From Clostridia bacterium (lineage in GTDB: Bacteria > Bacillota > Peptococcia > DRI-13 > SM3-B62), in contig JAHDQS010000024.1 of the NCBI GenBank assembly GCA_018433675.1, forward strand, positions 1 through 64,000: a DNA stretch of 64,000 bases. Reading direction: 5' to 3'. This document shows, piece by piece, positions 1 to 64,000 of this stretch. The notes beneath the pieces were generated by a model. That model was given only the letters and a program-made list of their open reading frames with translations, was not told where the DNA came from and did no database searches. Every line of letters begins with the position of its first letter. Positions within the stretch are counted from its first letter, which is position 1. Position numbers and translations under genes: made by a program.

Positions 1-15
1 AGTTACACTTTTCAT
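1..15 (-). CDS. Start of a minus-strand gene cut by the window edge
   Basis: An ATG on the minus strand at 15 is followed by four sense codons (MKSVT) before the window ends. A GAGGTGA ribosome binding site lies at suitable spacing (about 21-27). Too little is visible to name a product. The ABC ATPase remnant just upstream suggests, weakly, a transporter-related neighbourhood. Confidence 0.4.
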
Positions 16-146
16 ATCACGTCACCTCGTTTGTTGGTCTGTTCAACTTACAAACTACAGGAAAGACGTGATTATGGGAAGGGTCTTTTTCGATTCTTCC
101 CATATTTTTTTGGTTTTGCCTACTATAATTTTACTCTAAGCTGTGA

Positions 147-275
147 TCAACTTCTTTTGGCAAGGCATGACAGCATTTTTATCATGGTGAGTTTTCCGGC
201 ACCGTTTACACCCAGCAAAACGAACAGCTCCCCTTGCTCAATTGTATCGTATATCGGTGTGTGTTTTTTGCTAAA
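147..275 (-). pseudogene. Remnant of an ABC transporter ATP-binding protein
   Basis: The minus strand between stops at 276-278 and 147-149 encodes about 42 residues containing EQGELFVLLGVNGAGKLTMI. This is the strand before an ABC ATPase Walker A loop and the loop itself, with Leu where Ser or Thr normally follows the Lys. The frame opens without a start codon and closes about 10 residues after the P-loop, so no Q-loop, signature or Walker B remains. I read it as a scar of a lost ABC transporter. Confidence 0.6.
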
Positions 276-282
276 TTAATTC

Positions 283-311
283 TTGACAATGCTGATGGAG
301 TCCAATATGAT
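283..311 (+). promoter_or_regulatory. Sigma-A promoter of the pabABC operon
   Basis: TTGACA (283-288) and TATGAT (306-311) are separated by exactly 17 bp. Transcription would begin near 318, giving a leader of about 125 nt before the first gene. Confidence 0.7.
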
Positions 312-337
312 TTAGTCTAACAAAATAAGGTGTGCCC

Positions 338-401
338 AATTTCGAATTGGAAGACTGCCGAAAACGTCAACAGAATTTCTGTTGTTGGTTTCGGTTTTTT
401 T
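338..401 (+). terminator. Leader hairpins with intrinsic terminator ahead of pabA
   Basis: The leader holds a small hairpin (CCAATT-tcg-AATTGG, about 338-352). Next comes a long stem from 358 to 394, built from CCGAAA...TTTCGG with an inner CAACAGAA/TTTCTGTTG, and then seven T residues (395-401). This lies inside the transcript starting near 318 and before the gene at 443. It therefore looks like a transcription attenuator or riboswitch expression platform. I do not recognise a known riboswitch class. Confidence 0.6.
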
Positions 402-442
402 ATTCAAAAATTCGGGGATCGATGGAAAGGAAGAGAAAGAAA

Positions 443-1027
443 ATGTATTTACTTATTGATCATTATGATTCTTTTGTTTACAACCTTAAGTCATATTTTG
501 ATGTGTTGAACTGCTCTGTTGAAGTTATTCGTAATGACATGGCTACTCCTGATTATATTGAAAAAATCGAAAACCTCGAAGGGATAATCTTTTCTCCTGG
601 CCCCAAGCGTCCTGAAGACTATGAAACATCTGTCGCTATCCTTCGTGCTTTTTGCAGTCGCACTTATATTTTAGGGGTTTGCCTTGGCCATCAACTTATC
701 GGACATACTTTTGGTTCCAAAATTATCAAGGGTTTGCGTCCAATGCATGGGAAAATAACCAGGATAACCAATTATAATACGGGTGTTTTGCATGGACTTC
801 CAGATGAATTCGCCGTGACCCGTTATCATTCTTTAATTGTATCAGAAGATTCGTTTCCAGATTGTTTGCAGGTTGATGCAAGAGCAGAAGATGGTGTAAT
901 TATGGCGATATCCCATAAAGAGTTTCCGATATTTGGGGTACAGTTTCATCCTGAGGCTCTTTTATCTCAATATGGATATGACATTATAAAAAATTTCGTT
1001 AAAATATGTAAGAATAGAGGAAAATGA
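443..1027 (+). CDS. pabA: Aminodeoxychorismate synthase, glutamine amidotransferase subunit
   Basis: This class I glutamine amidotransferase (194 aa) hydrolyses glutamine and passes ammonia to PabB for 4-amino-4-deoxychorismate synthesis in the folate pathway. The fold opens with LLIDHYDSFVYNL. The nucleophile elbow GVCLGHQ (Cys80) and the His169/Glu171 pair in FHPEA complete the triad. I chose ATG 443 because a GGAAAGGAAG-type site precedes it and the family starts here; the open frame extends upstream only through the terminator leader. Such subunits can be shared with anthranilate synthase, but the following PabB and PabC point to p-aminobenzoate synthesis. The next gene begins at the base after its stop. 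Confidence 0.92.
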   Translation: MYLLIDHYDSFVYNLKSYFDVLNCSVEVIRNDMATPDYIEKIENLEGIIFSPGPKRPEDYETSVAILRAFCSRTYILGVCLGHQLIGHTFGSKIIKGLRPMHGKITRITNYNTGVLHGLPDEFAVTRYHSLIVSEDSFPDCLQVDARAEDGVIMAISHKEFPIFGVQFHPEALLSQYGYDIIKNFVKICKNRGK

Positions 1028-2389
1028 ATGACTAAATACAAAGAGTGGCCCCTTTATTACCCCGCTATCGAGATATATTCCTGTTATTCTCAAGAAAAAG
1101 ATACTGTGTTCCTGGATTCTTCTTTAGAAAACTCATACGGGTGTTTTTCGATTATTGGAATCCATCCTTATCTGAAAGTGGAATGCAGAAACGGTGAATT
1201 ATTTGTTAACGGCATTCCTCAGGATGAGACATTCTCCGATTATATTTCCGAGTATTTAAAGGTACATCGGGAAGAGAATCCCACAACTTTGCCAATGCTG
1301 TCAGGAGCCATAGGATATCTTGCCTATGATTTCGGTATGAGGTCGAATAAGATCTGCTCCTGTCATCCCAAGAAAGTTGATATCCCCGAAGGATTGTTCA
1401 TTTTTTATGAGCATTTTATTATCGAAGACATTAAGAAAAAAAAGATTTATTTGACTGCCGCAGAGCGTTTAAAAAGTGGAGAAGACAGTCTTGACGCTTT
1501 GGAAAGGGATTTAGGAGCAATGCTAAACAAAAAAACGCCGGGCACATCCTTTGCAAATATGGGAAAGAAAGTACTTAAAGTCAGCTCTGATTTTGAAAAA
1601 GAGCAATACCTCGCAGCTGTCAATAAGGTCATTACCTATATCATTGAAGGCGATGTCTATATTACAAATATGACCCGCCAACTGATCGTGGATAGTTCGG
1701 TAAAGCCATATGAGGTTTATTTGCGGCTCCATAGGGACAACCCCGCACCTTTCAGCGGTTATCTAAATTACGGAGACTTTCAGATTGTTTGTTCTTCACC
1801 GGAGCAGTTTTTAAAGCTAACGGACGGTATTGTGGAAACGCGCCCGATTAAAGGTACAAGAAAAAGAGGAAATACTCCGGAGGAAGACAGCAGACTCCGA
1901 ACAGAGTTATTGCATTCTTCCAAAGATAGAAGCGAATTATTAATGATCGTAGATTTGGAGCGAAACGATCTGAATAAGGTTTGTAAACCTGGAAGCGTCA
2001 AGGTAACCGAGTTGTTTGAAGTCGAAGCCTATGCGACGGTTTTCCACCTGGTATCAACGATTATCGGAAAACTAAAAGAAGAAATGACTTCAATGGATCT
2101 TCTGGTTGCCATGTTCCCTGGCGGATCTGTTACCGGGGCACCGAAACGAACAGCCATGGAAATTATCGATGAGTTGGAACATTCTCGCAGAGGACTTTAT
2201 ACCGGATCGATCGGTTATTTCTCTTTAGATAACAGCTGTAATTTTAATATCGTAATTCGTACCGCGATATATAAAAACGGGACATACCATTTGGGGGTTG
2301 GTGGTGGAATCACCTGTGAATCAGAGCTGGAATTTGAATTCGAGGAAACTGAACAGAAAGCAAAAGCATTATTGGAGGCAATGAAATGA
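1028..2389 (+). CDS. pabB: Aminodeoxychorismate synthase component I
   Basis: This 453-aa chorismate-binding enzyme converts chorismate plus ammonia to 4-amino-4-deoxychorismate with PabA. The C-terminal catalytic domain carries PIKGTRKRG near residue 273, IVDLERNDLNKVC and GGSVTGAPK. Lys in PIKGT (about residue 275) is typical of PabB, where anthranilate synthase TrpE has Ala, so this is PabB rather than TrpE. The N-terminal 200 residues are the less conserved regulatory-type half. The start abuts the pabA stop, with the AGAGGAA site inside pabA; the end overlaps pabC by 4 nt (ATGA). Translational coupling along pabABC is likely. Confidence 0.93.
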   Translation: MTKYKEWPLYYPAIEIYSCYSQEKDTVFLDSSLENSYGCFSIIGIHPYLKVECRNGELFVNGIPQDETFSDYISEYLKVHREENPTTLPMLSGAIGYLAYDFGMRSNKICSCHPKKVDIPEGLFIFYEHFIIEDIKKKKIYLTAAERLKSGEDSLDALERDLGAMLNKKTPGTSFANMGKKVLKVSSDFEKEQYLAAVNKVITYIIEGDVYITNMTRQLIVDSSVKPYEVYLRLHRDNPAPFSGYLNYGDFQIVCSSPEQFLKLTDGIVETRPIKGTRKRGNTPEEDSRLRTELLHSSKDRSELLMIVDLERNDLNKVCKPGSVKVTELFEVEAYATVFHLVSTIIGKLKEEMTSMDLLVAMFPGGSVTGAPKRTAMEIIDELEHSRRGLYTGSIGYFSLDNSCNFNIVIRTAIYKNGTYHLGVGGGITCESELEFEFEETEQKAKALLEAMK

Positions 2390-3117
2390 ATACTTTAAAT
2401 ACTTTTGTATTGGACGATGGGTACCGATTCGGTCTCGGAGCATTTGAGACTTTATCCGTTAAAAACGGCAAAGGAATACTTCTATCCTATCACATGGAAC
2501 GCCTAAAAAATGCACTGGATACATTGGGGATACCTATGCCGGTTTCTTTACAGGAGGAAACAGAACAACACATCCGCCGGATGCCGGAGAATAAGGATGT
2601 TTTACGTGTTCTTGTATCACAGAATAACACGGTATGGGAGATGCGGAAGAATACCTATACCAAAGAGCAGTACGCTCAAGGCTTCTCTTTGATGTATAGT
2701 TCTGTGCGCAGGAATGAAACTTCTCAGATGACTGGAATTAAATCCCTAAATCAAGGTGACAATATACTCCAAAAACGCTTGGCTTTATGTAATGGGTTTG
2801 ATGAAGCAGTATTTCTGAATTCTAAGGGAGAGCTAACAGAAGGAACTGTGTCCAATCTTTTTTTTGTTTCGAATAAAAGGTTATACACGCCAGCTACGAA
2901 TTGCGGTCTATTGGCAGGAACTGTCCGTCGCTGGTTGATAGAAAAATATGATGCGAAAGAGACTCATATTCTCCCGCAAGATGTAGAATCCTTTCAGGAG
3001 ATGTTTATAACCAATGCCTTGTTAGGCATCATGTCGGTACGTCAATTAGGCATGGTTATTTTTTCGGAACGAACGGTAACTGATGAAATTCTTGATCTTT
3101 ACAGGAAAATAGATTAA
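2386..3117 (+). CDS. pabC: Aminodeoxychorismate lyase (class IV aminotransferase fold)
   Basis: This PLP enzyme (243 aa) cleaves 4-amino-4-deoxychorismate to p-aminobenzoate and pyruvate, completing the pathway begun by the two preceding genes. Family features are DDGYRFGLGAFET near the N terminus, the KSLN segment that should hold the PLP lysine (near residue 122), and GELTEGTVSNLFF. Length is slightly below the usual 260-290 aa but the fold markers are present from end to end. Branched-chain or D-amino-acid aminotransferases share the fold; the ATGA overlap with pabB makes PabC by far the best reading. Confidence 0.88.
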   Translation: MNTLNTFVLDDGYRFGLGAFETLSVKNGKGILLSYHMERLKNALDTLGIPMPVSLQEETEQHIRRMPENKDVLRVLVSQNNTVWEMRKNTYTKEQYAQGFSLMYSSVRRNETSQMTGIKSLNQGDNILQKRLALCNGFDEAVFLNSKGELTEGTVSNLFFVSNKRLYTPATNCGLLAGTVRRWLIEKYDAKETHILPQDVESFQEMFITNALLGIMSVRQLGMVIFSERTVTDEILDLYRKID

Positions 3118-3129
3118 AATGGTTTTGTA

Positions 3130-3426
3130 CTAAGAACATATATTTTGAAAGGTGGCGTATTGATGTCGGTTCTGTCTGTTATGGTGGTACTCAACTAAAT
3201 ATGGTTGCAAAAGGTGCGGCATTATGAGGTGAAACCCTTTCTTTGTGTTGCCCTTTTGAAAGACATACCTAACAGACTGCTTCAATACTTTCAATAATTG
3301 ATGCGTGGCAAGGTGTGCTTGTCGCGTTGTTTTTATATATTGAGATTTTTGCCCGCAGGGAGCATTCTGCACTTTTATAGGTGTGGTATGTCTATGCGGG
3401 TATTTCATTTTTTAAAGGAGATCTAC
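3130..3426 (+). promoter_or_regulatory. Long leader with attenuator-like hairpin before the MutS2-like gene
   Basis: This ~300-bp leader holds a stem TGCCCGCA (3350-3357) / TGCGGGTA (3395-3402) followed by TTTCATTTTTT (3403-3413), just before the AAAGGAG site of the next gene. From memory, the layout and wording resemble the leaders of tet(M)-type ribosomal protection genes on Tn916-like elements, where the hairpin attenuates transcription. I could not align them, so the resemblance is a hypothesis. No separate leader peptide is certain; the frame runs open into the gene. Confidence 0.45.
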
Positions 3427-5355
3427 ATGAATAATTTTATAACACTTGAGTTTGACAAAATACTTGGGAAACTTGCAGAAAACGCACTGTCCGAAACTGT
3501 CAAAACACGCTGCCTTGAGCTAGCTCCGTCATTAAACGAGGCCGAAGTAAGGCGCTGGATAGACGAAACAACACAGGCAAAACGTATTATTGAACAAATC
3601 GGGACCCCGCCGCTTTCATCAATGTCGGAGCTTCAAAAGGTCATTGACCTGATTGCTATAGAGGCAATGCTGATGCCTAATCAGATATCGCACGTATCGT
3701 CTTTTCTTGTATCTTGCCGAAGAATGAAAACGTACCTTAAGAAAGCCGAGACAACAGATTCAAATATTGCCTGGTATGGTGGATCAATATACGAACTGAC
3801 AGAGCTTGAAAATGAAATCGAGCGGTGTATAAGGAACGGCATTGTAGATGACAAGGCATCTGCCCAGCTTGACAGTATCCGACGGCAAATTGTTATTACC
3901 ACCGACCAGATAAAGGCAAAACTTGACACGCTTTTACGGAAAAATAAAGCTTGGTTTTCGGAGAGCTTTGTCTCAGTCAGAAACGGCCACTATACCCTAC
4001 CGGTAAAGCGTGAACATAAAAATGATGTCGCCGGCACTGTTATTGAAATGTCTAATACAAAAGGGACCTGCTTTATCGAGCCTTCATCCGTTAGCAAACT
4101 AGAGTCGGAGCTTTACACCCTGCAGATTGAGGAAGACAATGAAGTCAGGCGCATTCTATACACCCTGACAGCGCTTATCAACGATAATCTTACAGCCATT
4201 AAGCTTAATATTGAGGCGATGGAAACGCTTGATTTCCTCTTTGCGAAAGGAAAACTAAGTATTTCCATGAAAGCATCCCCCGTTGGTATAAACACCGGCA
4301 GAGAAATTCATATAAGCAACGCAAAGCATCCCCTGTTGAACCAGAATTCTGCAGTACCATTGAACTTTGAATCCGGATATAAAAATGCGGGAGTGGTTAT
4401 TACAGGGCCAAATACCGGCGGCAAAACCGTTGTGCTGAAAACAGTCGGGCTTCTTTCTCTGATGGTACAAAGTGGCCTACATGTACCCGCCGACGACAAC
4501 AGCAGCTTTTGTATGCACAATATGGTTCTATGTGATATCGGCGACGGGCAAAGCATAGCAGAAAATCTTTCCACCTTTTCATCACACATGAAGAACGTGC
4601 TTGAAATATTAAAACATGCAAATAAGGACTCACTTGTCCTGCTTGATGAGCTTGGATCCGGAACTGACCCCGCCGAAGGTATGGGGCTGGCAATCGCGGT
4701 TTTGGATGAGCTTTGTGCAAAAGGATGCCTGTTTGCCGTGACAACGCACTATCCGGAAATAAAAGAATATGCGGCAAACAAACCAGGTCTTGTAAATGCC
4801 CGCATGGCATTTGACAAGGAGAGTCTTATGCCGCTCTATCGTCTTGAAATCGGAGAGGCCGGTGAAAGTTGCGCGCTGTATATTGCGGAAAGGCTGGGCA
4901 TGCCTCGGCAAATGTTGAAACGCGCGCAGGAAGCCGCATATGGGAGTTTATGCGAAGAGCGTTGGCTTGCGGCACAGCAAAGCATACCTACTCCCGACAA
5001 GAACGTCACTGCGCCCCAGATCGTCAAGCAAAAAGAACCGAAGCCTAAAATACAGTCTCATAGCAGCAAATTCAACATCGGAGACAGCGTGATTGTTTAT
5101 CCTCAGAAGGAAATCGGTATTGTTTATGCTCCTTCAAATGAAAAGGGAGAAATCGGTGTCCAGATAAAGGGAAAGAAAAGGCTTGTAAACCACAAACGCA
5201 TTAAGCTGCATGTGGCTGCCAGCGAGCTTTACCCAGAAAACTATGATTTCTCGATAATATTTGACAGCGTGGAAAACCGAAAAGCAAGACGAATATTGAA
5301 TAAACGTCACGAAGAAGGAAATATAGTTATTATCAAGGAAGGAGATAACAAATAA
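3427..5355 (+). CDS. MutS2-family ATPase lacking the Smr nuclease domain
   Basis: This protein (642 aa) is a MutS-family clamp ATPase related to MutS2/RqcU. A helical lever/clamp region precedes the ATPase domain, which has Walker A GPNTGGKT near residue 327 and Walker B LVLLDELGSGTDP near 403, followed by a long coiled region. Residues ~555-600 look like a KOW-like segment (GDSVIVYPQKEIGIV). Full MutS2 is about 780 aa and ends in a Smr endonuclease domain; here the tail ends in a short basic segment without Smr motifs. MutS2 of Bacillus acts on collided ribosomes, so a ribosome-related role is possible, but that is inference. ATG 3427 is chosen for the AAAGGAG site. Confidence 0.8.
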   Translation: MNNFITLEFDKILGKLAENALSETVKTRCLELAPSLNEAEVRRWIDETTQAKRIIEQIGTPPLSSMSELQKVIDLIAIEAMLMPNQISHVSSFLVSCRRMKTYLKKAETTDSNIAWYGGSIYELTELENEIERCIRNGIVDDKASAQLDSIRRQIVITTDQIKAKLDTLLRKNKAWFSESFVSVRNGHYTLPVKREHKNDVAGTVIEMSNTKGTCFIEPSSVSKLESELYTLQIEEDNEVRRILYTLTALINDNLTAIKLNIEAMETLDFLFAKGKLSISMKASPVGINTGREIHISNAKHPLLNQNSAVPLNFESGYKNAGVVITGPNTGGKTVVLKTVGLLSLMVQSGLHVPADDNSSFCMHNMVLCDIGDGQSIAENLSTFSSHMKNVLEILKHANKDSLVLLDELGSGTDPAEGMGLAIAVLDELCAKGCLFAVTTHYPEIKEYAANKPGLVNARMAFDKESLMPLYRLEIGEAGESCALYIAERLGMPRQMLKRAQEAAYGSLCEERWLAAQQSIPTPDKNVTAPQIVKQKEPKPKIQSHSSKFNIGDSVIVYPQKEIGIVYAPSNEKGEIGVQIKGKKRLVNHKRIKLHVAASELYPENYDFSIIFDSVENRKARRILNKRHEEGNIVIIKEGDNK

Positions 5356-5412
5356 GGTTTCCGCGTATATTCCCGAACTTGACTTTTTGGCGGAACAAAC
5401 TTCGAAGCATTT

Positions 5413-5565
5413 ATGACAATGGAGTTATATACCGGCGCTCTGCAAGGCATCACCGGTAAGTTTTATGAAGATCCGGTCTTCAATATAGATAAAGAGGAAT
5501 TAGAAGAGTTTGAAAAGAAATTCCCGTACAAAGAAAAACATGCTACTATTACACAGTTCAAGTAA
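5413..5565 (+). CDS. Short unrecognised ORF, probably a gene remnant
   Basis: A 50-codon frame begins MTMELYTGALQGITGKFYED and ends in TAA. It has plausible coding character (acidic, lysine-rich C terminus) but no good ribosome binding site. The frame is open upstream to about 5383, and another frame just before it reads plausibly (VSAYIPELDFLAEQ), which suggests a broken larger gene. I do not recognise the family. Confidence 0.25.
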   Translation: MTMELYTGALQGITGKFYEDPVFNIDKEELEEFEKKFPYKEKHATITQFK

Positions 5566-5583
5566 GCCACATTGCTTATAATG

Positions 5584-5622
5584 AAAAAGCAGCGGGTATC
5601 TCAGATCAGCCCGCTGCTTTCT
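5584..5622. terminator. Bidirectional intrinsic terminator
   Basis: A perfect 11-bp stem AAAGCAGCGGG (5586-5596) / CCCGCTGCTTT (5610-5620) has a 13-nt loop. On the minus strand it is followed by five T residues; the plus side continues TTTCTTG. It would end transcription from both the MutS2-like gene and the minus-strand remnants. Confidence 0.75.
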
Positions 5623-5699
5623 TGTGTGCACACACCCTGCCTTTTTGTTGTTTTCTTCATCTATAACAAAGGGTTACTTCCTTTACTGAATTGTAGAGA

Positions 5700-5834
5700 T
5701 AGGCCGCCCTGCGGTGTACCTTTTTCGGGAAAACCGATACCTGCAGCCTCTGCCTTTGACATCGCGGATATGGCGGAAATCAATTTTTTGTCTTTGATTC
5801 TCATTGTCCACATCCGCTTTAACAACTTTCCGCT
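5700..5834 (-). pseudogene. Remnant of a group II intron reverse transcriptase/maturase
   Basis: The minus strand encodes SGKLLKRMWTMRIKDKKLI...AGIGFPEKGTPQGGL. This matches the segment before the GTPQGG motif of LtrA-type reverse transcriptases. The reading is lost right after GTPQGGL, before the expected LSPLLSN and YADD regions, and nothing before it is recognisable. It differs in sequence from the intact intron protein at 40.3 kb (EATNVGTPQGG there), so it derives from another intron. Confidence 0.65.
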
Positions 5835-5908
5835 CTGACTGTCCGTATAGGGTTTGTGAGTTATTTGCTTAAGGTTGATACGCGTTATAACCACAAAAAT
5901 ACTAAGGC

Positions 5909-6745
5909 TCATTCGTTTTCGAGTATATACCCAACGTGTCGTATTTCAAAGAACATATCTTTATTTATAAGCACAATGATGATAGCAACAGCTGCGATAA
6001 CTATGGTCTCGAAGCATTTTGTAACCTGCGTCATGGCTATTTGTTCCTGAAAAAAATTAACAAAGAAATGGAATACCATACAGGCAAAAATGCTTCGCCC
6101 ATTTTTTACATAGACCCATGTCAGCAAAAAGCCCATCGGTACAATGCTGATAAAGAAATTTACCATATACCATACATTCATTTGCAGGATACCGTATTGG
6201 TAGGTATCCGGTATAAAGAACAATGGCAAATGCCATAACGCCCATACGATACCGAAAATAATGGATTCCTGAAACCAACTGCAATAAAAAGCAACGGAAT
6301 CCTCTGCATAACCACGCCATCCAAGTTCTTCTAACAGCGCGGTCAAAACAAGCGTTAACAGTGTGGGAATACCACCGATGGAAAAGGAAAATCCACCCAC
6401 AAAGGAAAATTGATTAATGGATTCTCCAAACAGAAGGGAGATCAGAATGGAGATAACTATAATAAGCCCCATTACTGCAATTGCAAAAATTACATTTAAC
6501 GGCTTGATTCTGTAAAAGCCAGACAACTTATCTTTATAATCCTTTTTCAGTGCCCTGCTTTTTGATTTTAACACCATTACAAGCGAGGTTACGGAAGGTA
6601 CAAACAATCCTAAAACCATCAGAATTATGCTGATGCCATTGTCAAAATCGGTACGGCTGATGATAGCCGCCGAAAACCAAAAAATCCAAGTGAAAAGAAA
6701 TACGGCACTAAAAAACACAAGAGGTTGATATTTGTAAGCTTTAAT
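5909..6745 (-). CDS. CPBP-family intramembrane metalloprotease
   Basis: This multi-pass protein is an ABI/CPBP (CAAX-protease-like) enzyme of about 270-278 aa. Its motifs are EELGWRGY (two Glu and Arg, near residues 130-135 counted from GTG 6718), FGIVWALWHLPLFF (His) and VFHFFVN (His/Asn). The family cleaves substrates within the membrane; some members process or confer immunity to peptides. The only conventional start is GTG 6718. However, the frame continues upstream through KAYKYQPL, typical of family N termini, to an ATT at 6745 that is 6 nt from a GGAGGT site, so I extend it there. It follows an XRE regulator by 2 nt and should be cotranscribed. Confidence 0.82.
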   Translation of the reverse strand: MKAYKYQPLVFFSAVFLFTWIFWFSAAIISRTDFDNGISIILMVLGLFVPSVTSLVMVLKSKSRALKKDYKDKLSGFYRIKPLNVIFAIAVMGLIIVISILISLLFGESINQFSFVGGFSFSIGGIPTLLTLVLTALLEELGWRGYAEDSVAFYCSWFQESIIFGIVWALWHLPLFFIPDTYQYGILQMNVWYMVNFFISIVPMGFLLTWVYVKNGRSIFACMVFHFFVNFFQEQIAMTQVTKCFETIVIAAVAIIIVLINKDMFFEIRHVGYILENE

Positions 6746-6747
6746 TA

Positions 6748-7644
6748 TTACACCTCCCAGGGAGCATGCGTATATTCGTTGATCACAAGTTCGGCATTCA
6801 TCCCTTTAAGCTCAATGATATTCTCTGCATCTTCATTTAGCGGGGAAGCGCAAGACTGATTGTCAACTGTATATAAAATACTGTTTGAGCGTCCCTTCTT
6901 TTTCGCAAAATAGACTGTTCCTTTCGGAACGTGAATAGTAGAAGTAGCAGAAATTTGGTTTATATCGATACAGCCATTCAAACCTGCACAGACAATATTC
7001 ATATCTGTGGAACAATTTAATTCCAGAAGCCCCTTTATGCTGTTAACATGTACATTGCTTACCTTTCCGTCAAACTCCAAAACATTAATTTCCATATGAT
7101 TTACGCGCAGAGTATTGATAATGGCGGAAAGCTCAAGATCGACAAGAAATTTTGATGGAATACCTATAAATATGTATAAAGCCTCTTTTGCTTGAGCTTC
7201 ACTCACATTTCCTACACGATTAACATTCACATCGATGCGGCTCTTTCGATCGTCAATTTTTACCTTAAAGCTGCTTTCCAGAGTATTTATAACATTGGAC
7301 GCCAGACGCACACGGATTTTTTCGCTTTCCGTGCTCTCTATAACGACTTCAAATGCACCGCCTGCATTAATATCATAGTGCTTTTTGTAATCAATGTCGT
7401 ACTCGGTAATACTTTCATATAAAAAACCCGAAGCGTTGCGAATATTCTTTTTAGCAGACATTAGTTCATCCACCGAAATATTAAACAGCGCTGCAATCGC
7501 TAAAAGATTTTCTACATCCGGTATACCTCCACCTGTTTCCCATTTGGTAATTGCCTGTCTGGAAACATTGATTTTTTCTGCAAGCTGTTCTTGAGACATC
7601 TCGAACTGTTTTCGCATGGTTTTTACTTTTTCTGCAAAATTCAT
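6748..7644 (-). CDS. XRE-type regulator with C-terminal DUF4097-like domain
   Basis: Residues ~3-60 form a classic HTH (MSQEQLAEKINVSRQAITKW). A short linker leads to ~220 residues rich in beta strands with alternating hydrophobic patterning, of the type annotated as DUF4097 or adhesin-like. Such fusions may let a sensor-like beta domain control DNA binding; this is inference. ATG 7644 follows GGAGGTAA with 6 nt spacing; the longer frame from 7659 would place this site inside the gene. It is the first gene of a two-gene unit with the downstream CPBP protease and probably regulates that unit. Total length is 298 aa. Confidence 0.78.
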   Translation of the reverse strand: MNFAEKVKTMRKQFEMSQEQLAEKINVSRQAITKWETGGGIPDVENLLAIAALFNISVDELMSAKKNIRNASGFLYESITEYDIDYKKHYDINAGGAFEVVIESTESEKIRVRLASNVINTLESSFKVKIDDRKSRIDVNVNRVGNVSEAQAKEALYIFIGIPSKFLVDLELSAIINTLRVNHMEINVLEFDGKVSNVHVNSIKGLLELNCSTDMNIVCAGLNGCIDINQISATSTIHVPKGTVYFAKKKGRSNSILYTVDNQSCASPLNEDAENIIELKGMNAELVINEYTHAPWEV

Positions 7645-7790
7645 TTGAGTTACCTCCATTCTGTTGATGTTTCAAGTATAGTCAATCATAGTTTACAAAC
7701 AAGCAAATATGTCTTACAATCTTATGATTTTATGCTACTTTGCGTAGCATTTTCGAGTTTTTGGATACAAAAAAACAGGACTGTCTACTA

Positions 7791-7866
<76 letters not shown>

Positions 7867-8111
7867 GATATAAATAATAAACCCGGACTCTATTATAGCT
7901 GAAAACTTCGCTTTGGGGAAACACCTAAAAATAAGGGGGTTTTCCCACCTCTGCAACGTAATGATAGTATCTATCGGACCGTTAATGTCGCCAATTACAC
8001 AATTAATTTTTGTAATCTGTGAAATATATAGCAATTTATTTGGTAAAATGTAGTTAATGTGTATACTAAGAAGTTAGCTATTTCCAAGATACAAGCCATA
8101 AGGAGGATATA

Positions 8112-8828
8112 ATGTTAAAGATAGAACACCTGACTAAGAAATATAAAAGTATTGTTGCTGTAGACGACATTAGTTTTACTCTTAACCAAGGCAATATCGT
8201 AGGACTTTTAGGCCCGAACGGAGCAGGTAAAAGCACCACCATAAAAACTATTGTCGGGCTATTACGTAAAACTAACGGAAGCATTACTGTCGGCGGTTAT
8301 TCCAATACTTCTCGGGAAGCCAAGAAAAAGTTTACCTATGTACCGGAAGTGCCTGAACTTTACGATATGTTGACTGTTTGGGAACACTTGAAGTTTATTG
8401 GATATGCTTACAATGTGGCAAACTTCGAGGAAAAGGCAGAGCGATTGATCGAACGTTATGACCTGTGGGACAAAAAAGATAAATTGGCTAAAGAACTGTC
8501 AAAAGGAATGAAACAAAAGGTCTCTATTTGTTGTGGCCTATTGCCCGAACCTGACCTTTATCTGTTCGATGAACCAATGATTGGTCTTGACCCTAAGTCG
8601 ATCAGGGAAACAAAATTGATTTTTAAAGAACTAAGTAAACAACAGAAAACCGTCTTAATCAGCACACACTTGCTCGACAGTATTGAAAATCTTTGCCAGC
8701 GTGTTCTGGTAATGAAAAAAGGGGAAATTATCGTTGATATGGCTATGGAAGAAATGAAGAGTAAGCTTGGAAACAATGAGAATGTATCTCTTGAAGAACT
8801 ATTCCTAGAGGTGACAAAGGATGAATGA
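8112..8828 (+). CDS. ABC transporter ATP-binding protein
   Basis: This 238-aa ATPase of the ABC-2 exporter type energises the permease that follows. Walker A GPNGAGKSTT lies at residues ~36-45, signature LSKGMKQKV near 130, Walker B LYLFDEPMIGLDP near 150, and the H-loop in STHLLDS. The start follows AGGAGG by 6 nt. Its end overlaps the permease start by 8 nt, so they are coupled. Substrate cannot be told from sequence; relatives export peptides, drugs or lipids. Confidence 0.88.
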   Translation: MLKIEHLTKKYKSIVAVDDISFTLNQGNIVGLLGPNGAGKSTTIKTIVGLLRKTNGSITVGGYSNTSREAKKKFTYVPEVPELYDMLTVWEHLKFIGYAYNVANFEEKAERLIERYDLWDKKDKLAKELSKGMKQKVSICCGLLPEPDLYLFDEPMIGLDPKSIRETKLIFKELSKQQKTVLISTHLLDSIENLCQRVLVMKKGEIIVDMAMEEMKSKLGNNENVSLEELFLEVTKDE

Positions 8829-10419
8829 ATTTAAGCTTCTCACTAAAAAAGATGGCTGGATAATAAAAAACCATTTTCTTGAAATAAAGAACAATCCCAA
8901 ACGTCTTGTGATCTATCTTCTTTACCTAATATGGATAGGCTCCCTTGTTTTAAATGTGATGTTACGATACCGGCACCCGGAGGAAACAAACATGCAATTA
9001 GGTCCTCAAATATTAGGGGCAGGATTTGTAGGATTTGGCACTGTGTTTATTTTGTATTTTTTGTATCGCGGCACGAAGGAATCCTCAACCTTTTTTAACA
9101 TGGGAGATGTCCACCTGTTATTCCCTGCTCCTGTTTCTCCCAAAAAAGTGTTGGTTTACAGCATGGCGAAGCAAAGCTTATTATATTTTGTTCTTTATGG
9201 CATAATTGTTTTGGCCTTTATGCCGATGATTATGAACGTTGCCGTGATAAATATGCAGTATTTTCCTTTTATGTATTGTGGTTTTATCGGCCTGCTCTTA
9301 GCCATTGAACCGTTAAAATTTTTTGTTTTTGCTCTTGGGAGCAAATTCGGTGTCAGAGAGCAGTTGCAACAAGTAATCTTGGCGCTTATTGCTATATTTT
9401 GCCTTTATTTATTGGGCAGTATCATCTCTGCCGGTAATTTGGCACAAGGTTTGCTACAGAGTTTAAACGCTTCTTATCTTGAATACCTGCCGGTAATTGG
9501 CTGGAGTAAGGTTGCCTTTATGACGGCTATTACCGGATACAGCACATACAGTGTAATTGCTCTTGTTCTTCAGTTTTTATTTATAGTTTGCAGCATCGTT
9601 CTTTCTTACAATGCTGCTGATGATTACTACGAAGATATTCTAAATGCTACTGAAAAAAGAAGCCTGCGCAAAAAGCGCAAGGAAGGAAGTGAAAAAGCCC
9701 AACGAACATCCCTTCCTTTCAGCAAAAGAAAAAACGTAAATGTCAGCAACACCGGAAGCGGACCCTGGGCTTTCTTTTGGCGCAGCAGAGTTGAGTATAG
9801 CCGGAGCGACCTTCATCCATTCCTGGGATTGTGGACGATAATATTCTTACTGGCCGGAATAGGTATTGGCTTTTATGGTTCCAAGCAAACTGATGGCCTG
9901 ACTCCTCTTTATATTGCCAATGGGATTATTGCTTACATTATATTTATATTCTCAGCGGCAAACTCCGGGCAGCATGAGCTGACCAAACCCTATATCTTTC
10001 TGATTCCCGGTTCCAACCTCCTCAAAATCATCAGCAGCAGTTTGACAGACATAATACGAATGAGTTTAAACATATCGGCACTGAATATCTCTCTTGGAAT
10101 ATTGCTCAGCGCCCCGCCCCTGGCAATATTGGTCATGATTATATTTGTTGTAAGCTTCTATATTTTAAATTTGAGTTCCAACTTCTTAATACGCATCGTT
10201 TTCCCCAATGCCCTCGATGAAAAAGTATTGTATCCTTTATTTCTGATGCTGCAAATTCTGTTGCTCTTATTGCCTGGAATAATAGTTGGAGGAATAGTGG
10301 GTTTTGTTTACCAAGATCCACTGCTGGCTTTTGCAGGAATTTCAATAGTTAACATAATAATAGTAGGAGCCTTGCTCTTATTATCCAATGCGGTTTTTGT
10401 CAGGATGGAATGGAAATGA
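8821..10419 (+). CDS. Putative ABC exporter permease
   Basis: This 532-aa membrane protein has about 12 hydrophobic segments in two halves, separated by a charged cytoplasmic stretch (~residues 275-310, KKRKEGSEKAQR...). It pairs with the overlapping ATPase to form an exporter of the putative ABC exporter type. The N-terminal TKKDGWIIKNHF followed by IYLLYLIWIG is typical of that group as I recall it. The substrate is unknown. The 3' end overlaps a degraded plus-strand frame resembling a transposase. Confidence 0.75.
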   Translation: MNEFKLLTKKDGWIIKNHFLEIKNNPKRLVIYLLYLIWIGSLVLNVMLRYRHPEETNMQLGPQILGAGFVGFGTVFILYFLYRGTKESSTFFNMGDVHLLFPAPVSPKKVLVYSMAKQSLLYFVLYGIIVLAFMPMIMNVAVINMQYFPFMYCGFIGLLLAIEPLKFFVFALGSKFGVREQLQQVILALIAIFCLYLLGSIISAGNLAQGLLQSLNASYLEYLPVIGWSKVAFMTAITGYSTYSVIALVLQFLFIVCSIVLSYNAADDYYEDILNATEKRSLRKKRKEGSEKAQRTSLPFSKRKNVNVSNTGSGPWAFFWRSRVEYSRSDLHPFLGLWTIIFLLAGIGIGFYGSKQTDGLTPLYIANGIIAYIIFIFSAANSGQHELTKPYIFLIPGSNLLKIISSSLTDIIRMSLNISALNISLGILLSAPPLAILVMIIFVVSFYILNLSSNFLIRIVFPNALDEKVLYPLFLMLQILLLLLPGIIVGGIVGFVYQDPLLAFAGISIVNIIIVGALLLLSNAVFVRMEWK

Positions 10420-10427
10420 ATCAGGTA

Positions 10428-10520
10428 TCCCACATAATAATGAGTACCATCATTCCCTGGGATCTGTTCGAAGAGAAATACAGCAAGCACTTTGAAAAAT
10501 CAAAAATCGGAAACATGACC
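10428..10520 (+). pseudogene. Possible transposase N-terminal remnant
   Basis: The frame encodes IIMSTIIPWDLFEEKYSKHF followed by EKSKIGNM. This recalls the N-terminal IPW-x-EEKY-x-F segment of IS1182/IS5-like transposases, after which similarity is lost. No terminal repeats or downstream DDE parts are visible. The match rests on one short motif. Confidence 0.3.
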
Positions 10521-10685
10521 TCAGACGACACATGTGCGAAATGTTCGCTGATTCTTCCAAGAGCTGGAGTGAATTCGCCAAAGTCATACTACTTTTCAGA
10601 AAGGAAACATTAAACAGCCAAGGCCATCCGGATCAGAGTGTATTTTGTGGATTTAAGCTTAGCTGTTAAGCAACCCCTATTTAAA

Positions 10686-10740
10686 GCAGGTTCTAAAATC
10701 GATGAGGGACTCTTTCTCCTCCATTGATTTTAAAACCTGC
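10686..10740. repeat. Long imperfect inverted repeat (hairpin)
   Basis: Arms GCAGGTT-c-TAAAATC-g-AT... and ...AT-t-GATTTTA-a-AACCTGC pair over about 24 positions with few mismatches. It lies between the plus-strand exporter and the minus-strand ferritin-like gene, so it may serve as a convergent terminator. The minus side continues TTTAAAT, which is only a weak T-run. A small mobile-element relic is another possibility. Confidence 0.55.
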
Positions 10741-10766
10741 AAATACATGACTAACTTGATGTACAA

Positions 10767-11195
10767 TTACATTAATTTTTTTAAACCTTCTAAAGAACTT
10801 CTGTCTTTTTTAAGCACTTCTCCGGCAAGGTCTCTTGATTTATCATCCAGCTTTCCCCTCAGAATCTTTTCTGCCATATTTATCCCGTTGGTCTCGCCTT
10901 CTACAGCCTTTTTTACCACTTGAGAATCATCATTTTCTCCCAGTTCCATACTAAGTTTCATATCTGCCATCCTGCCTTTAAAACCTAAATTCTCATTCGG
11001 TTTTCCTCCGATGTTTTGTATATATCCGGCAAGAGTTTGGATGTTTTCCCTGTGATTGTCCTGTACTTGCTGAAAGGTCTCTTTAATACTTTCATCCTCG
11101 AGTTTGGAAATAAAGACATTAAATGTATCGACAGCCATGTATTCTCCCTGCAATAATTGATTCAGAGCGTCTGCCGTCTGAGGCTCCTGTTCCAT
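10767..11195 (-). CDS. Ferritin-like DUF2383-type four-helix protein
   Basis: This 142-aa all-helical protein begins with ADALNQLLQGEYMAVDTFNV. The LLQGEYMAVDTF segment and the later DNHRENIQTL helix are characteristic of ferritin-like DUF2383 proteins, which in Firmicutes are often spore- or stress-associated. A GGGAGG site precedes ATG 11195. The predicted helices carry Glu/His residues at metal-ligand-like positions (GEY, NHRE), but metal binding is inference. It stands alone, with the inverted repeat at 10686-10740 downstream. Confidence 0.7.
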   Translation of the reverse strand: MEQEPQTADALNQLLQGEYMAVDTFNVFISKLEDESIKETFQQVQDNHRENIQTLAGYIQNIGGKPNENLGFKGRMADMKLSMELGENDDSQVVKKAVEGETNGINMAEKILRGKLDDKSRDLAGEVLKKDRSSLEGLKKLM

Positions 11196-11291
11196 TTTAC
11201 AGCCTCCCTTCTATGATTAAATGTATCCATTCGGCACTTTTAGTATATCTGGAATACCGATAATTAATTCGTCCTGAGTTTTTCGTTATTC

Positions 11292-13460
11292 TCATTCCTT
11301 TATAAGCTGCGGTTCGCTCCCCACAATCTTGTAGAGATACTCTTTTACAACAGTCCCGTCTTCTTTTTTAGTCTTTCTGAAAATAATCAGGTCGCAACCG
11401 TCATCCGTTTTACTCTGTGAGGTCTCGTAAACATACCTGACTCCGTTGACGAGCATTTCCTTTGTACCCAGCCAGTAGGGAAAGTTGTTTAGTTCCGCAT
11501 CATATTTCGTAAACTCGCTGAAGAGCTTGTTAGAAGCCTGTACATCAATATCTGCCAAGTTTTTATCCACATGTGACAGCCTTACTTCCGCATCTCTGCC
11601 GATGCTTTGAAGATACCGCCTTGCCTGTTCCTCCTGCTGTGCTACAAGCTCGGAAGAGTGTCCGCCTGTTTTGAAAACACTGTCCCATAATCTCTCGGGG
11701 AACATTTCCTTAATTGATTTTGTATATAGCTCTCCGTCCAGCGGCTCTTTGTAGTCAAGAAGAGAATACTCCCCGTTTACGTTTTTAGTAAATTTGATTA
11801 CTGTTGGAATTACACCGCATCCGCTGATTTTTGTAAAGATACCGTTCTCGAAACCAAACCAGCCACAGCTTGCGACAGCATAAACCGTAGTAATCTTTTC
11901 TTTCTCATCAATTTCAAGTACCGTATGTCCCTCCGCAAAGGCTTCACCCTGATGATAGCTTTGAGAATTTCGATTTTCTATCGCTCTGCTTACCGCCTCT
12001 TCGATTGTTGGGACATTCTCGTTTTCAGCCGATTCGATCTTAGCCGCTTTTTGCAGGGTTTCCCCGATTTTAAGAAGCTCTGCCTCTTTAACATATCTGG
12101 TATCAGCATAAATGTCATAAGCATTTCCATCATCCGTAAAGGTCAAATACAAATGGTTTTCGTTTTTTTCCGATGCATCTTGGGCTGCCGCCGGTTCACT
12201 CATATCAAGATTTAATAAAACAGCTTCGGTTATCAGCCCTTCTATGTCCTTTTTGCTTTTTGTTTTTGAATGATTAGGCAAATTAAGAGGCTGCCCGGGC
12301 TCCAAGCCCACTATCTGCACCCCGCCAATCGAAATACCGTTTTTCTCAAATAAAAGCTGGCCTTCACTGTTTGTTACTTTCCAATCCGAAGGCACTTGTA
12401 AAGTATATTTCCCTAACTCACAGAAAGTCCCTCCCGGCAATGCGCTTGTCAACAAAAATACACTAAGCACAACAATACAAAGTATTCCTGTTGTTATAAC
12501 CATCCTTTTTCTACTCTTAAAAAAATCAGCCATTTTAATCGTTTTTATCCTTCTTGCAATATTTTCTTTATCATCAACCATTCCAACAAGTCTGGGGGCA
12601 AGCTTTGAAGTGTTGAACCTTTCTAGCACTAGAAGAAGCGCCTTTCCATATTCTTTTTGTTCATCACCTTCCAATACGTTTAAAACCTTTGCATCTGCGG
12701 CAAGTTCCATATCCTGTCGTATCCTTTTAAAACAGAACCAAATTATGGGGTTAAACCAGTGAATAACCTGCACCACAAGTAACAGATAATTTGCAAGTAA
12801 ATCCTTCCTTTGATAATGTGCAAGCTCATGCAAAAATATGTAAGATGTATTTTTGTTATCAGTTTCCAGGTTTTCACGAGATAACAAAATTTTAGGCTGA
12901 AAAACACCAAACAATGCCGGAGTACCTACATCATTCTGAATCACAATTTCAATATTTGCTCTAACTCCTATTTTTTCTTTGCATTTTTCAAGAATAGCAT
13001 ATAATGATTCAGGCACAGGACTATCGGAACATTTAAGTTTTTTATGCAGTTTACGGTTTGTGTAAAACAGCCATGCCGACATTAAAACCACACCCAACAG
13101 CCATACATAGCCAACTGCCCTTTCCGCAACTGCAGCAAGGCCCGGGAATTCATCCTCAGCCTCATAGCTTGCAGAGATATGTGAGTTTTCCTGCGGGCTG
13201 ACAACAATTTCTTCATGTATTTGATCGTAAGGTTGCATGGAATCGGTACTTTGCTGTACGGGGGGTACGGTATTAAACAGACTAACAGCACTTTGAGGAC
13301 CGAACGGAACAAGAAGCTTTAATATCAAAACAACCCAGATTAGATAATGCCATTGAGGACTTAACTTGTTCTTTAACACACTTTTGGCAAGGATAATAAC
13401 CAAGCCCACAACAGATGCATAAAGAGAAGTAACGAATACCATCTTGAAAATTTCTGTCAC
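11292..13460 (-). CDS. BlaR1/MecR1-like M56 membrane metallopeptidase sensor
   Basis: This 722-aa M56-family protein is predicted to sense a signal and inactivate the cognate BlaI-type repressor encoded just upstream (3 nt gap). N-terminal TM helices precede HELAHYQRKD (zinc ligands His211 and His215, catalytic Glu212) and DMELAADA (Glu252, third ligand). Another TM segment lies near residues 325-345. The extracellular C terminus (~350-722) should be the sensor. I see no penicillin-binding STxK arrangement there, unlike true BlaR1, so the ligand is probably not a beta-lactam. No beta-lactamase lies nearby. Confidence 0.85.
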   Translation of the reverse strand: MTEIFKMVFVTSLYASVVGLVIILAKSVLKNKLSPQWHYLIWVVLILKLLVPFGPQSAVSLFNTVPPVQQSTDSMQPYDQIHEEIVVSPQENSHISASYEAEDEFPGLAAVAERAVGYVWLLGVVLMSAWLFYTNRKLHKKLKCSDSPVPESLYAILEKCKEKIGVRANIEIVIQNDVGTPALFGVFQPKILLSRENLETDNKNTSYIFLHELAHYQRKDLLANYLLLVVQVIHWFNPIIWFCFKRIRQDMELAADAKVLNVLEGDEQKEYGKALLLVLERFNTSKLAPRLVGMVDDKENIARRIKTIKMADFFKSRKRMVITTGILCIVVLSVFLLTSALPGGTFCELGKYTLQVPSDWKVTNSEGQLLFEKNGISIGGVQIVGLEPGQPLNLPNHSKTKSKKDIEGLITEAVLLNLDMSEPAAAQDASEKNENHLYLTFTDDGNAYDIYADTRYVKEAELLKIGETLQKAAKIESAENENVPTIEEAVSRAIENRNSQSYHQGEAFAEGHTVLEIDEKEKITTVYAVASCGWFGFENGIFTKISGCGVIPTVIKFTKNVNGEYSLLDYKEPLDGELYTKSIKEMFPERLWDSVFKTGGHSSELVAQQEEQARRYLQSIGRDAEVRLSHVDKNLADIDVQASNKLFSEFTKYDAELNNFPYWLGTKEMLVNGVRYVYETSQSKTDDGCDLIIFRKTKKEDGTVVKEYLYKIVGSEPQLIKE

Positions 13461-13463
13461 AGA

Positions 13464-13838
13464 CTAGACCTCCTCATCCAGCAGCCTTCTCAGGCTTTCT
13501 ATTTCTTCTTTTGATATCTGCTGCTCTTTAATAAAACTTGCCAGCATCAGATTTACAGAGCCGTCATATACTTTTTCTAAAAAGGATTTATTGGCACTGG
13601 CTTTGAAATCACTTTCACAGACAAGCGGGGTATACATAAACGCCTTACTTTCTGTTTTCACAGGTTTAACCGCGCCCTTTGTCACCAAGCGGTTAATGAA
13701 AGTCTGCACGGTTTTCGGCTTCCACTCTGCTGTTTGTGAAAGTCTCTCAATTATTTGGGAGCTTGTAGCATTGCCGTACTCCCAAAGAGCTTTCATTACT
13801 TCTAATTCGGATTCCGAAATTTGCGGAATTGTCTTCAT
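13464..13838 (-). CDS. BlaI/MecI/CopY-family repressor
   Basis: This 124-aa winged-helix repressor has ISESELEVMKALWEYGNATS followed by a recognition region (WKPKTVQTFINRLVTKGAV). Its C-terminal helices dimerise and contain the region cleaved in BlaI homologues (here LMLASFIKEQ). It precedes its M56 partner by 3 nt. Two TACA-n2-TGTA palindromes lie directly upstream, consistent with autorepression. By analogy the M56 protein would cleave it upon signal. Confidence 0.9.
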   Translation of the reverse strand: MKTIPQISESELEVMKALWEYGNATSSQIIERLSQTAEWKPKTVQTFINRLVTKGAVKPVKTESKAFMYTPLVCESDFKASANKSFLEKVYDGSVNLMLASFIKEQQISKEEIESLRRLLDEEV

Positions 13839-13867
13839 TCAGGATAACCTCCGTTTAAACGAGAATG

Positions 13868-13907
13868 GATTACATATGTAATCTCGATTTAATATTACAC
13901 ATGTAAT
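13868..13907. promoter_or_regulatory. Tandem BlaI-type operators
   Basis: Two dyads match the BlaI/MecI TACA-n2-TGTA core: GATTACATATGTAATC (13868-13883) and ATTACACATGTAAT (13894-13907). They are spaced 26 bp centre to centre, immediately upstream of the repressor gene. Confidence 0.85.
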
Positions 13908-14029
13908 CCATTTTTGTCAATATGCTTTTCTCTAACAATCTTAAAAATATAGATATCAACAGAATATCTAACATACGTTCTTTATAACAACAAAAGCAGG
14001 ATCCTCATGCTGGATAACCCGCTTTCATT

Positions 14030-14197
14030 CTATGACAGTTTAGGAAATGATATGTTTAGCAGCCGCATGATTTCCTTCTCGGACTCAAGTACCCGTTCAG
14101 CAATAAAGTCTAGAAACTGTCGGTCATCCTTGTGTGCCCTCTCCAACAGGATAAATATAAACAAACTTCTTGTGGAGCTGAGCAACGTATTTTGAAC
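14030..14197 (-). pseudogene. C-terminal fragment of an unrecognised protein
   Basis: An open minus-strand stretch without a good start encodes a helical, charged tail (...HKDDRQFLDFIAERVLESEK...) ending at TAG. It reads like the end of a real protein, but I cannot name the family. A weak hairpin lies beyond the stop. The rest of 13908-14282 shows no gene. Confidence 0.25.
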
Positions 14198-14282
14198 CGG
14201 TTATGATTACCGATCAACTTTTTCGTACCAAAATAGTGTGGCTTGTCTAGTACTTGGTTTTTATATTTTTACTGAATTTGAA

Positions 14283-15215
14283 TTATTTATCAAACATTAT
14301 CTCAATATTTCCGGAGCCTGTTTTTACATCAAGAATTTTATCCCCTTGTACTCCATCTTCGTCTGCGGGTAATTTCACATTTCCTGATGTAGATGATGAA
14401 ATAAAGCTATATTCGCTACTCTTGTCAGATATGTTTCCTTTGATATTGCCAGATATGGCGCTTAGGGTAACAGACTCATTTGCATAAATATCTTTGAAAC
14501 GAATATTGCCTGAAGTTAAGTCAGCCTCAAACACATCCGAGGTTATATTTTGGAAGTATATTTGCCCTGATATTGCTTCTAGCTTAAAAGACTTTGCATT
14601 GCCAATGTTAAAAACATCTATGTTACCGCTATCGACTTTCCCATAATAATTGCCATTTAGCGTTATGTCTTTCATCTTGATATTGCCGGACATAGCTGTA
14701 ACGTATATATCTTGTCCGCTCGATGCATTATTGATTTCAATTGTCCCTGACAATGTACTTACGGAAATCCCTCTTTCCACGTCTATACCGTCAGCATATA
14801 TTTGACCTGACTGGCTAGACAAGGATATCTTTCCATTGTATTTTTGGGGAAGTTCGATTTTGAGCGTATAGAATTTTTTTTTGCGAAATCTTAAGTTTGA
14901 AAAACCAAATAGACTTTTTCTATTATGATATGTAACAGTTAATACACCGTTAGCTTCATCAGTTTCGCAGTTGGCTCTCTTATTGCTATACCAACTTAGC
15001 CTGATGTCCTTACCGGAATATTTTTCAACAACTATGTTGTAGCTATCAAAATCTGCATTAATTGTATGTATATTATTAGCATCAAAAGTCTCTGATGATT
15101 TTTTGAAACCGTTAAATATGTTACCCGATATAAATATCCAGAACATTATAAGCAATATAATGGCGAGAATTACTATGCCAGCAAAAACAACTTTACTATT
15201 ATCTTTTGTATTCAT
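14283..15215 (-). CDS. Membrane-anchored DUF4097 beta-repeat protein
   Basis: This 310-aa protein has one N-terminal TM segment (residues ~9-30) and then an extracytoplasmic beta-rich domain. About eight repeats of the SGxI/SGN type occur (LSSQSGQIYADG, VSTLSGTIEIN, VTAMSGNIKMK, LEAISGQIYFQN), the hallmark of DUF4097-type right-handed beta-helix proteins. AAAAGGAGAGG precedes the ATG. It is the last gene of a five-gene minus-strand operon led by a TetR regulator. Function is unknown; a surface or envelope-stress role would fit. Confidence 0.75.
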   Translation of the reverse strand: MNTKDNSKVVFAGIVILAIILLIMFWIFISGNIFNGFKKSSETFDANNIHTINADFDSYNIVVEKYSGKDIRLSWYSNKRANCETDEANGVLTVTYHNRKSLFGFSNLRFRKKKFYTLKIELPQKYNGKISLSSQSGQIYADGIDVERGISVSTLSGTIEINNASSGQDIYVTAMSGNIKMKDITLNGNYYGKVDSGNIDVFNIGNAKSFKLEAISGQIYFQNITSDVFEADLTSGNIRFKDIYANESVTLSAISGNIKGNISDKSSEYSFISSSTSGNVKLPADEDGVQGDKILDVKTGSGNIEIMFDK

Positions 15216-15238
15216 TATACCTCTCCTTTTAATTGGCG

Positions 15239-16312
15239 TTATCCGTTAAACTTGATTTCATAGGCAAATTTGAGCTTTCGGTGGTAATCCAATTCAACTA
15301 AATCGGTTGGTTTAACCTTAGTGTTTTTTTTGTCAAAATAGCCCACACCTGCATATTGCAACATCTGATATACAAACTGAGAGCAGAACATGATGTTTGG
15401 CTTTAGAGTAAATTTTAGTACAAGTCCAAGTAAATTGTATGCGCTACCTTCACAATTGATTTCTAACACCTTTTCTATTATTTTTCGCTTTTGCTCTTTG
15501 GTAATTTTCAGGCTGTAAACCAGGATTGAAGAATCAGGCTTATTGTGCAAAGCCTCAATTATTTCGTGATTTAAACCTGGCATATGTACGTTTTGACCGC
15601 CGTTATAGCTTATGATTGTCTTTAAATCACTATCAAAAGAAAGGGAAACATGGTTAAATCGTCTACAAGTAAAAACTGACAGCATCTCGCTTGCAGGACT
15701 TCCCGAATCAGTAAGAACAATATATATGTTGTCATCTTCAAGGCTTGAGTAAGCAGCATTTTCATACTCTTTTGTCAGGCTACCGTTATTTACATAGCGA
15801 CACGAGCTGTTATTTGATAATTCTTTGAGTACTTGACCAATGTTTTCTTTATTAAAAACAGACGTGATTCTTTTACAGGTTTCAACCCCTTCGATTATTC
15901 GCTCTTTTTCGTAAATAAGCTGAGAATATGCAAATGTGCCATCGGCCTGTAACGAAGGCATCACGAAAGTTTCATTGTTATTTTGAAATAACACCTTTTC
16001 AATAATTGGAGATAATAATATTAACGCAGTGCTTGTGAGTTTTAATATCACAAAGACCAAGCTCTCCTCGCTATGAGAAAAGACTAACAGTGTAAAATAT
16101 AAAATTTGCAAAACCATTATTAGGGCATATACAAAAAATTGCAGTATTTTCTCGCTCAGATGTATTGTACTACATATAATTCGGATAACCATAAAAACAA
16201 ACACAAATATGCTCGCCAAAACAAACACAACATAGTCACCAAAGTAAAATACAGTCAGCAAGATGCCCGTTACGAAAAGCCCTAATAGTATTTTCAGTAT
16301 TTTTGTGTTCAT
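15239..16312 (-). CDS. Membrane protein with YiiX-like papain-fold (NlpC/P60 superfamily) domain
   Basis: This 357-aa protein has four or so N-terminal TM helices (~residues 5-110). A C-terminal domain follows with a circularly permuted papain arrangement: a His in FNHVSLSFD (~215) and a later Cys in NIMFCSQFVYQML (~310), then KPTDLVELD. That order (His before Cys) and the tail KPTDL are typical of YiiX/YebB-like permuted NlpC enzymes, which act on peptide, amide or acyl bonds. It is separated by 6 nt from the membrane gene upstream and 23 nt from the DUF4097 gene downstream. Confidence 0.65.
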   Translation of the reverse strand: MNTKILKILLGLFVTGILLTVFYFGDYVVFVLASIFVFVFMVIRIICSTIHLSEKILQFFVYALIMVLQILYFTLLVFSHSEESLVFVILKLTSTALILLSPIIEKVLFQNNNETFVMPSLQADGTFAYSQLIYEKERIIEGVETCKRITSVFNKENIGQVLKELSNNSSCRYVNNGSLTKEYENAAYSSLEDDNIYIVLTDSGSPASEMLSVFTCRRFNHVSLSFDSDLKTIISYNGGQNVHMPGLNHEIIEALHNKPDSSILVYSLKITKEQKRKIIEKVLEINCEGSAYNLLGLVLKFTLKPNIMFCSQFVYQMLQYAGVGYFDKKNTKVKPTDLVELDYHRKLKFAYEIKFNG

Positions 16313-16318
16313 TGCTCC

Positions 16319-16957
16319 CTACCTATCTTTACTGCTGTTATTGCTTATCCTAAATTTGCTAAAGGAAAATACACCTAGCAGGCAAATCAGAACACCAAGG
16401 CTTGGATATATCGCCCAAAATGTATACGATGATGTGACGATGTTTATAGTGATGAAAAAAATAATTGCTAATATACTACCGGCAATCGACATTGTTAAAT
16501 ATTGCTTTTTCTTTGCAAAAATTACACTAACAGCTGCGATAATTGCAGGAAATACGATATAGATTGCCCATGGCTGAGACGGCTCTACGAAAATATTGAG
16601 TATTCCGTAATAGCAGCACAGAGCGACCAAAGTGAGTATAAATTTCTTTTGTTTAGGCAAGAATTTTGCAATTGGCCACCATGTAAAAGGAAAATAAGTG
16701 TAAACAGCCCAAACTGTGTTAGGTGATGTTAATCTGTTAATTAACCACAAAAACAAGGCAGTACCCAACCCTCCAATTATCGAGATTAGCTTGGGGCTTT
16801 TCCTCGCAATACAAGCCAGTGGCCACCACAAAATAGCGTAGGAAGGATATATAAACCACGGGTGTATGTCCCAAGATGTTAAAATATTTATTGTCAGCAC
16901 CATAATGATTATCATGGTACTGGAAACTACGGCTATGAAAAATGCCTTTTTATTCAA
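16319..16957 (-). CDS. Multi-pass membrane protein with four aromatic repeats
   Basis: This 212-aa protein has about eight TM segments and no catalytic motif I recognise. A W-hydrophobic-x-Y-x2-aromatic signature recurs four times (PWFIYPSYAILWWPLA, VWAVYTYFPFTWWPI, PWAIYIVFPAI, FWAIYPSLGVL), spaced about 45-50 residues. This suggests four copies of a 2-TM unit. Its start overlaps the end of the ATP-grasp frame by 8 nt and its stop lies 6 nt before the papain-like gene, so it belongs to the TetR operon. Confidence 0.6.
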   Translation of the reverse strand: MNKKAFFIAVVSSTMIIIMVLTINILTSWDIHPWFIYPSYAILWWPLACIARKSPKLISIIGGLGTALFLWLINRLTSPNTVWAVYTYFPFTWWPIAKFLPKQKKFILTLVALCCYYGILNIFVEPSQPWAIYIVFPAIIAAVSVIFAKKKQYLTMSIAGSILAIIFFITINIVTSSYTFWAIYPSLGVLICLLGVFSFSKFRISNNSSKDR

Positions 16958-18245
16958 TTATTATCCCTCCTAAGACTTCTTCCGGTTTCATCTTTGATAT
17001 TTTGGGAATTGCCTTTCCCAGTGAATAATTAGATATTGCTTTCTCAGCTTGAGAATTATTACTTTTCGGATTAATCATAAGCTGAAGAAATACTACACTT
17101 AAAGGAACCATTGAAGTAAAATCCTTTGCAACAGGCGTTACACCTTCGTGACTATTTACGTATATCCCCCTCTTAGAAGAAACCAGACACATTTCTTTCA
17201 ATATGTCAAACCGTGAATACCGTTGCCCTGCAGCCGCCAGTAAAGCCTGAATAGCGGAATGACTTTTATTTATTATATGACTGGTATTATTAGCTGGAAT
17301 GAATTCTCCTACAGAGAGCCGAACCTGCATTTCGGCGAAGTTGATACCATTTACCATAGCGTTCATCGGCTCAGTAATACGCGGATTAGCATCAATATAA
17401 TATGCCTTACCATCTTGTTCATTATAAAAATAGTCGATGGACAGGCTTCCATGCCACTTGAGAGATGCCCCGATTTTCTCAAGATTTTGTCTGACAATAG
17501 GGCGATCTACTCCTACTTTGCTGATAGCCCCACCCCCCAAGCCTTCTTTCAGGCGACGGGTGCAATGGATTGCAAGTAATCTCCCCTAATCAAAGATGGA
17601 GTGCAATTGTTCAAAATGACCCTTAGATGCTTCCTGAACAATCAATTCGGTTTGTCCGTTTAATATCTTCTGCGTGTTCAAGCTTTCCTTCAACAAATTC
17701 AAATCCAGATTGTCTTTGATCCGCCAGACTCCAGTGCTTGCCGTTCCATAGTCCATCTTTATGTAACAGGGCATACAAAAAAAGCTCACAGCCTCTTCTA
17801 TCTCATCCCAAGTCTTTGCATAACGTGTGCGTGGATGAGGCAGTTTAATTTCATCAAGATAACGCATAAATGCCGATTTGGTTTGCAAACGTTGAAAAGA
17901 CAAAAAGTCGGATACCGCTATTCCAACTAGAGGAGTTAGATATTTTTTAGCCCAAGCAAAAAGGAACGCTTGCTCATTTGCCGGGAAAAGTACGTCGTAG
18001 CCCCGCTCTTTGATGAGCCTGATAACGAATTTAAGATAGCCTACGGGGTCATCTCCGGACTTCGGGCATTGATAAATCTTGTGAATATAAGTCGAAAAAC
18101 GTCCCATACAAAATGGGTTCGGATCGCAAATATCTATGGTATATCCCAAGGGACCTAATGCGGTAATCATTTCACGGACATTGGTACTCGACCCCTCTGA
18201 AAGCAGTATTCGCAGACGAGAATTAGTATTTTTTTTGTTTGACAT
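16950..18245 (-). pseudogene. ATP-grasp ligase interrupted by one in-frame TAG
   Basis: Codons on both sides of TAG 17586-17588 are in the same frame and together encode a typical ATP-grasp enzyme of about 430 residues. The N-terminal half has the preATP-grasp fold and the nucleotide-binding strand PCYIKMDYGTASTGVW. The C-terminal half (from GRLLAIHC after the TAG) holds the Mg-binding YIDANPRITEPMNA. Such enzymes ligate carboxylates to amines or thiols via acyl-phosphates. The neighbouring papain-like and membrane genes suggest a small-molecule or envelope-modifying pathway. Either it is a nonsense pseudogene (a single change from CAG or AAG) or the codon is read through. The start lies 22 nt after the tetR stop. 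Confidence 0.75.
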
Positions 18246-18267
18246 AAGTGTTCTCCTTATTTGCAGG

Positions 18268-18876
18268 CTAAAAATTCAGTTTATGCGAGAACATCTCTAT
18301 AACCACTTTCTGGATCCTCTCAGGGTCTAATTCGCGCCCTTGAACAAGACTATGCATCATGAGACCATCCATTGTTGCCATTATAACCACAATCATGCTG
18401 GAAATATCCGGCTTAGGATTAATCTGCTCTACAGCCTGCCCTTGAGTTATCAAATCGTGCAGTAATTTGTAAAAACGATTATAAGAGTCAGCCTTGATCG
18501 ATTCCAGACCGGGAATTCGGTCACTCTCAATAAATCCTTCAACAGACAGACGTGTGTATGCGTATTTGTTATCTCTGCTCACCAGATTTCCAAGACAATT
18601 AAGCATCTTCTCAAATTTCACCTTAAGCGGGTCTGTTTCTTCAAAAGCACCTGAAAGAAGTTCATAACGCTTGTGAAAAATATAATCCATGGTCGAAGTA
18701 AATAACTCTTCCTTGTTTTTAAAATAAATATAGACTGCTCCTTTGCTAATTTTAAGAGCTTGACAAATTTGGTCCATCGTAGTCTGACGATAACCGTATT
18801 CAGCAAAGACCTTGGCTGAGCCTTCGATAATTCGTTTTTTCTGGGTCTGTTCATAGTCAGGCGATACACGTGGCAT
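18268..18876 (-). CDS. TetR/AcrR-family transcriptional regulator
   Basis: This 202-aa protein has an N-terminal HTH (IIEGSAKVFAEYGYRQTTMD, then ISKGAVYIYFKNKEELF). A helical ligand-binding domain follows. ATG 18876 is preferred over 18882 because GGAGGT is only usable with it. A 32-bp palindrome overlapping its -10 implies autoregulation. It heads the operon that includes the ATP-grasp, membrane, papain-like and DUF4097 genes. The inducer is unknown. Confidence 0.88.
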   Translation of the reverse strand: MPRVSPDYEQTQKKRIIEGSAKVFAEYGYRQTTMDQICQALKISKGAVYIYFKNKEELFTSTMDYIFHKRYELLSGAFEETDPLKVKFEKMLNCLGNLVSRDNKYAYTRLSVEGFIESDRIPGLESIKADSYNRFYKLLHDLITQGQAVEQINPKPDISSMIVVIMATMDGLMMHSLVQGRELDPERIQKVVIEMFSHKLNF

Positions 18877-18888
18877 ATTCATACCTCC

Positions 18889-18945
18889 ATAATAAAAACT
18901 GACTGGTCAGTTTTTATTATGGCACGAGATAATATATTTTGTCAA
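18889..18945 (-). promoter_or_regulatory. TetR promoter with overlapping palindromic operator
   Basis: On the minus strand TTGACA (plus 18940-18945) and CATAAT (plus 18916-18921) are 18 bp apart. A palindrome with perfect 15-bp arms around a 2-nt centre spans 18889-18920, with core ACTGAC-TG-GTCAGT. It covers the -10 and start region, as expected for a TetR operator. Confidence 0.75.
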
Positions 18946-18972
18946 GAAAGAAACGGCAGTTTCTTTCTTGAC
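18941..18972. repeat. Perfect 14-bp inverted repeat
   Basis: GTCAAGAAAGAAAC (18941-18954) and its exact complement (18959-18972) surround GGCA. It overlaps the -35 of the tetR promoter. It has no T-run on either side, so a terminator role is unlikely; a second operator is possible. Confidence 0.6.
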
Positions 18973-19024
18973 GCTACTTGACAGTCTTTATTGCTGGAGA
19001 TGGCACAATAGACTAAGTTGGGTT

Positions 19025-19465
19025 TTATTTTAATGCAATGTAAATATCAATGTCTGCATTCTCCCCATCAATATTAAGATATTCCTCAAAATCTCCTGTA
19101 AAGCTTCTGTCCAAATCCATTTTCCAGATTTCGCCCCAAGCCTCGGCAACTGCTTTTTCCATATTCCCATGTACAAAAAACTTTGCATATTTTCCGGCAG
19201 GAATCATTTTTACAGTCAGTTCATCATTCTCTGGTTTTGAAACCTCATTTCCGGCAGTAACGCAATATTGGTCATTTGAGTAGTCAGAATAAAGCCCGAT
19301 GGCATACTCGTTTATCTTATTTTTGATTGTAGCATTTACTCCGCCTTGATATAACTTTTTCCACAGTCCACCAATAACTTCCCCCATTTTAGGATCAGCA
19401 TTTCCTGTAATTGCACTTACCCCTACCACTGTTTTTTGCTCTAAATTTACGATTTCATAATTCAT
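19025..19465 (-). CDS. GyrI-like / effector-binding domain protein
   Basis: This 146-aa stand-alone GyrI-like (AraC effector-binding) domain starts MNYEIVNLEQKTVVGVSA and contains MIPAGKYAKFFVHGNM and a C-terminal EEYLNIDGENADIDIYIALK strand, all typical. Such domains bind small hydrophobic ligands; some protect gyrase. ATG 19465 is chosen for a GGAGG site about 8-9 nt upstream. It follows the WYL regulator by 67 bp, and an operator-like palindrome matching the one in front of that regulator lies between them, so it is probably that regulator's target. Confidence 0.8.
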   Translation of the reverse strand: MNYEIVNLEQKTVVGVSAITGNADPKMGEVIGGLWKKLYQGGVNATIKNKINEYAIGLYSDYSNDQYCVTAGNEVSKPENDELTVKMIPAGKYAKFFVHGNMEKAVAEAWGEIWKMDLDRSFTGDFEEYLNIDGENADIDIYIALK

Positions 19466-19509
19466 TTTAGATAACCTCCATCTATTTGATAAGGCTATTA
19501 TACTTTGCC

Positions 19510-19535
19510 TAATACGACAACTGTATGTCATATTA
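19510..19535. promoter_or_regulatory. Palindromic operator upstream of the GyrI-like gene
   Basis: TAATACGAC-N8-GTCATATTA lies between the WYL regulator stop and the GyrI-like gene. It matches the element at 20458-20483 in arm sequence (one mismatch) and in spacing. Confidence 0.7.
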
Positions 19536-20429
19536 AAGATAATGGTTTAATGTGTTCTGCAGTTCTGCTTTCACATCAATTCTTACGTCCTTTGGTTCCA
19601 AAACTTCACATTGGCTGCCGAAAGTTGTGATGTAGTAAAAAATCCATTCACCCTTTGGATAATTGATTTCCGCAATAAAACTTCCGTCCTCTTGTTGCTC
19701 ATAACGATCGAATTCATCGTATACCCTGTAAGCAACCTTCGCAGATAGCTTTAGTTTTAGTTTTACATACTCTTCCTGAAACACATTCTCGTTAGAAAAA
19801 ATTTGTTTGGGGGATTTCCGCTGAAAATTTTGCTCTGATACACAAAGCTCCCTGATTCGCCTTAACTTAAAGAAACGGAAATCAGCTCGCGACTTACAAT
19901 ATCCATATAAATACCATGCACCACTTTTAAAGCAAAGTTTTAAAGGCTCTACTTCGCGTGTTGTCCGCTGCCCTTTTACACTGGCATAGGAAAAAGAAAC
20001 AACTCTCTTGCCTAATATTGCAGACTTAATCGTATTGAATGTTTCAGTTTCGTTCTGTGCGTTGGCCCAAGAAGAAAAATCCACTTCAATCCAATCTGTG
20101 TTTGATTCACCAAACAAGCTGCTGAGCTTTTTAAGCGCGGTATCTGTTTTGCTGAGATTAACAGCGTTTACAGCTTTTAGTGAAGATAGAATATCCTCTT
20201 TTTCTTCATCCGTTATAACAGCTTTATTCAGCACAAAATCAGGCAGCAGTGAAATACCGCCGCCCTTACCTTTGCTCATATACACAGGAATACCTGCAGA
20301 AGATAATGTTTCAATATCACGATAAATAGTTCTGGTTGAAACCTCAAATCGCTCTGCAAGTTCCTTAGACGTGACCGTTTTTTTCCCAAGCAGGATATAT
20401 ATAATTTCGAACAATCGGTTAATTTGCAT
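19533..20429 (-). CDS. HTH-WYL (YafY/DeoR-type) transcriptional regulator
   Basis: This 298-aa regulator has an N-terminal HTH_11 domain (VTSKELAERFEVSTRTIYRD). A central WYL domain contains WYLYGYCKSRADFRFFKLRRI, and a WCX-type C-terminal extension completes it. WYL regulators commonly sense nucleotides or small ligands and control stress or defence genes. ATG 20429 follows AGGGTG; the frame upstream to 20474 would run across the operator. Paired palindromes upstream of it and upstream of the next gene imply autoregulation plus control of the GyrI-like protein. Confidence 0.85.
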   Translation of the reverse strand: MQINRLFEIIYILLGKKTVTSKELAERFEVSTRTIYRDIETLSSAGIPVYMSKGKGGGISLLPDFVLNKAVITDEEKEDILSSLKAVNAVNLSKTDTALKKLSSLFGESNTDWIEVDFSSWANAQNETETFNTIKSAILGKRVVSFSYASVKGQRTTREVEPLKLCFKSGAWYLYGYCKSRADFRFFKLRRIRELCVSEQNFQRKSPKQIFSNENVFQEEYVKLKLKLSAKVAYRVYDEFDRYEQQEDGSFIAEINYPKGEWIFYYITTFGSQCEVLEPKDVRIDVKAELQNTLNHYL

Positions 20430-20457
20430 TCTATCACCCTGTTTCAGTATACATTTA

Positions 20458-20483
20458 TAATATGACACCATCAAGTCATATTA
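20458..20483. promoter_or_regulatory. Palindromic operator upstream of the WYL regulator
   Basis: TAATATGAC-N8-GTCATATTA is a perfect 9-bp inverted repeat 29 bp upstream of the regulator start. The same arms and spacing recur at 19510-19535. Confidence 0.7.
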
Positions 20484-20554
20484 TAAGCAACATGTAACTC
20501 AACATGGTTAAAGTTACATTCCAATAGTCAATCGGTTATTAATAAAAAATTTGA

Positions 20555-21271
20555 CTAAACATCTGTATATTTAAATGTCTGCACGGCCAACAGCAAAGCA
20601 ATAATCAATACGGTAAGTAATAAACCTGTACTTATCAGCCAGCCGCCTACATTTAAAGCAAAGGCGTTACGCAGTCCATCAATAAACCATTGAAATGGAT
20701 TAAAGCGAGTGATCGTTTGCAGCCATACCGGAGCCCTGTCCAACGCATAAAAGGCATCGCTGCAAAAAAGCAACAGCATGGACGCAACGTTGGTAGCCAT
20801 GCTGACATGTGCTTCCGTCCGACACATACTGGATACAAAAAAACTGAGGAACACATATCCAAGCGCCGCCAAAAGCACGACAGGCAGCAAAAGCAGGATG
20901 GAGAGCTCGGAAACGTCCAACTGGAACACAATCTTTCCCGCCACAAAGACCAGCATTGCGCAGAGAAACGAGACCAGCGTCCATGCACCTGAAACCCCGG
21001 AGATATATTGCCACAGGGGCATGGGCGTCACACGCAGCAGACTGTAGACACCTCTGCTACGCTGTCCTAGGATCGTAAAGGCCGTTGTTGTAAATGCATA
21101 GAACAAAACGCCCACCGCCATCATACCCGTCATAATGCGCAAAGGATATCCCACTTGCTTAATAAACAACCCCAGACCGACGGTGCCGCCAACGGGCAGG
21201 AGAATCGACCAAAACAATAAGAATGGATCACGTGATGTAGCTTTGAGTGTCAACCCTAATATCGTTTTCAT
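20555..21271 (-). CDS. ABC-2 type transporter permease
   Basis: This 238-aa permease has six TM segments of the ABC-2 type, including the conserved loop QRSRGVYSLLRVTPM and the later ALDRAPVWLQTITRFNPFQW before the last helices. It should pair with the ATPase encoded upstream, whose gene is broken by frameshifts (5 nt gap), so the transporter may be non-functional. ATG 21271 has a GGGATGAT-like site; the longer open frame to 21391 lies inside the ATPase gene. Substrate unknown; PadR-linked ABC-2 exporters are often drug or peptide pumps. Confidence 0.78.
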   Translation of the reverse strand: MKTILGLTLKATSRDPFLLFWSILLPVGGTVGLGLFIKQVGYPLRIMTGMMAVGVLFYAFTTTAFTILGQRSRGVYSLLRVTPMPLWQYISGVSGAWTLVSFLCAMLVFVAGKIVFQLDVSELSILLLLPVVLLAALGYVFLSFFVSSMCRTEAHVSMATNVASMLLLFCSDAFYALDRAPVWLQTITRFNPFQWFIDGLRNAFALNVGGWLISTGLLLTVLIIALLLAVQTFKYTDV

Positions 21272-21275
21272 TGTA

Positions 21276-21986
21276 TCATCCCATCCTTTCATCAGTTTCC
21301 GTAAGCTTGAGATATAGATCCTCCAGATTATCGAGATGATGCTCCCGTAACAAGGACTTCGGCTGCCCCCGTGCAACAATCCGCCCATCATTGATGAAAA
21401 TCAGGCAGTCGGCTGTTCGTTCCACTTCCTCCATATCATGTGAGGAGAACAAAACCGTCCGATGGTCACTGGCAAGACAACGGATCATCAGCCGGATATC
21501 GTGACGGACGCGTGGGTCCAGTCCTGCCGTCGGCTCATCCAGTACGATCAGATCGGGTCGATGTACGGTGGTGACCGCAATGGCCAGACGTTTTTGTTGT
21601 CCCACGGATAACCGGATAGCAGGCGTTTTCCCGGCCTCCGCCAGGTTACATGCTTCCAGTTTTTCGCGAAGTTGCGTTTTGCTCAGCTTCACATGATACA
21701 TTGCAGCAAACAGCCTCAGATTTTCCTCCGCCGTATAACCTTCGAAAAACGGAGTTGATTGTAACTGAACGCCGATATAGGCACGGTAATCCTCCCGTCA
21801 ATAAGTAACACTCCCGGCATCCGGTTTTAGGATACCCATCAACATGGAAATGGTCGTAGACTTCCCGGCCCCATTGGGGCCGATCAAAGCAAGAATATGC
21901 CCTTGCTCGATTTCGAGATCAATCCCTTTTATAACTTCGCGGTCACGGAACCGCTTCTTCAGAGCTTTTGCAGTAATCAGATTCAT
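21276..21986 (-). pseudogene. Frameshifted ABC transporter ATP-binding protein
   Basis: The N-terminal part from ATG 21986 (AAAGGAG site) holds Walker A GPNGAGKSTT and reads to DAGSVTY then TGA. The next few codons (LIDGR) are in a second frame. DYRAYIGVQLQSTPFFEGYT and all the rest, including signature LSVGQQKRLA and Walker B LIVLDEPTAGLDP, are in a third frame to 21276. One extra base near 21810 and one missing base near 21797 would repair it. Either the gene is recently dead or the assembly carries two errors. It partners the ABC-2 permease downstream and probably the PadR repressor upstream. Confidence 0.78.
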
Positions 21987-22043
21987 GACAATCTCTCCTT
22001 TATATTTAATATGGTTTATACAACGTTGACTATTTGGGCCTTT

Positions 22044-22069
22044 TTTTCTCCCTCTAACGAGGGAGAAAA
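22044..22069. repeat. GC-rich hairpin between padR and the ABC genes
   Basis: TTTTCTCCCTC (22044-22054), loop TAAC, then GAGGGAGAAAA (22059-22069). No T-run follows it in either direction, so it is listed as an inverted repeat rather than a terminator. It sits in the leader of the ABC ATPase. Confidence 0.5.
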
Positions 22070-22077
22070 TATTACCT

Positions 22078-22611
22078 CTATGAATTTAGCAATTGCATAG
22101 CTTTTGAAACAAAATACTGCTGCTGACAGATGATAGCGAACATGTTTTCAAAAACCAGTTTTGTCATAGCGGGTAAATCTCCGTCCAGCGCTTCCTTTTT
22201 CGCTTTGAGTCCCTTTTCAAGAGTCTGATATTCACGATCAAGAGCATCTGTTTGAAGGCTTAAAGCTGTCAACGCTTCATCTTTGGGTAACTTATGCACA
22301 TAAGATAATCCAGAATACAGCGTGGATGGGTATATAACCGATGAAGCTTTTAGTGCATCTCTTGCTAGTTCTTTAAGATGGTTTTTTCCTTTTTCGGTAA
22401 TCTGATAGACTGCCTTTTGCCGGTGCCCTGTTTGCTCGATGCTGGCAACCTCAACAAGTCTTTCTGTCTCCATTTTCTTCAGCGCATGATAAATAGAACC
22501 GATAAGTACGCCTCCCCAACGCTCCGCATCCGTCAGCTTAAGCATTTGCTGGACATCATATCCCGACATAGGCTGCATATCAAGCAGCCCAAGCACAAGC
22601 AATCTGGTCAA
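22078..22611 (-). CDS. PadR-family transcriptional regulator
   Basis: This 177-aa PadR protein has the N-terminal winged helix typical of the family (LLVLGLLDMQPMSGYDVQQM, GSIYHALKKMETERLV, KAVYQITEKGKNHLKE). A C-terminal helical dimerisation arm follows. It starts at TTG 22611, with GGAGGTGAG upstream; no ATG fits. PadR repressors usually control adjacent exporters, here the ABC ATPase/permease downstream on the same strand. Confidence 0.85.
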   Translation of the reverse strand: MTRLLVLGLLDMQPMSGYDVQQMLKLTDAERWGGVLIGSIYHALKKMETERLVEVASIEQTGHRQKAVYQITEKGKNHLKELARDALKASSVIYPSTLYSGLSYVHKLPKDEALTALSLQTDALDREYQTLEKGLKAKKEALDGDLPAMTKLVFENMFAIICQQQYFVSKAMQLLNS

Positions 22612-22632
22612 ATAGACTCACCTCCTATACTC

Positions 22633-22659
22633 TACGTTGAATATTATACGATGAATATT
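22633..22659. promoter_or_regulatory. Direct repeats upstream of padR
   Basis: TACGTTGAATATT (22633-22645) and TACGATGAATATT (22647-22659) are 13-bp near-identical direct repeats with a 14-bp period, just upstream of the padR ribosome binding site. They are candidate PadR binding sites. Confidence 0.4.
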
Positions 22660-22727
22660 TTTTTCCTGTCAAGAAATATATCGTTTGCCAGCGTTGGAAG
22701 CATAATTTTGAGTATATTAAGAGCTGA

Positions 22728-22774
22728 CTAGAAAGGACTGAGCCCTGTGCAATACAGAACTCAGTCCTTTCTAG
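22728..22774. terminator. Strong inverted repeat, probable terminator
   Basis: CTAGAAAGGACTGAG (22728-22742) is perfectly complementary to 22760-22774, with a 17-nt loop that itself holds a small CTGT/ACAG stem. It lies after the metallo-hydrolase stop on the minus strand and before padR. The following T content is weak. Confidence 0.5.
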
Positions 22775-22824
22775 TTGCTTAATTAAATTTGGCTAACTTT
22801 TTGGGGTAGTTCATTAAAAAACTC

Positions 22825-23691
22825 CTATTTCGTGTTGGAAGCAAAAACAGAAACGTAAACGTTTTCATTATCGACAATAGCCCCCACATTGTAAAAAAAG
22901 AATTTTTCACCAAACTCCTGGTAAAGTCTCATGCAAGCCTTCATTCCTGTGCAATGGGAAACACCAAGTCTCTCAATATTAAACTCTTTAAGAGCTTTTA
23001 TACTTTCTTCTCGTTGTTCATTGCTTACCGGCCCAAGATGAGTACCTCCAATAACAGTGTGGATTCGCTTTTGCCCGGTTACATGAACAGCATGTTTTAA
23101 GGTATTAATAATACCGGCATGACAACAACCAAGAATGATAAACAACCCATCTTCCGTTTCAATTATTAACGACTGATCATCTATTACCGGGTCACTTCGT
23201 AATTGATCATTATCTTTTATGACCAAGTAGGCATCTCCTTTTTCGTAAGGAGTAATTCTTGGTATTTCTCCCGTAAGATATAATCCAGGAGCAATTTGCC
23301 TAAAATCCCGAGATAAATCAAATTGTGCTCCCTTTCCTTCCAAAACTTCGCGTCTATACGGGATTCCTGCATAGCTCATGCGGCGGTATCTAGTATTATA
23401 AGCGTCTCTAAAAATGTCAGAATGAGCATATACTACCTTTTCTCCTGTGTAATCCAATACGTCCAACAATCCACCTGTATGGTCACCATGATGATGACTT
23501 AGCATTATTGCTTCGATGGAGGATAAATCTTTCTTGAAATAATTAGCATTGTGTATAATGGCTTTGCCTTGTCCTGTGTCAAAGAGAAAATTTCCCGCAT
23601 CTGTCTCAAGAAAAACAGACCATCCATGCTCAGCAATTGGCCCATTTCCAAACACTGTATTTTCACATAATACAGTAGCTTTAAACCGCAT
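22825..23691 (-). CDS. MBL-fold metallo-hydrolase (dihydropterin-phosphate-synthase-like)
   Basis: This 288-aa metallo-beta-lactamase-fold protein has the metal site LSHHHGDHTGGL near residue 66 and later ligands in GCCHAGIINTL and GGTHLGP, with SHCTG near the C terminus. This pattern fits the archaeal/clostridial MBL group annotated as 7,8-dihydropterin-6-methyl-aminobenzene-phosphate synthase, though most bacterial members have unproven function. It is the last gene of a minus-strand cluster with glycerate kinase, AbgT and an M20 peptidase; the 54-nt gap to the kinase suggests cotranscription. Confidence 0.78.
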   Translation of the reverse strand: MRFKATVLCENTVFGNGPIAEHGWSVFLETDAGNFLFDTGQGKAIIHNANYFKKDLSSIEAIMLSHHHGDHTGGLLDVLDYTGEKVVYAHSDIFRDAYNTRYRRMSYAGIPYRREVLEGKGAQFDLSRDFRQIAPGLYLTGEIPRITPYEKGDAYLVIKDNDQLRSDPVIDDQSLIIETEDGLFIILGCCHAGIINTLKHAVHVTGQKRIHTVIGGTHLGPVSNEQREESIKALKEFNIERLGVSHCTGMKACMRLYQEFGEKFFFYNVGAIVDNENVYVSVFASNTK

Positions 23692-23745
23692 ACCTTCAAC
23701 CCCTATTACTCTTTTTTTAATTAGCCAAAACCCCTGAATATCTCC

Positions 23746-24885
23746 CTAGAAAACACAAGATGAACTCTTAATTATACGAAATGTACGCTCCGCTGCATCC
23801 ACGGTCAATTCATATGCATTTTCCATACATTCAGTAAAAGACATTGGCCCATTGGCAATTGAGATGATTGAACTTAAACCATGTTTGTATAACTCTTCCG
23901 TACCAGAACCTATTGAGCCAACAATTGCTATAACAGGTTTCCCAAACTTTAACGCTCTCTTGGCAACTCCTATAGGGAGCTTGCCATAAATGGACTGTTG
24001 ATCTATCCGCCCTTCCCCCGAAATTACTATATCATAATCAGGTAAAAGCTCGTCAAAGCCTATAGCATCCAGAATAGTATCTACACCATTCTGTAGCTGT
24101 GCATTAGTAAAGGCAACCAATCCGGCTCCTAACCCCCCTGCGGCTCCAGCTCCAGGAACATCCTTAACATCCACACCTAGCTGTTCTTTTATAACCCTGG
24201 CATAATTTTCAAGACTCTTTTCAAGGGTTACAATCATTTCTGGAGTAGCGCCTTTTTGTGGCCCATAAATATATGAGGCTCCTAAAGGTCCGCAAAGAGG
24301 ATTTGTTACGTCACACATTACTTTAATGTTAATTTCTGAAAGTCTTGAGTCTATATCTGATAAATCAATAGACTTTAAATTTATTAAGGCTTCTCCGCCT
24401 AAGGGAAGTTCTCTCCCCTCCTGATCCAGCAACCGGGCTCCCAATGCTTGGACCATCCCCGCGCCACCATCATTTGTAGCGCTTCCACCTATTCCAATAA
24501 GAATATTTTTGTATCCTGAATCTATAACCTTTCTAATTAGTTCACCGGTTCCCCAGGTAGTTGCTTTTAGAGGATTTCTTTTATCCTGGGGAACCAGAAC
24601 CAATCCTGAAGCGGAAGCCATTTCTAATACCGCCGTTCCGTTAGGCAAAATACCTACGATAGATTCCACAGGCTCCCCAATGGGCGATGTTACTTCATAT
24701 GTAACAAATGTCCCCATCGTTGCATTCACTAAAGCTTCTACAGTGCCTTCCCCTCCGTCACCCATAGGTATAATTTTTATACTGGCAGATGGGAAAACTT
24801 TTTTTATACCAATTTTTATTGCTTCACCTACTTTTAAACTGCTTAAGCTTCCTTTAAAGGAATCAACTGCTACTATTACTTTCAT
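23746..24885 (-). CDS. Glycerate kinase (GarK/GlxK family)
   Basis: This 379-aa kinase phosphorylates glycerate using ATP, feeding glycolysis. It begins MKVIVAVDSFKGSLSS, then IIPMGDGGEGTVEAL, ILIGIGGSATNDGGAGM and AGAAGGLGAGL, all landmarks of the class I glycerate kinase family at full length. In enteric bacteria garK is controlled by CdaR, and a CdaR-type regulator heads this cluster. The relation to the peptidase and AbgT genes is less obvious. Confidence 0.9.
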   Translation of the reverse strand: MKVIVAVDSFKGSLSSLKVGEAIKIGIKKVFPSASIKIIPMGDGGEGTVEALVNATMGTFVTYEVTSPIGEPVESIVGILPNGTAVLEMASASGLVLVPQDKRNPLKATTWGTGELIRKVIDSGYKNILIGIGGSATNDGGAGMVQALGARLLDQEGRELPLGGEALINLKSIDLSDIDSRLSEINIKVMCDVTNPLCGPLGASYIYGPQKGATPEMIVTLEKSLENYARVIKEQLGVDVKDVPGAGAAGGLGAGLVAFTNAQLQNGVDTILDAIGFDELLPDYDIVISGEGRIDQQSIYGKLPIGVAKRALKFGKPVIAIVGSIGSGTEELYKHGLSSIISIANGPMSFTECMENAYELTVDAAERTFRIIKSSSCVF

Positions 24886-24905
24886 GGAATCTATCTCCTA
24901 TTTTT

Positions 24906-26483
24906 TTACATAAACGCGTTAACTCCTGGTCCTAATGGTAACCCCAATAATAGATAAATGATTAGCCACGAAGACCATGCTAATAAAAAGCCTATTCCAT
25001 AAGGCAATTGTAATGCTACTAATGTTCCTATCCCTATCTTGTTTTCTGATTTAGAATATTTTGCTATTATTCCTAACATAACTGGAATATAATAGTTTAA
25101 CGGCGTCATGCTGTTAATGGAACTTTCTCCTACTCTATAAGCGGCCTGGGTTAATGCCGGTTCCATGCCTAGAAGCCCAAACATTGGTACAAAAATAGGA
25201 GCTAAAATAAGCCATTTTACACCACCACTGGTAACAAACATATCTAAAAAGGCGCTTAACAGAATCAAACACACTATAAGCATTAGGCCAGTTAAATCTA
25301 AACTCTTTAACAAATTAGCCCCTTTTACAGCCAGCACAGTCGCTAGGTTGGTTTTTGTAAACCAAGCAATGAATTGAGCGGCAGAAAATGCTGTAACAAC
25401 AAAGGACAGAACTCCAGCCAGTCCTTGGGCCATAAATTTGGCGACATCTGATTCTTTTTTAATTACTCTTTTGCCTAAACCGAAGGCCACTCCAACAAAC
25501 AAGAAGAAAAAGAAAAGAATAGGAACTATACCAGACAAAAATGGAGATCTAGGAATTATCGCATGTGTTTCAGGATTACGTAGTAAACCAAACTCAGGAA
25601 CCAACAATGCTAGAATTATAAGGACGTAACCAATCGCCGTCCATTTGGCGAACCGCAATCCCCGTTCTTCCTCTTGTGATATTTTTTGGTCCTCCACTTC
25701 TATAGCAAACTCGTTTATAGGATGAAGGCGATTTACTCTCGGTCCAACAATCTTCTCAGCAATAAAGACACCTACAACTGCCAAAACTACTACAGAACTA
25801 GCCATAAAGTAATAGTTAATCAAAGGATGAGCAGGAGAGTTAGCTGTTTGAGGGATGATTCCCACGGCTGATTTAGTTATACTACTAATAATAACATCCG
25901 TTCCTGCCGGAAGAAAGTTAGCACTAAACCCTGCTTGGGTCGCGGCAAAAGCAATTGAGAGCCCAAGTATAGGGTTTCTACCCATACTTGCATATACGGC
26001 AGCTGCGGCGGCAGGCACAAAAACAGTAGCTGCGTCAGAAGCGAGGTTTCCACAAATACCTAAAATGAAAATCGTTGCTGTTATAGCCCATTCTGGAACA
26101 CCTAACATCACCTTTCTTACGAAAGCTGTCACCAATCCCGTTTTTTCTGCTAATCCAAGGGCCATCATCATCATTATTACCAGACCTAATGGCGGGAATT
26201 TTATAAAAATACTCACCATATCAGTGAGAATATATCTAAAGCCATCGGCATTTAAAAGACTGACAACTGCCTTAGTTACATTCTCCCCACCGGCGCCAAT
26301 ATACTCTACTGATACCCCCTCAAATACCTTAGAAAGAAGAAGTACTATAAGGGCCATTATAGAAAACAGAATAAATGGTGAAGGAAATTTATTCCCAATA
26401 TACTCAACAGTATCTAAGAAACGCTGGAAAATCCCTAACTTCTTTTTTCCATGTTCTTGGGGTTGATTCGTTGTATTCGTCAT
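24906..26483 (-). CDS. abgT: AbgT-family transporter
   Basis: This 525-aa integral membrane protein of the AbgT family was first known for p-aminobenzoyl-glutamate uptake; some members export sulfonamides. It starts with a hydrophilic stretch, then FQRFLDTVEYIGNKFPSPF followed by about 11-13 TM segments. Family landmarks include LPAGTDVIISSITKSAV and SSINSMTPLNYYIPVMLG. Its ATG overlaps the end of the M20 peptidase gene by 4 nt, as in abgABT-type operons. Together they could take up and cleave p-aminobenzoyl-glutamate or other aminoacyl amides. Confidence 0.9.
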   Translation of the reverse strand: MTNTTNQPQEHGKKKLGIFQRFLDTVEYIGNKFPSPFILFSIMALIVLLLSKVFEGVSVEYIGAGGENVTKAVVSLLNADGFRYILTDMVSIFIKFPPLGLVIMMMMALGLAEKTGLVTAFVRKVMLGVPEWAITATIFILGICGNLASDAATVFVPAAAAAVYASMGRNPILGLSIAFAATQAGFSANFLPAGTDVIISSITKSAVGIIPQTANSPAHPLINYYFMASSVVVLAVVGVFIAEKIVGPRVNRLHPINEFAIEVEDQKISQEEERGLRFAKWTAIGYVLIILALLVPEFGLLRNPETHAIIPRSPFLSGIVPILFFFFLFVGVAFGLGKRVIKKESDVAKFMAQGLAGVLSFVVTAFSAAQFIAWFTKTNLATVLAVKGANLLKSLDLTGLMLIVCLILLSAFLDMFVTSGGVKWLILAPIFVPMFGLLGMEPALTQAAYRVGESSINSMTPLNYYIPVMLGIIAKYSKSENKIGIGTLVALQLPYGIGFLLAWSSWLIIYLLLGLPLGPGVNAFM

Positions 26484-27697
26484 TGTTTATCCTCCTTACA
26501 CGATTTATTTATATGATTTTTGTTGAGATGTTCCATACTTGAAACTGCAATCTGTGACATGATTCTTGCTCCAGGTAACAGAATACCTTCATCTACATCA
26601 AATTTCGCAGAGTGAAGGGGAGGTCTATCATCTTCATCCCCACAACCCAACCAAAAGTAAGCTCCCGGTACTCTTTCCATATACCTGGAAAAGTCCTCGG
26701 CTCCCAATACCGGTTTAATATCTGTCCTGAGCGAATCTCTTCCTAGTACCTTCTCTACAGCTACCATAACAATCTGAGCTGGTTCTTCCCAATTAATCAA
26801 GGGCGGATAACCATATCGATATGATAGATCAAAACTTGCACCATGAGCCTGGGTGATACCATTGAGCAGTTGCTTTAACTTTTCCGGGATACTGTCACGC
26901 GTTTTCTGGTTGAGAGTTCTAACAGTTCCTTCAAGTATGACTTCTTTTGCCAAAATATTATATCTGCTTCCCCCTGCTATTGTCCCAATAGATATAGTGG
27001 CCTGTTCTATAGGATCAATTCGTCTGCTTATCATCTTGCTTATACCATTTATAACATCTCCGGCAACCGATATTGCATCTACTCCTTTATGGGGCGTAAT
27101 TGCATGTGACTCTTTACCAATAATCTTAATAGTAAGCCTGTCCGAACCTGCTTCCATTGAACCTGCTTTTATACCTATCTGACCCAAAGGAAGACCCGGC
27201 CATACATGCAAACCAAAAATCATATCTACTTCAGGAGATAACAATACACCTTCATCTATCATGGCTTGGGCTCCACCAACGGGGGCAGCCTCTTCAGACG
27301 GTTGAAAAATTAGTTTTACAGTACCCGCAAAATCCCTTTTCTCAGATAGTATCTTTGCAGCACCTAGTACAATCGCCATATGACAGTCATGACCACAAGC
27401 ATGCATGATATTTTTATATTTCGACCGATAATGTACATCGTTTTCCTCTTCAATTGGCAGTGCATCCATATCTGCCCGCAGTGCTATTACCGGTCCAGGC
27501 TTTTCGCCTTCAATTATCCCACATACGCCCCAATTCCCAGAATATTTTTGAACTTTTATCCCCATACCACTTAGTATATCGGCTATCATTTGTGATGTAT
27601 GCTCTTCATAACCTGATAATTCCGGATAGCAATGAAAATATCTCCTCTGTTTGATAATAAAGTCCTCAATTTCTTTAAGTTTTACTGCACTTAGCAT
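26480..27697 (-). CDS. M20-family amidohydrolase/peptidase
   Basis: This 405-aa M20D aminoacylase-type metallopeptidase has the metal site HACGHDCHMAIVLGAAK near residue 108, catalytic Glu in FQPSEEAAPVGGAQAMI, and GLHVWPGLPLGQIGI, followed by the lid/dimerisation domain and HSAKFDVDE with a C-terminal His ligand. These enzymes hydrolyse N-acyl amino acids, indole-acetyl amino acids or p-aminobenzoyl-glutamate. Coupling to abgT (4-nt overlap) favours an AbgA/AbgB-like role. A sigma-A promoter lies 70-100 bp upstream. Confidence 0.85.
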   Translation of the reverse strand: MLSAVKLKEIEDFIIKQRRYFHCYPELSGYEEHTSQMIADILSGMGIKVQKYSGNWGVCGIIEGEKPGPVIALRADMDALPIEEENDVHYRSKYKNIMHACGHDCHMAIVLGAAKILSEKRDFAGTVKLIFQPSEEAAPVGGAQAMIDEGVLLSPEVDMIFGLHVWPGLPLGQIGIKAGSMEAGSDRLTIKIIGKESHAITPHKGVDAISVAGDVINGISKMISRRIDPIEQATISIGTIAGGSRYNILAKEVILEGTVRTLNQKTRDSIPEKLKQLLNGITQAHGASFDLSYRYGYPPLINWEEPAQIVMVAVEKVLGRDSLRTDIKPVLGAEDFSRYMERVPGAYFWLGCGDEDDRPPLHSAKFDVDEGILLPGARIMSQIAVSSMEHLNKNHINKSCKEDKQ

Positions 27698-27767
27698 CTT
27701 TCACCTCCATTCTCTATATCGAATCTACTCCGCTACACACCCTAGTTATTTAAATGGCCACATTTAT

Positions 27768-27797
27768 ATTATAGTAAATACTTATAAAGCAATACAA
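27768..27797 (-). promoter_or_regulatory. Promoter of the M20/abgT/glycerate kinase cluster
   Basis: On the minus strand TTGTAT (plus 27792-27797) and TATAAT (plus 27768-27773) are 18 bp apart, upstream of the peptidase gene and downstream of the cdaR-like terminator. Confidence 0.55.
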
Positions 27798-27855
27798 TTA
27801 GCATAGTAGACAATAAAATCGAGTATTTTATCCCCATCTTTTGTATTAATTCTAC

Positions 27856-27881
27856 AAAAAAAACTAGGCTCTTCAGCCTAG
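27856..27881 (-). terminator. Intrinsic terminator of the CdaR-like gene
   Basis: Minus-strand stem CTAGGCT-gaag-AGCCTAG is followed by eight T residues (plus 27856-27863). It separates the regulator's transcript from that of the peptidase. Confidence 0.9.
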
Positions 27882-27899
27882 CAATTCTTATAATTTGCC

Positions 27900-29084
27900 C
27901 TATATTTTTCTTGATCTCTTAAATACTATTGAAAGATAAAGAATTACCGCATCATTAAAATTACTTGGAGAGAGTTTTGTACTTTCTTCAATTTTTTTAA
28001 GACGATATAGTAATGTATTTCTGTGTATATAAAGTCTTTTTGCGGCCTTATTGACGTTAAAATTGCTTTCAAAATATATTTTCAGTGTTTCACAGATTTC
28101 TTCCTTTGCAAACACCTTAGAAGAGGCAATTTTATTGATTTTTTCCTTGAGCAAATCAGAAGCTCCCTCAATAAGCATACCTATCGTAACATTATCCAAG
28201 CAATAAAAGTTTTCGGTGGAATAAAATTTCGTTCCAATTTTCAGTGAATAGCATGCAGTTTTATATGATTTTCTTATATCATATATTGTTTTGGCTACTT
28301 CTCCTATCCCGATATATAGGTTTATGTTTAGTTTCTTATTTATCAGGGTCTGTATCTTCTCTGTAAAATCAAATATATGCTTTATACTTCTTTTCTCATC
28401 CAAATAAGATGGTATTCCTTTAAAAACAACTATCTGTTCACTGCCTATTGTTACACACATATCATCACCAGATAATTGATTTTTTAAGATACTGAGTATA
28501 GAATCCTTTATTTTCTCTATTATCAACTGATCATCATTCATTTTTTCAGTAAGATTTACATTTGTTTTATTTACATTAATAACAATTACTGTTGCTGGAG
28601 TTGTTATAATAAGTCCTAAAACGCGACATCTACTCACGCAAGCTTCAAACTCATTATTATTCAAATCTCCCAAAAGCAAATCATGAATAAGATGTTCTTT
28701 ATTACGGTCCTTCATATGCAGTATTTTATTAAGGAAATCTTGATTAAGCATTAATTCTACAGTATTTTTTAATAAGGTTCCATAGTTACGAACCTCTTTT
28801 AAATCTCCTGTAATACCTACTACTCCGATTATTTTACCATTAAACTCAATAGGCATATTTATACCATGAAATACGTCACTCATGATCCTGGCTTGTTCAA
28901 AATCTACTTCTATTGTTTTTCCACTTTTAACAACTTCATGAGCAATCTTGTGATATTTATTTATTCTGTCTTTTTGCCCGCTTGCAATTATGAATCCCTG
29001 GTCATCCATAATATTTATATTTTTACCTAATATTTGCATGTTCTTAATTACAATATCATTTGCAATCTGAGGTAATATCTTCAT
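27900..29084 (-). CDS. CdaR/PucR-family transcriptional regulator
   Basis: This 394-aa activator has an N-terminal sugar-diacid-recognition domain (INIMDDQGFIIASGQKDRI, PIEFNGKIIGVVGITGD). A divergent GGDEF-like middle (~residues 150-300) precedes the C-terminal PucR helix-turn-helix (FNVNKAAKRLYIHRNTLLYRLKKIE). CdaR of E. coli activates glycerate, galactarate and glucarate genes in response to glycerate. The glycerate kinase in the next transcription unit makes that a credible target here. Confidence 0.88.
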   Translation of the reverse strand: MKILPQIANDIVIKNMQILGKNINIMDDQGFIIASGQKDRINKYHKIAHEVVKSGKTIEVDFEQARIMSDVFHGINMPIEFNGKIIGVVGITGDLKEVRNYGTLLKNTVELMLNQDFLNKILHMKDRNKEHLIHDLLLGDLNNNEFEACVSRCRVLGLIITTPATVIVINVNKTNVNLTEKMNDDQLIIEKIKDSILSILKNQLSGDDMCVTIGSEQIVVFKGIPSYLDEKRSIKHIFDFTEKIQTLINKKLNINLYIGIGEVAKTIYDIRKSYKTACYSLKIGTKFYSTENFYCLDNVTIGMLIEGASDLLKEKINKIASSKVFAKEEICETLKIYFESNFNVNKAAKRLYIHRNTLLYRLKKIEESTKLSPSNFNDAVILYLSIVFKRSRKI

Positions 29085-29128
29085 AATTTTATTATGTCAC
29101 CTCTATAATAATCACTATGCTTGAACAT

Positions 29129-29157
29129 ATTATAACATTTTCTTACTGCTGTCTCAA
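29129..29157 (-). promoter_or_regulatory. Promoter of the CdaR-like gene
   Basis: On the minus strand TTGAGA (plus 29152-29157) and TATAAT (plus 29129-29134) are spaced by exactly 17 bp, about 45 bp upstream of the start. Confidence 0.65.
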
Positions 29158-29184
29158 CTTTCGCATTTTAATTACTGTGTTTAT

Positions 29185-29967
29185 CTACCCCGAATAGCGC
29201 TCCAAAAACTGCTTTGTGCGATCCTCTCTCGGGTTAACGAAGATTTCTTCCGGTGTCCCGTATTCAACTATGATGCCGTTATCAATGAATAAGACCTTAT
29301 CGGACACCTCTCGGGCAAATTGCATCTCGTGAGTTACAATAACCATTGTCATCTTCTTGTCGGCCAGACTTTTGATTACCTTTAAGACCTCGCCGGTGAG
29401 TTCTGGGTCAAGGGCAGAGGTAGGCTCATCAAAACAGAGAATGTCCGGGTTTAAAGCAAGGGCCCGGGCAATAGCAACGCGCTGCTGTTGCCCGCCCGAG
29501 AGCTGATGCGGATAATAATCCAGCTTGCCGGATAGCCCCACCTGGTCCATCAGGGTGCGGGCCTTTTTTTCGATATCGGCTATTATCGACTTGCGGTTTT
29601 CCTTGTAATCCGGCCTTTCTTTGGCTAGCAGTTCGCAGGCCAGCGTTATGTTTTTGAGGGCGGCATACTGCGGGAACAGATTGAATGACTGAAAAACCAG
29701 CCCGAAATGGAGCCTTCTTTTGCGAATCTCCTTATCGGAAAGCATTGCCGGATTTTTTCCGTCAAATATAGTCTCACTGCCGACATTAATCGTACCGCCA
29801 TCAGGTATCTCCAGGAAATTGAGGCATCTGAGAAGCGTCGTCTTGCCGCTACCGGACGAGCCGATAATAGCAAGGGACTCTCCCTTTTTTAGGGAAAAAC
29901 TAATGTTTTCAAGGACAATGGATGAGCCGAAACATTTTTTTAAGTTTTTGACCTCCAGAATAGACAC
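29185..29967 (-). CDS. Polar amino acid ABC transporter ATPase
   Basis: This 260-aa GlnQ/HisP-type ATPase has Walker [10 protein letters not shown] (residues 36-44), Q-loop FQSFNLFPQ, signature [15 protein letters not shown], Walker [16 protein letters not shown] and H-loop VTHEMQFA. It powers uptake with the permease 11 nt upstream and the lipoprotein before that. It starts at GTG 29967 with GGAGGAG 8 nt upstream. Confidence 0.92.
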
Positions 29968-29978
29968 GTGGGCTCCTC

Positions 29979-30626
29979 CTAAACTTTAAAGTAGCTGAGC
30001 CTGCGTTCAAGATAGTTGAACAGCAGGGTAAGTATACCGCAAAACAGCAGATAAAAGACACCTGTATAAAACAAGGGCCAGATGATTGCTGCCGATTTGA
30101 TAAAATCTTCCGCCTCCATAATAATCTCCCGAACGGCAATCACGCGCGCCAAAGAAGTATCTTTGACGAGCGTGATGATTTCGTTTGCCATCGGAGGAAC
30201 AATACGCTTGATAACTTGCAACAGAATAACCTTAAAAAAGATTTGTGTCTTCGTCATCCCGAGTACCTGACCGGCTTCATACTGGCCGCGCGGAACGCTT
30301 TCGATGCCGCTTCGGTATATCTCCGAAAAATAAGCCGCATAATTAATCACAAAGGCAATTAAAACAGCCTCCAGACGCGGGAAAGCAGTCCAACCCCAAA
30401 TAAGACCCGGCCCGTAAAAGACAATGATGACTTGCAGGATTAACGGGGTACCGCGAATAATCCAAACGAACGTCCTTGTCAGCCATCGCAAAGGCACTAT
30501 TCGGCTCATGGACCCGAAGGAAACTAACAGGCCAAGTGGAATAGCAAAGACAAGGGTTATGATGAAGATCAATAGTGTTATCAGAAAACCTTCCAGCAAT
30601 GTCTGTGTGATAACGGCAAAACTCAT
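29979..30626 (-). CDS. Polar amino acid ABC transporter permease
   Basis: This 215-aa HisM/GlnP-type permease has five TM segments. The family signature FRGTPLILQ is represented by [17 protein letters not shown], and the cytoplasmic EAA loop is [21 protein letters not shown] single permease gene implies a homodimer. It lies 24 nt from the binding protein gene and 11 nt from the ATPase. Confidence 0.9.
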
Positions 30627-30650
30627 GGCGGCGACACAGTCCTTTAAAAT

Positions 30651-31484
30651 TTATTTGTTGATTAGACGTTCCATCAATCCGTATTTCTTGGCAATTTCGG
30701 TTAGTGTGCCGTCCTGCAGCAACTCCGCCGTGAGCTTGTCGAACTCGTCAACAGCTGTGCTGTCGAGACGCAGTCCGATCGCATATTCCTCAGAAGTTAG
30801 GTTCAAGTCGGTTATTACTGTGAGTTCCGCATAATCCGTACCCGCACCTGTCATGGAATTGGCTATCGTAGCATCGACGACGGCTGCCTGTGCAGTACCG
30901 GCCTTGACTTCCAACAACGCCTTGGTCTGTGCGTCGACAGCGGTAAATTCGGCATCGGGCAAATCGGCCTCAACCGCGGTTTGACCTGCGGAGCCTGCCT
31001 CAGCGACGACACTTACACCTTTAAGGCTCGCCTTGTCTGTGTACTTATCGGCATCAGACGAACGGACAACGACAACCTGCTCATTTATGAGATAAGACTG
31101 GGTAAAGGCCATATTCTCCTTACGCTCTTCCGTGACAGTCAGTCCGTTCCAAATACAATCAATGTTTTTGGACTTAAGCTCAATTTCTTTTGTATCCCAG
31201 TTGATGAAGATAAACTCTGGTGTAACACCGAGTTTAGCGCAGAGCGCCTCGGCATATTCAGTATCAAACCCGACCAGTTTTCCTTCTTTATCTTCGTAGT
31301 TCATCGGCTCATATGGGGTGATGCCAATGATGAGATTACCTTTTTCCTTGATATAAGTCAAGTCGTCGGCCGGGGCATTGCTTCCGGAACTTTCCTGGCC
31401 TGTTGTCGCCTCATTGTTCGAAGCGCATGCGCTAAATGTTAGGGTAAATAAAATAATTAATACTATACTGACAAATCTTTTCAT
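30651..31484 (-). CDS. Polar amino acid ABC transporter substrate-binding lipoprotein
   Basis: This 277-aa family 3 solute-binding protein has a lipoprotein signal (hydrophobic stretch to LTFSAC, lipidated Cys20), a Ser/Gly/Asn-rich linker, then the two-lobed domain. It begins LIIGITPYEPMNYEDKEGKL and includes GFDTEYAEALCAKLGV and WDTKEIELKSKNIDCIWNGL. It is first in its operon. The ligand cannot be fixed; glutamine, cystine or other polar amino acids are possible. Confidence 0.9.
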   Translation of the reverse strand: MKRFVSIVLIILFTLTFSACASNNEATTGQESSGSNAPADDLTYIKEKGNLIIGITPYEPMNYEDKEGKLVGFDTEYAEALCAKLGVTPEFIFINWDTKEIELKSKNIDCIWNGLTVTEERKENMAFTQSYLINEQVVVVRSSDADKYTDKASLKGVSVVAEAGSAGQTAVEADLPDAEFTAVDAQTKALLEVKAGTAQAAVVDATIANSMTGAGTDYAELTVITDLNLTSEEYAIGLRLDSTAVDEFDKLTAELLQDGTLTEIAKKYGLMERLINK

Positions 31485-31534
31485 TTATACCTGTCCCCTC
31501 TTTAGTTATTTACTTTATTAAAAAGCACTAAGCC

Positions 31535-31540
31535 ATTATA
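31535..31540 (-). promoter_or_regulatory. Extended -10 of the amino acid transporter operon
   Basis: TG-G-TATAAT on the minus strand lies about 50 bp upstream of the binding protein gene. No good -35 is present, which is usual for an extended -10 promoter. Confidence 0.45.
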
Positions 31541-31573
31541 CCATATTAGTTGTCCGTTGTTCCATAAAAGACA

Positions 31574-31631
31574 TGGGGTCAGGCTTGAAATATTCACTAA
31601 TTAATTAGTGAATATTTCAAGCCTGACCCCA
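31574..31631. repeat. 58-bp perfect palindrome
   Basis: TGGGGTCAGGCTTGAAATAT followed by TCACTAATT is mirrored exactly by its reverse complement, with no spacer. The TGGGGTCAGGCTTGAAAT wording recalls REP-like or MITE-like elements repeated in many genomes. Its position between the transporter promoter and a decayed gene suggests a small inserted element. Confidence 0.85.
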
Positions 31632-31678
31632 AATGCCAAATGCAAATATCCTACCTTATCTCTATTTCTTTTATGGAT

Positions 31679-32824
31679 TTATCCGCAGCTTTCATCAATA
31701 TCCTCTCCCGGAGCCAACTGACAAACGATTTTCTCATTCATCCTTGCGACTTTCAGCACAGCTTCGGGTAGAATTTGCTCATCTTCCTTCTCCGGTAAAG
31801 CCAAAAACAGCCTATTACCTCCCTCAGACTCCGTAGTGTAGAAAACATTCCCGCCTATTTCATCATACCAACCCTGCTCTTCAGCCACGACTTGATCGGA
31901 TATTCTTTGCTTTCCAGTTCCGTCCGACTCTGCTGAATATAATAAGCCGTCGCTTTCTTCTATATAATAAAGCTTATGATTTATAATTTTGAAATCCCGT
32001 ACAGAGCTTTCTGTAATGTTAATAGTTTCATTGGTATTCATATTCTTTGCCAACAGGAATCAACCACAGATTATTGCCCAGAGGTGCTTCAAATTGATTT
32101 ATACACATCAGAACCCATAACCGCACCGCCTATGTGATAGAAAAACCATAGTTGACCATCTCTGAGTTCAAAGGTCAATCTATTGTTAAAACCATAAGCA
32201 GTGCTCACTTCATAGGTATATACCAACTCTTGGGTCGTGTTATTTTCCTGCTTTCGATATACGTTGTTGATATTGCCAACAGTTTCGACAAAATAGTAAT
32301 ACCCTTCATGGTACGCTAAGTCCCGTCACACCGTTCCACTTATAATCCCAACCGAACTCGCCATGGGCAAACCTCCATGTGAGGGGAAAATATGTGATGT
32401 TATTAAAGCTTAAAAGCGGATATTCCTCTCCGGTATTATCCAAGGTTGTACCGTTTACGGTAATCGGGTAAGAAGGTATACCGGCTCGATATCGTACATT
32501 ATTCTTTTTCTCTGTTTCACAGGAATCATATGCTGATGTTACCCTGTTTTGAACTATTCTTAAGCCTTCTGTTTGTGTCCACTCTGTCTCCAAACCTAAT
32601 AACCTGCAGTCGTACCATGTCATAGGAAAATAGGTTATGTCTTTGTAAACAAGAAGGGGATAGCGTCGATATTGATTATCTACTGTTTGTCCATTCAGCT
32701 TTACTGTAAATTCCGGCAAAGCAACATTTGCAATTTGCTCAGCAGCCGGTGCCGCTTGACCCGGCAAGATCAGACCGAGAAGTATTAACCCTAGCATGCA
32801 GAAGTGTTTTAATTGTTTTGTCAC
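31679..32824 (-). pseudogene. Secreted copper-amine-oxidase-N-like / propeller protein, frameshifted
   Basis: The first section (32824-32306) encodes a signal peptide (~28 aa) and two similar ~65-residue repeats (FTVKLNGQTVDNQYRRYPLL..ITYFPMTWYDC and ITVNGTTLDNTGEEYPLL..ITYFPLTWRF), resembling copper amine oxidase N-terminal-like domains. It then stops. Coding resumes in another frame (YHEGYYYFVETVGNINNVYR ... GSDVYKSI), then a third (FEAPLGNNLWLIPVGKEY). It finally continues in the frame of 32053-31679 (VRDFKIINHKLYYIEESDG), which looks like DUF5050 beta-propeller repeats. At least three frameshifts make this a dead gene. Confidence 0.7.
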
Positions 32825-33021
32825 AATGGTCTCCTTTCGTTGATAGCACTAGAACCAGCATGTTTTAACAAAAGTAATTCCCATGAATTCTGTGTCAAAT
32901 TAGAGAAATTAACGATTCTAACTAAACAACAGTGGAAATACTAATTATTGAATTGGTTATAAGTAGGTGATATGATATGAAAGAGGAGTTAAATAATCCT
33001 CACATAAAGGAGGAAAATAAT

Positions 33022-33183
33022 ATGCCAAGCACACTTCCAAAGGAAAATGCTGTTTATTTAAAATCTTCCTTGAATAAAATAAGTTCAAAGCTTAAAGTAC
33101 TCGAAGGTGATGAAAAGAAAATTAAACTAAATCCAAAAAAGCCAACTCATAAAGAATGGTTTAATGATGACGGAGTAAAATAA
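33022..33183 (+). CDS. Probable antitoxin partner of the PemK/MazF-like toxin
   Basis: This small, lysine-rich 53-aa protein (MPSTLPKENAVYLKSSLNKI...) has no domain I recognise. It directly precedes a PemK/MazF-like gene (5 nt gap). ATG 33022 is chosen because AAGGAGG lies 8 nt upstream; an in-frame ATG at 32977 would give 68 aa. Its charged, probably disordered C terminus (KKPTHKEWFNDDGVK) would suit a toxin-wrapping antitoxin, which is inference from position. Confidence 0.6.
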   Translation: MPSTLPKENAVYLKSSLNKISSKLKVLEGDEKKIKLNPKKPTHKEWFNDDGVK

Positions 33184-33188
33184 TTGAC

Positions 33189-33533
33189 ATGCCAAGTGTA
33201 GGAGAAATTCATTCAGTAATTATATATTTTGAGAATAACCCTCAAGATTTTAAGATTAGACCTGTTCTGATTATTGATGTAGATACGAACACAAATATTT
33301 GTACATTTGCCGAAATTACCAGCTCTGGTCCAAAAAGCCCGCCTTCTTTCCATGATCAGTTTAAAGAACCGATATACAAATGGAAAGAAGCTGGACTTGA
33401 AAAATTATCTTTTGTAAAAACCCACCGAATACATAAAGCACATAAAGATAAGTTTGTTATATTTAATGGTGATATGAATGAACAGGAATTAAACAGAATT
33501 CTATACAGAATAGTCGAGGTTAACTCCGATTAA
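33189..33533 (+). CDS. PemK/MazF-like endoribonuclease toxin
   Basis: This 114-aa protein has the MazF-type beta-barrel layout: GEIHSVIIYFENNPQDFKIRPVLIID near the N terminus, CTFAEITSS, then SFVKTHRIHKAHKD and FNGDMNEQELNRILYRIVEV. The RPVLII strand and the later S-x-V-K-T segment are standard for the superfamily, though the first loop (GEIHSVII) diverges from the usual GDI(V/Y)W. It would cleave mRNA when unneutralised. A strong terminator follows 6 nt after the stop. Confidence 0.7.
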   Translation: MPSVGEIHSVIIYFENNPQDFKIRPVLIIDVDTNTNICTFAEITSSGPKSPPSFHDQFKEPIYKWKEAGLEKLSFVKTHRIHKAHKDKFVIFNGDMNEQELNRILYRIVEVNSD

Positions 33534-33538
33534 CTGAT

Positions 33539-33566
33539 AGGGACCGCCAAGGGTCCTTTTTGTTTT
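33539..33566 (+). terminator. Terminator of the toxin-antitoxin pair
   Basis: Stem GGACC (33541-33545) / GGTCC (33552-33556) is followed by TTTTTGTTTTT. It sits directly after the toxin gene and also faces the end of the minus-strand lipoprotein gene. Confidence 0.75.
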
Positions 33567-33574
33567 TCTTTTTT

Positions 33575-35359
33575 CTATTCTTTCGTGATGCAGATCCCGT
33601 TTTCGCTAGAATTTAAGCTGTACCAAAAGATGATCCGTCCGTCGGCCAAGACTCCCAAAAGGTAGGTTTGGGCCGCTTTAACCGAGACTAATTGTTCTTC
33701 CACCTGGAAGGTTTCCAGATTGACCCGGTTCAGATAAGCCATATTGTTGTCATTATCTGCATTGTCATGCCGGGTGATAATAAAGGCGGCATAGTTTTGT
33801 CCCATATAGGCGGATTCCATAAATCTGATATACCCTGTATCTCCGGGGTCGGCAAGTGTTAATTCGGTCACTTCCCCCGTCTTAAAATCCAGATATAGAG
33901 TTTTGACAGCTCCATCCCGCTGATAAGAGTTTACTTCCAAGATGCCGTTGTCATAACGGATGATGCCGGTGTTAGAAGATTCCGAGCTAATGTCATACTT
34001 TTTGACCTCTTCCGTTTGCAAATCACAAAGAGTATAGCCCATTGTCCCTTCATATCCTGTCATGGTGGTAATGACCTTTTGCTCATCCGCCACAAATCTG
34101 GGGGACCAGTGATAAGAAGCCTTCATTAATTCACTTTTTACCGGAACTGATTCCGCCAGCAACTTCTCGCTGTCATCAGCCAAGTTCAGAAGCTTCAAAC
34201 CCGTTTCATCGGAGTAAACAATTTGCTGTTGATTAGCAGAAACATCATATCCCCCAAAGAATATGTCCGGGAATCCCTCTGCATCAAATTTCTCCTCCCG
34301 GGCTATAATATCGGCCAAGGACGAGGGAAGAGAAACCTCAAGGACGTTGGACAGATCCGGTGTTATGACAAGAAAACGGTCTTTCAGATAGACGTATACC
34401 TCATCCTTCAGCAGCCGTACATCAGAATCTAATATTCTTTCCGGAAGAGTCAATTTCTTCTCCACTTCCATCTTGTCAGGATCAACTGATAGCAACGCGC
34501 CTTTCACCCCATCATTGTAAGAGGTCTGGGTTAAGAGGACCTTCCCCTCGAATTCCCCCAGCATCCTCAGGTTTTTTAGCATGCCGATATTATGGGAATC
34601 TGCATCCAGCCCGACAATGTTGTCAAAGCGCTGATAGTCACCTGTTAAGCTGACCAGTTCATTATTGATATAGTCCCACCTTCCGCTGACGAAATACAGA
34701 CTGCCGTCTTCCCTTTCTTTTAAATTATAGGTTCTGGTATATTCCGCCCGGTCTTTATGCCGGTAGTCGAATTTGGTCAGTACAGCCGTAAGAGTACAGT
34801 CTTCATTTCTGGTCACATTGGTTAGCTTTAACGACCAACTCCGGCCTGAATCATAGTGCGGAATTATTTCGTTTTCTTCGCCAAGATTGAATAAAAGCAC
34901 CTGTCTGTTGGGGTCGTACTGGCCGCTGCGTTTGTCAATTCGGGAAACGTCCAGACTACTCAAATTAAAATATTCCTCAGCATAATCCAATACAATATCA
35001 AGAGGAAATATTCTCGAAAAGCTACCTTCCTCTTGCTCCAGGCTTGCCCGACCAAACTCCTTATCATACTTATGCCAGGCAAATTTAGCAATGTAGAGGG
35101 GATCTATTTCGTCCGCGGAATTGAATTCCCGGGTATTGCCCACGTTAGTGATGGTAGGATAAAAATACTCCTCCCAAAGCTTCTGCAACTCAGCGGGGTC
35201 GCTGATCTCCCCCACCGGCCGAACAGGAGTCTTTTCCGGCTGTTCTGTCTGTTCTGTCTGTTCCGACTGCTCAGATAATTCTCCCGGTTCCTTTTCACAA
35301 CCGGCCACAGTGATGAACAACGCTAAGAACAACGCGACTATTAAGGTTTTTCTTCCCAT
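33575..35359 (-). CDS. Large lipoprotein, probable beta-propeller
   Basis: This 594-aa lipoprotein has a signal ending ITVAGC (lipidated Cys21), then an unusual SEQ/TEQ linker (SEQSEQTEQTEQPEKTP). A ~170-residue domain follows, then about 300 residues of beta-rich repeats (GKVLLTQTSYNDGVKGALLS, DEVYVYLKDRFLVITPDLSN, QQQIVYSDETGLKLLNL) that look like propeller blades. I do not recognise a named family. ATG 35359 is preferred over 35386 for the GGGAGGTAA site and because it gives a clean signal peptide. It is last in an operon with a membrane-anchored protein and a macro-domain protein. Confidence 0.65.
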   Translation of the reverse strand: MGRKTLIVALFLALFITVAGCEKEPGELSEQSEQTEQTEQPEKTPVRPVGEISDPAELQKLWEEYFYPTITNVGNTREFNSADEIDPLYIAKFAWHKYDKEFGRASLEQEEGSFSRIFPLDIVLDYAEEYFNLSSLDVSRIDKRSGQYDPNRQVLLFNLGEENEIIPHYDSGRSWSLKLTNVTRNEDCTLTAVLTKFDYRHKDRAEYTRTYNLKEREDGSLYFVSGRWDYINNELVSLTGDYQRFDNIVGLDADSHNIGMLKNLRMLGEFEGKVLLTQTSYNDGVKGALLSVDPDKMEVEKKLTLPERILDSDVRLLKDEVYVYLKDRFLVITPDLSNVLEVSLPSSLADIIAREEKFDAEGFPDIFFGGYDVSANQQQIVYSDETGLKLLNLADDSEKLLAESVPVKSELMKASYHWSPRFVADEQKVITTMTGYEGTMGYTLCDLQTEEVKKYDISSESSNTGIIRYDNGILEVNSYQRDGAVKTLYLDFKTGEVTELTLADPGDTGYIRFMESAYMGQNYAAFIITRHDNADNDNNMAYLNRVNLETFQVEEQLVSVKAAQTYLLGVLADGRIIFWYSLNSSENGICITKE

Positions 35360-35382
35360 TAAGATTACCTCCCATCCTTCTA

Positions 35383-36198
35383 TCAACGTGGTGATGGACT
35401 GCTGTTATCAATAATTGACCATAGACCTGTGTCGATGTCCCTCGTCAAATAAAAGTATTGCTCAAGATCGCCATCATTCATAAAGGTTTTTGTATGATCA
35501 TATTCGACATAATAGCCTGCCTTTACGATAAGAAAATGCTCCTTTAGATACGTTTCTGTCCACTCTCTTTTCTCGGCAAGTTCACTACCTTTATATCTGT
35601 CAACTTGACGTTGAGTTTCCGTATCATCAACTTCCGCTTCCCCAAAGCTTACTGCAATAGTGTAGTCTTTATCGGCCTGATTTTCAATCGCGCTTTGCAC
35701 AACTTCAATCGGCTCCCTTGAGGGCTTTTGGATCCAAGTGTCGGAATGTCCTGCCTTAACTGTCTTCCCATTTTCTAAAATATAGCTCTGCAAGTCAAAA
35801 TACACCCCTGCCGGAATTGTATAATACCTATATTTTTCCTTGGTGTCCTTGTTATAAATCATTGCATAATCTTCATAAGAATAAAAATTGATGTAATATC
35901 CATCTTGTAAAACAATTTTAAGTGTTGCCGAACTTTCTAAAGGAGAATTCACCTTTTTCTTTTCCCACTTATCCTGTTTGAAAACCTTAAGAAGATTTGA
36001 GTTAGGCGAAACAGTTAACGTGATGCCATCTTCAGTTTCTACAGCAATATCGTCACCGGTTGCCATGGCAGACAAGAAATTGTCAATATTCAGTAATGAC
36101 AAATCAGGCTCTTCACTTTTTGGATTTGACAATAATCCAATGACTGCAACTATAAGAATCATAACAGCTGCTATAATAAGATAGCACTTGGTACGCAT
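35383..36198 (-). CDS. Membrane-anchored extracytoplasmic protein of unknown family
   Basis: This 271-aa protein has one N-terminal hydrophobic segment (LIIAAVMILIVAVIGLL) and an exported domain rich in Tyr and charged residues. It contains YYINFYSYEDYAMIYNKDTK and a C-terminal WTETYLKEHFLIVKAGYYVE reminiscent of DUF4829-like folds, but no confident assignment is possible. It starts 5 nt after the macro-domain gene stop and ends 23 nt before the lipoprotein, so the three are probably one operon. Confidence 0.6.
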   Translation of the reverse strand: MRTKCYLIIAAVMILIVAVIGLLSNPKSEEPDLSLLNIDNFLSAMATGDDIAVETEDGITLTVSPNSNLLKVFKQDKWEKKKVNSPLESSATLKIVLQDGYYINFYSYEDYAMIYNKDTKEKYRYYTIPAGVYFDLQSYILENGKTVKAGHSDTWIQKPSREPIEVVQSAIENQADKDYTIAVSFGEAEVDDTETQRQVDRYKGSELAEKREWTETYLKEHFLIVKAGYYVEYDHTKTFMNDGDLEQYFYLTRDIDTGLWSIIDNSSPSPR

Positions 36199-36203
36199 TA
36201 TCT

Positions 36204-36674
36204 TTATATCTCCTTCCTATCATAAACAACCAAGAACACTATCAGCTCATGATGCAATAGGAATTCCCCGATTGCGACAATAGCTGTTCTAAAGGCCTTA
36301 TCCTTCGGATACCCGAAAGCTCCTGAGGATATCAACGGAAAGGCGATGCTCTCCAGTTTATATTCTTTTGCTAAGGCTAAAGAGTTTTTATAGCAATCCC
36401 CAAGCAATTTTTCTTCATTGTTGTTGCCACCTCGCCATACGGGCCCCACAGTATGAATCACATATTTTGCCGGTAGCTTGTACCCCTTTGTTATTTTTGC
36501 TTCTCCGGTTTCACATCCACCCAAAGTACGGCATTCCTCCAGCAACTCCTGTCCTGCCGCGCGATGGATCGCCCCGTCAACACCCCCACCCCCCAGCAGT
36601 GACGAGTTCGCTGCATTGACAATCGCATCTGCGTGTACTTTTGTTATATCATTTCGGATGATTTCAAGCGGCAT
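36204..36674 (-). CDS. Macro domain protein, O-acetyl-ADP-ribose deacetylase type
   Basis: This 156-aa macro domain starts with [20 protein letters not shown], then [16 protein letters not shown] and [13 protein letters not shown], which form the ADP-ribose site of YmdB/MacroD enzymes. These remove ADP-ribose or deacetylate O-acetyl-ADP-ribose in the cytoplasm. ATG 36674 is chosen (AGAGGTGG 6 nt away) over 36692. Pairing a macro domain with two exported proteins is unusual. Confidence 0.92.
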
Positions 36675-36821
36675 GATTTCCACCTCTTTCAAGCTATCTA
36701 TACGAACGCATCTTTTCTAGCAATACTGTATTTACATTTCTCTTTTCACATAAATCCAATATCCTTCATTATAGCATTTCAACTAGGTCTGACCAAAATG
36801 GTCATTTTATATACAAAAATG

Positions 36822-37817
36822 TTAAAGCTTAGAGAACATATCCTGCGCATAATCTTTTATATTTGCAGGCGTAAGCATGCGATACTTATCCTTTACAGAA
36901 GAGAAATACTCCCCAATGATTTGTTTAGGAATGACTCTGTCAGTTGATGTTTCGACCGTTAAATTACCACGCGTAGATATCCAAGGAGTCTCTAAATGTG
37001 TAAAGGACTCAAGTGTCTTTCCACTGTAGCAGCATATGTGTTTAACAACACTATCAAGCAGCACCTTTTCTTCTGCCGGCATTGAAGAAACATCCGGTTC
37101 CTCTATGCTGTCTATTGGGTCATAGCAATAACTACTGTAGCGTCTATAAACGTCTCGATATACGGGGCCATGTACCCAAGCCTCACAGTCTTCTTCAAAT
37201 AAAAAGCTTCCGAAAAAGGCATAGTTAAAGCCTTGCACATAATATAGTGCTTTCTGCAATGAAAGGGGCGTAATGTCCCGGCACTGTGATAACAGATATT
37301 TTACAACACATTCCATTTTTGACTGCTGCGAAACTGAAATGTTTAATAGGCTCTCGGTAGCTGCTTTGCTCTTTTCATAAGCTCTGTCACTTTTCAAATT
37401 ATCCTTTCCATTTTCCAGTAAGGACAAATAATAAGCAGGGTCAGCGAGTACCTGTTTTAGCTTTTCAGAATATTGCTTTGTAGGCATATCGCCGTCATAA
37501 TACCTACTGAACGTTTGCTCGCCCCAGCCAAGCAGTAGCGAAAATGGTCTTTTGCCAATATTGTATTTTTCGGGAATAGCCCTGATGTCCTCAAGGGAAA
37601 TTATGCCTTGCTTTTGGCGATAAACATCATATAGTGTTTTTAAATTTTCATCTTCGATTTCAGGCACATACACTTCGTTTCCGCATACATCGCAATAAGC
37701 GGTTTGGGAAATGAACCCATAAGCTTTACCTTTTAATTCAGCAGAGTCAGCTTTTTCTCTAACTGAAAACTTAACATCCCGCCGGCATTCCGGGCAGAAT
37801 ACGATTCTATTCATCAT
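36822..37817 (-). CDS. YgiT-type zinc finger / XRE / Panacea (DUF4065) antitoxin
   Basis: This 331-aa protein is modular. Residues ~5-50 form a YgiT/MqsA-like zinc ribbon (FCPECRRDV...CDVCGNEV). Residues ~60-150 form an HTH (SLEDIRAIPEKYNIGKRPFS, LLLGWGEQTFSRYYDGDMP). Residues ~185-310 form a Panacea/SocA-like domain (LQKALYYVQGFNYAFFGSFL, EAWVHGPVYRDVYRRY). Panacea domains neutralise varied toxins. ATG 37817 follows GGGGGAGG and lies 29 nt after the upstream toxin-like gene, giving the toxin-first order also seen in mqsRA. Confidence 0.82.
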   Translation of the reverse strand: MMNRIVFCPECRRDVKFSVREKADSAELKGKAYGFISQTAYCDVCGNEVYVPEIEDENLKTLYDVYRQKQGIISLEDIRAIPEKYNIGKRPFSLLLGWGEQTFSRYYDGDMPTKQYSEKLKQVLADPAYYLSLLENGKDNLKSDRAYEKSKAATESLLNISVSQQSKMECVVKYLLSQCRDITPLSLQKALYYVQGFNYAFFGSFLFEEDCEAWVHGPVYRDVYRRYSSYCYDPIDSIEEPDVSSMPAEEKVLLDSVVKHICCYSGKTLESFTHLETPWISTRGNLTVETSTDRVIPKQIIGEYFSSVKDKYRMLTPANIKDYAQDMFSKL

Positions 37818-37846
37818 GGTGCCTCCCCCTTTCATATTCGAGAAAA

Positions 37847-38257
37847 TCATCTAAATAAATAGTCTATCGACTTGTTTCGCTCGTGAAAAGATATAACCAC
37901 TACCCTGCTTCCTGTAGGTAAATCAAGGATATTGAACTTCGTATAAAGGTCAAGCTGCTTTTCTTCATCGTCCAGATTAAACAGGGTCACTTGAGGACAA
38001 AAAACGTACAAGACTTCATACTCAAATCCAAGTTTAGTATTCTTTAACGAATGACAAAAATCTTCTGCTTCAATCTGCATTAGTATGCGGCGTTGCTTCT
38101 CAGAAGTAATATTGTATTCACGAATCAGGGCGGTGTTTTCTGCTCTATTCTCGTTTTGAGCTACCGAATATCTACCTCTACTCACACATTCTTGGATTTT
38201 CTGTAATACTACAGAAATTTGTTCCCTTGTGTAGTTCTGATTATAGTGTAGATTCAT
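37847..38257 (-). CDS. Candidate toxin paired with the Panacea antitoxin
   Basis: This 136-aa protein has no domain I can name firmly. The N-terminal half is helical and Glu/Gln/Arg-rich. The C-terminal half (ILMQIEAEDFCHSLKNTKLG, EYEVLYVFCPQVTLFN) ends with RVVVISFHERNKSIDYLFR, recalling compact mRNA-interferase folds such as MqsR or RelE-like proteins. Its position ahead of a YgiT/Panacea antitoxin, with a palindrome in its promoter, supports the toxin role. AAGGAGGG precedes the ATG. Confidence 0.6.
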   Translation of the reverse strand: MNLHYNQNYTREQISVVLQKIQECVSRGRYSVAQNENRAENTALIREYNITSEKQRRILMQIEAEDFCHSLKNTKLGFEYEVLYVFCPQVTLFNLDDEEKQLDLYTKFNILDLPTGSRVVVISFHERNKSIDYLFR

Positions 38258-38308
38258 TAACCGCCCTCCTTGTCAACATCATCATAACACTATTATATGC
38301 TTTTAATC

Positions 38309-38342
38309 AATACAAAATGCACCAAATAGTGCGTTTTGTATT
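38309..38342. promoter_or_regulatory. Palindromic operator of the Panacea toxin-antitoxin locus
   Basis: AATACAAAATGCAC-N6-GTGCGTTTTGTATT pairs at 13 of 14 positions, about 50 bp upstream of the toxin gene. It is a natural binding site for the HTH/Panacea antitoxin. Confidence 0.65.
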
Positions 38343-38491
38343 CTTTATTATATCTATTATTTAAAAATAAAAGGTAAAGTGCATCACATGATAAACCTCG
38401 ATAAATATTTCAAATCAAATATAAAATGTTTACCCAGTTGACATACTGCTGTCGCGGCGTGTTGTTATAATGAGCTTGAGGTGATGGAAAT

Positions 38492-38779
38492 GAATAACAC
38501 CCTGCTTGTGTATGCATAGAAGGATCAGACCGAAATCATCAAGCGTAATCTTCCGGCGAAAGGCTGTTAAGTAATCGAAGCTAGCTGTTATACTGACTTG
38601 ATTGCCATACCCGCCTTTGCTCTTATCATTGACCCTGCCCTGCTGAGCTACAGGTCAAGTTTTTGGTTTACGAAAGCTTTGACGCTCTGGTCCCTCAGCT
38701 GAAATATCTCCTTTTGTCCGCTACAGAAGAACGAAAAAGTCGAACATTTTTAATACTTCGCTCTCTTATAGCATTCTGA
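38492..38779 (+). pseudogene. Degraded small protein gene with in-frame stops
   Basis: After a GAGGTGATGG site, ATG 38492 begins MNNTLLVYA, then TAG, then KDQTEIIKRNLPAKGC, then TAA, then VIEASCYTDLIAIPAFALII, all in one frame. The frame is lost after about 60 residues, and a second frame (VYESFDALVPQLKYLLLSAT) continues to 38779. It resembles a small family of unknown function that I recall from clostridial genomes. The two nonsense codons and a frameshift show decay. Confidence 0.45.
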
Positions 38780-38826
38780 TTTCAAAAGGCATAATTTCCA
38801 CCTACATGCTAGTCTCATGTTAAAGT

Positions 38827-39684
38827 TTATCCCAAATATACGTTATCGTTATGCCACTCTAAGTAATGCGCATCCGGTAACTGTTCTCTTCTTTCCGGTA
38901 AAATAATCAACTTGCTTCCATGGTGTGCATAATATTCCCTGCCATTTCCAAAGTCCTCTTTGATACGACGACTAACTTCAATATTAAATTCCTTGTCAAT
39001 CGTTATGTATCCTCTATCAAATAGGGTATGAAAATCTCTTCTTAAGAGTAATCCATTATTGATTTCATGGGGACCTTCCAGACTATACGGCTTAATATGC
39101 GCCGCTTCCAAAACCGGTAGCGTTTTTTCACCGGTTATGGCGCATCTTCTGTGGTAAGCATCTGTAATAAGAACCTTGAATGCACCCTGTCCTATTCTTG
39201 GTTTAATCATTTGCTCCTTGCCATATCTCTTATCAACGGCATCTTCTCTAATTAGGTTTCCATTGAAGCTCTGTTTGAGCAACTTTTCCTGTACTTGTTG
39301 ATATAAAAGCTTCCCATAATACTCTGAAGTATCATAGGTCTTACCCTGTACGATATTTCTGTTCCAGTTATCAGGAATAGAAATCCAGTCATTTTTTTCA
39401 AAATAAAACGGTAGCGATAAAATAATACAGCCAATTTGGGGGTCCGGATCAGTTAAGCGGCTCGTCTTTCTATACTTATATATCCTGTCATTCAACGCAA
39501 ACAGGCTCCCTGCTCCATTAGCTATTCCGAAAGCTTCCCAGGCTAATGAAGATGGTAATATTGAAAACTTCAAAAAAAAGCCACCGCCAACAATATAATC
39601 TTGAGGGCTATGTAACTTGAATAAAAACAAGTCACCTTCTTCCAAATACCGATCCATAATAAAGCTATTAAGTAAACCATACAC
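38827..39684 (-). CDS. HNH endonuclease-domain protein, probably N-terminally truncated
   Basis: This 285-aa protein ends in an HNH_2-type nuclease domain: CAITGEKTLPVLEAAHIKPY, then NNGLLLRRDFHTLFDRGYI, with the catalytic His in AAHIKPY. The N-terminal part (GDLFLFKLHSPQDYIVGGGF, LAWEAFGIANGAG) belongs to the same family as I recall it. Homologues usually have ~40 more residues before it; here a stop at -5 codons and a GTG start at 39684 suggest 5' loss. Such proteins occur as stand-alone restriction-like or phage-defence nucleases. The gene lies beside a group II intron. Confidence 0.72.
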   Translation of the reverse strand: MYGLLNSFIMDRYLEEGDLFLFKLHSPQDYIVGGGFFLKFSILPSSLAWEAFGIANGAGSLFALNDRIYKYRKTSRLTDPDPQIGCIILSLPFYFEKNDWISIPDNWNRNIVQGKTYDTSEYYGKLLYQQVQEKLLKQSFNGNLIREDAVDKRYGKEQMIKPRIGQGAFKVLITDAYHRRCAITGEKTLPVLEAAHIKPYSLEGPHEINNGLLLRRDFHTLFDRGYITIDKEFNIEVSRRIKEDFGNGREYYAHHGSKLIILPERREQLPDAHYLEWHNDNVYLG

Positions 39685-39708
39685 TATAGCTTGGTTCTAA
39701 TCAATAAA

Positions 39709-39730
39709 ACATGTACTATTTAGTGCATGT
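39709..39730. promoter_or_regulatory. Inverted repeat upstream of the HNH gene
   Basis: ACATGTAC-N6-GTGCATGT pairs at 7 of 8 positions. Its ATGyAC-N6-GTGCrT core and 6-nt spacing match the operator at 38309-38342. Confidence 0.4.
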
Positions 39731-39784
39731 AGGGAGTGTGCATTTTATCGGAGGTACAAAGATGAAATAGCCACTCCACTAAGT

Positions 39785-39823
39785 AAAAGACCTTATCATT
39801 TGTTGAACGATAAGGTCTTTTTG
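39785..39823 (+). terminator. Intrinsic terminator used as group IIC intron target
   Basis: Perfect 13-bp stem AAAAGACCTTATC (39785-39797) / GATAAGGTCTTTT (39809-39821) with an 11-nt loop and a T-rich tail. The group II intron starts right after the T-run. Confidence 0.85.
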
Positions 39824-41633
39824 GTATGACGGGCATGCCGTCAATCTGTGGTGAAAGTCCACGAGGGGCGTAGTTGCCGACGAACCCCAGAGCGACTTGC
39901 AAGTTTCACATCGTGAGGTGTGGGAGAGAAGAAGCAATAGCGAAATCGTAGCCTGACGAACAGAAACCTAATACCAAGGCTTGCATGGCGGATAAGCTGG
40001 CCGAAAGCGGTGAAGTCCAAAAGGCAACCGTAACCCATGCAGGTAAATTAGGCAGGTAGACGAGGAAAGATTGACGACTTATCCCGTGAGGTCTCACAGA
40101 CGGAGGAATCTGTAGTAACAACGAACTGTGAGAAGTCAGCAGAGACCATACTACTGAGAAATCAGGAAGGGTCGAACAATTCAAGGTCGACTGGACTTTG
40201 GAATGTGAGTGCATAGGCTCGACGAGAATCAAAGTAGCGAGGTCGTAACCGAGCGAAAGATTCATAGGAGTTAGGGCTAATGTGCATGAGAGCAAAGGAG
40301 AAAAGGAGACGAGTATGAGCCAACTAATGGAAGAGATACTCAGCCAAGAGAACATGACACGAGCCTACAAGAAGGTGAAGGCGAACAAAGGTGCAAGTGG
40401 AGTAGACGGAATTTCCGTAGACGAAGCACATGAGTACCTTAAGGGGAACTGGTCGAGTATCAAAGAGCGTATCCGAAGGAGGAAGTACAAGCCACAGCCG
40501 GTGCTGCGAGTAGAAATACCGAAGCCAGCTGGTGGAGTGCGGAAACTGGGGATACCAAGCGTGGTAGACAGAATCATAGAACAGGCAATCGTGCAGGTAA
40601 TAACTCCTATTGTAGAACCATATTTTAGTGACTACAGTTATGGATTTAGACCTGACAGGAGAGCACAGCAGGCAGTCATCAAACTGCTTGAATATCTCAA
40701 CGATGGATACACCTATATAGTAGACATTGACCTAGAGAAGTTCTTTGATAATGTGCCACAAGACAAGCTGATGACCCTAGTTGGTAAAATCGTAAAAGAC
40801 CCCGACACGGAATCGCTGATAAGTAAATACTTAAAAGCGGGGGTAATGGTAAAAGGGAAATATGAAGCCACCAACGTGGGAACACCACAGGGCGGAAACC
40901 TATCACCAATCCTAAGTAACATCATGTTGAATGAGCTGGATAGAGAACTCGAAGCAAGAGGGCTGAATTTTGTCAGGTATGCAGATGACTGCATAATTGC
41001 AGTAGGAAGCAGTGCAGCAGCCAATCGAGTAATGAACTCCATCGTGAAATGGATAGAAAGAAAGCTCGGGCTAAAAGTAAACATGACAAAGACGAAGGTA
41101 GCGAAACCAAGCCGTCTAAAATACCTAGGTTTTGGCTTCGTAAAGATGGGTGACAAATGGGAAGCAAGACCACATCAAGACTCCGTAATGAAATTTAAAC
41201 GGAGACTGAAAAAGCTAACCAAACGCTCTTGGTCAATCAGCATGAGTGAAAGGATCCAAAGGCTGAACTGGGTCATCAGAGGCTGGATAAACTACTTCCG
41301 AATCGGAAAGATGAAGCAAAAACTCACTAGAATCGATGAGCACCTGAGAACGAGAATGAGAATAGTTATCTGGAAGCAGTGGAAGACCAGCCAAAAGAGA
41401 TACTGGGGACTTAGGAAACTGGGAGCACCCGAGTGGATGGCGAAACAGTCAGCTGGGTTTGGTGACCACTACCAAGCGGTTGCCAAAACCACAGGACTCC
41501 GAAAAATATCAAAAGAAATCCTCGCAAGGCGAGGACTCGTTAGTTGTGTAGATTACTATTTGAATTGAACCGCCAGGTGCCGAACGGCATGCCAGGTGGT
41601 GTGAGAGGGGGAATAAAATTTCCTCTACTCGAT
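39824..41633 (+). mobile_element. Group II intron, bacterial class C (IIC)
   Basis: The 5' end is placed at GTATG (39824), followed by a class C-like domain I (GGGCATGCCG, then TCTGTGGTGAAAGTCCACGA). The 3' end carries domain V (GAACCGCC...GCCGAACGGC...GGTGGTGTGAGAGG) and ends CTACTCGAT at 41633. The domain V wording and the ORF without an endonuclease domain match class C introns such as that of Oceanobacillus iheyensis. Insertion directly downstream of a terminator stem is the known target choice of the class. The 5' boundary could be 1-2 nt off. Confidence 0.8.
40315..41568 (+). CDS. ltrA: Group II intron reverse transcriptase/maturase
   Basis: This 417-aa intron-encoded protein has RT blocks from ASGVDGISVDE through YSYGFRPDRRAQQAV, GTPQGGNLSPILSNIMLNEL and the catalytic FVRYADDCII. 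A maturase (X) domain follows (LNWVIRGWINYFRIGKM). It ends soon after with no HNH endonuclease domain, as in class C introns. ATG 40315 follows AAAGGAG. It aids splicing of its own intron and retromobility to terminator stems. The protein appears intact, so the element may be active. Confidence 0.92.
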   Translation: MSQLMEEILSQENMTRAYKKVKANKGASGVDGISVDEAHEYLKGNWSSIKERIRRRKYKPQPVLRVEIPKPAGGVRKLGIPSVVDRIIEQAIVQVITPIVEPYFSDYSYGFRPDRRAQQAVIKLLEYLNDGYTYIVDIDLEKFFDNVPQDKLMTLVGKIVKDPDTESLISKYLKAGVMVKGKYEATNVGTPQGGNLSPILSNIMLNELDRELEARGLNFVRYADDCIIAVGSSAAANRVMNSIVKWIERKLGLKVNMTKTKVAKPSRLKYLGFGFVKMGDKWEARPHQDSVMKFKRRLKKLTKRSWSISMSERIQRLNWVIRGWINYFRIGKMKQKLTRIDEHLRTRMRIVIWKQWKTSQKRYWGLRKLGAPEWMAKQSAGFGDHYQAVAKTTGLRKISKEILARRGLVSCVDYYLN

Positions 41634-41829
41634 TATCAAATTTTGGAAGGTTAGGTCAAAAAAGATGCCATTATTTGATCTCTCGGATTTATGCTTTTGA
41701 ATAATAGGCATGTAGTCGATCTGTAAAATAAAAAATGTTCAAACCCACATAAATATAGAGCTTAAACATATAAACCGACGACATGAATCTATATATCCAA
41801 GAAATAATGTTCAGAACTCATACCGTCGT

Positions 41830-42501
41830 TCAAACACTTCTCAGCAGGTAACACTTATTGTCATAATAGACTTTCATTCCATCCAAAATGCCCTTGATAA
41901 ATTTCTGAACTTCATCTTTGATATGTTCTAAATCCGTTAAGGTCATATCTCTTGCACAATCACCAAATGACTCATCCCCATGAGCCAGATTGTTCCTCTT
42001 ATCTTTTACCGTTCTTAAACAACCACCATCGTCTGAAGCCACATATCTTATACAGTGTTTATCACAAAGCTCCCTTATAGCCCTCGCGTCCAAATTGCCA
42101 CCAAACCTCCGATTTTCACGATGAAGTATAATCGGTTGGTTAAGCAGCACCTGATTAATAATGGTTTGGACTTTTTCCTCATAGGTTTTCCGTCCGGCGC
42201 CGCTTAAATGGAGTTGTCCGATTTCATAGTTTGACCAGATCATTCTGACTTCGTCGATAAGCTCATTGTATCCAATTTGACTATTCTTGACGCTCTCATA
42301 TATCTCCATCAGTCCGCTAGCCACACACGCCTCAACCAAATTATAAAGCATCAACAGCAGGTTGGACTTTAAGATGCGCTGAAATCGTGAATTATCAATG
42401 GTCTGAACTTTCCCGCTTCCATTTTCAATTTCAACCATAATGGAATAGTAAAACTCAATTTCTGACACCCTATCCTCAAAGAGAAGCAACGTACTATTCA
42501 T
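41830..42501 (-). CDS. HEPN-domain nuclease of the MAE_28990/MAE_18760 type
   Basis: This 223-aa all-helical protein fits the MAE_28990-like HEPN family: RILKSNLLLMLYNLVEACVA near residue 43, GGNLDARAIRELCDK near 134, then VKDKRNNLAHGDESFGDCAR. The HEPN RNase signature R-x4-H is intact (Arg169, His174). HEPN proteins of this kind are predicted metal-independent RNases in conflict systems. ATG 42501 overlaps the end of the DUF262 gene by 8 nt (AAGGATG site), so production is coupled. It is the last gene of the methyltransferase operon and a likely effector. Confidence 0.8.
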   Translation of the reverse strand: MNSTLLLFEDRVSEIEFYYSIMVEIENGSGKVQTIDNSRFQRILKSNLLLMLYNLVEACVASGLMEIYESVKNSQIGYNELIDEVRMIWSNYEIGQLHLSGAGRKTYEEKVQTIINQVLLNQPIILHRENRRFGGNLDARAIRELCDKHCIRYVASDDGGCLRTVKDKRNNLAHGDESFGDCARDMTLTDLEHIKDEVQKFIKGILDGMKVYYDNKCYLLRSV

Positions 42502-43549
42502 TGGCAACATCCTTCAACAATTGATCTCTGACATATTCAACTCGTTTTTTCAATTTTCCTTGGTTGTTGCTTGCGTCTGAAGTGGTTAATTCGTCAAATT
42601 CGGGAGTATCAAGCCAATCAACTGATTGCGCAGTTAAGTTGGGGTTACTTCTAAGCGCAAGGGCAACACCGACTGAAATCGCTTCAAACCTAACTCTTGG
42701 TGTCGTTGTCGCATTAACTGTTTTTGCGAATCCATATTGAAAATGCTTTCCAACAAACTCACATGTCTGTTTAAATTCAGCCCAATACTTCTTTTCGTCA
42801 AAATTGTTCTGATGTGTAATTAAAAAAGAATCTAAAAAAGTAGCTACCTGATGGTCAAATGAAGTATAGTCATTTACATAAGCAAAAAAGCGGAGAACAA
42901 GTTCAAACCGTTCATGGCGCTTCTCCTGTGTTTTAGAAACAGGACACAAGCGTACAAACATGGAGTCTTTTGCGCACTTGTCAATGAATTTTGTGAGTTT
43001 CCCCGGATATGTACCACGGCGAAATTCTGAATCATTAATTTTTATTCCCGCACGGTTCACTCTACTAAAAATATCTTGCCTAAGGTCGTCAGGAGTATTA
43101 TGATCAAGAACAACAATACGCAAGGTCCTATTATAGAAGCGCCTTTGTTGTGATTCAGAAAGGTCAGAAAAGGTAAACCCATCCAAATCAGTTAATTTTG
43201 GAAGACCAGATAACTGCAGCTGATTTTCTGAAAAGGATACAAGGGTATTGATTCGCTGAACGCCATCAATAATCTCTAATCTGCCATCTTCACAGTCTCC
43301 TAAAAACATAAACGGAATTGGGAGTCCTAAAAGGACGGACTCAATAAAAGAAGCCCTATTCTTTTCTGCCCAGATAAAATCGCGTTGATAGTCCGGCACA
43401 AAAAAATCCCCTCTTTTGAACTTGGACACAATCAACTCGACTGTGAAATCTTTTGTATCATAATCAACACGTCGTTGCAACTCCTTAAGCTGCAATTCTG
43501 CCTTATCTTTCTGCTCAGACGAAAGAGCCTTACTCTTTTTAGTTGGCAT
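42494..43549 (-). CDS. DUF262 (GmrSD N-terminal / ParB-like) protein
   Basis: This 351-aa protein has a DUF262 domain: FFVPDYQRDFIWAEKNRASF, then LEIIDGVQRINTLVSF containing the DGxQR motif (Asp95, Gln98, Arg99), and later VNRAGIKINDSEFRRGTYP. In GmrSD and BrxU this domain hydrolyses nucleotides and controls or carries DNA cleavage of modified DNA. Here it lacks a fused DUF1524 HNH domain (no HxxP-type tail seen), so cleavage may depend on the HEPN partner. The GGAGGTAA site lies in the last codons of the methyltransferase gene; the gap is 1 nt. Confidence 0.85.
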   Translation of the reverse strand: MPTKKSKALSSEQKDKAELQLKELQRRVDYDTKDFTVELIVSKFKRGDFFVPDYQRDFIWAEKNRASFIESVLLGLPIPFMFLGDCEDGRLEIIDGVQRINTLVSFSENQLQLSGLPKLTDLDGFTFSDLSESQQRRFYNRTLRIVVLDHNTPDDLRQDIFSRVNRAGIKINDSEFRRGTYPGKLTKFIDKCAKDSMFVRLCPVSKTQEKRHERFELVLRFFAYVNDYTSFDHQVATFLDSFLITHQNNFDEKKYWAEFKQTCEFVGKHFQYGFAKTVNATTTPRVRFEAISVGVALALRSNPNLTAQSVDWLDTPEFDELTTSDASNNQGKLKKRVEYVRDQLLKDVANE

Positions 43550-43550
43550 T

Positions 43551-44594
43551 TTAATTTACCTCCTCTATATGACGCCGAATACTTTCACCAATAGCGACTC
43601 CCAAGTTCACGGGTACAGCGTTTCCGATATGTATCCCCAATTCCTTTTTGCTAACAATCATGTTTGGCGGCAAAAAATCATAGTCAGGCGGAAAAGACTG
43701 GAGCATCGCCCCTTCTCGTAAAGAAATGCCTCGATCTTGCTCTGGATGCCCAAATCGACCATTTCCATAACCATAAAACTGCGTCGTTATTGTTGGCGCA
43801 GGTTCGTTCCACGACATTCGACCATATACAGACGGATAAGTAATGCCGCTCTCTTTTTTGTGGCAGGTTAGTTGCAAGTTTTCATCCCAATCACGCCAAG
43901 TACCCCCGGGTACAGACTGCTTAATCCGCTTAATGTTTATTGATGATAACTGGGCAGCCGTATGTAGAGAGTCATCTTTTGAAGATTGCCCTGCCTTTAT
44001 AGGAGGAAGCATCCCAATTGAATCTTTGACAGTTAAGTAATTTTCAGGCGTATACTGTGGTTCTATCAGTTTAATATCTCCAAGTCTTGATGCAAGAAGA
44101 ACCAGTCTGCGCCTTCCTTGAGGAACACCATAATCAGGGCAGAAAGCTATGCTCCATGAAACGTGATATCCTAAATCAGTAAGTGTGTTTCTAAAATCAT
44201 CAAAAACAGGCTCTGAAGCCAATTCTGGAACATTCTCCATAGAAACTATTTCTGGCAAAATATCAGTGACTTTTTCTGCAAAAGAGTATAGCAATTTCCA
44301 TTTATCTCCTTTGTGGCCATCCTTACGATATCTTTGCGTATATTTTGAAAAAGGCTGACATGGAGCACAGCCAACTAATGCGCGGACAACTTCAGCAGGG
44401 TATAGGCTCACAATCTCGTCCGATGCGAGTTGAGCGACATCAGCCTCAATGAACTGTGCATCATTGTTTTTTTCATATGCATATTGGCATGTCGAATCAA
44501 TATCTATTCCTGCAAGAACTTGCAATCCCGAACGTGTAAGTCCGTGAGTCAGACCGCCTATTCCACAGAATAAATCTATTACAGCACATGGCAT
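43551..44594 (-). CDS. DNA cytosine-5 methyltransferase
   Basis: This 347-aa enzyme is a complete m5C methyltransferase. Motif I is IDLFCGIGGLTHGL, motif IV GCAPCQPFSKY (catalytic Cys79), motif VI MENVPEL, and motif VIII PQGRRRLVLLA. A target-recognition region follows, then motif X HIGNAVPVNLG. It transfers a methyl group from SAM to cytosine at an unknown target sequence. It lies 4 nt after a small controller-type XRE gene (GGAGGTGAG site) and 1 nt before DUF262. Its place implies it protects host DNA or marks self. Confidence 0.93.
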   Translation of the reverse strand: MPCAVIDLFCGIGGLTHGLTRSGLQVLAGIDIDSTCQYAYEKNNDAQFIEADVAQLASDEIVSLYPAEVVRALVGCAPCQPFSKYTQRYRKDGHKGDKWKLLYSFAEKVTDILPEIVSMENVPELASEPVFDDFRNTLTDLGYHVSWSIAFCPDYGVPQGRRRLVLLASRLGDIKLIEPQYTPENYLTVKDSIGMLPPIKAGQSSKDDSLHTAAQLSSINIKRIKQSVPGGTWRDWDENLQLTCHKKESGITYPSVYGRMSWNEPAPTITTQFYGYGNGRFGHPEQDRGISLREGAMLQSFPPDYDFLPPNMIVSKKELGIHIGNAVPVNLGVAIGESIRRHIEEVN

Positions 44595-44598
44595 AATG

Positions 44599-44850
44599 TT
44601 ATCTCACCTCCTTGGACTTTTTTTGCAGTAATGGGTGGTTGTCATTATCAACGAATAATAAATATGCGTCGATTCCCAACGCTACTGCGATTTTTTCAAT
44701 ATTGTCAAGCGAAATACTACGCTTTTCACGCTCAATTGCACTAATATATGTTCGGTGTAATCCAGCAATACCTGCAAATTCCTCTTGCGACAAGCCTCGC
44801 TCTGTGCGATATCGCTTGAGATTACTTGCGAATGTACTTAATAGACTCAT
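44599..44850 (-). CDS. Controller-type XRE regulator (C protein)
   Basis: This 83-aa single HTH protein has FASNLKRYRTERGLSQEEFA followed by GIAGLHRTYISAIEREKRSI and LDNIEKIAVALGID, matching controller proteins of type II restriction-modification systems in size and sequence. ATG 44850 follows GAGGTGG; the upstream extension to 44931 would run over the promoter. Two direct repeats overlap its own -35, as C-boxes do. C proteins time expression so that methylation precedes toxic activity, and the same logic would apply here. Confidence 0.87.
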   Translation of the reverse strand: MSLLSTFASNLKRYRTERGLSQEEFAGIAGLHRTYISAIEREKRSISLDNIEKIAVALGIDAYLLFVDNDNHPLLQKKSKEVR

Positions 44851-44870
44851 ACCACCACCTCTGATAATAT

Positions 44871-44912
44871 ATTTTACATGAATTTCAGACAATAAGTCAA
44901 CAGACAATAAGT
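44871..44912 (-). promoter_or_regulatory. C-box repeats and promoter of the C-protein/methyltransferase operon
   Basis: On the minus strand ACTTATTGTCTG occurs twice (plus 44886-44897 and 44901-44912) with a 15-bp period. TTGACT (plus 44895-44900) and TAAAAT (plus 44871-44876) are 18 bp apart, so the repeats straddle the -35. The wording is close to the GACT...AGTC boxes of known C proteins. Confidence 0.75.
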
Positions 44913-44957
44913 AACATACAAAAATAAACATTAGCTGAATATCATTACCCTCTCCAT

Positions 44958-45429
44958 TTACTCCTTTGCAGCCTGTGAACGTTTCATCTTTGCCTTTTGA
45001 ACAGCTTCGAATAGCTCTCGAGAAATAATTGTCGGATGGTGGTTTCTAAGCAATACCTTATCGGCATCACTTTGGTTTTTTACCTGATACCCCTCAAAGG
45101 ATACGGTTTTTTGAAGCAGAACGCTTCCAACATACTTTTCATTGGAAAGAAGTTTGGATATAGCTTCACGATTCCATTTTAAATTTGCCAGTAGGCGAGG
45201 GTATTTGTTTTGTTTCCAGATCTTTCGCAATTTTCCCAAGACTGCTACCGTTAAGATAGCTTTCAAATATCCAGACAACAGCTTCTGCTTCCTGAAAAAT
45301 ACTAGTAAGTAACCCATCTGGCGTTTGGCTACATCCATAACATTTTCGGTCCGCGAGTTTGGATGTGCCATCTTTGAACCCCTCGCGAAGAGCAGCTTTA
45401 ATCTGATTGCTTTTATTTGGTGTAGACAT
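44958..45429 (-). pseudogene. Large serine recombinase remnant (frameshifted)
   Basis: Two overlapping frames carry consecutive pieces of the recombinase domain of large serine recombinases. The first is IKAALREGFKDGTSKLADRK, then WIFESYLNGSSLGKIAKDL and IPSPTGK. After a frameshift near 45170 comes LKWNREAISKLLSNEKYVGS, then VLLRNHHPTIISRELFEAV. The catalytic Ser N-terminal domain and the zinc-ribbon/coiled tail are missing. It lies between ssrA and the methyltransferase operon and may be the remains of the integrase that brought this island. Confidence 0.8.
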
Positions 45430-45461
45430 GATTCATCTCTCCTTCACAAATGATATGAATG

Positions 45462-45493
45462 AAAAAGCCATGGTGAATATCTCCATCATGGCT
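45462..45493 (-). terminator. Terminator between ssrA and the recombinase remnant
   Basis: Minus-strand stem AGCCATGATG / CACCATGGCT (9 of 10 pairs) is followed by TTTTT (plus 45462-45466). Apart from it, 45430-45625 holds no gene. Confidence 0.65.
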
Positions 45494-45625
45494 AAAATAA
45501 CTTATTTGCGGATTCAACTCCTAACGGATACAGAACCCACTCTTGTTGCTTGTCCTTATTGTTGCAAAAATACTGAATGTATAAAATAGTTGGCAAAATT
45601 CAACATAAAATCTGTCAACTTATTT

Positions 45626-45975
45626 TGGTGGAGGTGAGGGGAATCGAACCCCTGTCCGAAAGAACGACCACAAGAGCTTCTCCGAGCGCAGCCTATAATT
45701 TAAATCTCGCCATCAGGACTCCAGATAGGCACGGATTCCTTCAGACCAGTCCCATAAGTTTCCCTCTTAAGCTATGCGACTCTAACTCAGAGGTATCCCG
45801 CTAAAATGACCTCTTAGCCCTCACCGCGGGAGCAGAGAGTAAGAGGTTAACTGCTTTACGCAGCTAAAGCTAAATTATCGTTAGCGTTTAATTTATGGTG
45901 CATTGTTTTACGAGAAATGCGACCTCGGCTCGCTACTCTTGCCACCTTTTCCCCCGTCGAAACCAGTACACCCCC
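45626..45975 (-). ncRNA. ssrA: tmRNA
   Basis: The 5' end GGGGGTGTACTGGTTTCGACGG and 3' end GGACAGGGGTTCGATTCCCC...CACCTCCACCA form the tRNA-like domain with paired acceptor GGGGGTG/CACCTCC and encoded CCA. Internally the frame GCT AAC GAT AAT TTA GCT TTA GCT GCG TAA gives the tag ANDNLALAA, a typical hydrophobic LAA-ending degradation tag. The tRNA-like domain and tag are both present in one 350-nt unit. smpB lies 43 nt upstream. The 3' end borders the recombinase-bearing accessory region. Confidence 0.95.
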
Positions 45976-46018
45976 AAAATTATCTTATCAATGTTCACGT
46001 TTTAAGCTATCTTTAACG

Positions 46019-46486
46019 TCAATTCTTTGCTTTCTCCCGAAAAGCCCTTTCCACCTCGCGTTTAGCGTCCTTCTTGGCCAGGTCTTCCCGTTTGTCGTAT
46101 GTTTTCTTTCCTTTGGCCAGCGCCAGTTCAACCTTAGCCCGGCCATGCTTGAAATAAATTTTCAGCGGAACCAGCGTTAAACCTTGTTGCTTGACCTTAC
46201 CGAAAAGTCTGTTTATCTCCCTCTTATGGAGCAGTAGTTTCCTCTTTCTGACCGGATCTACGTTGTAGCGGTTACCTTGCTCGTAAGGGCTGATATGCAC
46301 ATTGCACAAAAAGAGCTCTCCGTTTTCCACAGCAGCATAACTGTCTTTAAGATTGACCTTGCCTTCCCGCAAAGATTTGACCTCCGTGCCTGTCAGAACA
46401 ATTCCGGCTTCGTGGGTCTCTTCAATGAAGTAGTCATGGCGGGCTTTTCTGTTTTCGGTAACAACCTTCATGCTCTGCTGTGCCAC
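46019..46486 (-). CDS. smpB: SsrA-binding protein SmpB
   Basis: This 155-aa protein binds tmRNA and brings it to stalled ribosomes. Conserved parts are [63 protein letters not shown] and a C-terminal [20 protein letters not shown] tail. GTG 46486 (GGTGAG 4 nt upstream) gives the family-typical short N terminus; GTG 46495 is possible. It is followed by ssrA. Confidence 0.95.
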
Positions 46487-46622
46487 TTTTCTCACCCGTT
46501 TTTCACTGGTACTCGTATCCGGCCCTCAACTCATAGCAACAACATCCTGCAAGAGGGCTGAGTATTGATTATACCACAGTCTGACGTGTTTTTCAAACGC
46601 CATAAAAAACGTATGTGTTCAT

Positions 46623-47684
46623 TTATTTTCCCTTGACCAAGCTATTTCCTAATCTCGATTTTTTTCTATACAGCAAAAAGAAAAAGAACGGTGCCCCCAA
46701 CATGGCAGTAATAATGCCGACCGGCACTTCAAAAGGCTGAAAAAGCGTACGTGCTACAGTATCGCTTAATACAAGGAGGAGTCCTCCGGCAATTCCCGAT
46801 AACAAAACTAAATAGCGGTAATCATTGCCGATTATCATTCTTGAAATATGGGGAGCCACGATTCCGATAAAACCTATCGTCCCCGCTACGCTCACCGCAC
46901 TACCGGCCAGAACAGAAGCAGTAAGAATAATAAGCAATCTGGAAACCTCAATAGAAAGACCCAAATTTCTCCCCACCTCTTCCCCCAGCATAAAAAGATT
47001 AATCCTAGGGCTGAGAACTACGGCAAATACCCCCCCCAACAAGCTATAAGGCAAGATGATATCGAAATAAGGCCATCCTCGTCCGGTTAAGCTGCCGGTA
47101 AGCCAAGTATAGGTTATTCCCAAGCCGTCATTGTTCAAAATCATTAGTGCCGATGTGAAGGCTCTAAATAGCGCACTCAGAGCAACGCCCGCAAGGACTA
47201 TTGTTACATTCGAACTGAATCCGTCCCGTCGGGAAAGACCGTAAATAATCAGAGCAGCCAGTAAAGCCCCTAAAAAGGCGGCGGGAGGTAGCATTCTGAT
47301 ATTTCCGGGTATCAGGCACATAACGATAACAGCAGCTAATCCTGCACCTGAGTTTACGCCTATAATATTAGGTGAAGCAAGAGGATTGCGCAGAAGTCCT
47401 TGCAACAAGGCTCCTGCGATTCCCATGTTCACTCCGACCATCATAGCAACCAGAGTGCGTGGTAGCCTGACATTCCAAATAACATGCTGTGTCAAGGTAT
47501 CTTGGCACCCTCCGCAAAACACCTCAAAAATACCCTTCAAAGAAAATGTCAGTGTTCCGTTGAAAACACTCAAAATAACGGATACAAGCAGCAAAACAGA
47601 GGACAGTACAAACACAAATAAACGGTTTTTTTCTTTTCTTTGCTGCCACGAAAGATCTGCTTTTGACAAAACAATATTCCCCAT
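46623..47684 (-). CDS. FecCD-family ABC transporter permease
   Basis: This 353-aa permease has about ten TM helices of the BtuC/FecCD type: LPRTLVAMMVGVNMGIAGAL, LLQGLLRNPLASPNIIGVNS and the cytoplasmic GFIGIVAPHISRMIIGNDYR loop that docks the ATPase. It transports ferric siderophores, heme or corrinoids with the lipoprotein 26 nt upstream and the FepC-like ATPase in the same operon. It is the last of seven genes. Confidence 0.93.
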   Translation of the reverse strand: MGNIVLSKADLSWQQRKEKNRLFVFVLSSVLLLVSVILSVFNGTLTFSLKGIFEVFCGGCQDTLTQHVIWNVRLPRTLVAMMVGVNMGIAGALLQGLLRNPLASPNIIGVNSGAGLAAVIVMCLIPGNIRMLPPAAFLGALLAALIIYGLSRRDGFSSNVTIVLAGVALSALFRAFTSALMILNNDGLGITYTWLTGSLTGRGWPYFDIILPYSLLGGVFAVVLSPRINLFMLGEEVGRNLGLSIEVSRLLIILTASVLAGSAVSVAGTIGFIGIVAPHISRMIIGNDYRYLVLLSGIAGGLLLVLSDTVARTLFQPFEVPVGIITAMLGAPFFFFLLYRKKSRLGNSLVKGK

Positions 47685-47710
47685 TCCTTTGCGTTTTCCC
47701 TTTGTTTTTT

Positions 47711-48763
47711 TTACTTAACTGCCTTCGGCGCAAGCAGTTCTCCCATGACATCCAGAGCCTCCAAGACGTTGATCCTTCCGGGAGAAACATTGGAGGGAAT
47801 AATATAAATCTGACCGTTTTTTACTGCGGAAAGCTTTTGCCACATGGGATCATCTTTATACATAGACAATAATTTTTCAGGACTGATACTTTCCGAGCTT
47901 TGCTGATTTGTTCCTTTTGCTGATTTTTGCTGCTCGCCGGCATTGCCTCCTTGTCCACCTTTTCCCGATGGACTCCGAAAACCCGGCTGTAAGATCAGAA
48001 TGGCATCTGGGTCTTTTTGGATGATCGTCTCCATATCAAAAGTAACAAAACCTGCCTTTGAAGTCTTTGCTACCTCCTCCGGCACGATATTTTCAATCCC
48101 CAGACAAGCAAGCAAACGTCCCCAGAAGCAAAAGGACTGGGCAGCCATGATGTTTTGACTTCCTCCTTGAATTAATAAAGCCGTTTTAATAGGTGATGCC
48201 GCTATTTTTTGACTCAGCTCCTCTGCCTTTTCCTGCACCTTCTTGGTATATTCGTCTGCTTCGATCTGACGACCAAGAAGCTGGGCAATCAAATCTATTT
48301 TCCCCAGCAATTGATCCTCAGCCGCACTTGGATCTATGTAGAATACAGCCGCACCTGTCGCTTCCAAGCTATCCATTATCTGAGCGTGATTGCGCGCATG
48401 GGCAATAATCAAGTCGGGCTCGATTTTGTTGATTATTTCAATATTAGGGCTGTTTTCTAACGAGATATCAGGTAAATCCTCGGCTTCGGCACGGGGGATA
48501 GAATATTGGCTTACCTTACCGACAGGAACAATTCCTAAATCAAATAGCGTTTCGGTCATACTGGCATTTAAAGCCAGGACTCGCTGAGGTTCTGCCGGTA
48601 TCTCAACCTCCCGTCCCAAATCATCCACGATAATACTAACGTTACTCTGGCTCTCCTTTTGACTGTCGTTAGCGGTTTGTTCGGCTTTTTCTGAACAGCC
48701 TGTTGTAAAAACAAGTAATCCCAACACCATAATAACAGCTAAAAAACATTTGCTTTTTTTCAT
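47711..48763 (-). CDS. Fe-siderophore/corrinoid-type ABC substrate-binding lipoprotein
   Basis: This 350-aa FecB/BtuF-type binding protein has a lipobox VFTTGC (Cys23), then IIVDDLGREVEIPAEPQRVL and NIEIINKIEPDLIIAHARNH. An unusual Gly/Gln/Ser-rich insertion (GKGGQGGNAGEQQKSAKGTN) sits near residue 270, probably a surface loop. The ligand is not readable from sequence. Operon partners include a methyltransferase and a GTPase, which is atypical for plain siderophore uptake. Confidence 0.88.
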   Translation of the reverse strand: MKKSKCFLAVIMVLGLLVFTTGCSEKAEQTANDSQKESQSNVSIIVDDLGREVEIPAEPQRVLALNASMTETLFDLGIVPVGKVSQYSIPRAEAEDLPDISLENSPNIEIINKIEPDLIIAHARNHAQIMDSLEATGAAVFYIDPSAAEDQLLGKIDLIAQLLGRQIEADEYTKKVQEKAEELSQKIAASPIKTALLIQGGSQNIMAAQSFCFWGRLLACLGIENIVPEEVAKTSKAGFVTFDMETIIQKDPDAILILQPGFRSPSGKGGQGGNAGEQQKSAKGTNQQSSESISPEKLLSMYKDDPMWQKLSAVKNGQIYIIPSNVSPGRINVLEALDVMGELLAPKAVK

Positions 48764-48826
48764 AACATCCTCTCCTCACAGAATAAACTTCACTAAAAGA
48801 TAAACCCTATTTAAAGTATTTTCCCT

Positions 48827-49426
48827 TCATTTTGTCATTTCGATCCAATGGCCTGGCTCGCCCTCCTCATCGGAAACAAGACGATATTTTTCGATCCCTG
48901 TTTTGGACAGTAATTCCTCCAGCTTGTCTCCTTTGAGAAAGCCCTGTTTCTCTTTTTCGTCCAGCTGGCGACGGTTTTTGCCCTGCAGGCGTTTGCGCAT
49001 GCTGGAAGGAGTGTAACGCCCTAACCCCCCGCCGACATAGGCCGTTCCTCCTGTCTTGAGGACCCTGTATATTTCCTGGAGACCTTTCACTTGGTCCTTC
49101 CAGAACCAGAGTGAACCTCGGCTGATCACTAAATCGGAAAAATCGTCTTGAAAGGGAAGTGCCGTCACATCTGCCCCTACAAAATGAACCGTATTGGTAA
49201 TCCCGCTTTCTTTCACATTTTCCCGAGCGGTTTTTAACGCTTCAGGATCCAAGTCCACGAAATACATTTCCAATTCGGTGATCTTTGCAAGTTCAATCCC
49301 CAAAAATCCGGGTCCTGTCCCAATATCAAGACATTTTCCACCGGTAATCTGATAATCGTCCAAAATCTGCTGAGCAATCAAAGGATAGACAGGCAGCAAA
49401 TGCATGAAAGGTTTTGGCTTCATCAT
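48827..49426 (-). CDS. Class I SAM-dependent methyltransferase
   Basis: This 199-aa methyltransferase has motif I CLDIGTGPGFLGIELAK, motif II YFVDLDPEALKTA, and motif IV SDLVISRGSLWFW. The longer open frame from 49522 overlaps the ATPase gene; I start at 49426 because GGGAGG lies about 11 nt upstream. Methyltransferases of this type recur beside FecBCD-like transporters in anaerobes, where they may modify the imported chelator or a cofactor. The substrate is unknown. Confidence 0.8.
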   Translation of the reverse strand: MMKPKPFMHLLPVYPLIAQQILDDYQITGGKCLDIGTGPGFLGIELAKITELEMYFVDLDPEALKTARENVKESGITNTVHFVGADVTALPFQDDFSDLVISRGSLWFWKDQVKGLQEIYRVLKTGGTAYVGGGLGRYTPSSMRKRLQGKNRRQLDEKEKQGFLKGDKLEELLSKTGIEKYRLVSDEEGEPGHWIEMTK

Positions 49427-49448
49427 CGCTTTCATTTCCTCCCTAATA

Positions 49449-50225
49449 TCAACTGCTTTTTGCCGGTAAAACCACCGCTTGCTCATAACCTTCAATATTG
49501 TGCACGGTGGCAGAAACTTCATAAATATCTTTTAATACATGGCTGGTAATTACGTCCTGGGCTTGTCCATAAGCCCGCACTCTTCCTCCTTTCAGAACAA
49601 CAAAACTGTCGGCTACCATCATAGCTTGGTTAATGTCATGCAATACTAAAATAAAAGTCTTCTTATACTCTTTTCTGACCTTTTTAATAATATCCAGCAA
49701 ATACCACTGATATTTTAAATCGAGATATGTAATGGGCTCGTCCAACAAAACGATTTCAGCATCTTGGGCCAGAATCATAGCTATCCAAGCCCTCTGGCGT
49801 TCACCCCCGGAAAGCTTATCAAGCGGCTGATTGTAAATGGAATTAAGGTCCATATAGTCAAGCGCCCACTCAACGACGCGTTTGTCATTCTCATTCAAAA
49901 ACCAGCCGAATTGTTGATAGGGACTTCTGCCCATGGCCACAAGTTCATACGTTGTAATATGTTGCACTGCTTCAAGGTTTTGAGGTAAAAAAGCAACGTG
50001 GCGCGAGATCCATTTGCGTTTTTTTTCGAGAATATTTTCGCCGTGCAATAAGACCCGGCCGCTGTCAGGCTTTAAAAAACCGTTTAAACAGCGCAGTAGA
50101 GTTGACTTTCCCGAACCGTTGGGTCCAACCAAAGCCAGTATTTCACATGGCTCAACAATGATATTGATATCATGCAAAATCCTTTGTTTGTCATAGGAAA
50201 AGTTTAAATCTTTAATCTGCAACAT
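49449..50225 (-). CDS. FepC/BtuD-type ABC transporter ATPase
   Basis: This 258-aa ATPase has Walker A GPNGSGKSTLLRCLNG, signature LSGGERQRAWIAMILAQ, Walker B IVLLDEPITYLDLKYQ and H-loop VLHDINQAMM. TYLDLKYQ is typical of FecE/FepC proteins. It serves the FecCD permease and lipoprotein downstream. ATG 50225 has AGGAGT 7 nt upstream; GTG 50234 is the alternative. Confidence 0.92.
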   Translation of the reverse strand: MLQIKDLNFSYDKQRILHDINIIVEPCEILALVGPNGSGKSTLLRCLNGFLKPDSGRVLLHGENILEKKRKWISRHVAFLPQNLEAVQHITTYELVAMGRSPYQQFGWFLNENDKRVVEWALDYMDLNSIYNQPLDKLSGGERQRAWIAMILAQDAEIVLLDEPITYLDLKYQWYLLDIIKKVRKEYKKTFILVLHDINQAMMVADSFVVLKGGRVRAYGQAQDVITSHVLKDIYEVSATVHNIEGYEQAVVLPAKSS

Positions 50226-50242
50226 CTCTACCACTCCTAAGC

Positions 50243-51136
50243 CTAAGCCTCTATACCCTTAATCACTTTCAAATACTGCTCCCAGCTCTCCCAGCGCAAG
50301 CTGAATTGATGTTCCGTAAGAAGCCGGGGAAGGGCTACCTCAGGTGAAGCGGGTACAAAAGGCTGGCTAGCTAAGTATTCCTGGACCTGTTTTGACAACA
50401 AAAAATCCCCGATTTCCAGCAGACGTTCATCAGCCTTTTTGCTCCACACCATTACCTGGGGCATACAAAACATCCCGTCTCTAGGCCAAATCAGCCGAGT
50501 GTTTTTATGGCGTGAAATGCGGGCAAAAGCAATATTGGTAATCCCCAAAGGGTACCGGCCTTCATCTACGGCCGTCACCACATCGATAGGCGCGCCTTTA
50601 TGTACCACGTTTTTACAGAATTCGTCAAAACGCTGAGGATAATTATCCTGCATGAAAGTTCGAATGATTTTTGACACCATTCGGTAATCATCAGGCATAA
50701 GAATACTCTCCCGCCGGCTGGGAGCAAGCAAATCTTCCCATACCACAGGTATTTCATCCTCTCCTAATAGACCGGGATTATAAAAAATAGCAAAAGGAAT
50801 GACCACAAAGGGATGAAAATATCCTTTCTTATCCCTAAAACCGGCTTCTATCAACTCCTGGCGTAAAGGAAACCGCTCGGGAAGGGAACGAAAATTTTCA
50901 TGTAAAAATCCTTCGGGCACATCAGCGAAATCATTAACATGACCGATTACCATTTCAGGCAATTCACCCTCTTTGACATACCTCGTCAACAAACCTTCTT
51001 CGGTGGGTCTGTGAGGCTGTGTCTCAATTTCCACCCGAATACCGTGCTTTTGGTCCAAATAACGGCCAAATTCTTTCAGCATCTCTTCAAGAGACCGGCT
51101 TATATTTAGCGGACAGTGCACCAAAACTCTTGCCAT
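50243..51136 (-). CDS. Extracellular-type solute-binding fold protein without signal peptide
   Basis: This 297-aa protein has the fold of type 2 periplasmic binding proteins (VWEDLLAPSRRESILMPDDY, RYPLGITNIAFARI, MPQVMVWSKKADERLLEIGD), similar to iron or spermidine/putrescine binding proteins. It starts MARVLVHCPLNIS with no signal peptide or TM segment, so it should be cytosolic. It overlaps the preceding ATPase by 31 nt and follows a GTPase gene. A cytosolic metal or anion carrier for cofactor assembly is a reasonable guess; no function is proven. Confidence 0.7.
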   Translation of the reverse strand: MARVLVHCPLNISRSLEEMLKEFGRYLDQKHGIRVEIETQPHRPTEEGLLTRYVKEGELPEMVIGHVNDFADVPEGFLHENFRSLPERFPLRQELIEAGFRDKKGYFHPFVVIPFAIFYNPGLLGEDEIPVVWEDLLAPSRRESILMPDDYRMVSKIIRTFMQDNYPQRFDEFCKNVVHKGAPIDVVTAVDEGRYPLGITNIAFARISRHKNTRLIWPRDGMFCMPQVMVWSKKADERLLEIGDFLLSKQVQEYLASQPFVPASPEVALPRLLTEHQFSLRWESWEQYLKVIKGIEA

Positions 51137-51882
51137 AACAACCTTCCCTCCCTCAAATAATCACGTAGTAAATTAATCTGTTTTTCGCTCCTGAGCAGTC
51201 CCTCCAGCATTTTCTGTTCCTCCGGAGTAGTCTGCAAAACACTCTCCATACCACCCTCTTTCATAACCACTCTTTTCTCAGCCATCAAGATCAGGGTTGG
51301 GTCATGAGAAACAACCAGCACAATTTTTCCCTGCCCCGTAAGGATTTCCAGGGCTTGCAAACGATTTATCCCGGCATTTTCAATCTCATCAATCAGTACA
51401 ATAGGAGCGTTACTGACAAGGGCCACATCCGCCACCATCAGGGCACGGGATTGACCTCCGCTTAACTGGGTCAGATTCGTTGAAAGATGAACCGGTTCGC
51501 CCGACAACTGATTGGTTGTTTCCAACACATTATTGATTGTTTCGCGAGGATCAGGAATAGCTCGCACCCGAGCATGCATCAAAAGGAATTCCTCAATGGT
51601 CATATCAATCAAAAAATTCATATTCTGAGATACCTGTGCAACCAAATAACGGGGTAGGTCTTTATCCTTCCCGGTATCTTGCTGGTTTTTAATTACAATC
51701 CGCCTACCGGTCAGAGTTTCCTCTTCCCCATACTGTTCTATATCCGATATCAGTTGGGTCTTCCCCGAACCGGTGGGACCTATTACTGCCAACACTTCTC
51801 CGGCTTTGATATCCAAACTTCGAATCCTCTCCGGGGAACCTTTTTTGTCCAGACCTCCTAAAACGGTTATTTGCTCAAGCAT
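51106..51882 (-). CDS. ABC-type ATPase, not obviously a transporter subunit
   Basis: This 258-aa ABC ATPase has Walker A GPTGSGKTQLI (residues 34-44), signature LSGGQSRALMVADVAL near 144 and Walker B PIVLIDEIENAGI. Asp-Glu-Ile-Glu-Asn replaces the usual DEPT/S. Its short N terminus and Asn/Glu-rich middle diverge from uptake ATPases. No permease sits in this half of the operon; neighbours are a GTPase (1-nt overlap) and a signal-less binding protein. It may drive remodelling of a metallocofactor or protein rather than membrane transport. Confidence 0.72.
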   Translation of the reverse strand: MLEQITVLGGLDKKGSPERIRSLDIKAGEVLAVIGPTGSGKTQLISDIEQYGEEETLTGRRIVIKNQQDTGKDKDLPRYLVAQVSQNMNFLIDMTIEEFLLMHARVRAIPDPRETINNVLETTNQLSGEPVHLSTNLTQLSGGQSRALMVADVALVSNAPIVLIDEIENAGINRLQALEILTGQGKIVLVVSHDPTLILMAEKRVVMKEGGMESVLQTTPEEQKMLEGLLRSEKQINLLRDYLREGRLLWQEFWCTVR

Positions 51883-52577
51883 TAGTTTTCTCCCCCAAAG
51901 TCAACTTTTTTTACGTTTCCCATCTGATAGGTCTTGCCGATGACCGTTTCCCCGGAACAGTAAGAGCAAATAGCAGCAGGCATCGGATACTTTAATTCTT
52001 TTCCGCTGATTCCTTCCAGAGAGTTGTACCTTACGATTTCATTCTTCAGAGTAATTGCACCCTGTCCTGTAAGCCCGTTAATGTCCATGATTTTAGCCTG
52101 AGGGTTTACTGTTTCCACCATATTATGAAACACCTCTCTTTCAGCCTGGGAAACAATATCGCACTTGGTAATTACGACGCTATCCGCCGTACTCAACATG
52201 GGCCCGATTTTCTTCGGGGTATCGATGCCGATCAGACAATCAATGACACAAACAGATAAGCAACCATGTACAGCCGGTGCACAGCGATGACATAATCCGG
52301 CAGTCTCTAAAACCACAATATCCGCTCTTTGCTCGCGTGCCCAACATTCGACCTCTTCAAGATTGGCAACATAAAAATGATCGGGACAGATATAGTCGCT
52401 TAGACCAACAGCTACCGGAATACCAAGGCGACGGTACCGCTCATCATCGGAAGTATGTAAGCAGTCGATCTTACAGGCCGCAACAGACAGATTACTTGCC
52501 AGGAGATGACGAATAGTATGTATCATTACTGAGGTCTTTCCTGATGACGGCGTACCGGCAATAATTACAAAACGCAT
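51882..52577 (-). CDS. HypB/UreG/CobW-like P-loop GTPase
   Basis: This 231-aa SIMIBI-class NTPase has P-loop IIAGTPSSGKTSVM (residues ~5-18) and DIVVLETAGLCHRCAP as the Walker B/G3 region. VVITKCDIVS is G4, and a C-terminal CSYCSGETVIGK holds a CxxC. Further Cys lie in ACKIDCLHTSDDERYRRLG and DYICPDHFY. This pattern, with several Cys near the switch regions, fits metallochaperone GTPases that load Ni, Co or Zn. It is the first gene of a seven-gene operon with FecBCD-type transport genes. Confidence 0.75.
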   Translation of the reverse strand: MRFVIIAGTPSSGKTSVMIHTIRHLLASNLSVAACKIDCLHTSDDERYRRLGIPVAVGLSDYICPDHFYVANLEEVECWAREQRADIVVLETAGLCHRCAPAVHGCLSVCVIDCLIGIDTPKKIGPMLSTADSVVITKCDIVSQAEREVFHNMVETVNPQAKIMDINGLTGQGAITLKNEIVRYNSLEGISGKELKYPMPAAICSYCSGETVIGKTYQMGNVKKVDFGGEN

Positions 52578-52667
52578 TAAATGACCTCCTTTTCGTTATT
52601 CTCATCCGAGTATAACGATAGCAACAAAAAAACTTTTGATGATGACAATCCTTATCTGATTTCTTAT

Positions 52668-52703
52668 ATTATACCAGCGTTATTTCCGCTTGGCAATAAC
52701 GCT
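52668..52703 (-). promoter_or_regulatory. Promoter with overlapping inverted repeat for the GTPase/FecBCD operon
   Basis: On the minus strand TTGCCA (plus 52691-52696) and TATAAT (plus 52668-52673) are exactly 17 bp apart. The inverted repeat AGCGTTATT (52676-52684) / AATAACGCT (52695-52703) covers the spacer and -35, a natural repressor site. Confidence 0.65.
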
Positions 52704-52721
52704 CATGACTTCGAAGTAAGT

Positions 52722-54845
52722 TCACTTTTCGACAAGCTCAAAGTCTATCTTTCTCTCCTTTGGGTTTACTCCTGTCAAAACAACACTGACTTCATCACCT
52801 ATGCGATATGTTTTACCCATGTGCTCCCCTCTCAATGCCAATCGGGCTTCATCATAAATATAATAGTCGTCGTTCATATTGGAAACATGCACCAAACCCT
52901 CTACGGTATTGTCAAGTTCCACAAAAAAGCCAAAGGACTTGACTCCGCTGATATGACCGCTAAAAGTTTCTCCGACGAAATCCCGCATATACTCAACTTT
53001 TTTTAATTCTACGGACTCCCTTTCCGCCTCTTCGGCGATCCTCTCCTGCAACGAGGATTGCTTTGCGTATTCTTCCATCAAACCCGTCAGGTACTTTTTC
53101 CTTCTGCCCATTAGCTTCCCTTTATCCAAAACCTCCCCGATGACCCTATGGATTGCCAAGTCAGGATAACGCCTGATCGGCGAGGTAAAATGCGAGTAAT
53201 ACTTTGCGCCCAACCCAAAATGCCCTATCGCCGCAGGTGCGTAGCGAGCGTGCTTCATTGACCTGAGCATCGTTACTCCCACTGCCTTTTCTTCTCCTCT
53301 TCCCTTGACCTTTTCCAGCACCTGTTGATAGGCACGGGGTTCTATTTTACCGTTTCTGCTTTTTTTGATGTAGTAGCCGAAGGCACCCAAAAAGTCATTC
53401 AAGGCCGTAATATCGTCTGCATCCGGCTCTTCATGTACTCTGTAAAGAAATGGGACCTCCAGCCAATAATAGTGTTCGGCTACGGTCTCATTGGCAGCAA
53501 CCATGAATTCCTCAATGATCATCTCCGCAATGGAACGTTCTATTTTCAAGATTTCTACGGCTTCCCCGGATTCATTCAGCTTTACCTTAGCCTCAGGCAG
53601 TTCAAAGTCAATCGCACCGCGCTGCAAACGTTTTTTGCGCAGTATTTCGCAAAGGCTCGCCATTTTTTTGAACATCTCCAGATATTCCCGATATCGCCGG
53701 AGCAATTCTTCGTCCTTTCCGGTCAAGATTGTTTTGACATCCGTGTATGTCATCCGCTCCTTAACATTGATCACCGAGCGGCAAATCTCGTGAGAAACCA
53801 CTTCTCCCTTCCGATTTATCTCCATAAAACAGGACATAGCCAGTCTGTCTTCCTTGGCATTGAGACTGCAAATCCCATTTGACAACCGTCTCGGCAGCAT
53901 AGGTATGACTCTGTCGACCAGATAAACACTGGTCGCCCTTTTCAGCGCTTCCTGGTCAAGCTCCGAACCCTCCTTGACATAATACCCCACATCGGCAATA
54001 TGCACACCAAGGTAATAGTTCCCATTTTCTTGTATCGCCAAACTTACCGCATCGTCCAGATCCTTGGCATCTTCGCCGTCGATCGTAACCAGCGTTAGGT
54101 CTCGCAAGTCCTTGCGCTTGCTTACCTCTTCTTGGGCAATACTTTCGGGAGTACCTTCAGCTTCCTTGATAACCTTTGACGGGAATTTTTCCGGGAGGCG
54201 ATACTTACGAACAATCGATAAAATATCGGCGCCCGGATCGTCCTTATGCCCCAATATCTCAACAATTTTCCCCTCCGGGCTTCTCCCCGGTTTGGGCCAG
54301 TCCAGCATTTCAACCACGACTTTATCGCCGTCATCAGCTATTTTCTTTCCCTTTTTGGGAATCAAAATATCCCTGCAGACCCTTCTATCGTCAGGCACGA
54401 CATATCCAAAATCCCAACGCTTTTCGAAGGTTCCCACCACCACTTCATTGGCCCGTTCCAAAATCCGAATAACCTTGCCCTCACGCTTGTATCCATTCTC
54501 AAGGTTATGATAAGGACGCACAATGACACGGTCATTGTGCATCGCCCCGTTAACGTTATCGCTGTAAATAAAAACATCTTGCTCTCCCGGCTCATCGGGA
54601 ATCAAAAAAGCAAATCCCTTAACATTGGCCTGCAACCTCCCGACATGCAGGTTCATCTTTTCCGGAATTCCGTAAAGACCCTTCCGTGTCAAGACAACCT
54701 TGCCTTCCTTCTCCATTTCATCGAGCAACGCCTTTAACCTGCTGTCGGACTTTTTTACCCCTAAGCCTTCAGCCAGTTCCTCCATATTCACGGGTTTACG
54801 AGATTCTAACTTAATGTACTGCAGTACATCTTCTTTTTTTCGCAT
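52722..54845 (-). CDS. rnr: Ribonuclease R
   Basis: This 707-aa 3'-5' exoribonuclease degrades structured RNA and takes part in tmRNA-linked mRNA decay. Domains in order: N-terminal winged helix (EELAEGLGVKKSDSRLKALL), two cold-shock domains (~residues 70-230), and the RNB catalytic domain with TIDGEDAKDLDDAVSLA and YYVKEGSELD. A C-terminal S1 domain (ETFSGHISGVKSFGFFVELD) completes it. It lies in the usual secG-rnr-smpB-ssrA order, with a transport operon inserted before smpB. Confidence 0.96.
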   Translation of the reverse strand: MRKKEDVLQYIKLESRKPVNMEELAEGLGVKKSDSRLKALLDEMEKEGKVVLTRKGLYGIPEKMNLHVGRLQANVKGFAFLIPDEPGEQDVFIYSDNVNGAMHNDRVIVRPYHNLENGYKREGKVIRILERANEVVVGTFEKRWDFGYVVPDDRRVCRDILIPKKGKKIADDGDKVVVEMLDWPKPGRSPEGKIVEILGHKDDPGADILSIVRKYRLPEKFPSKVIKEAEGTPESIAQEEVSKRKDLRDLTLVTIDGEDAKDLDDAVSLAIQENGNYYLGVHIADVGYYVKEGSELDQEALKRATSVYLVDRVIPMLPRRLSNGICSLNAKEDRLAMSCFMEINRKGEVVSHEICRSVINVKERMTYTDVKTILTGKDEELLRRYREYLEMFKKMASLCEILRKKRLQRGAIDFELPEAKVKLNESGEAVEILKIERSIAEMIIEEFMVAANETVAEHYYWLEVPFLYRVHEEPDADDITALNDFLGAFGYYIKKSRNGKIEPRAYQQVLEKVKGRGEEKAVGVTMLRSMKHARYAPAAIGHFGLGAKYYSHFTSPIRRYPDLAIHRVIGEVLDKGKLMGRRKKYLTGLMEEYAKQSSLQERIAEEAERESVELKKVEYMRDFVGETFSGHISGVKSFGFFVELDNTVEGLVHVSNMNDDYYIYDEARLALRGEHMGKTYRIGDEVSVVLTGVNPKERKIDFELVEK

Positions 54846-54899
54846 TTTGCTGTAACCCTTTCAACATCATATTTCCCTCTTTTTAATATATCTTACCCA

Positions 54900-55451
54900 T
54901 TATAGGCCTAAATCTTCATATATCTCCTGCATGGCTTTTAAGGCAATATCCAAAAATTCTTCCAGGGACAGACCCAATTCACTGCAACCGGCGATATTTT
55001 CTCTGTTAACACCCCGCGCAAACGATTTTTCTTGAAAACGGTTCAAAAGAAACGGCACATCAATAGCTGCCAGCTTTTTCTCAGGATGAATCAATGCCCC
55101 TGCCACAATTAGTCCGGTAACCGGATCAGAAGCAAATAGCGCTTTGTCAAGCAGTGTTGTCCGCACAAGACCGTGGTGGTCATTGTGACATTTCACCGCA
55201 TAAACTATCTTCTCCGAAAAGCCCTCCTTCTCCAGTATTTCAGCTCCTACCAGACTATGACTTGACGGATCATCCTTGGTTTGGTCGTAGTCTATATCGT
55301 GGAGCAAACCGGCCAGGCCCCATTCTTCCTCATCCTCGCCGCAATGACGAGCTAAGGCTATCATCACGGCCTCTACCGCATACATGTGTTTTAAAAGGTT
55401 TTTGTTCTTTACCCTTCCCTGCAAAAGTTTTAAGGCTTCTTCCCTAGTCAC
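54900..55451 (-). CDS. HD-domain hydrolase
   Basis: This 183-aa HDIG-type phosphohydrolase has metal ligands in KHMYAVEAVM (His), GLLHDIDYDQTKDDPSSHSL (HD plus His) and VKCHNDHHG (His). The last Asp is probably in ALFASDPVTGLIVAG. Relatives are annotated as HDIG hydrolases of unknown substrate. It lies 54 nt upstream of rnr on the same strand. Confidence 0.85.
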   Translation of the reverse strand: MTREEALKLLQGRVKNKNLLKHMYAVEAVMIALARHCGEDEEEWGLAGLLHDIDYDQTKDDPSSHSLVGAEILEKEGFSEKIVYAVKCHNDHHGLVRTTLLDKALFASDPVTGLIVAGALIHPEKKLAAIDVPFLLNRFQEKSFARGVNRENIAGCSELGLSLEEFLDIALKAMQEIYEDLGL

Positions 55452-55533
55452 TCTGTAACCTCCTTTAAGATTCCGTTCCTTGCTCTATATTTTTATGCCG
55501 CAACCAACTTTTACCCGCAGAAAGGACGCTCAC

Positions 55534-55962
55534 TCATACAAGTTTAAGCTTTTCAAATAGTTTTTCTCCGTCCCGCAGAATCATGAAACGCGCCTGGGCT
55601 TCCGCCGCTATTGTCCCATCGCCCGTCAGGACATGGGACTGGGTATCGACCAGCAGTCTTCTCGTCTTAACCACCCAAGCCTCGGCTCGGATGGGTTGCC
55701 CAACAAAGATACATTGGCGAAAACGAACCTCCAGCCTCGCGGTAAACCCTATCAGACCCATTTCATTGACACACCTTGACATCACATCATCCAATATCGT
55801 TGTAATGATTCCTCCGTGGAGTTTTCCGGGATATCCTTGGTATCTTTCTTCAGGCATAAATGTGGTAACGAACTTGTCTCCTTCTTTGACATGTTTAAGT
55901 CTCAAACCCAGAGGATTCTTATCTCCACAGGAAAAGCTGTACGTATCATAGGTGAATTTCAT
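55534..55962 (-). CDS. PaaI-like hotdog-fold thioesterase
   Basis: This 142-aa hotdog protein has GYPGKLHGGIITTILDDVMS as active-site helix, preceded by NPLGLRLKHV and followed by two long strands (FTARLEVRFRQCIFVGQPIR). It probably hydrolyses acyl-CoA thioesters. ATG 55962 follows GAGAGGAGG; the longer open frame to 56094 runs into the esterase gene. Confidence 0.8.
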   Translation of the reverse strand: MKFTYDTYSFSCGDKNPLGLRLKHVKEGDKFVTTFMPEERYQGYPGKLHGGIITTILDDVMSRCVNEMGLIGFTARLEVRFRQCIFVGQPIRAEAWVVKTRRLLVDTQSHVLTGDGTIAAEAQARFMILRDGEKLFEKLKLV

Positions 55963-55997
55963 ACAAACTCCTCCTCTCATCTTTGTCTTATCCGATT

Positions 55998-56762
55998 CTA
56001 TTTTGTGATTTGTTTCACAAAATTTTCTACCCTCATAAACACTTCCTCCCTTTCCGGCCCAACAGTGATGACATGACCACCCTCTTGCAGCCAAACCAAT
56101 TCCTTTTCTTTGCTTCCCAGCTTACGGTATATGTAAACGGCACTGCGCCTGTCTGCGGTTCTGTCATTCATAGAGTGCAGCACAAGGGCCGGTGCTTTAA
56201 TCATCCCTAATTCTTTTTTTACCTTCCGGCATAATTGCAGCAGCGATTTCACTGCCTTAACAGGCATCTTGTTATAGTAGAAGCGACCATTTTCAAAGTC
56301 CTTCTGCCACTGTTCTTTCGTCACGCTTTTCCTTTCAAAACTGTACAAATATTGCAGCAACCAGACAAAATACGCCTTTTTTCTTTTAACAAAGATCGGT
56401 GCACTGAGCGTAACTATTCCAACCGTCTCATAGTTTGCGGCCAAATGGAGACAAAGACTGCCCCCCATTGACAAGCCCACCGGTATAACTACACGTTCCG
56501 GGTACATTCTTCTCAATCGGAGGTATTCCTCTTCAACCACATTATACCAGTCATGCCACGTTTTATCAACTAGGTCTTCCGGTTTAGTTCCATGGCCCGG
56601 CAGCAGCGGGCAGGAGACCCCATAGCCTTTTTTCGACAGAAACTCAGCAAGAGGACGCATCTCTGCCGGCGAACCGGTAAAACCGTGAATCAACAGGCAT
56701 ATTGTCTTTTTTTGTCCTTCCCACCAAAACGGGCGGGCATTTTTATGAACACCGATAACCAT
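55998..56762 (-). CDS. Alpha/beta hydrolase, carboxylesterase (Est30-like)
   Basis: This 254-aa hydrolase has the oxyanion-hole strand [20 protein letters not shown], a nucleophile elbow [10 protein letters not shown] (Ser near residue 94), an acid in HSMNDRTAD and the catalytic His in GGHVI. This is the Geobacillus Est30 carboxylesterase/monoacylglycerol lipase pattern. A strong terminator lies upstream between it and hppA, so it has its own transcription unit with the thioesterase and HD genes. Confidence 0.88.
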
Positions 56763-56795
56763 TTAACCGCACCCTCCTTTATTTCATTATACGAC

Positions 56796-56830
56796 AAAAA
56801 ACACCGGTCAAGATTACAACCGGTGTTTTT
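56796..56830. terminator. Intrinsic terminator downstream of hppA
   Basis: A perfect 12-bp stem AAAAACACCGGT (56796-56807) / ACCGGTGTTTTT (56819-56830) has an 11-nt loop. T-runs follow on both strands, six T on the minus strand. Confidence 0.92.
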
Positions 56831-56863
56831 ATCTTCACTTTTATCTCTCAATTCTTACTGTGT

Positions 56864-58867
56864 CTACATAAAGAGAGGAGCAAATACTAAAGCTACAATA
56901 GTCATCAATTTAATCAGGATGTTGATGGAGGGCCCTGAGGTATCCTTAAAGGGATCTCCTACCGTATCACCGGTCACGGCTGCGGAATGAGCCTCCGAAC
57001 CTTTGCCACCGTACTCTCCACCCTCGATATATTTTTTCGCATTGTCCCAAGCGCCTCCGGCATTAGCCATCATGATTGCCAACAGGAAACCTGACACCAA
57101 CGCTCCGGCCAATAAACCGCCTAGAGCCTCTTTCCCAAGAAAGACGCCAACAGCAATAGGTACTAAAACAGCCATCAAGCCGGGAATGATCATTTCCCTG
57201 ATTGCCGCCTGAGTACTGATACTCACACACTTGGCGTAATCAGGCTTGGCTGTGCCTTCCATAATTCCTTCTATCTCTCTGAACTGACGTCTTACCTCAT
57301 CAATCATATCACCTGCGGCCCTGCCCACAGCCCCCATAGTCATCGAGGAGAAAAGATAGGGCAACATCCCGCCGATAAACAAACCTGCAATTACTGAGGT
57401 ATCTAAAATACTGAGGGTATCCAGACCAACTGTTGTGGTATATGCACTGAACAGCGCCAGAGCCGTCAAAGCCGCCGAACCAATGGCAAACCCTTTTCCG
57501 ATGGCAGCTGTAGTATTACCTACCGCATCGAGACTATCGGTGATCTTCCTTACTGCCGGGTCAAGATGAGCCATTTCGGCAATACCGCCGGCATTATCCG
57601 CTATCGGGCCGTAAGCATCTACCGCCACGACCATCCCGGTGGTTGAAAGCATTCCCACCGCCGCCAGGGCTATCCCGTACAGACCGGCAAATTTGAAAGC
57701 GACCAGAATCGCAATAACGATTACTATCACCGGCAGGGTTGTACTACCCATACCCACACCTAATCCGGCAATAATGTTCGTAGCCGCACCGGTCTGTGAG
57801 GCCTTGGCAATGCCTTTAACCGGTTTATAATCAGCGGAGGTATAATATTCCGTTATTTTACCAATAGTAAATCCAGCTAAAAGTCCTGCAACCGTGGCAA
57901 TGAATACGTTCAAACCATTCACCGGACCATCTGCGGGAAGCAGATTGGTGGCAAGAAAATATGTAGCTACCAGCGATAAGACCATAGCAGTAGCTTCTCC
58001 CATATTTAAAGCTTTGGAAGCATTGGCACCCTCGCCTGTCCTAACGAAAAACGTCCCGATGATCGAAGCCACAATACCGGCGGCCGCAACCAAAATCGGC
58101 AGCAAAATACCGTTTTTGCCTAATCCTAACGAAATAGCCAACGCCATTCCGGCGATGATTGAACCGACATACGATTCAAACAGATCGGCTCCCATCCCAG
58201 CTACATCCCCGACGTTATCGCCGACGTTGTCGGCAATGACCGCAGGGTTGCGCGGGTCGTCTTCCGGGATGCCGGCTTCCACCTTGCCGACCAAATCAGC
58301 CCCGACATCCGCCGCTTTGGTATAAATACCGCCACCGACACGACCAAACAGGGCTATTGAACTTGCTCCCAGAGCAAAACCGTTGATCGTACTGGGATTG
58401 TCAAATAAAAATGTTACTATTCCCAAACCTATCAATCCCAACCCGACAACAGACATTCCCATGACCGCTCCGCCGGAAAATGCCACTCCCAAAGCCTTGT
58501 TAGCACTTTCCTGAGCTGCATTAGCAGTCCTGACATTAGCCTTGGTTGCAACATTCATCCCAATGAACCCGGCTGTCACCGAACATATTGCACCGATAAT
58601 GAAAGACACAGCCGTCTCCGGTTGCAGGCTGTTTGTCCCCGTTGTCAACGAACCGGCAGCAAAAATTGCGATTGCTACAACAATAACAAAGACAACCAAT
58701 GCCCTATATTCTCTGAACAAAAAGGCCATTGCCCCTTCATGAATGGCTTCGGAAATTTCCACCATCTTCTCGCTGCCAGGAGCAACCTTGTTAATTCTCC
58801 TTGTAAGGTAAAACGCAAACAAAAGGGCCACCGCTCCGGCTAATGGCGCCCAGATAGTAAAATTCAT
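56864..58867 (-). CDS. hppA: Membrane-bound cation-translocating pyrophosphatase
   Basis: This 667-aa integral protein with about 16 TM helices couples pyrophosphate hydrolysis to H+ or Na+ pumping. Active-site motifs include [20 protein letters not shown] followed by [17 protein letters not shown], and [18 protein letters not shown]. The determinant [10 protein letters not shown] has Ala rather than Lys, indicating the K+-dependent group. Whether Na+ or H+ is pumped cannot be settled by eye. It lies between secG and a terminator and would use pyrophosphate from biosynthesis to conserve energy in an anaerobe. Confidence 0.96.
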
Positions 58868-58906
58868 CTGACTTTCCTCCTTATTATACCTCTTTCACAA
58901 ACATAG

Positions 58907-59140
58907 CTACAGTATCGAAAGAAGCAAGGTAAACAGCATAAAGGATACTGCTGAAACCAATGCTAGTTTACTCAACAAGCGATCCATGCTTTTCTTTTTA
59001 CCAAAAAGCGTTTCGGCTCCGCCGGCAATCGCACCAGACACCCCGGCACTTTTGCCCGACTGTAGTAGAACGGTTGCGATTAGACTTATTGAGGCTATAA
59101 TCTGCAAGACTAAAATAAATGTTTTCAAACCCGGAAACAC
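58907..59140 (-). CDS. secG: Preprotein translocase subunit SecG
   Basis: This 77-aa protein has two TM segments (TFILVLQIIASISLIATVLL and LALVSAVSFMLFTLLLSIL) separated by the conserved QSGKSAGVSGAIAGGAETLF loop. It is an accessory part of the SecYEG channel. It starts at GTG 59140 after GGAGGAGG. Placement after eno and before rnr is common in Firmicutes. Confidence 0.93.
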   Translation of the reverse strand: MFPGLKTFILVLQIIASISLIATVLLQSGKSAGVSGAIAGGAETLFGKKKSMDRLLSKLALVSAVSFMLFTLLLSIL

Positions 59141-59183
59141 CCCCTCCTCCAGTAATGGAACAAAAACATTTTATCACACTAAC

Positions 59184-62034
<2,851 letters not shown>

Positions 62035-62071
62035 GAACTCTCCCCCTTGTCTCTTTTGGTGCTATACCGGG

Positions 62072-63253
62072 TCATTTGTCTGCCAACACAACAAGTCCCG
62101 GCAATTCTTTTCCCTCTAAGAATTCAAGGGAAGCCCCTCCTCCTGTCGAGACATGAAATATCCTCTCGGTTAATCCTGTTTTTCTGACGGCAGCCACAAC
62201 ATCACCGCCGCCGACAACAGCCTTCGCCGTTGAATCAGCCACCGCAACGGCAATCCTCCTCGTTCCTTCGGCAAAATCCGGTAATTCATAGACACCCAGC
62301 GGCCCATTCCAGACAATCGTCCTGGCCTTTCCAATAGCCTCCTCGAAAGTCTTTACCGTATCCGACCCTATATCCAACGCCGTCCAGTCTTTGGGCACTT
62401 CATTTACAGCTACTGTACGTTTTTTTGTACCCTCTTTAAACTCCTCGGCTACCACCAGATCACTGGGCAGCAAAAGCCTCACTCCTGTTTTTTCAGCCTT
62501 AGCCAACAGCTCTCTGGCCGCCTCAACCTTGTCTTCCTCCACCAGGGATTTACCCATATTATAACCGGCGGCCTTTAAAAAGGTATTGGCCATTCCCCCA
62601 CCCAACAATAGATAATCTACTCTCTCAAGCAGGTTATTGATTACGCCGATCTTATCGCTCACCTTAGCGCCGCCCAGAATAGCCAAAAAAGGCTTGACCG
62701 GCTTGTGCAACGCAAAGGAAAGCGCCTTAAGCTCTTTTTCCATCAGCAAACCCGCCACGGCCGGCAAAAGCTTGGCTACCCCTACCGTTGAAGCATGGGC
62801 CCGATGAGCGGTGGCAAAAGCATCGTTCACATAAATGTCCGCCAAGGCGGCCAAGGCTTTAGCGAACCCCTCCTCGTTTTTTTCCTCCTGAGGGTAAAAA
62901 CGAGAGTTTTCTAAAAGCAACACCTGTCCCGCTTTCATTCCGGCAACAGCCTGCAAAGATTCCTCCCCGCCGCAATCACCGGCAAACAACACTTTCTGTC
63001 CTAAAAGATGACCGAGATAAGCAGTCAGAGGTCGAACACTCATCTCCGGAACCACTTTACCCTTCGGTCTCCCTAAGTGTGTCACTAGGATAACCTTAGC
63101 CCCTTCTTCCTGCAAGTACCTGATCGTCGGTAAAACTGCCGTCAGGCGCGTATCATCTTCGATAGCGCCATTATTTAAAGGGACATTGAAGTCAACACGG
63201 ACCAAGACCCTTTGTCCTTTCACTTCCACATCCTTGACGGTTTTTTTGTTCAC
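62072..63253 (-). CDS. pgk: Phosphoglycerate kinase
   Basis: This 393-aa enzyme makes ATP from 1,3-bisphosphoglycerate. It begins KTVKDVEVKGQRVLVRVDFN, with VTHLGRPKG, NDAFATAHRAHAST, ILGGAKVSDK and the C-terminal STGGGASLEFLEGKELPG. It follows gap by 29 nt. Confidence 0.98.
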   Translation of the reverse strand: MNKKTVKDVEVKGQRVLVRVDFNVPLNNGAIEDDTRLTAVLPTIRYLQEEGAKVILVTHLGRPKGKVVPEMSVRPLTAYLGHLLGQKVLFAGDCGGEESLQAVAGMKAGQVLLLENSRFYPQEEKNEEGFAKALAALADIYVNDAFATAHRAHASTVGVAKLLPAVAGLLMEKELKALSFALHKPVKPFLAILGGAKVSDKIGVINNLLERVDYLLLGGGMANTFLKAAGYNMGKSLVEEDKVEAARELLAKAEKTGVRLLLPSDLVVAEEFKEGTKKRTVAVNEVPKDWTALDIGSDTVKTFEEAIGKARTIVWNGPLGVYELPDFAEGTRRIAVAVADSTAKAVVGGGDVVAAVRKTGLTERIFHVSTGGGASLEFLEGKELPGLVVLADK

Positions 63254-63282
63254 TGTCCAGACTCCCTTCTTTCCGGTAATGG

Positions 63283-64000
<718 letters not shown>

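Follow-up and report, generated by a model that had tools for sequence, protein, structure and literature searches.

Organization of the locus

The window analysed here is a 64,000-nt stretch of a Clostridia bacterium genome (contig JAHDQS010000024.1, positions 1 to 64,000). Within it, five co-directional coding regions lie on the minus strand, in the order TetR-family regulator, ATP-grasp ligase, four-repeat membrane protein, permuted papain-like enzyme (hereinafter designated the C92 protein) and DUF4097 protein (Table 1). The intergenic gaps measure 22, –8, 6 and 23 nt and a Shine-Dalgarno-like sequence precedes each of the five genes; these coordinates and gaps reproduce those given in an earlier sequence-only reading of the same DNA. 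The promoter/operator region is intact, and only one of the five reading frames is interrupted. Among the families named in that reading, TetR (PF00440) and DUF4097 (PF13349) were confirmed and ATP-grasp was recovered by fold, while the papain-like assignment falls below threshold in Pfam and is instead backed by a profile search and, tentatively, by a fold search.

Table 1 Features of the TetR-led operon and its control region
Feature	Coordinates	Strand	Remarks
DUF4097 'toastrack' beta-helix protein, LiaG-like	14283..15215	-	one N-terminal TM segment
Membrane-anchored permuted papain-like enzyme (C92/YiiX-like)	15239..16312	-	N-terminal TM region ~1-110; catalytic domain ~185-355
Four-repeat integral membrane protein, 212 aa	16319..16957	-	TTG start overlaps end of ATP-grasp frame
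ATP-grasp ligase gene, interrupted	16950..18245	-	431 codons; in-frame TAG = codon 220
Premature amber codon	17586..17588	-	in variable turn of ATP-grasp domain
TetR-family regulator, 204 aa	18268..18882	-	PF00440, E 1.1e-15
TetR-type putative operator	18887..18922		17-bp perfect arms CCATAATAAAAACTGAC / GTCAGTTTTTATTATGG, 2-nt centre; covers -10 box
Putative sigma-A-type promoter, TTGACA-18 nt-CATAAT, extended -10 TG	18916..18945	-	11/12 consensus matches
Second perfect palindrome	18941..18972		14-bp arms GTCAAGAAAGAAAC / GTTTCTTTCTTGAC, 4-nt centre; overlaps -35 box

The five-gene order was absent elsewhere among 60 relatives, 399 genomes of the phylum and all 46 genomes of the class that were searched, and a conserved five-gene order was therefore rejected; of the genomes searched, none other than its source carries the complete operon. 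The check on conserved order proposed in the sequence-only reading thus came out negative, and sub-pairs alone recur: TetR-DUF4097-C92 in the same genus, and C92 near a four-repeat protein at a second locus of the source genome. No DNA-level synteny was detected with the same-genus genome, and scans of genome contigs and viral contigs with the ligase or the C92 protein gave no match, with none in phages. BlaI/BlaR1, Rce1-like and ABC exporter genes are neighbours in the region.

The control region

The -35 element TTGACA of the putative promoter occupies 18945-18940 on the minus strand. The promoter is the best of 29 matches found between 13800 and 19600, where shuffled sequences gave a mean of 20.7; the consensus match is weak by itself and takes its weight from its position between two palindromes, ahead of the gene. 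The two arms of the putative operator lie at 18887-18903 and 18906-18922, and the 36-bp palindrome stops immediately upstream of the tetR GGAGG and ATG. Its core, AAACTGACNNGTCAGTTT, has a zero-mismatch match nowhere else in the 3.0-Mb genome. The palindrome described previously is verified as a sequence element, with 17-bp perfect arms. A second perfect palindrome, sitting on the -35 box (Table 1), had been missed. MbdR (4uds) is the sole strong PDB sequence match of the TetR protein.

A palindromic element that overlaps the operon's own promoter is present, as for an autorepressing TetR operon, and a single perfect operator in the genome is what one would expect of a TetR that acts locally and represses its own operon. 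The control region therefore has the anatomy of such a repressor, with TetR as the putative binder of the palindrome, and the earlier description of a TetR-led operon gains good support for autoregulation from the same promoter and palindrome arrangement. A wider TetR regulon was rejected, as the genome holds no second perfect operator and the two-mismatch sites (at 42755 and 68088) are near the control count.

An interrupted ATP-grasp ligase gene

The ATP-grasp gene had been read as intact. Its frame is split by an in-frame TAG (Table 1), so that the product ends at 219 aa, although the frame beyond the stop remains open to 16950; a whole-genome search gives the same single stop. In homologues the corresponding residue is R, D, Q or N. 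The stop separates the half containing the conserved Lys163 from the Asp-x-Asn-Pro-Arg motif (residues 285-289), and the truncated ligase should for this reason be inactive. When the TAG is read as a residue, the predicted fold resembles those of the RizA L-amino-acid ligase (Foldseek E 2.6e-17), PylC and PurK. The nearest full-length homologue found, from the actinomycete Streptantibioticus, is 29.9% identical, and identity to any homologue found stays below 31%. The locus of this homologue is unannotated; its high-GC open reading frames suggest a PKS-like neighbourhood and gave no substrate clue. None of the class relatives has the ligase, not even the one that carries TetR, DUF4097 and C92 genes.

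No pyrrolysyl-tRNA synthetase scored above the cut-off in the genome, the weak sub-cut-off matches being comparable to those of 12 of 13 control genomes, likewise below the cut-off, and TAG also terminates the window genes at 13464, 16319 and 23746. TAG is thus an ordinary stop here, and pyrrolysine readthrough was rejected. A split but working ligase was also rejected, since the stop interrupts the ATP-grasp domain itself and the best start codon beyond it, a TTG at 17540, lacks usable Shine-Dalgarno spacing as read from the sequence. An ABC-transporter ATPase gene 3 kb from the operon (21277-21986) is broken as well, by a TGA at 21798-21800; two genes inactivated by different stops (TAG and TGA) are better explained by local decay or local sequence error than by recoding. 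The likeliest explanation is that the ligase gene is a pseudogene or that its stop is an assembly error. The striking combination of a ligase with a hydrolase, on which the sequence-only reading had dwelt, therefore rests on a broken gene and is weakened further by the absence of the ligase from relatives that keep the papain-like gene.

A diverged, membrane-anchored C92 protein

The predicted catalytic residues of the C92 protein, His221, Tyr292 and Cys310, are invariant in an 18-sequence alignment. The His precedes the Cys, which is the permuted order, and Tyr292 is the signature tyrosine ahead of the Cys helix, with the role ascribed to it in permuted enzymes (PMC3142127). The protein scores 14.6 bits against the PF05708 gathering cut-off of 27, and its relatives in the same genome and in the sister species also fall below that cut-off; by its sequence it is a diverged relative rather than a model-defined member of the family. 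The only PDB match of the alignment profile is 3kw0, and a fold search with the AlphaFold model (pLDDT 74) placed four 3kw0 chains on top, with probabilities of 0.72-0.98 and weak E-values of 0.12-0.39. The structure 3kw0 is BcPPNE, the reference permuted enzyme, described alongside YiiX, in whose active site a fatty acid was bound, and Xu et al. proposed that YiiX-like enzymes cleave the amide between a fatty acid and an amino acid (PMC3142127). Permuted papain enzymes of the YiiX-like type are widespread among bacteria, and a 2020 paper called their function poorly understood (PMC7387801). Hydropathy gives five TM segments in the C92 protein and three or four in its orthologues; with a spread of 3 to 5, the membrane side of the C92 domain cannot be read from hydropathy alone.

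Relatives of the C92 protein occur in several contexts. A 56% identical paralogue in the same genome (contig C9) is the third gene of a run comprising a glycosyltransferase-2, a VTT-domain protein and C92, and the opposite strand beside this run carries genes for a PAP2 phosphatase and for a paralogue of the four-repeat protein (38% identity). All four companions (four-repeat paralogue, PAP2, VTT and glycosyltransferase) lie within 4 kb of the C92 paralogue. In a genome of the same genus (G001), TetR, DUF4097 and C92 genes are consecutive. The shared arrangement could be convergent, because the TetR proteins of the window and the sister species are alike in the HTH stretch alone and identity between the DUF4097 proteins is 19%.

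Outside the class, an intact lone C92 gene (G175) has a PAP2 gene about 3 kb away, and another C92 gene (G252) lies on a short contig. Fusions of the C92 domain with a YegS-like lipid kinase also occur there; three of these genes are intact (L024, L087 and L088, in G055, G087 and G091) and one is broken (L089, in G226). DAGK_cat and YegS_C were confirmed for the G055 fusion, and the other fusions were assigned by alignment and reading. The kinase part of these fusions lacks a TM region, suggesting a site of action at the cytoplasmic face for the C92 domain. Shorter stand-alone C92 relatives occur in many more genomes.

The four-repeat and DUF4097 proteins

The four-repeat protein contains W[AF][IV]Y motifs at residues 34, 83, 130 and 181, which define four units of about 48 residues, and its top self-alignment scores (59, 54 and 52) exceed the maximum of 47 in 1000 shuffles, bearing out the repeat architecture noted earlier. 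Its only clear relative among 60 relatives and 399 phylum genomes is the 38% identical paralogue in its own genome, and no characterised relative was found.

The DUF4097 protein matches PF13349 well above the cut-off (E 7e-23, 81.6 bits versus 22.9) and falls short of the LiaG equivalog (E 7e-25, 87.8 bits versus 285); its LiaX match is weak. An intracellular scaffold role in envelope-stress systems has been proposed for LiaG-type toastrack proteins (PMC11237479). The earlier description of a DUF4097 surface protein thus holds for the domain; a surface location is not established, the toastrack having been argued to be intracellular.

Comparison with known systems

The C92 protein shares with permuted NlpC/P60 enzymes (Pfam C92; BcPPNE 3kw0 and YiiX 2if6) the His-before-Cys order, the conserved Tyr and a CS[QE]FV active-site helix, and this group supplies its best profile match and its best, statistically weak, fold match. 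Unlike YaeF/YiiX-like enzymes, it carries an N-terminal multi-TM region, its relatives carry a lipid-kinase domain and it lies below the Pfam gathering cut-off. LRAT/HRASLS enzymes are phospholipase/acyltransferase relatives in the same superfamily. The LnsA/LnsB system of Staphylococcus aureus, which serves lipoprotein N-acylation, likewise has a permuted NlpC/P60 enzyme at the membrane that is thought to be an acyltransferase; LnsA is required for lipoprotein N-acylation (PMC7387801), and Tox-Act1, a related family enzyme, is a phospholipase (PMC12994826). The likeness of the C92 protein to LnsA is at the superfamily level only, and the operon contains no CPBP gene as an LnsB-type partner, although the LnsAB system needs LnsA and LnsB alike. 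Membership of the LnsAB system was rejected, as the nearest such gene, Rce1-like and located at 5909-6718, lies at a distance of 8.5 kb and has retained an EExxxR protease motif.

As in the Lia/Psp toastrack operons (LiaG, PadR-HAAS), a DUF4097 protein is encoded behind a transcription factor together with membrane proteins, but TetR replaces LiaRS or PadR-HAAS and PspA, PspC and LiaF are missing from the operon. With the TAG read as a residue, the ligase has the fold and NPR motif of ATP-grasp L-amino-acid ligases and of PylC/PurK-type carboxylate-amine ligases, from which it differs in its interruption and its low identity to any homologue found. Overall, the operon departs only modestly from envelope systems already described.

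Discussion

From the gene order, palindromes, conserved residues, fusions and neighbours observed here, we infer a substrate class, a membrane side, partners and an inducer type for this operon. Our preferred reading, held tentatively and at somewhat less than an even chance, is that of an inducible, autorepressed envelope operon whose core would be a membrane-anchored C92/YiiX-like enzyme acting on the acyl chains of membrane lipids, with a dead accessory ligase. A small lipophilic or envelope-damaging ligand would release TetR from the operator on the -10 box, allowing the operon to be read through. Cys310, His221 and Tyr292 of the C92 protein may then form an acyl-thioester with a membrane lipid, which would be hydrolysed or would hand its acyl group to an acceptor, as LRAT/HRASLS enzymes do and as is suspected for LnsA. 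The four-repeat protein may be the membrane partner of the C92 protein, and the toastrack protein may serve as a scaffold or sensor tying the lipid enzyme to the state of the envelope, in line with proposals for Lia/Psp. The ATP-grasp ligase would be a former member that probably made a carboxyl-amine bond on an accessory product before the TAG inactivated it. Of the targets suggested previously (a peptide, lipid or cell-wall compound), membrane lipids are favoured by the lipid-kinase fusions, the PAP2, VTT and glycosyltransferase neighbours and the permuted NlpC/P60 family itself. The cell wall is a less likely target, since a domain fused to a soluble-type lipid kinase would be expected at the cytoplasmic face.

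Were the ligase functional, with the TAG an assembly error or read through, the operon could be biosynthetic, joining an amino acid or peptide to a carboxylate in an amide that the C92 protein would edit or hydrolyse. The frame is otherwise intact over 431 codons, keeps Lys163 and the NPR motif and has a fold like those of RizA and PylC, its end is overlapped by the following gene in the manner of translational coupling, and the amide cleavage proposed for YiiX-like enzymes (PMC3142127) would suit such a role. We nevertheless regard this account as unlikely, given the lack of a pyrrolysyl-tRNA synthetase above the cut-off, the TAG stops of other window genes, the second broken gene 3 kb away and the missing ligase in class relatives, even the one with TetR, DUF4097 and C92.

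An efflux-like or envelope-stress resistance response appears just as improbable. It would be directed at a peptide antibiotic; the C92 protein would break down or alter either that antibiotic or the cell wall, and the DUF4097 protein would be a LiaX-like surface sensor. The weak LiaX match and the BlaI/BlaR1, Rce1-like and ABC exporter neighbours, suggestive of an envelope-stress region, are set against a lipid-kinase fusion and a lipid-handling record of permuted NlpC/P60 enzymes that favour a lipid substrate, and against the intracellular placement of the toastrack (PMC11237479). Least probable, in our estimate, is that the five genes came together by chance in a plastic region and are decaying, with TetR controlling a run of genes that has no common pathway. 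This account would accommodate the unique gene order, the dead ligase and neighbouring ABC ATPase, and the lack of synteny with the same-genus genome, but two sub-pairs recur independently (C92-DUF4097 under TetR in the same genus, and C92 near a four-repeat protein at the second locus) and the promoter/operator and four of five frames are intact.

The part worth keeping is the C92 subfamily with lipid-kinase fusions. These fusions, together with the PAP2, VTT and glycosyltransferase neighbours, give one subfamily of YiiX-like enzymes a testable substrate class, namely membrane lipids at the cytoplasmic face, and the TetR operon offers a natural switch for studying the C92 enzyme. It is conceivable, if somewhat unlikely, that C92 proteins bearing either TM segments or a kinase constitute an undescribed bacterial family of phospholipid acyl-hydrolases or acyltransferases of the cytoplasmic leaflet, with four-repeat and toastrack proteins as partners. 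If true, the C92, four-repeat and toastrack proteins would form an inducible system for membrane-lipid repair or remodelling in Firmicutes-like bacteria.

Fusions of C92-like and lipid-kinase domains

In other genomes, a permuted papain (C92-like) domain and a YegS-type lipid kinase are joined in one gene. These fusions occur in several families, all outside the class of the window genome, and a literature search for the C92-like/YegS-type combination found no earlier description.

Coordinates of the fusions and of features in the window and its genome
Feature	Location	Coordinates	Strand
C92-like/YegS-type kinase fusion	L024	457-2127	
C92-like/YegS-type kinase fusion	L087	1540-3177	
C92-like/YegS-type kinase fusion	L088	4428-6062	
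Broken relative of the fusion	L089		
Rce1-like CAAX protease	window	5909-6718	minus
HTH_3 regulator	window	6748-7659	minus
Second palindrome	window	18941-18972	
ABC permease	window	20555-21391	
ABC ATPase	window	21277-21986	minus
In-frame TGA	window	21798-21800	
PadR regulator	window	22078-22611	
Mobile or restriction region (putative)	window	40282-41568, 42494-45371	
Second locus	L046, contig C9	3228-8349	

Other features of the window

A second palindrome with perfect 14-bp arms, unlike the TetR operator in sequence, sits on the operon's -35 box and is possibly the site of another regulator. The in-frame TGA breaks the ABC-transporter ATPase gene; its partner permease and PadR regulator appear intact. 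The sole Pfam match in the HTH_3 regulator is the HTH; the C-terminal half of this protein is long, rich in beta structure and reminiscent of toastrack repeats. The Rce1-like gene comes next. Judged from ORF translations, a group II intron-like reverse transcriptase has as neighbours a C5-methyltransferase-like gene and part of a recombinase; this appears to be a mobile or restriction region.

A second locus in the same genome

L046 tightly packs genes for PadR, a short protein ending in a single W-x-x-Y repeat, a four-repeat membrane protein, PAP2, glycosyltransferase 2, a VTT protein and a C92 paralogue, and has the look of a second membrane-lipid locus.
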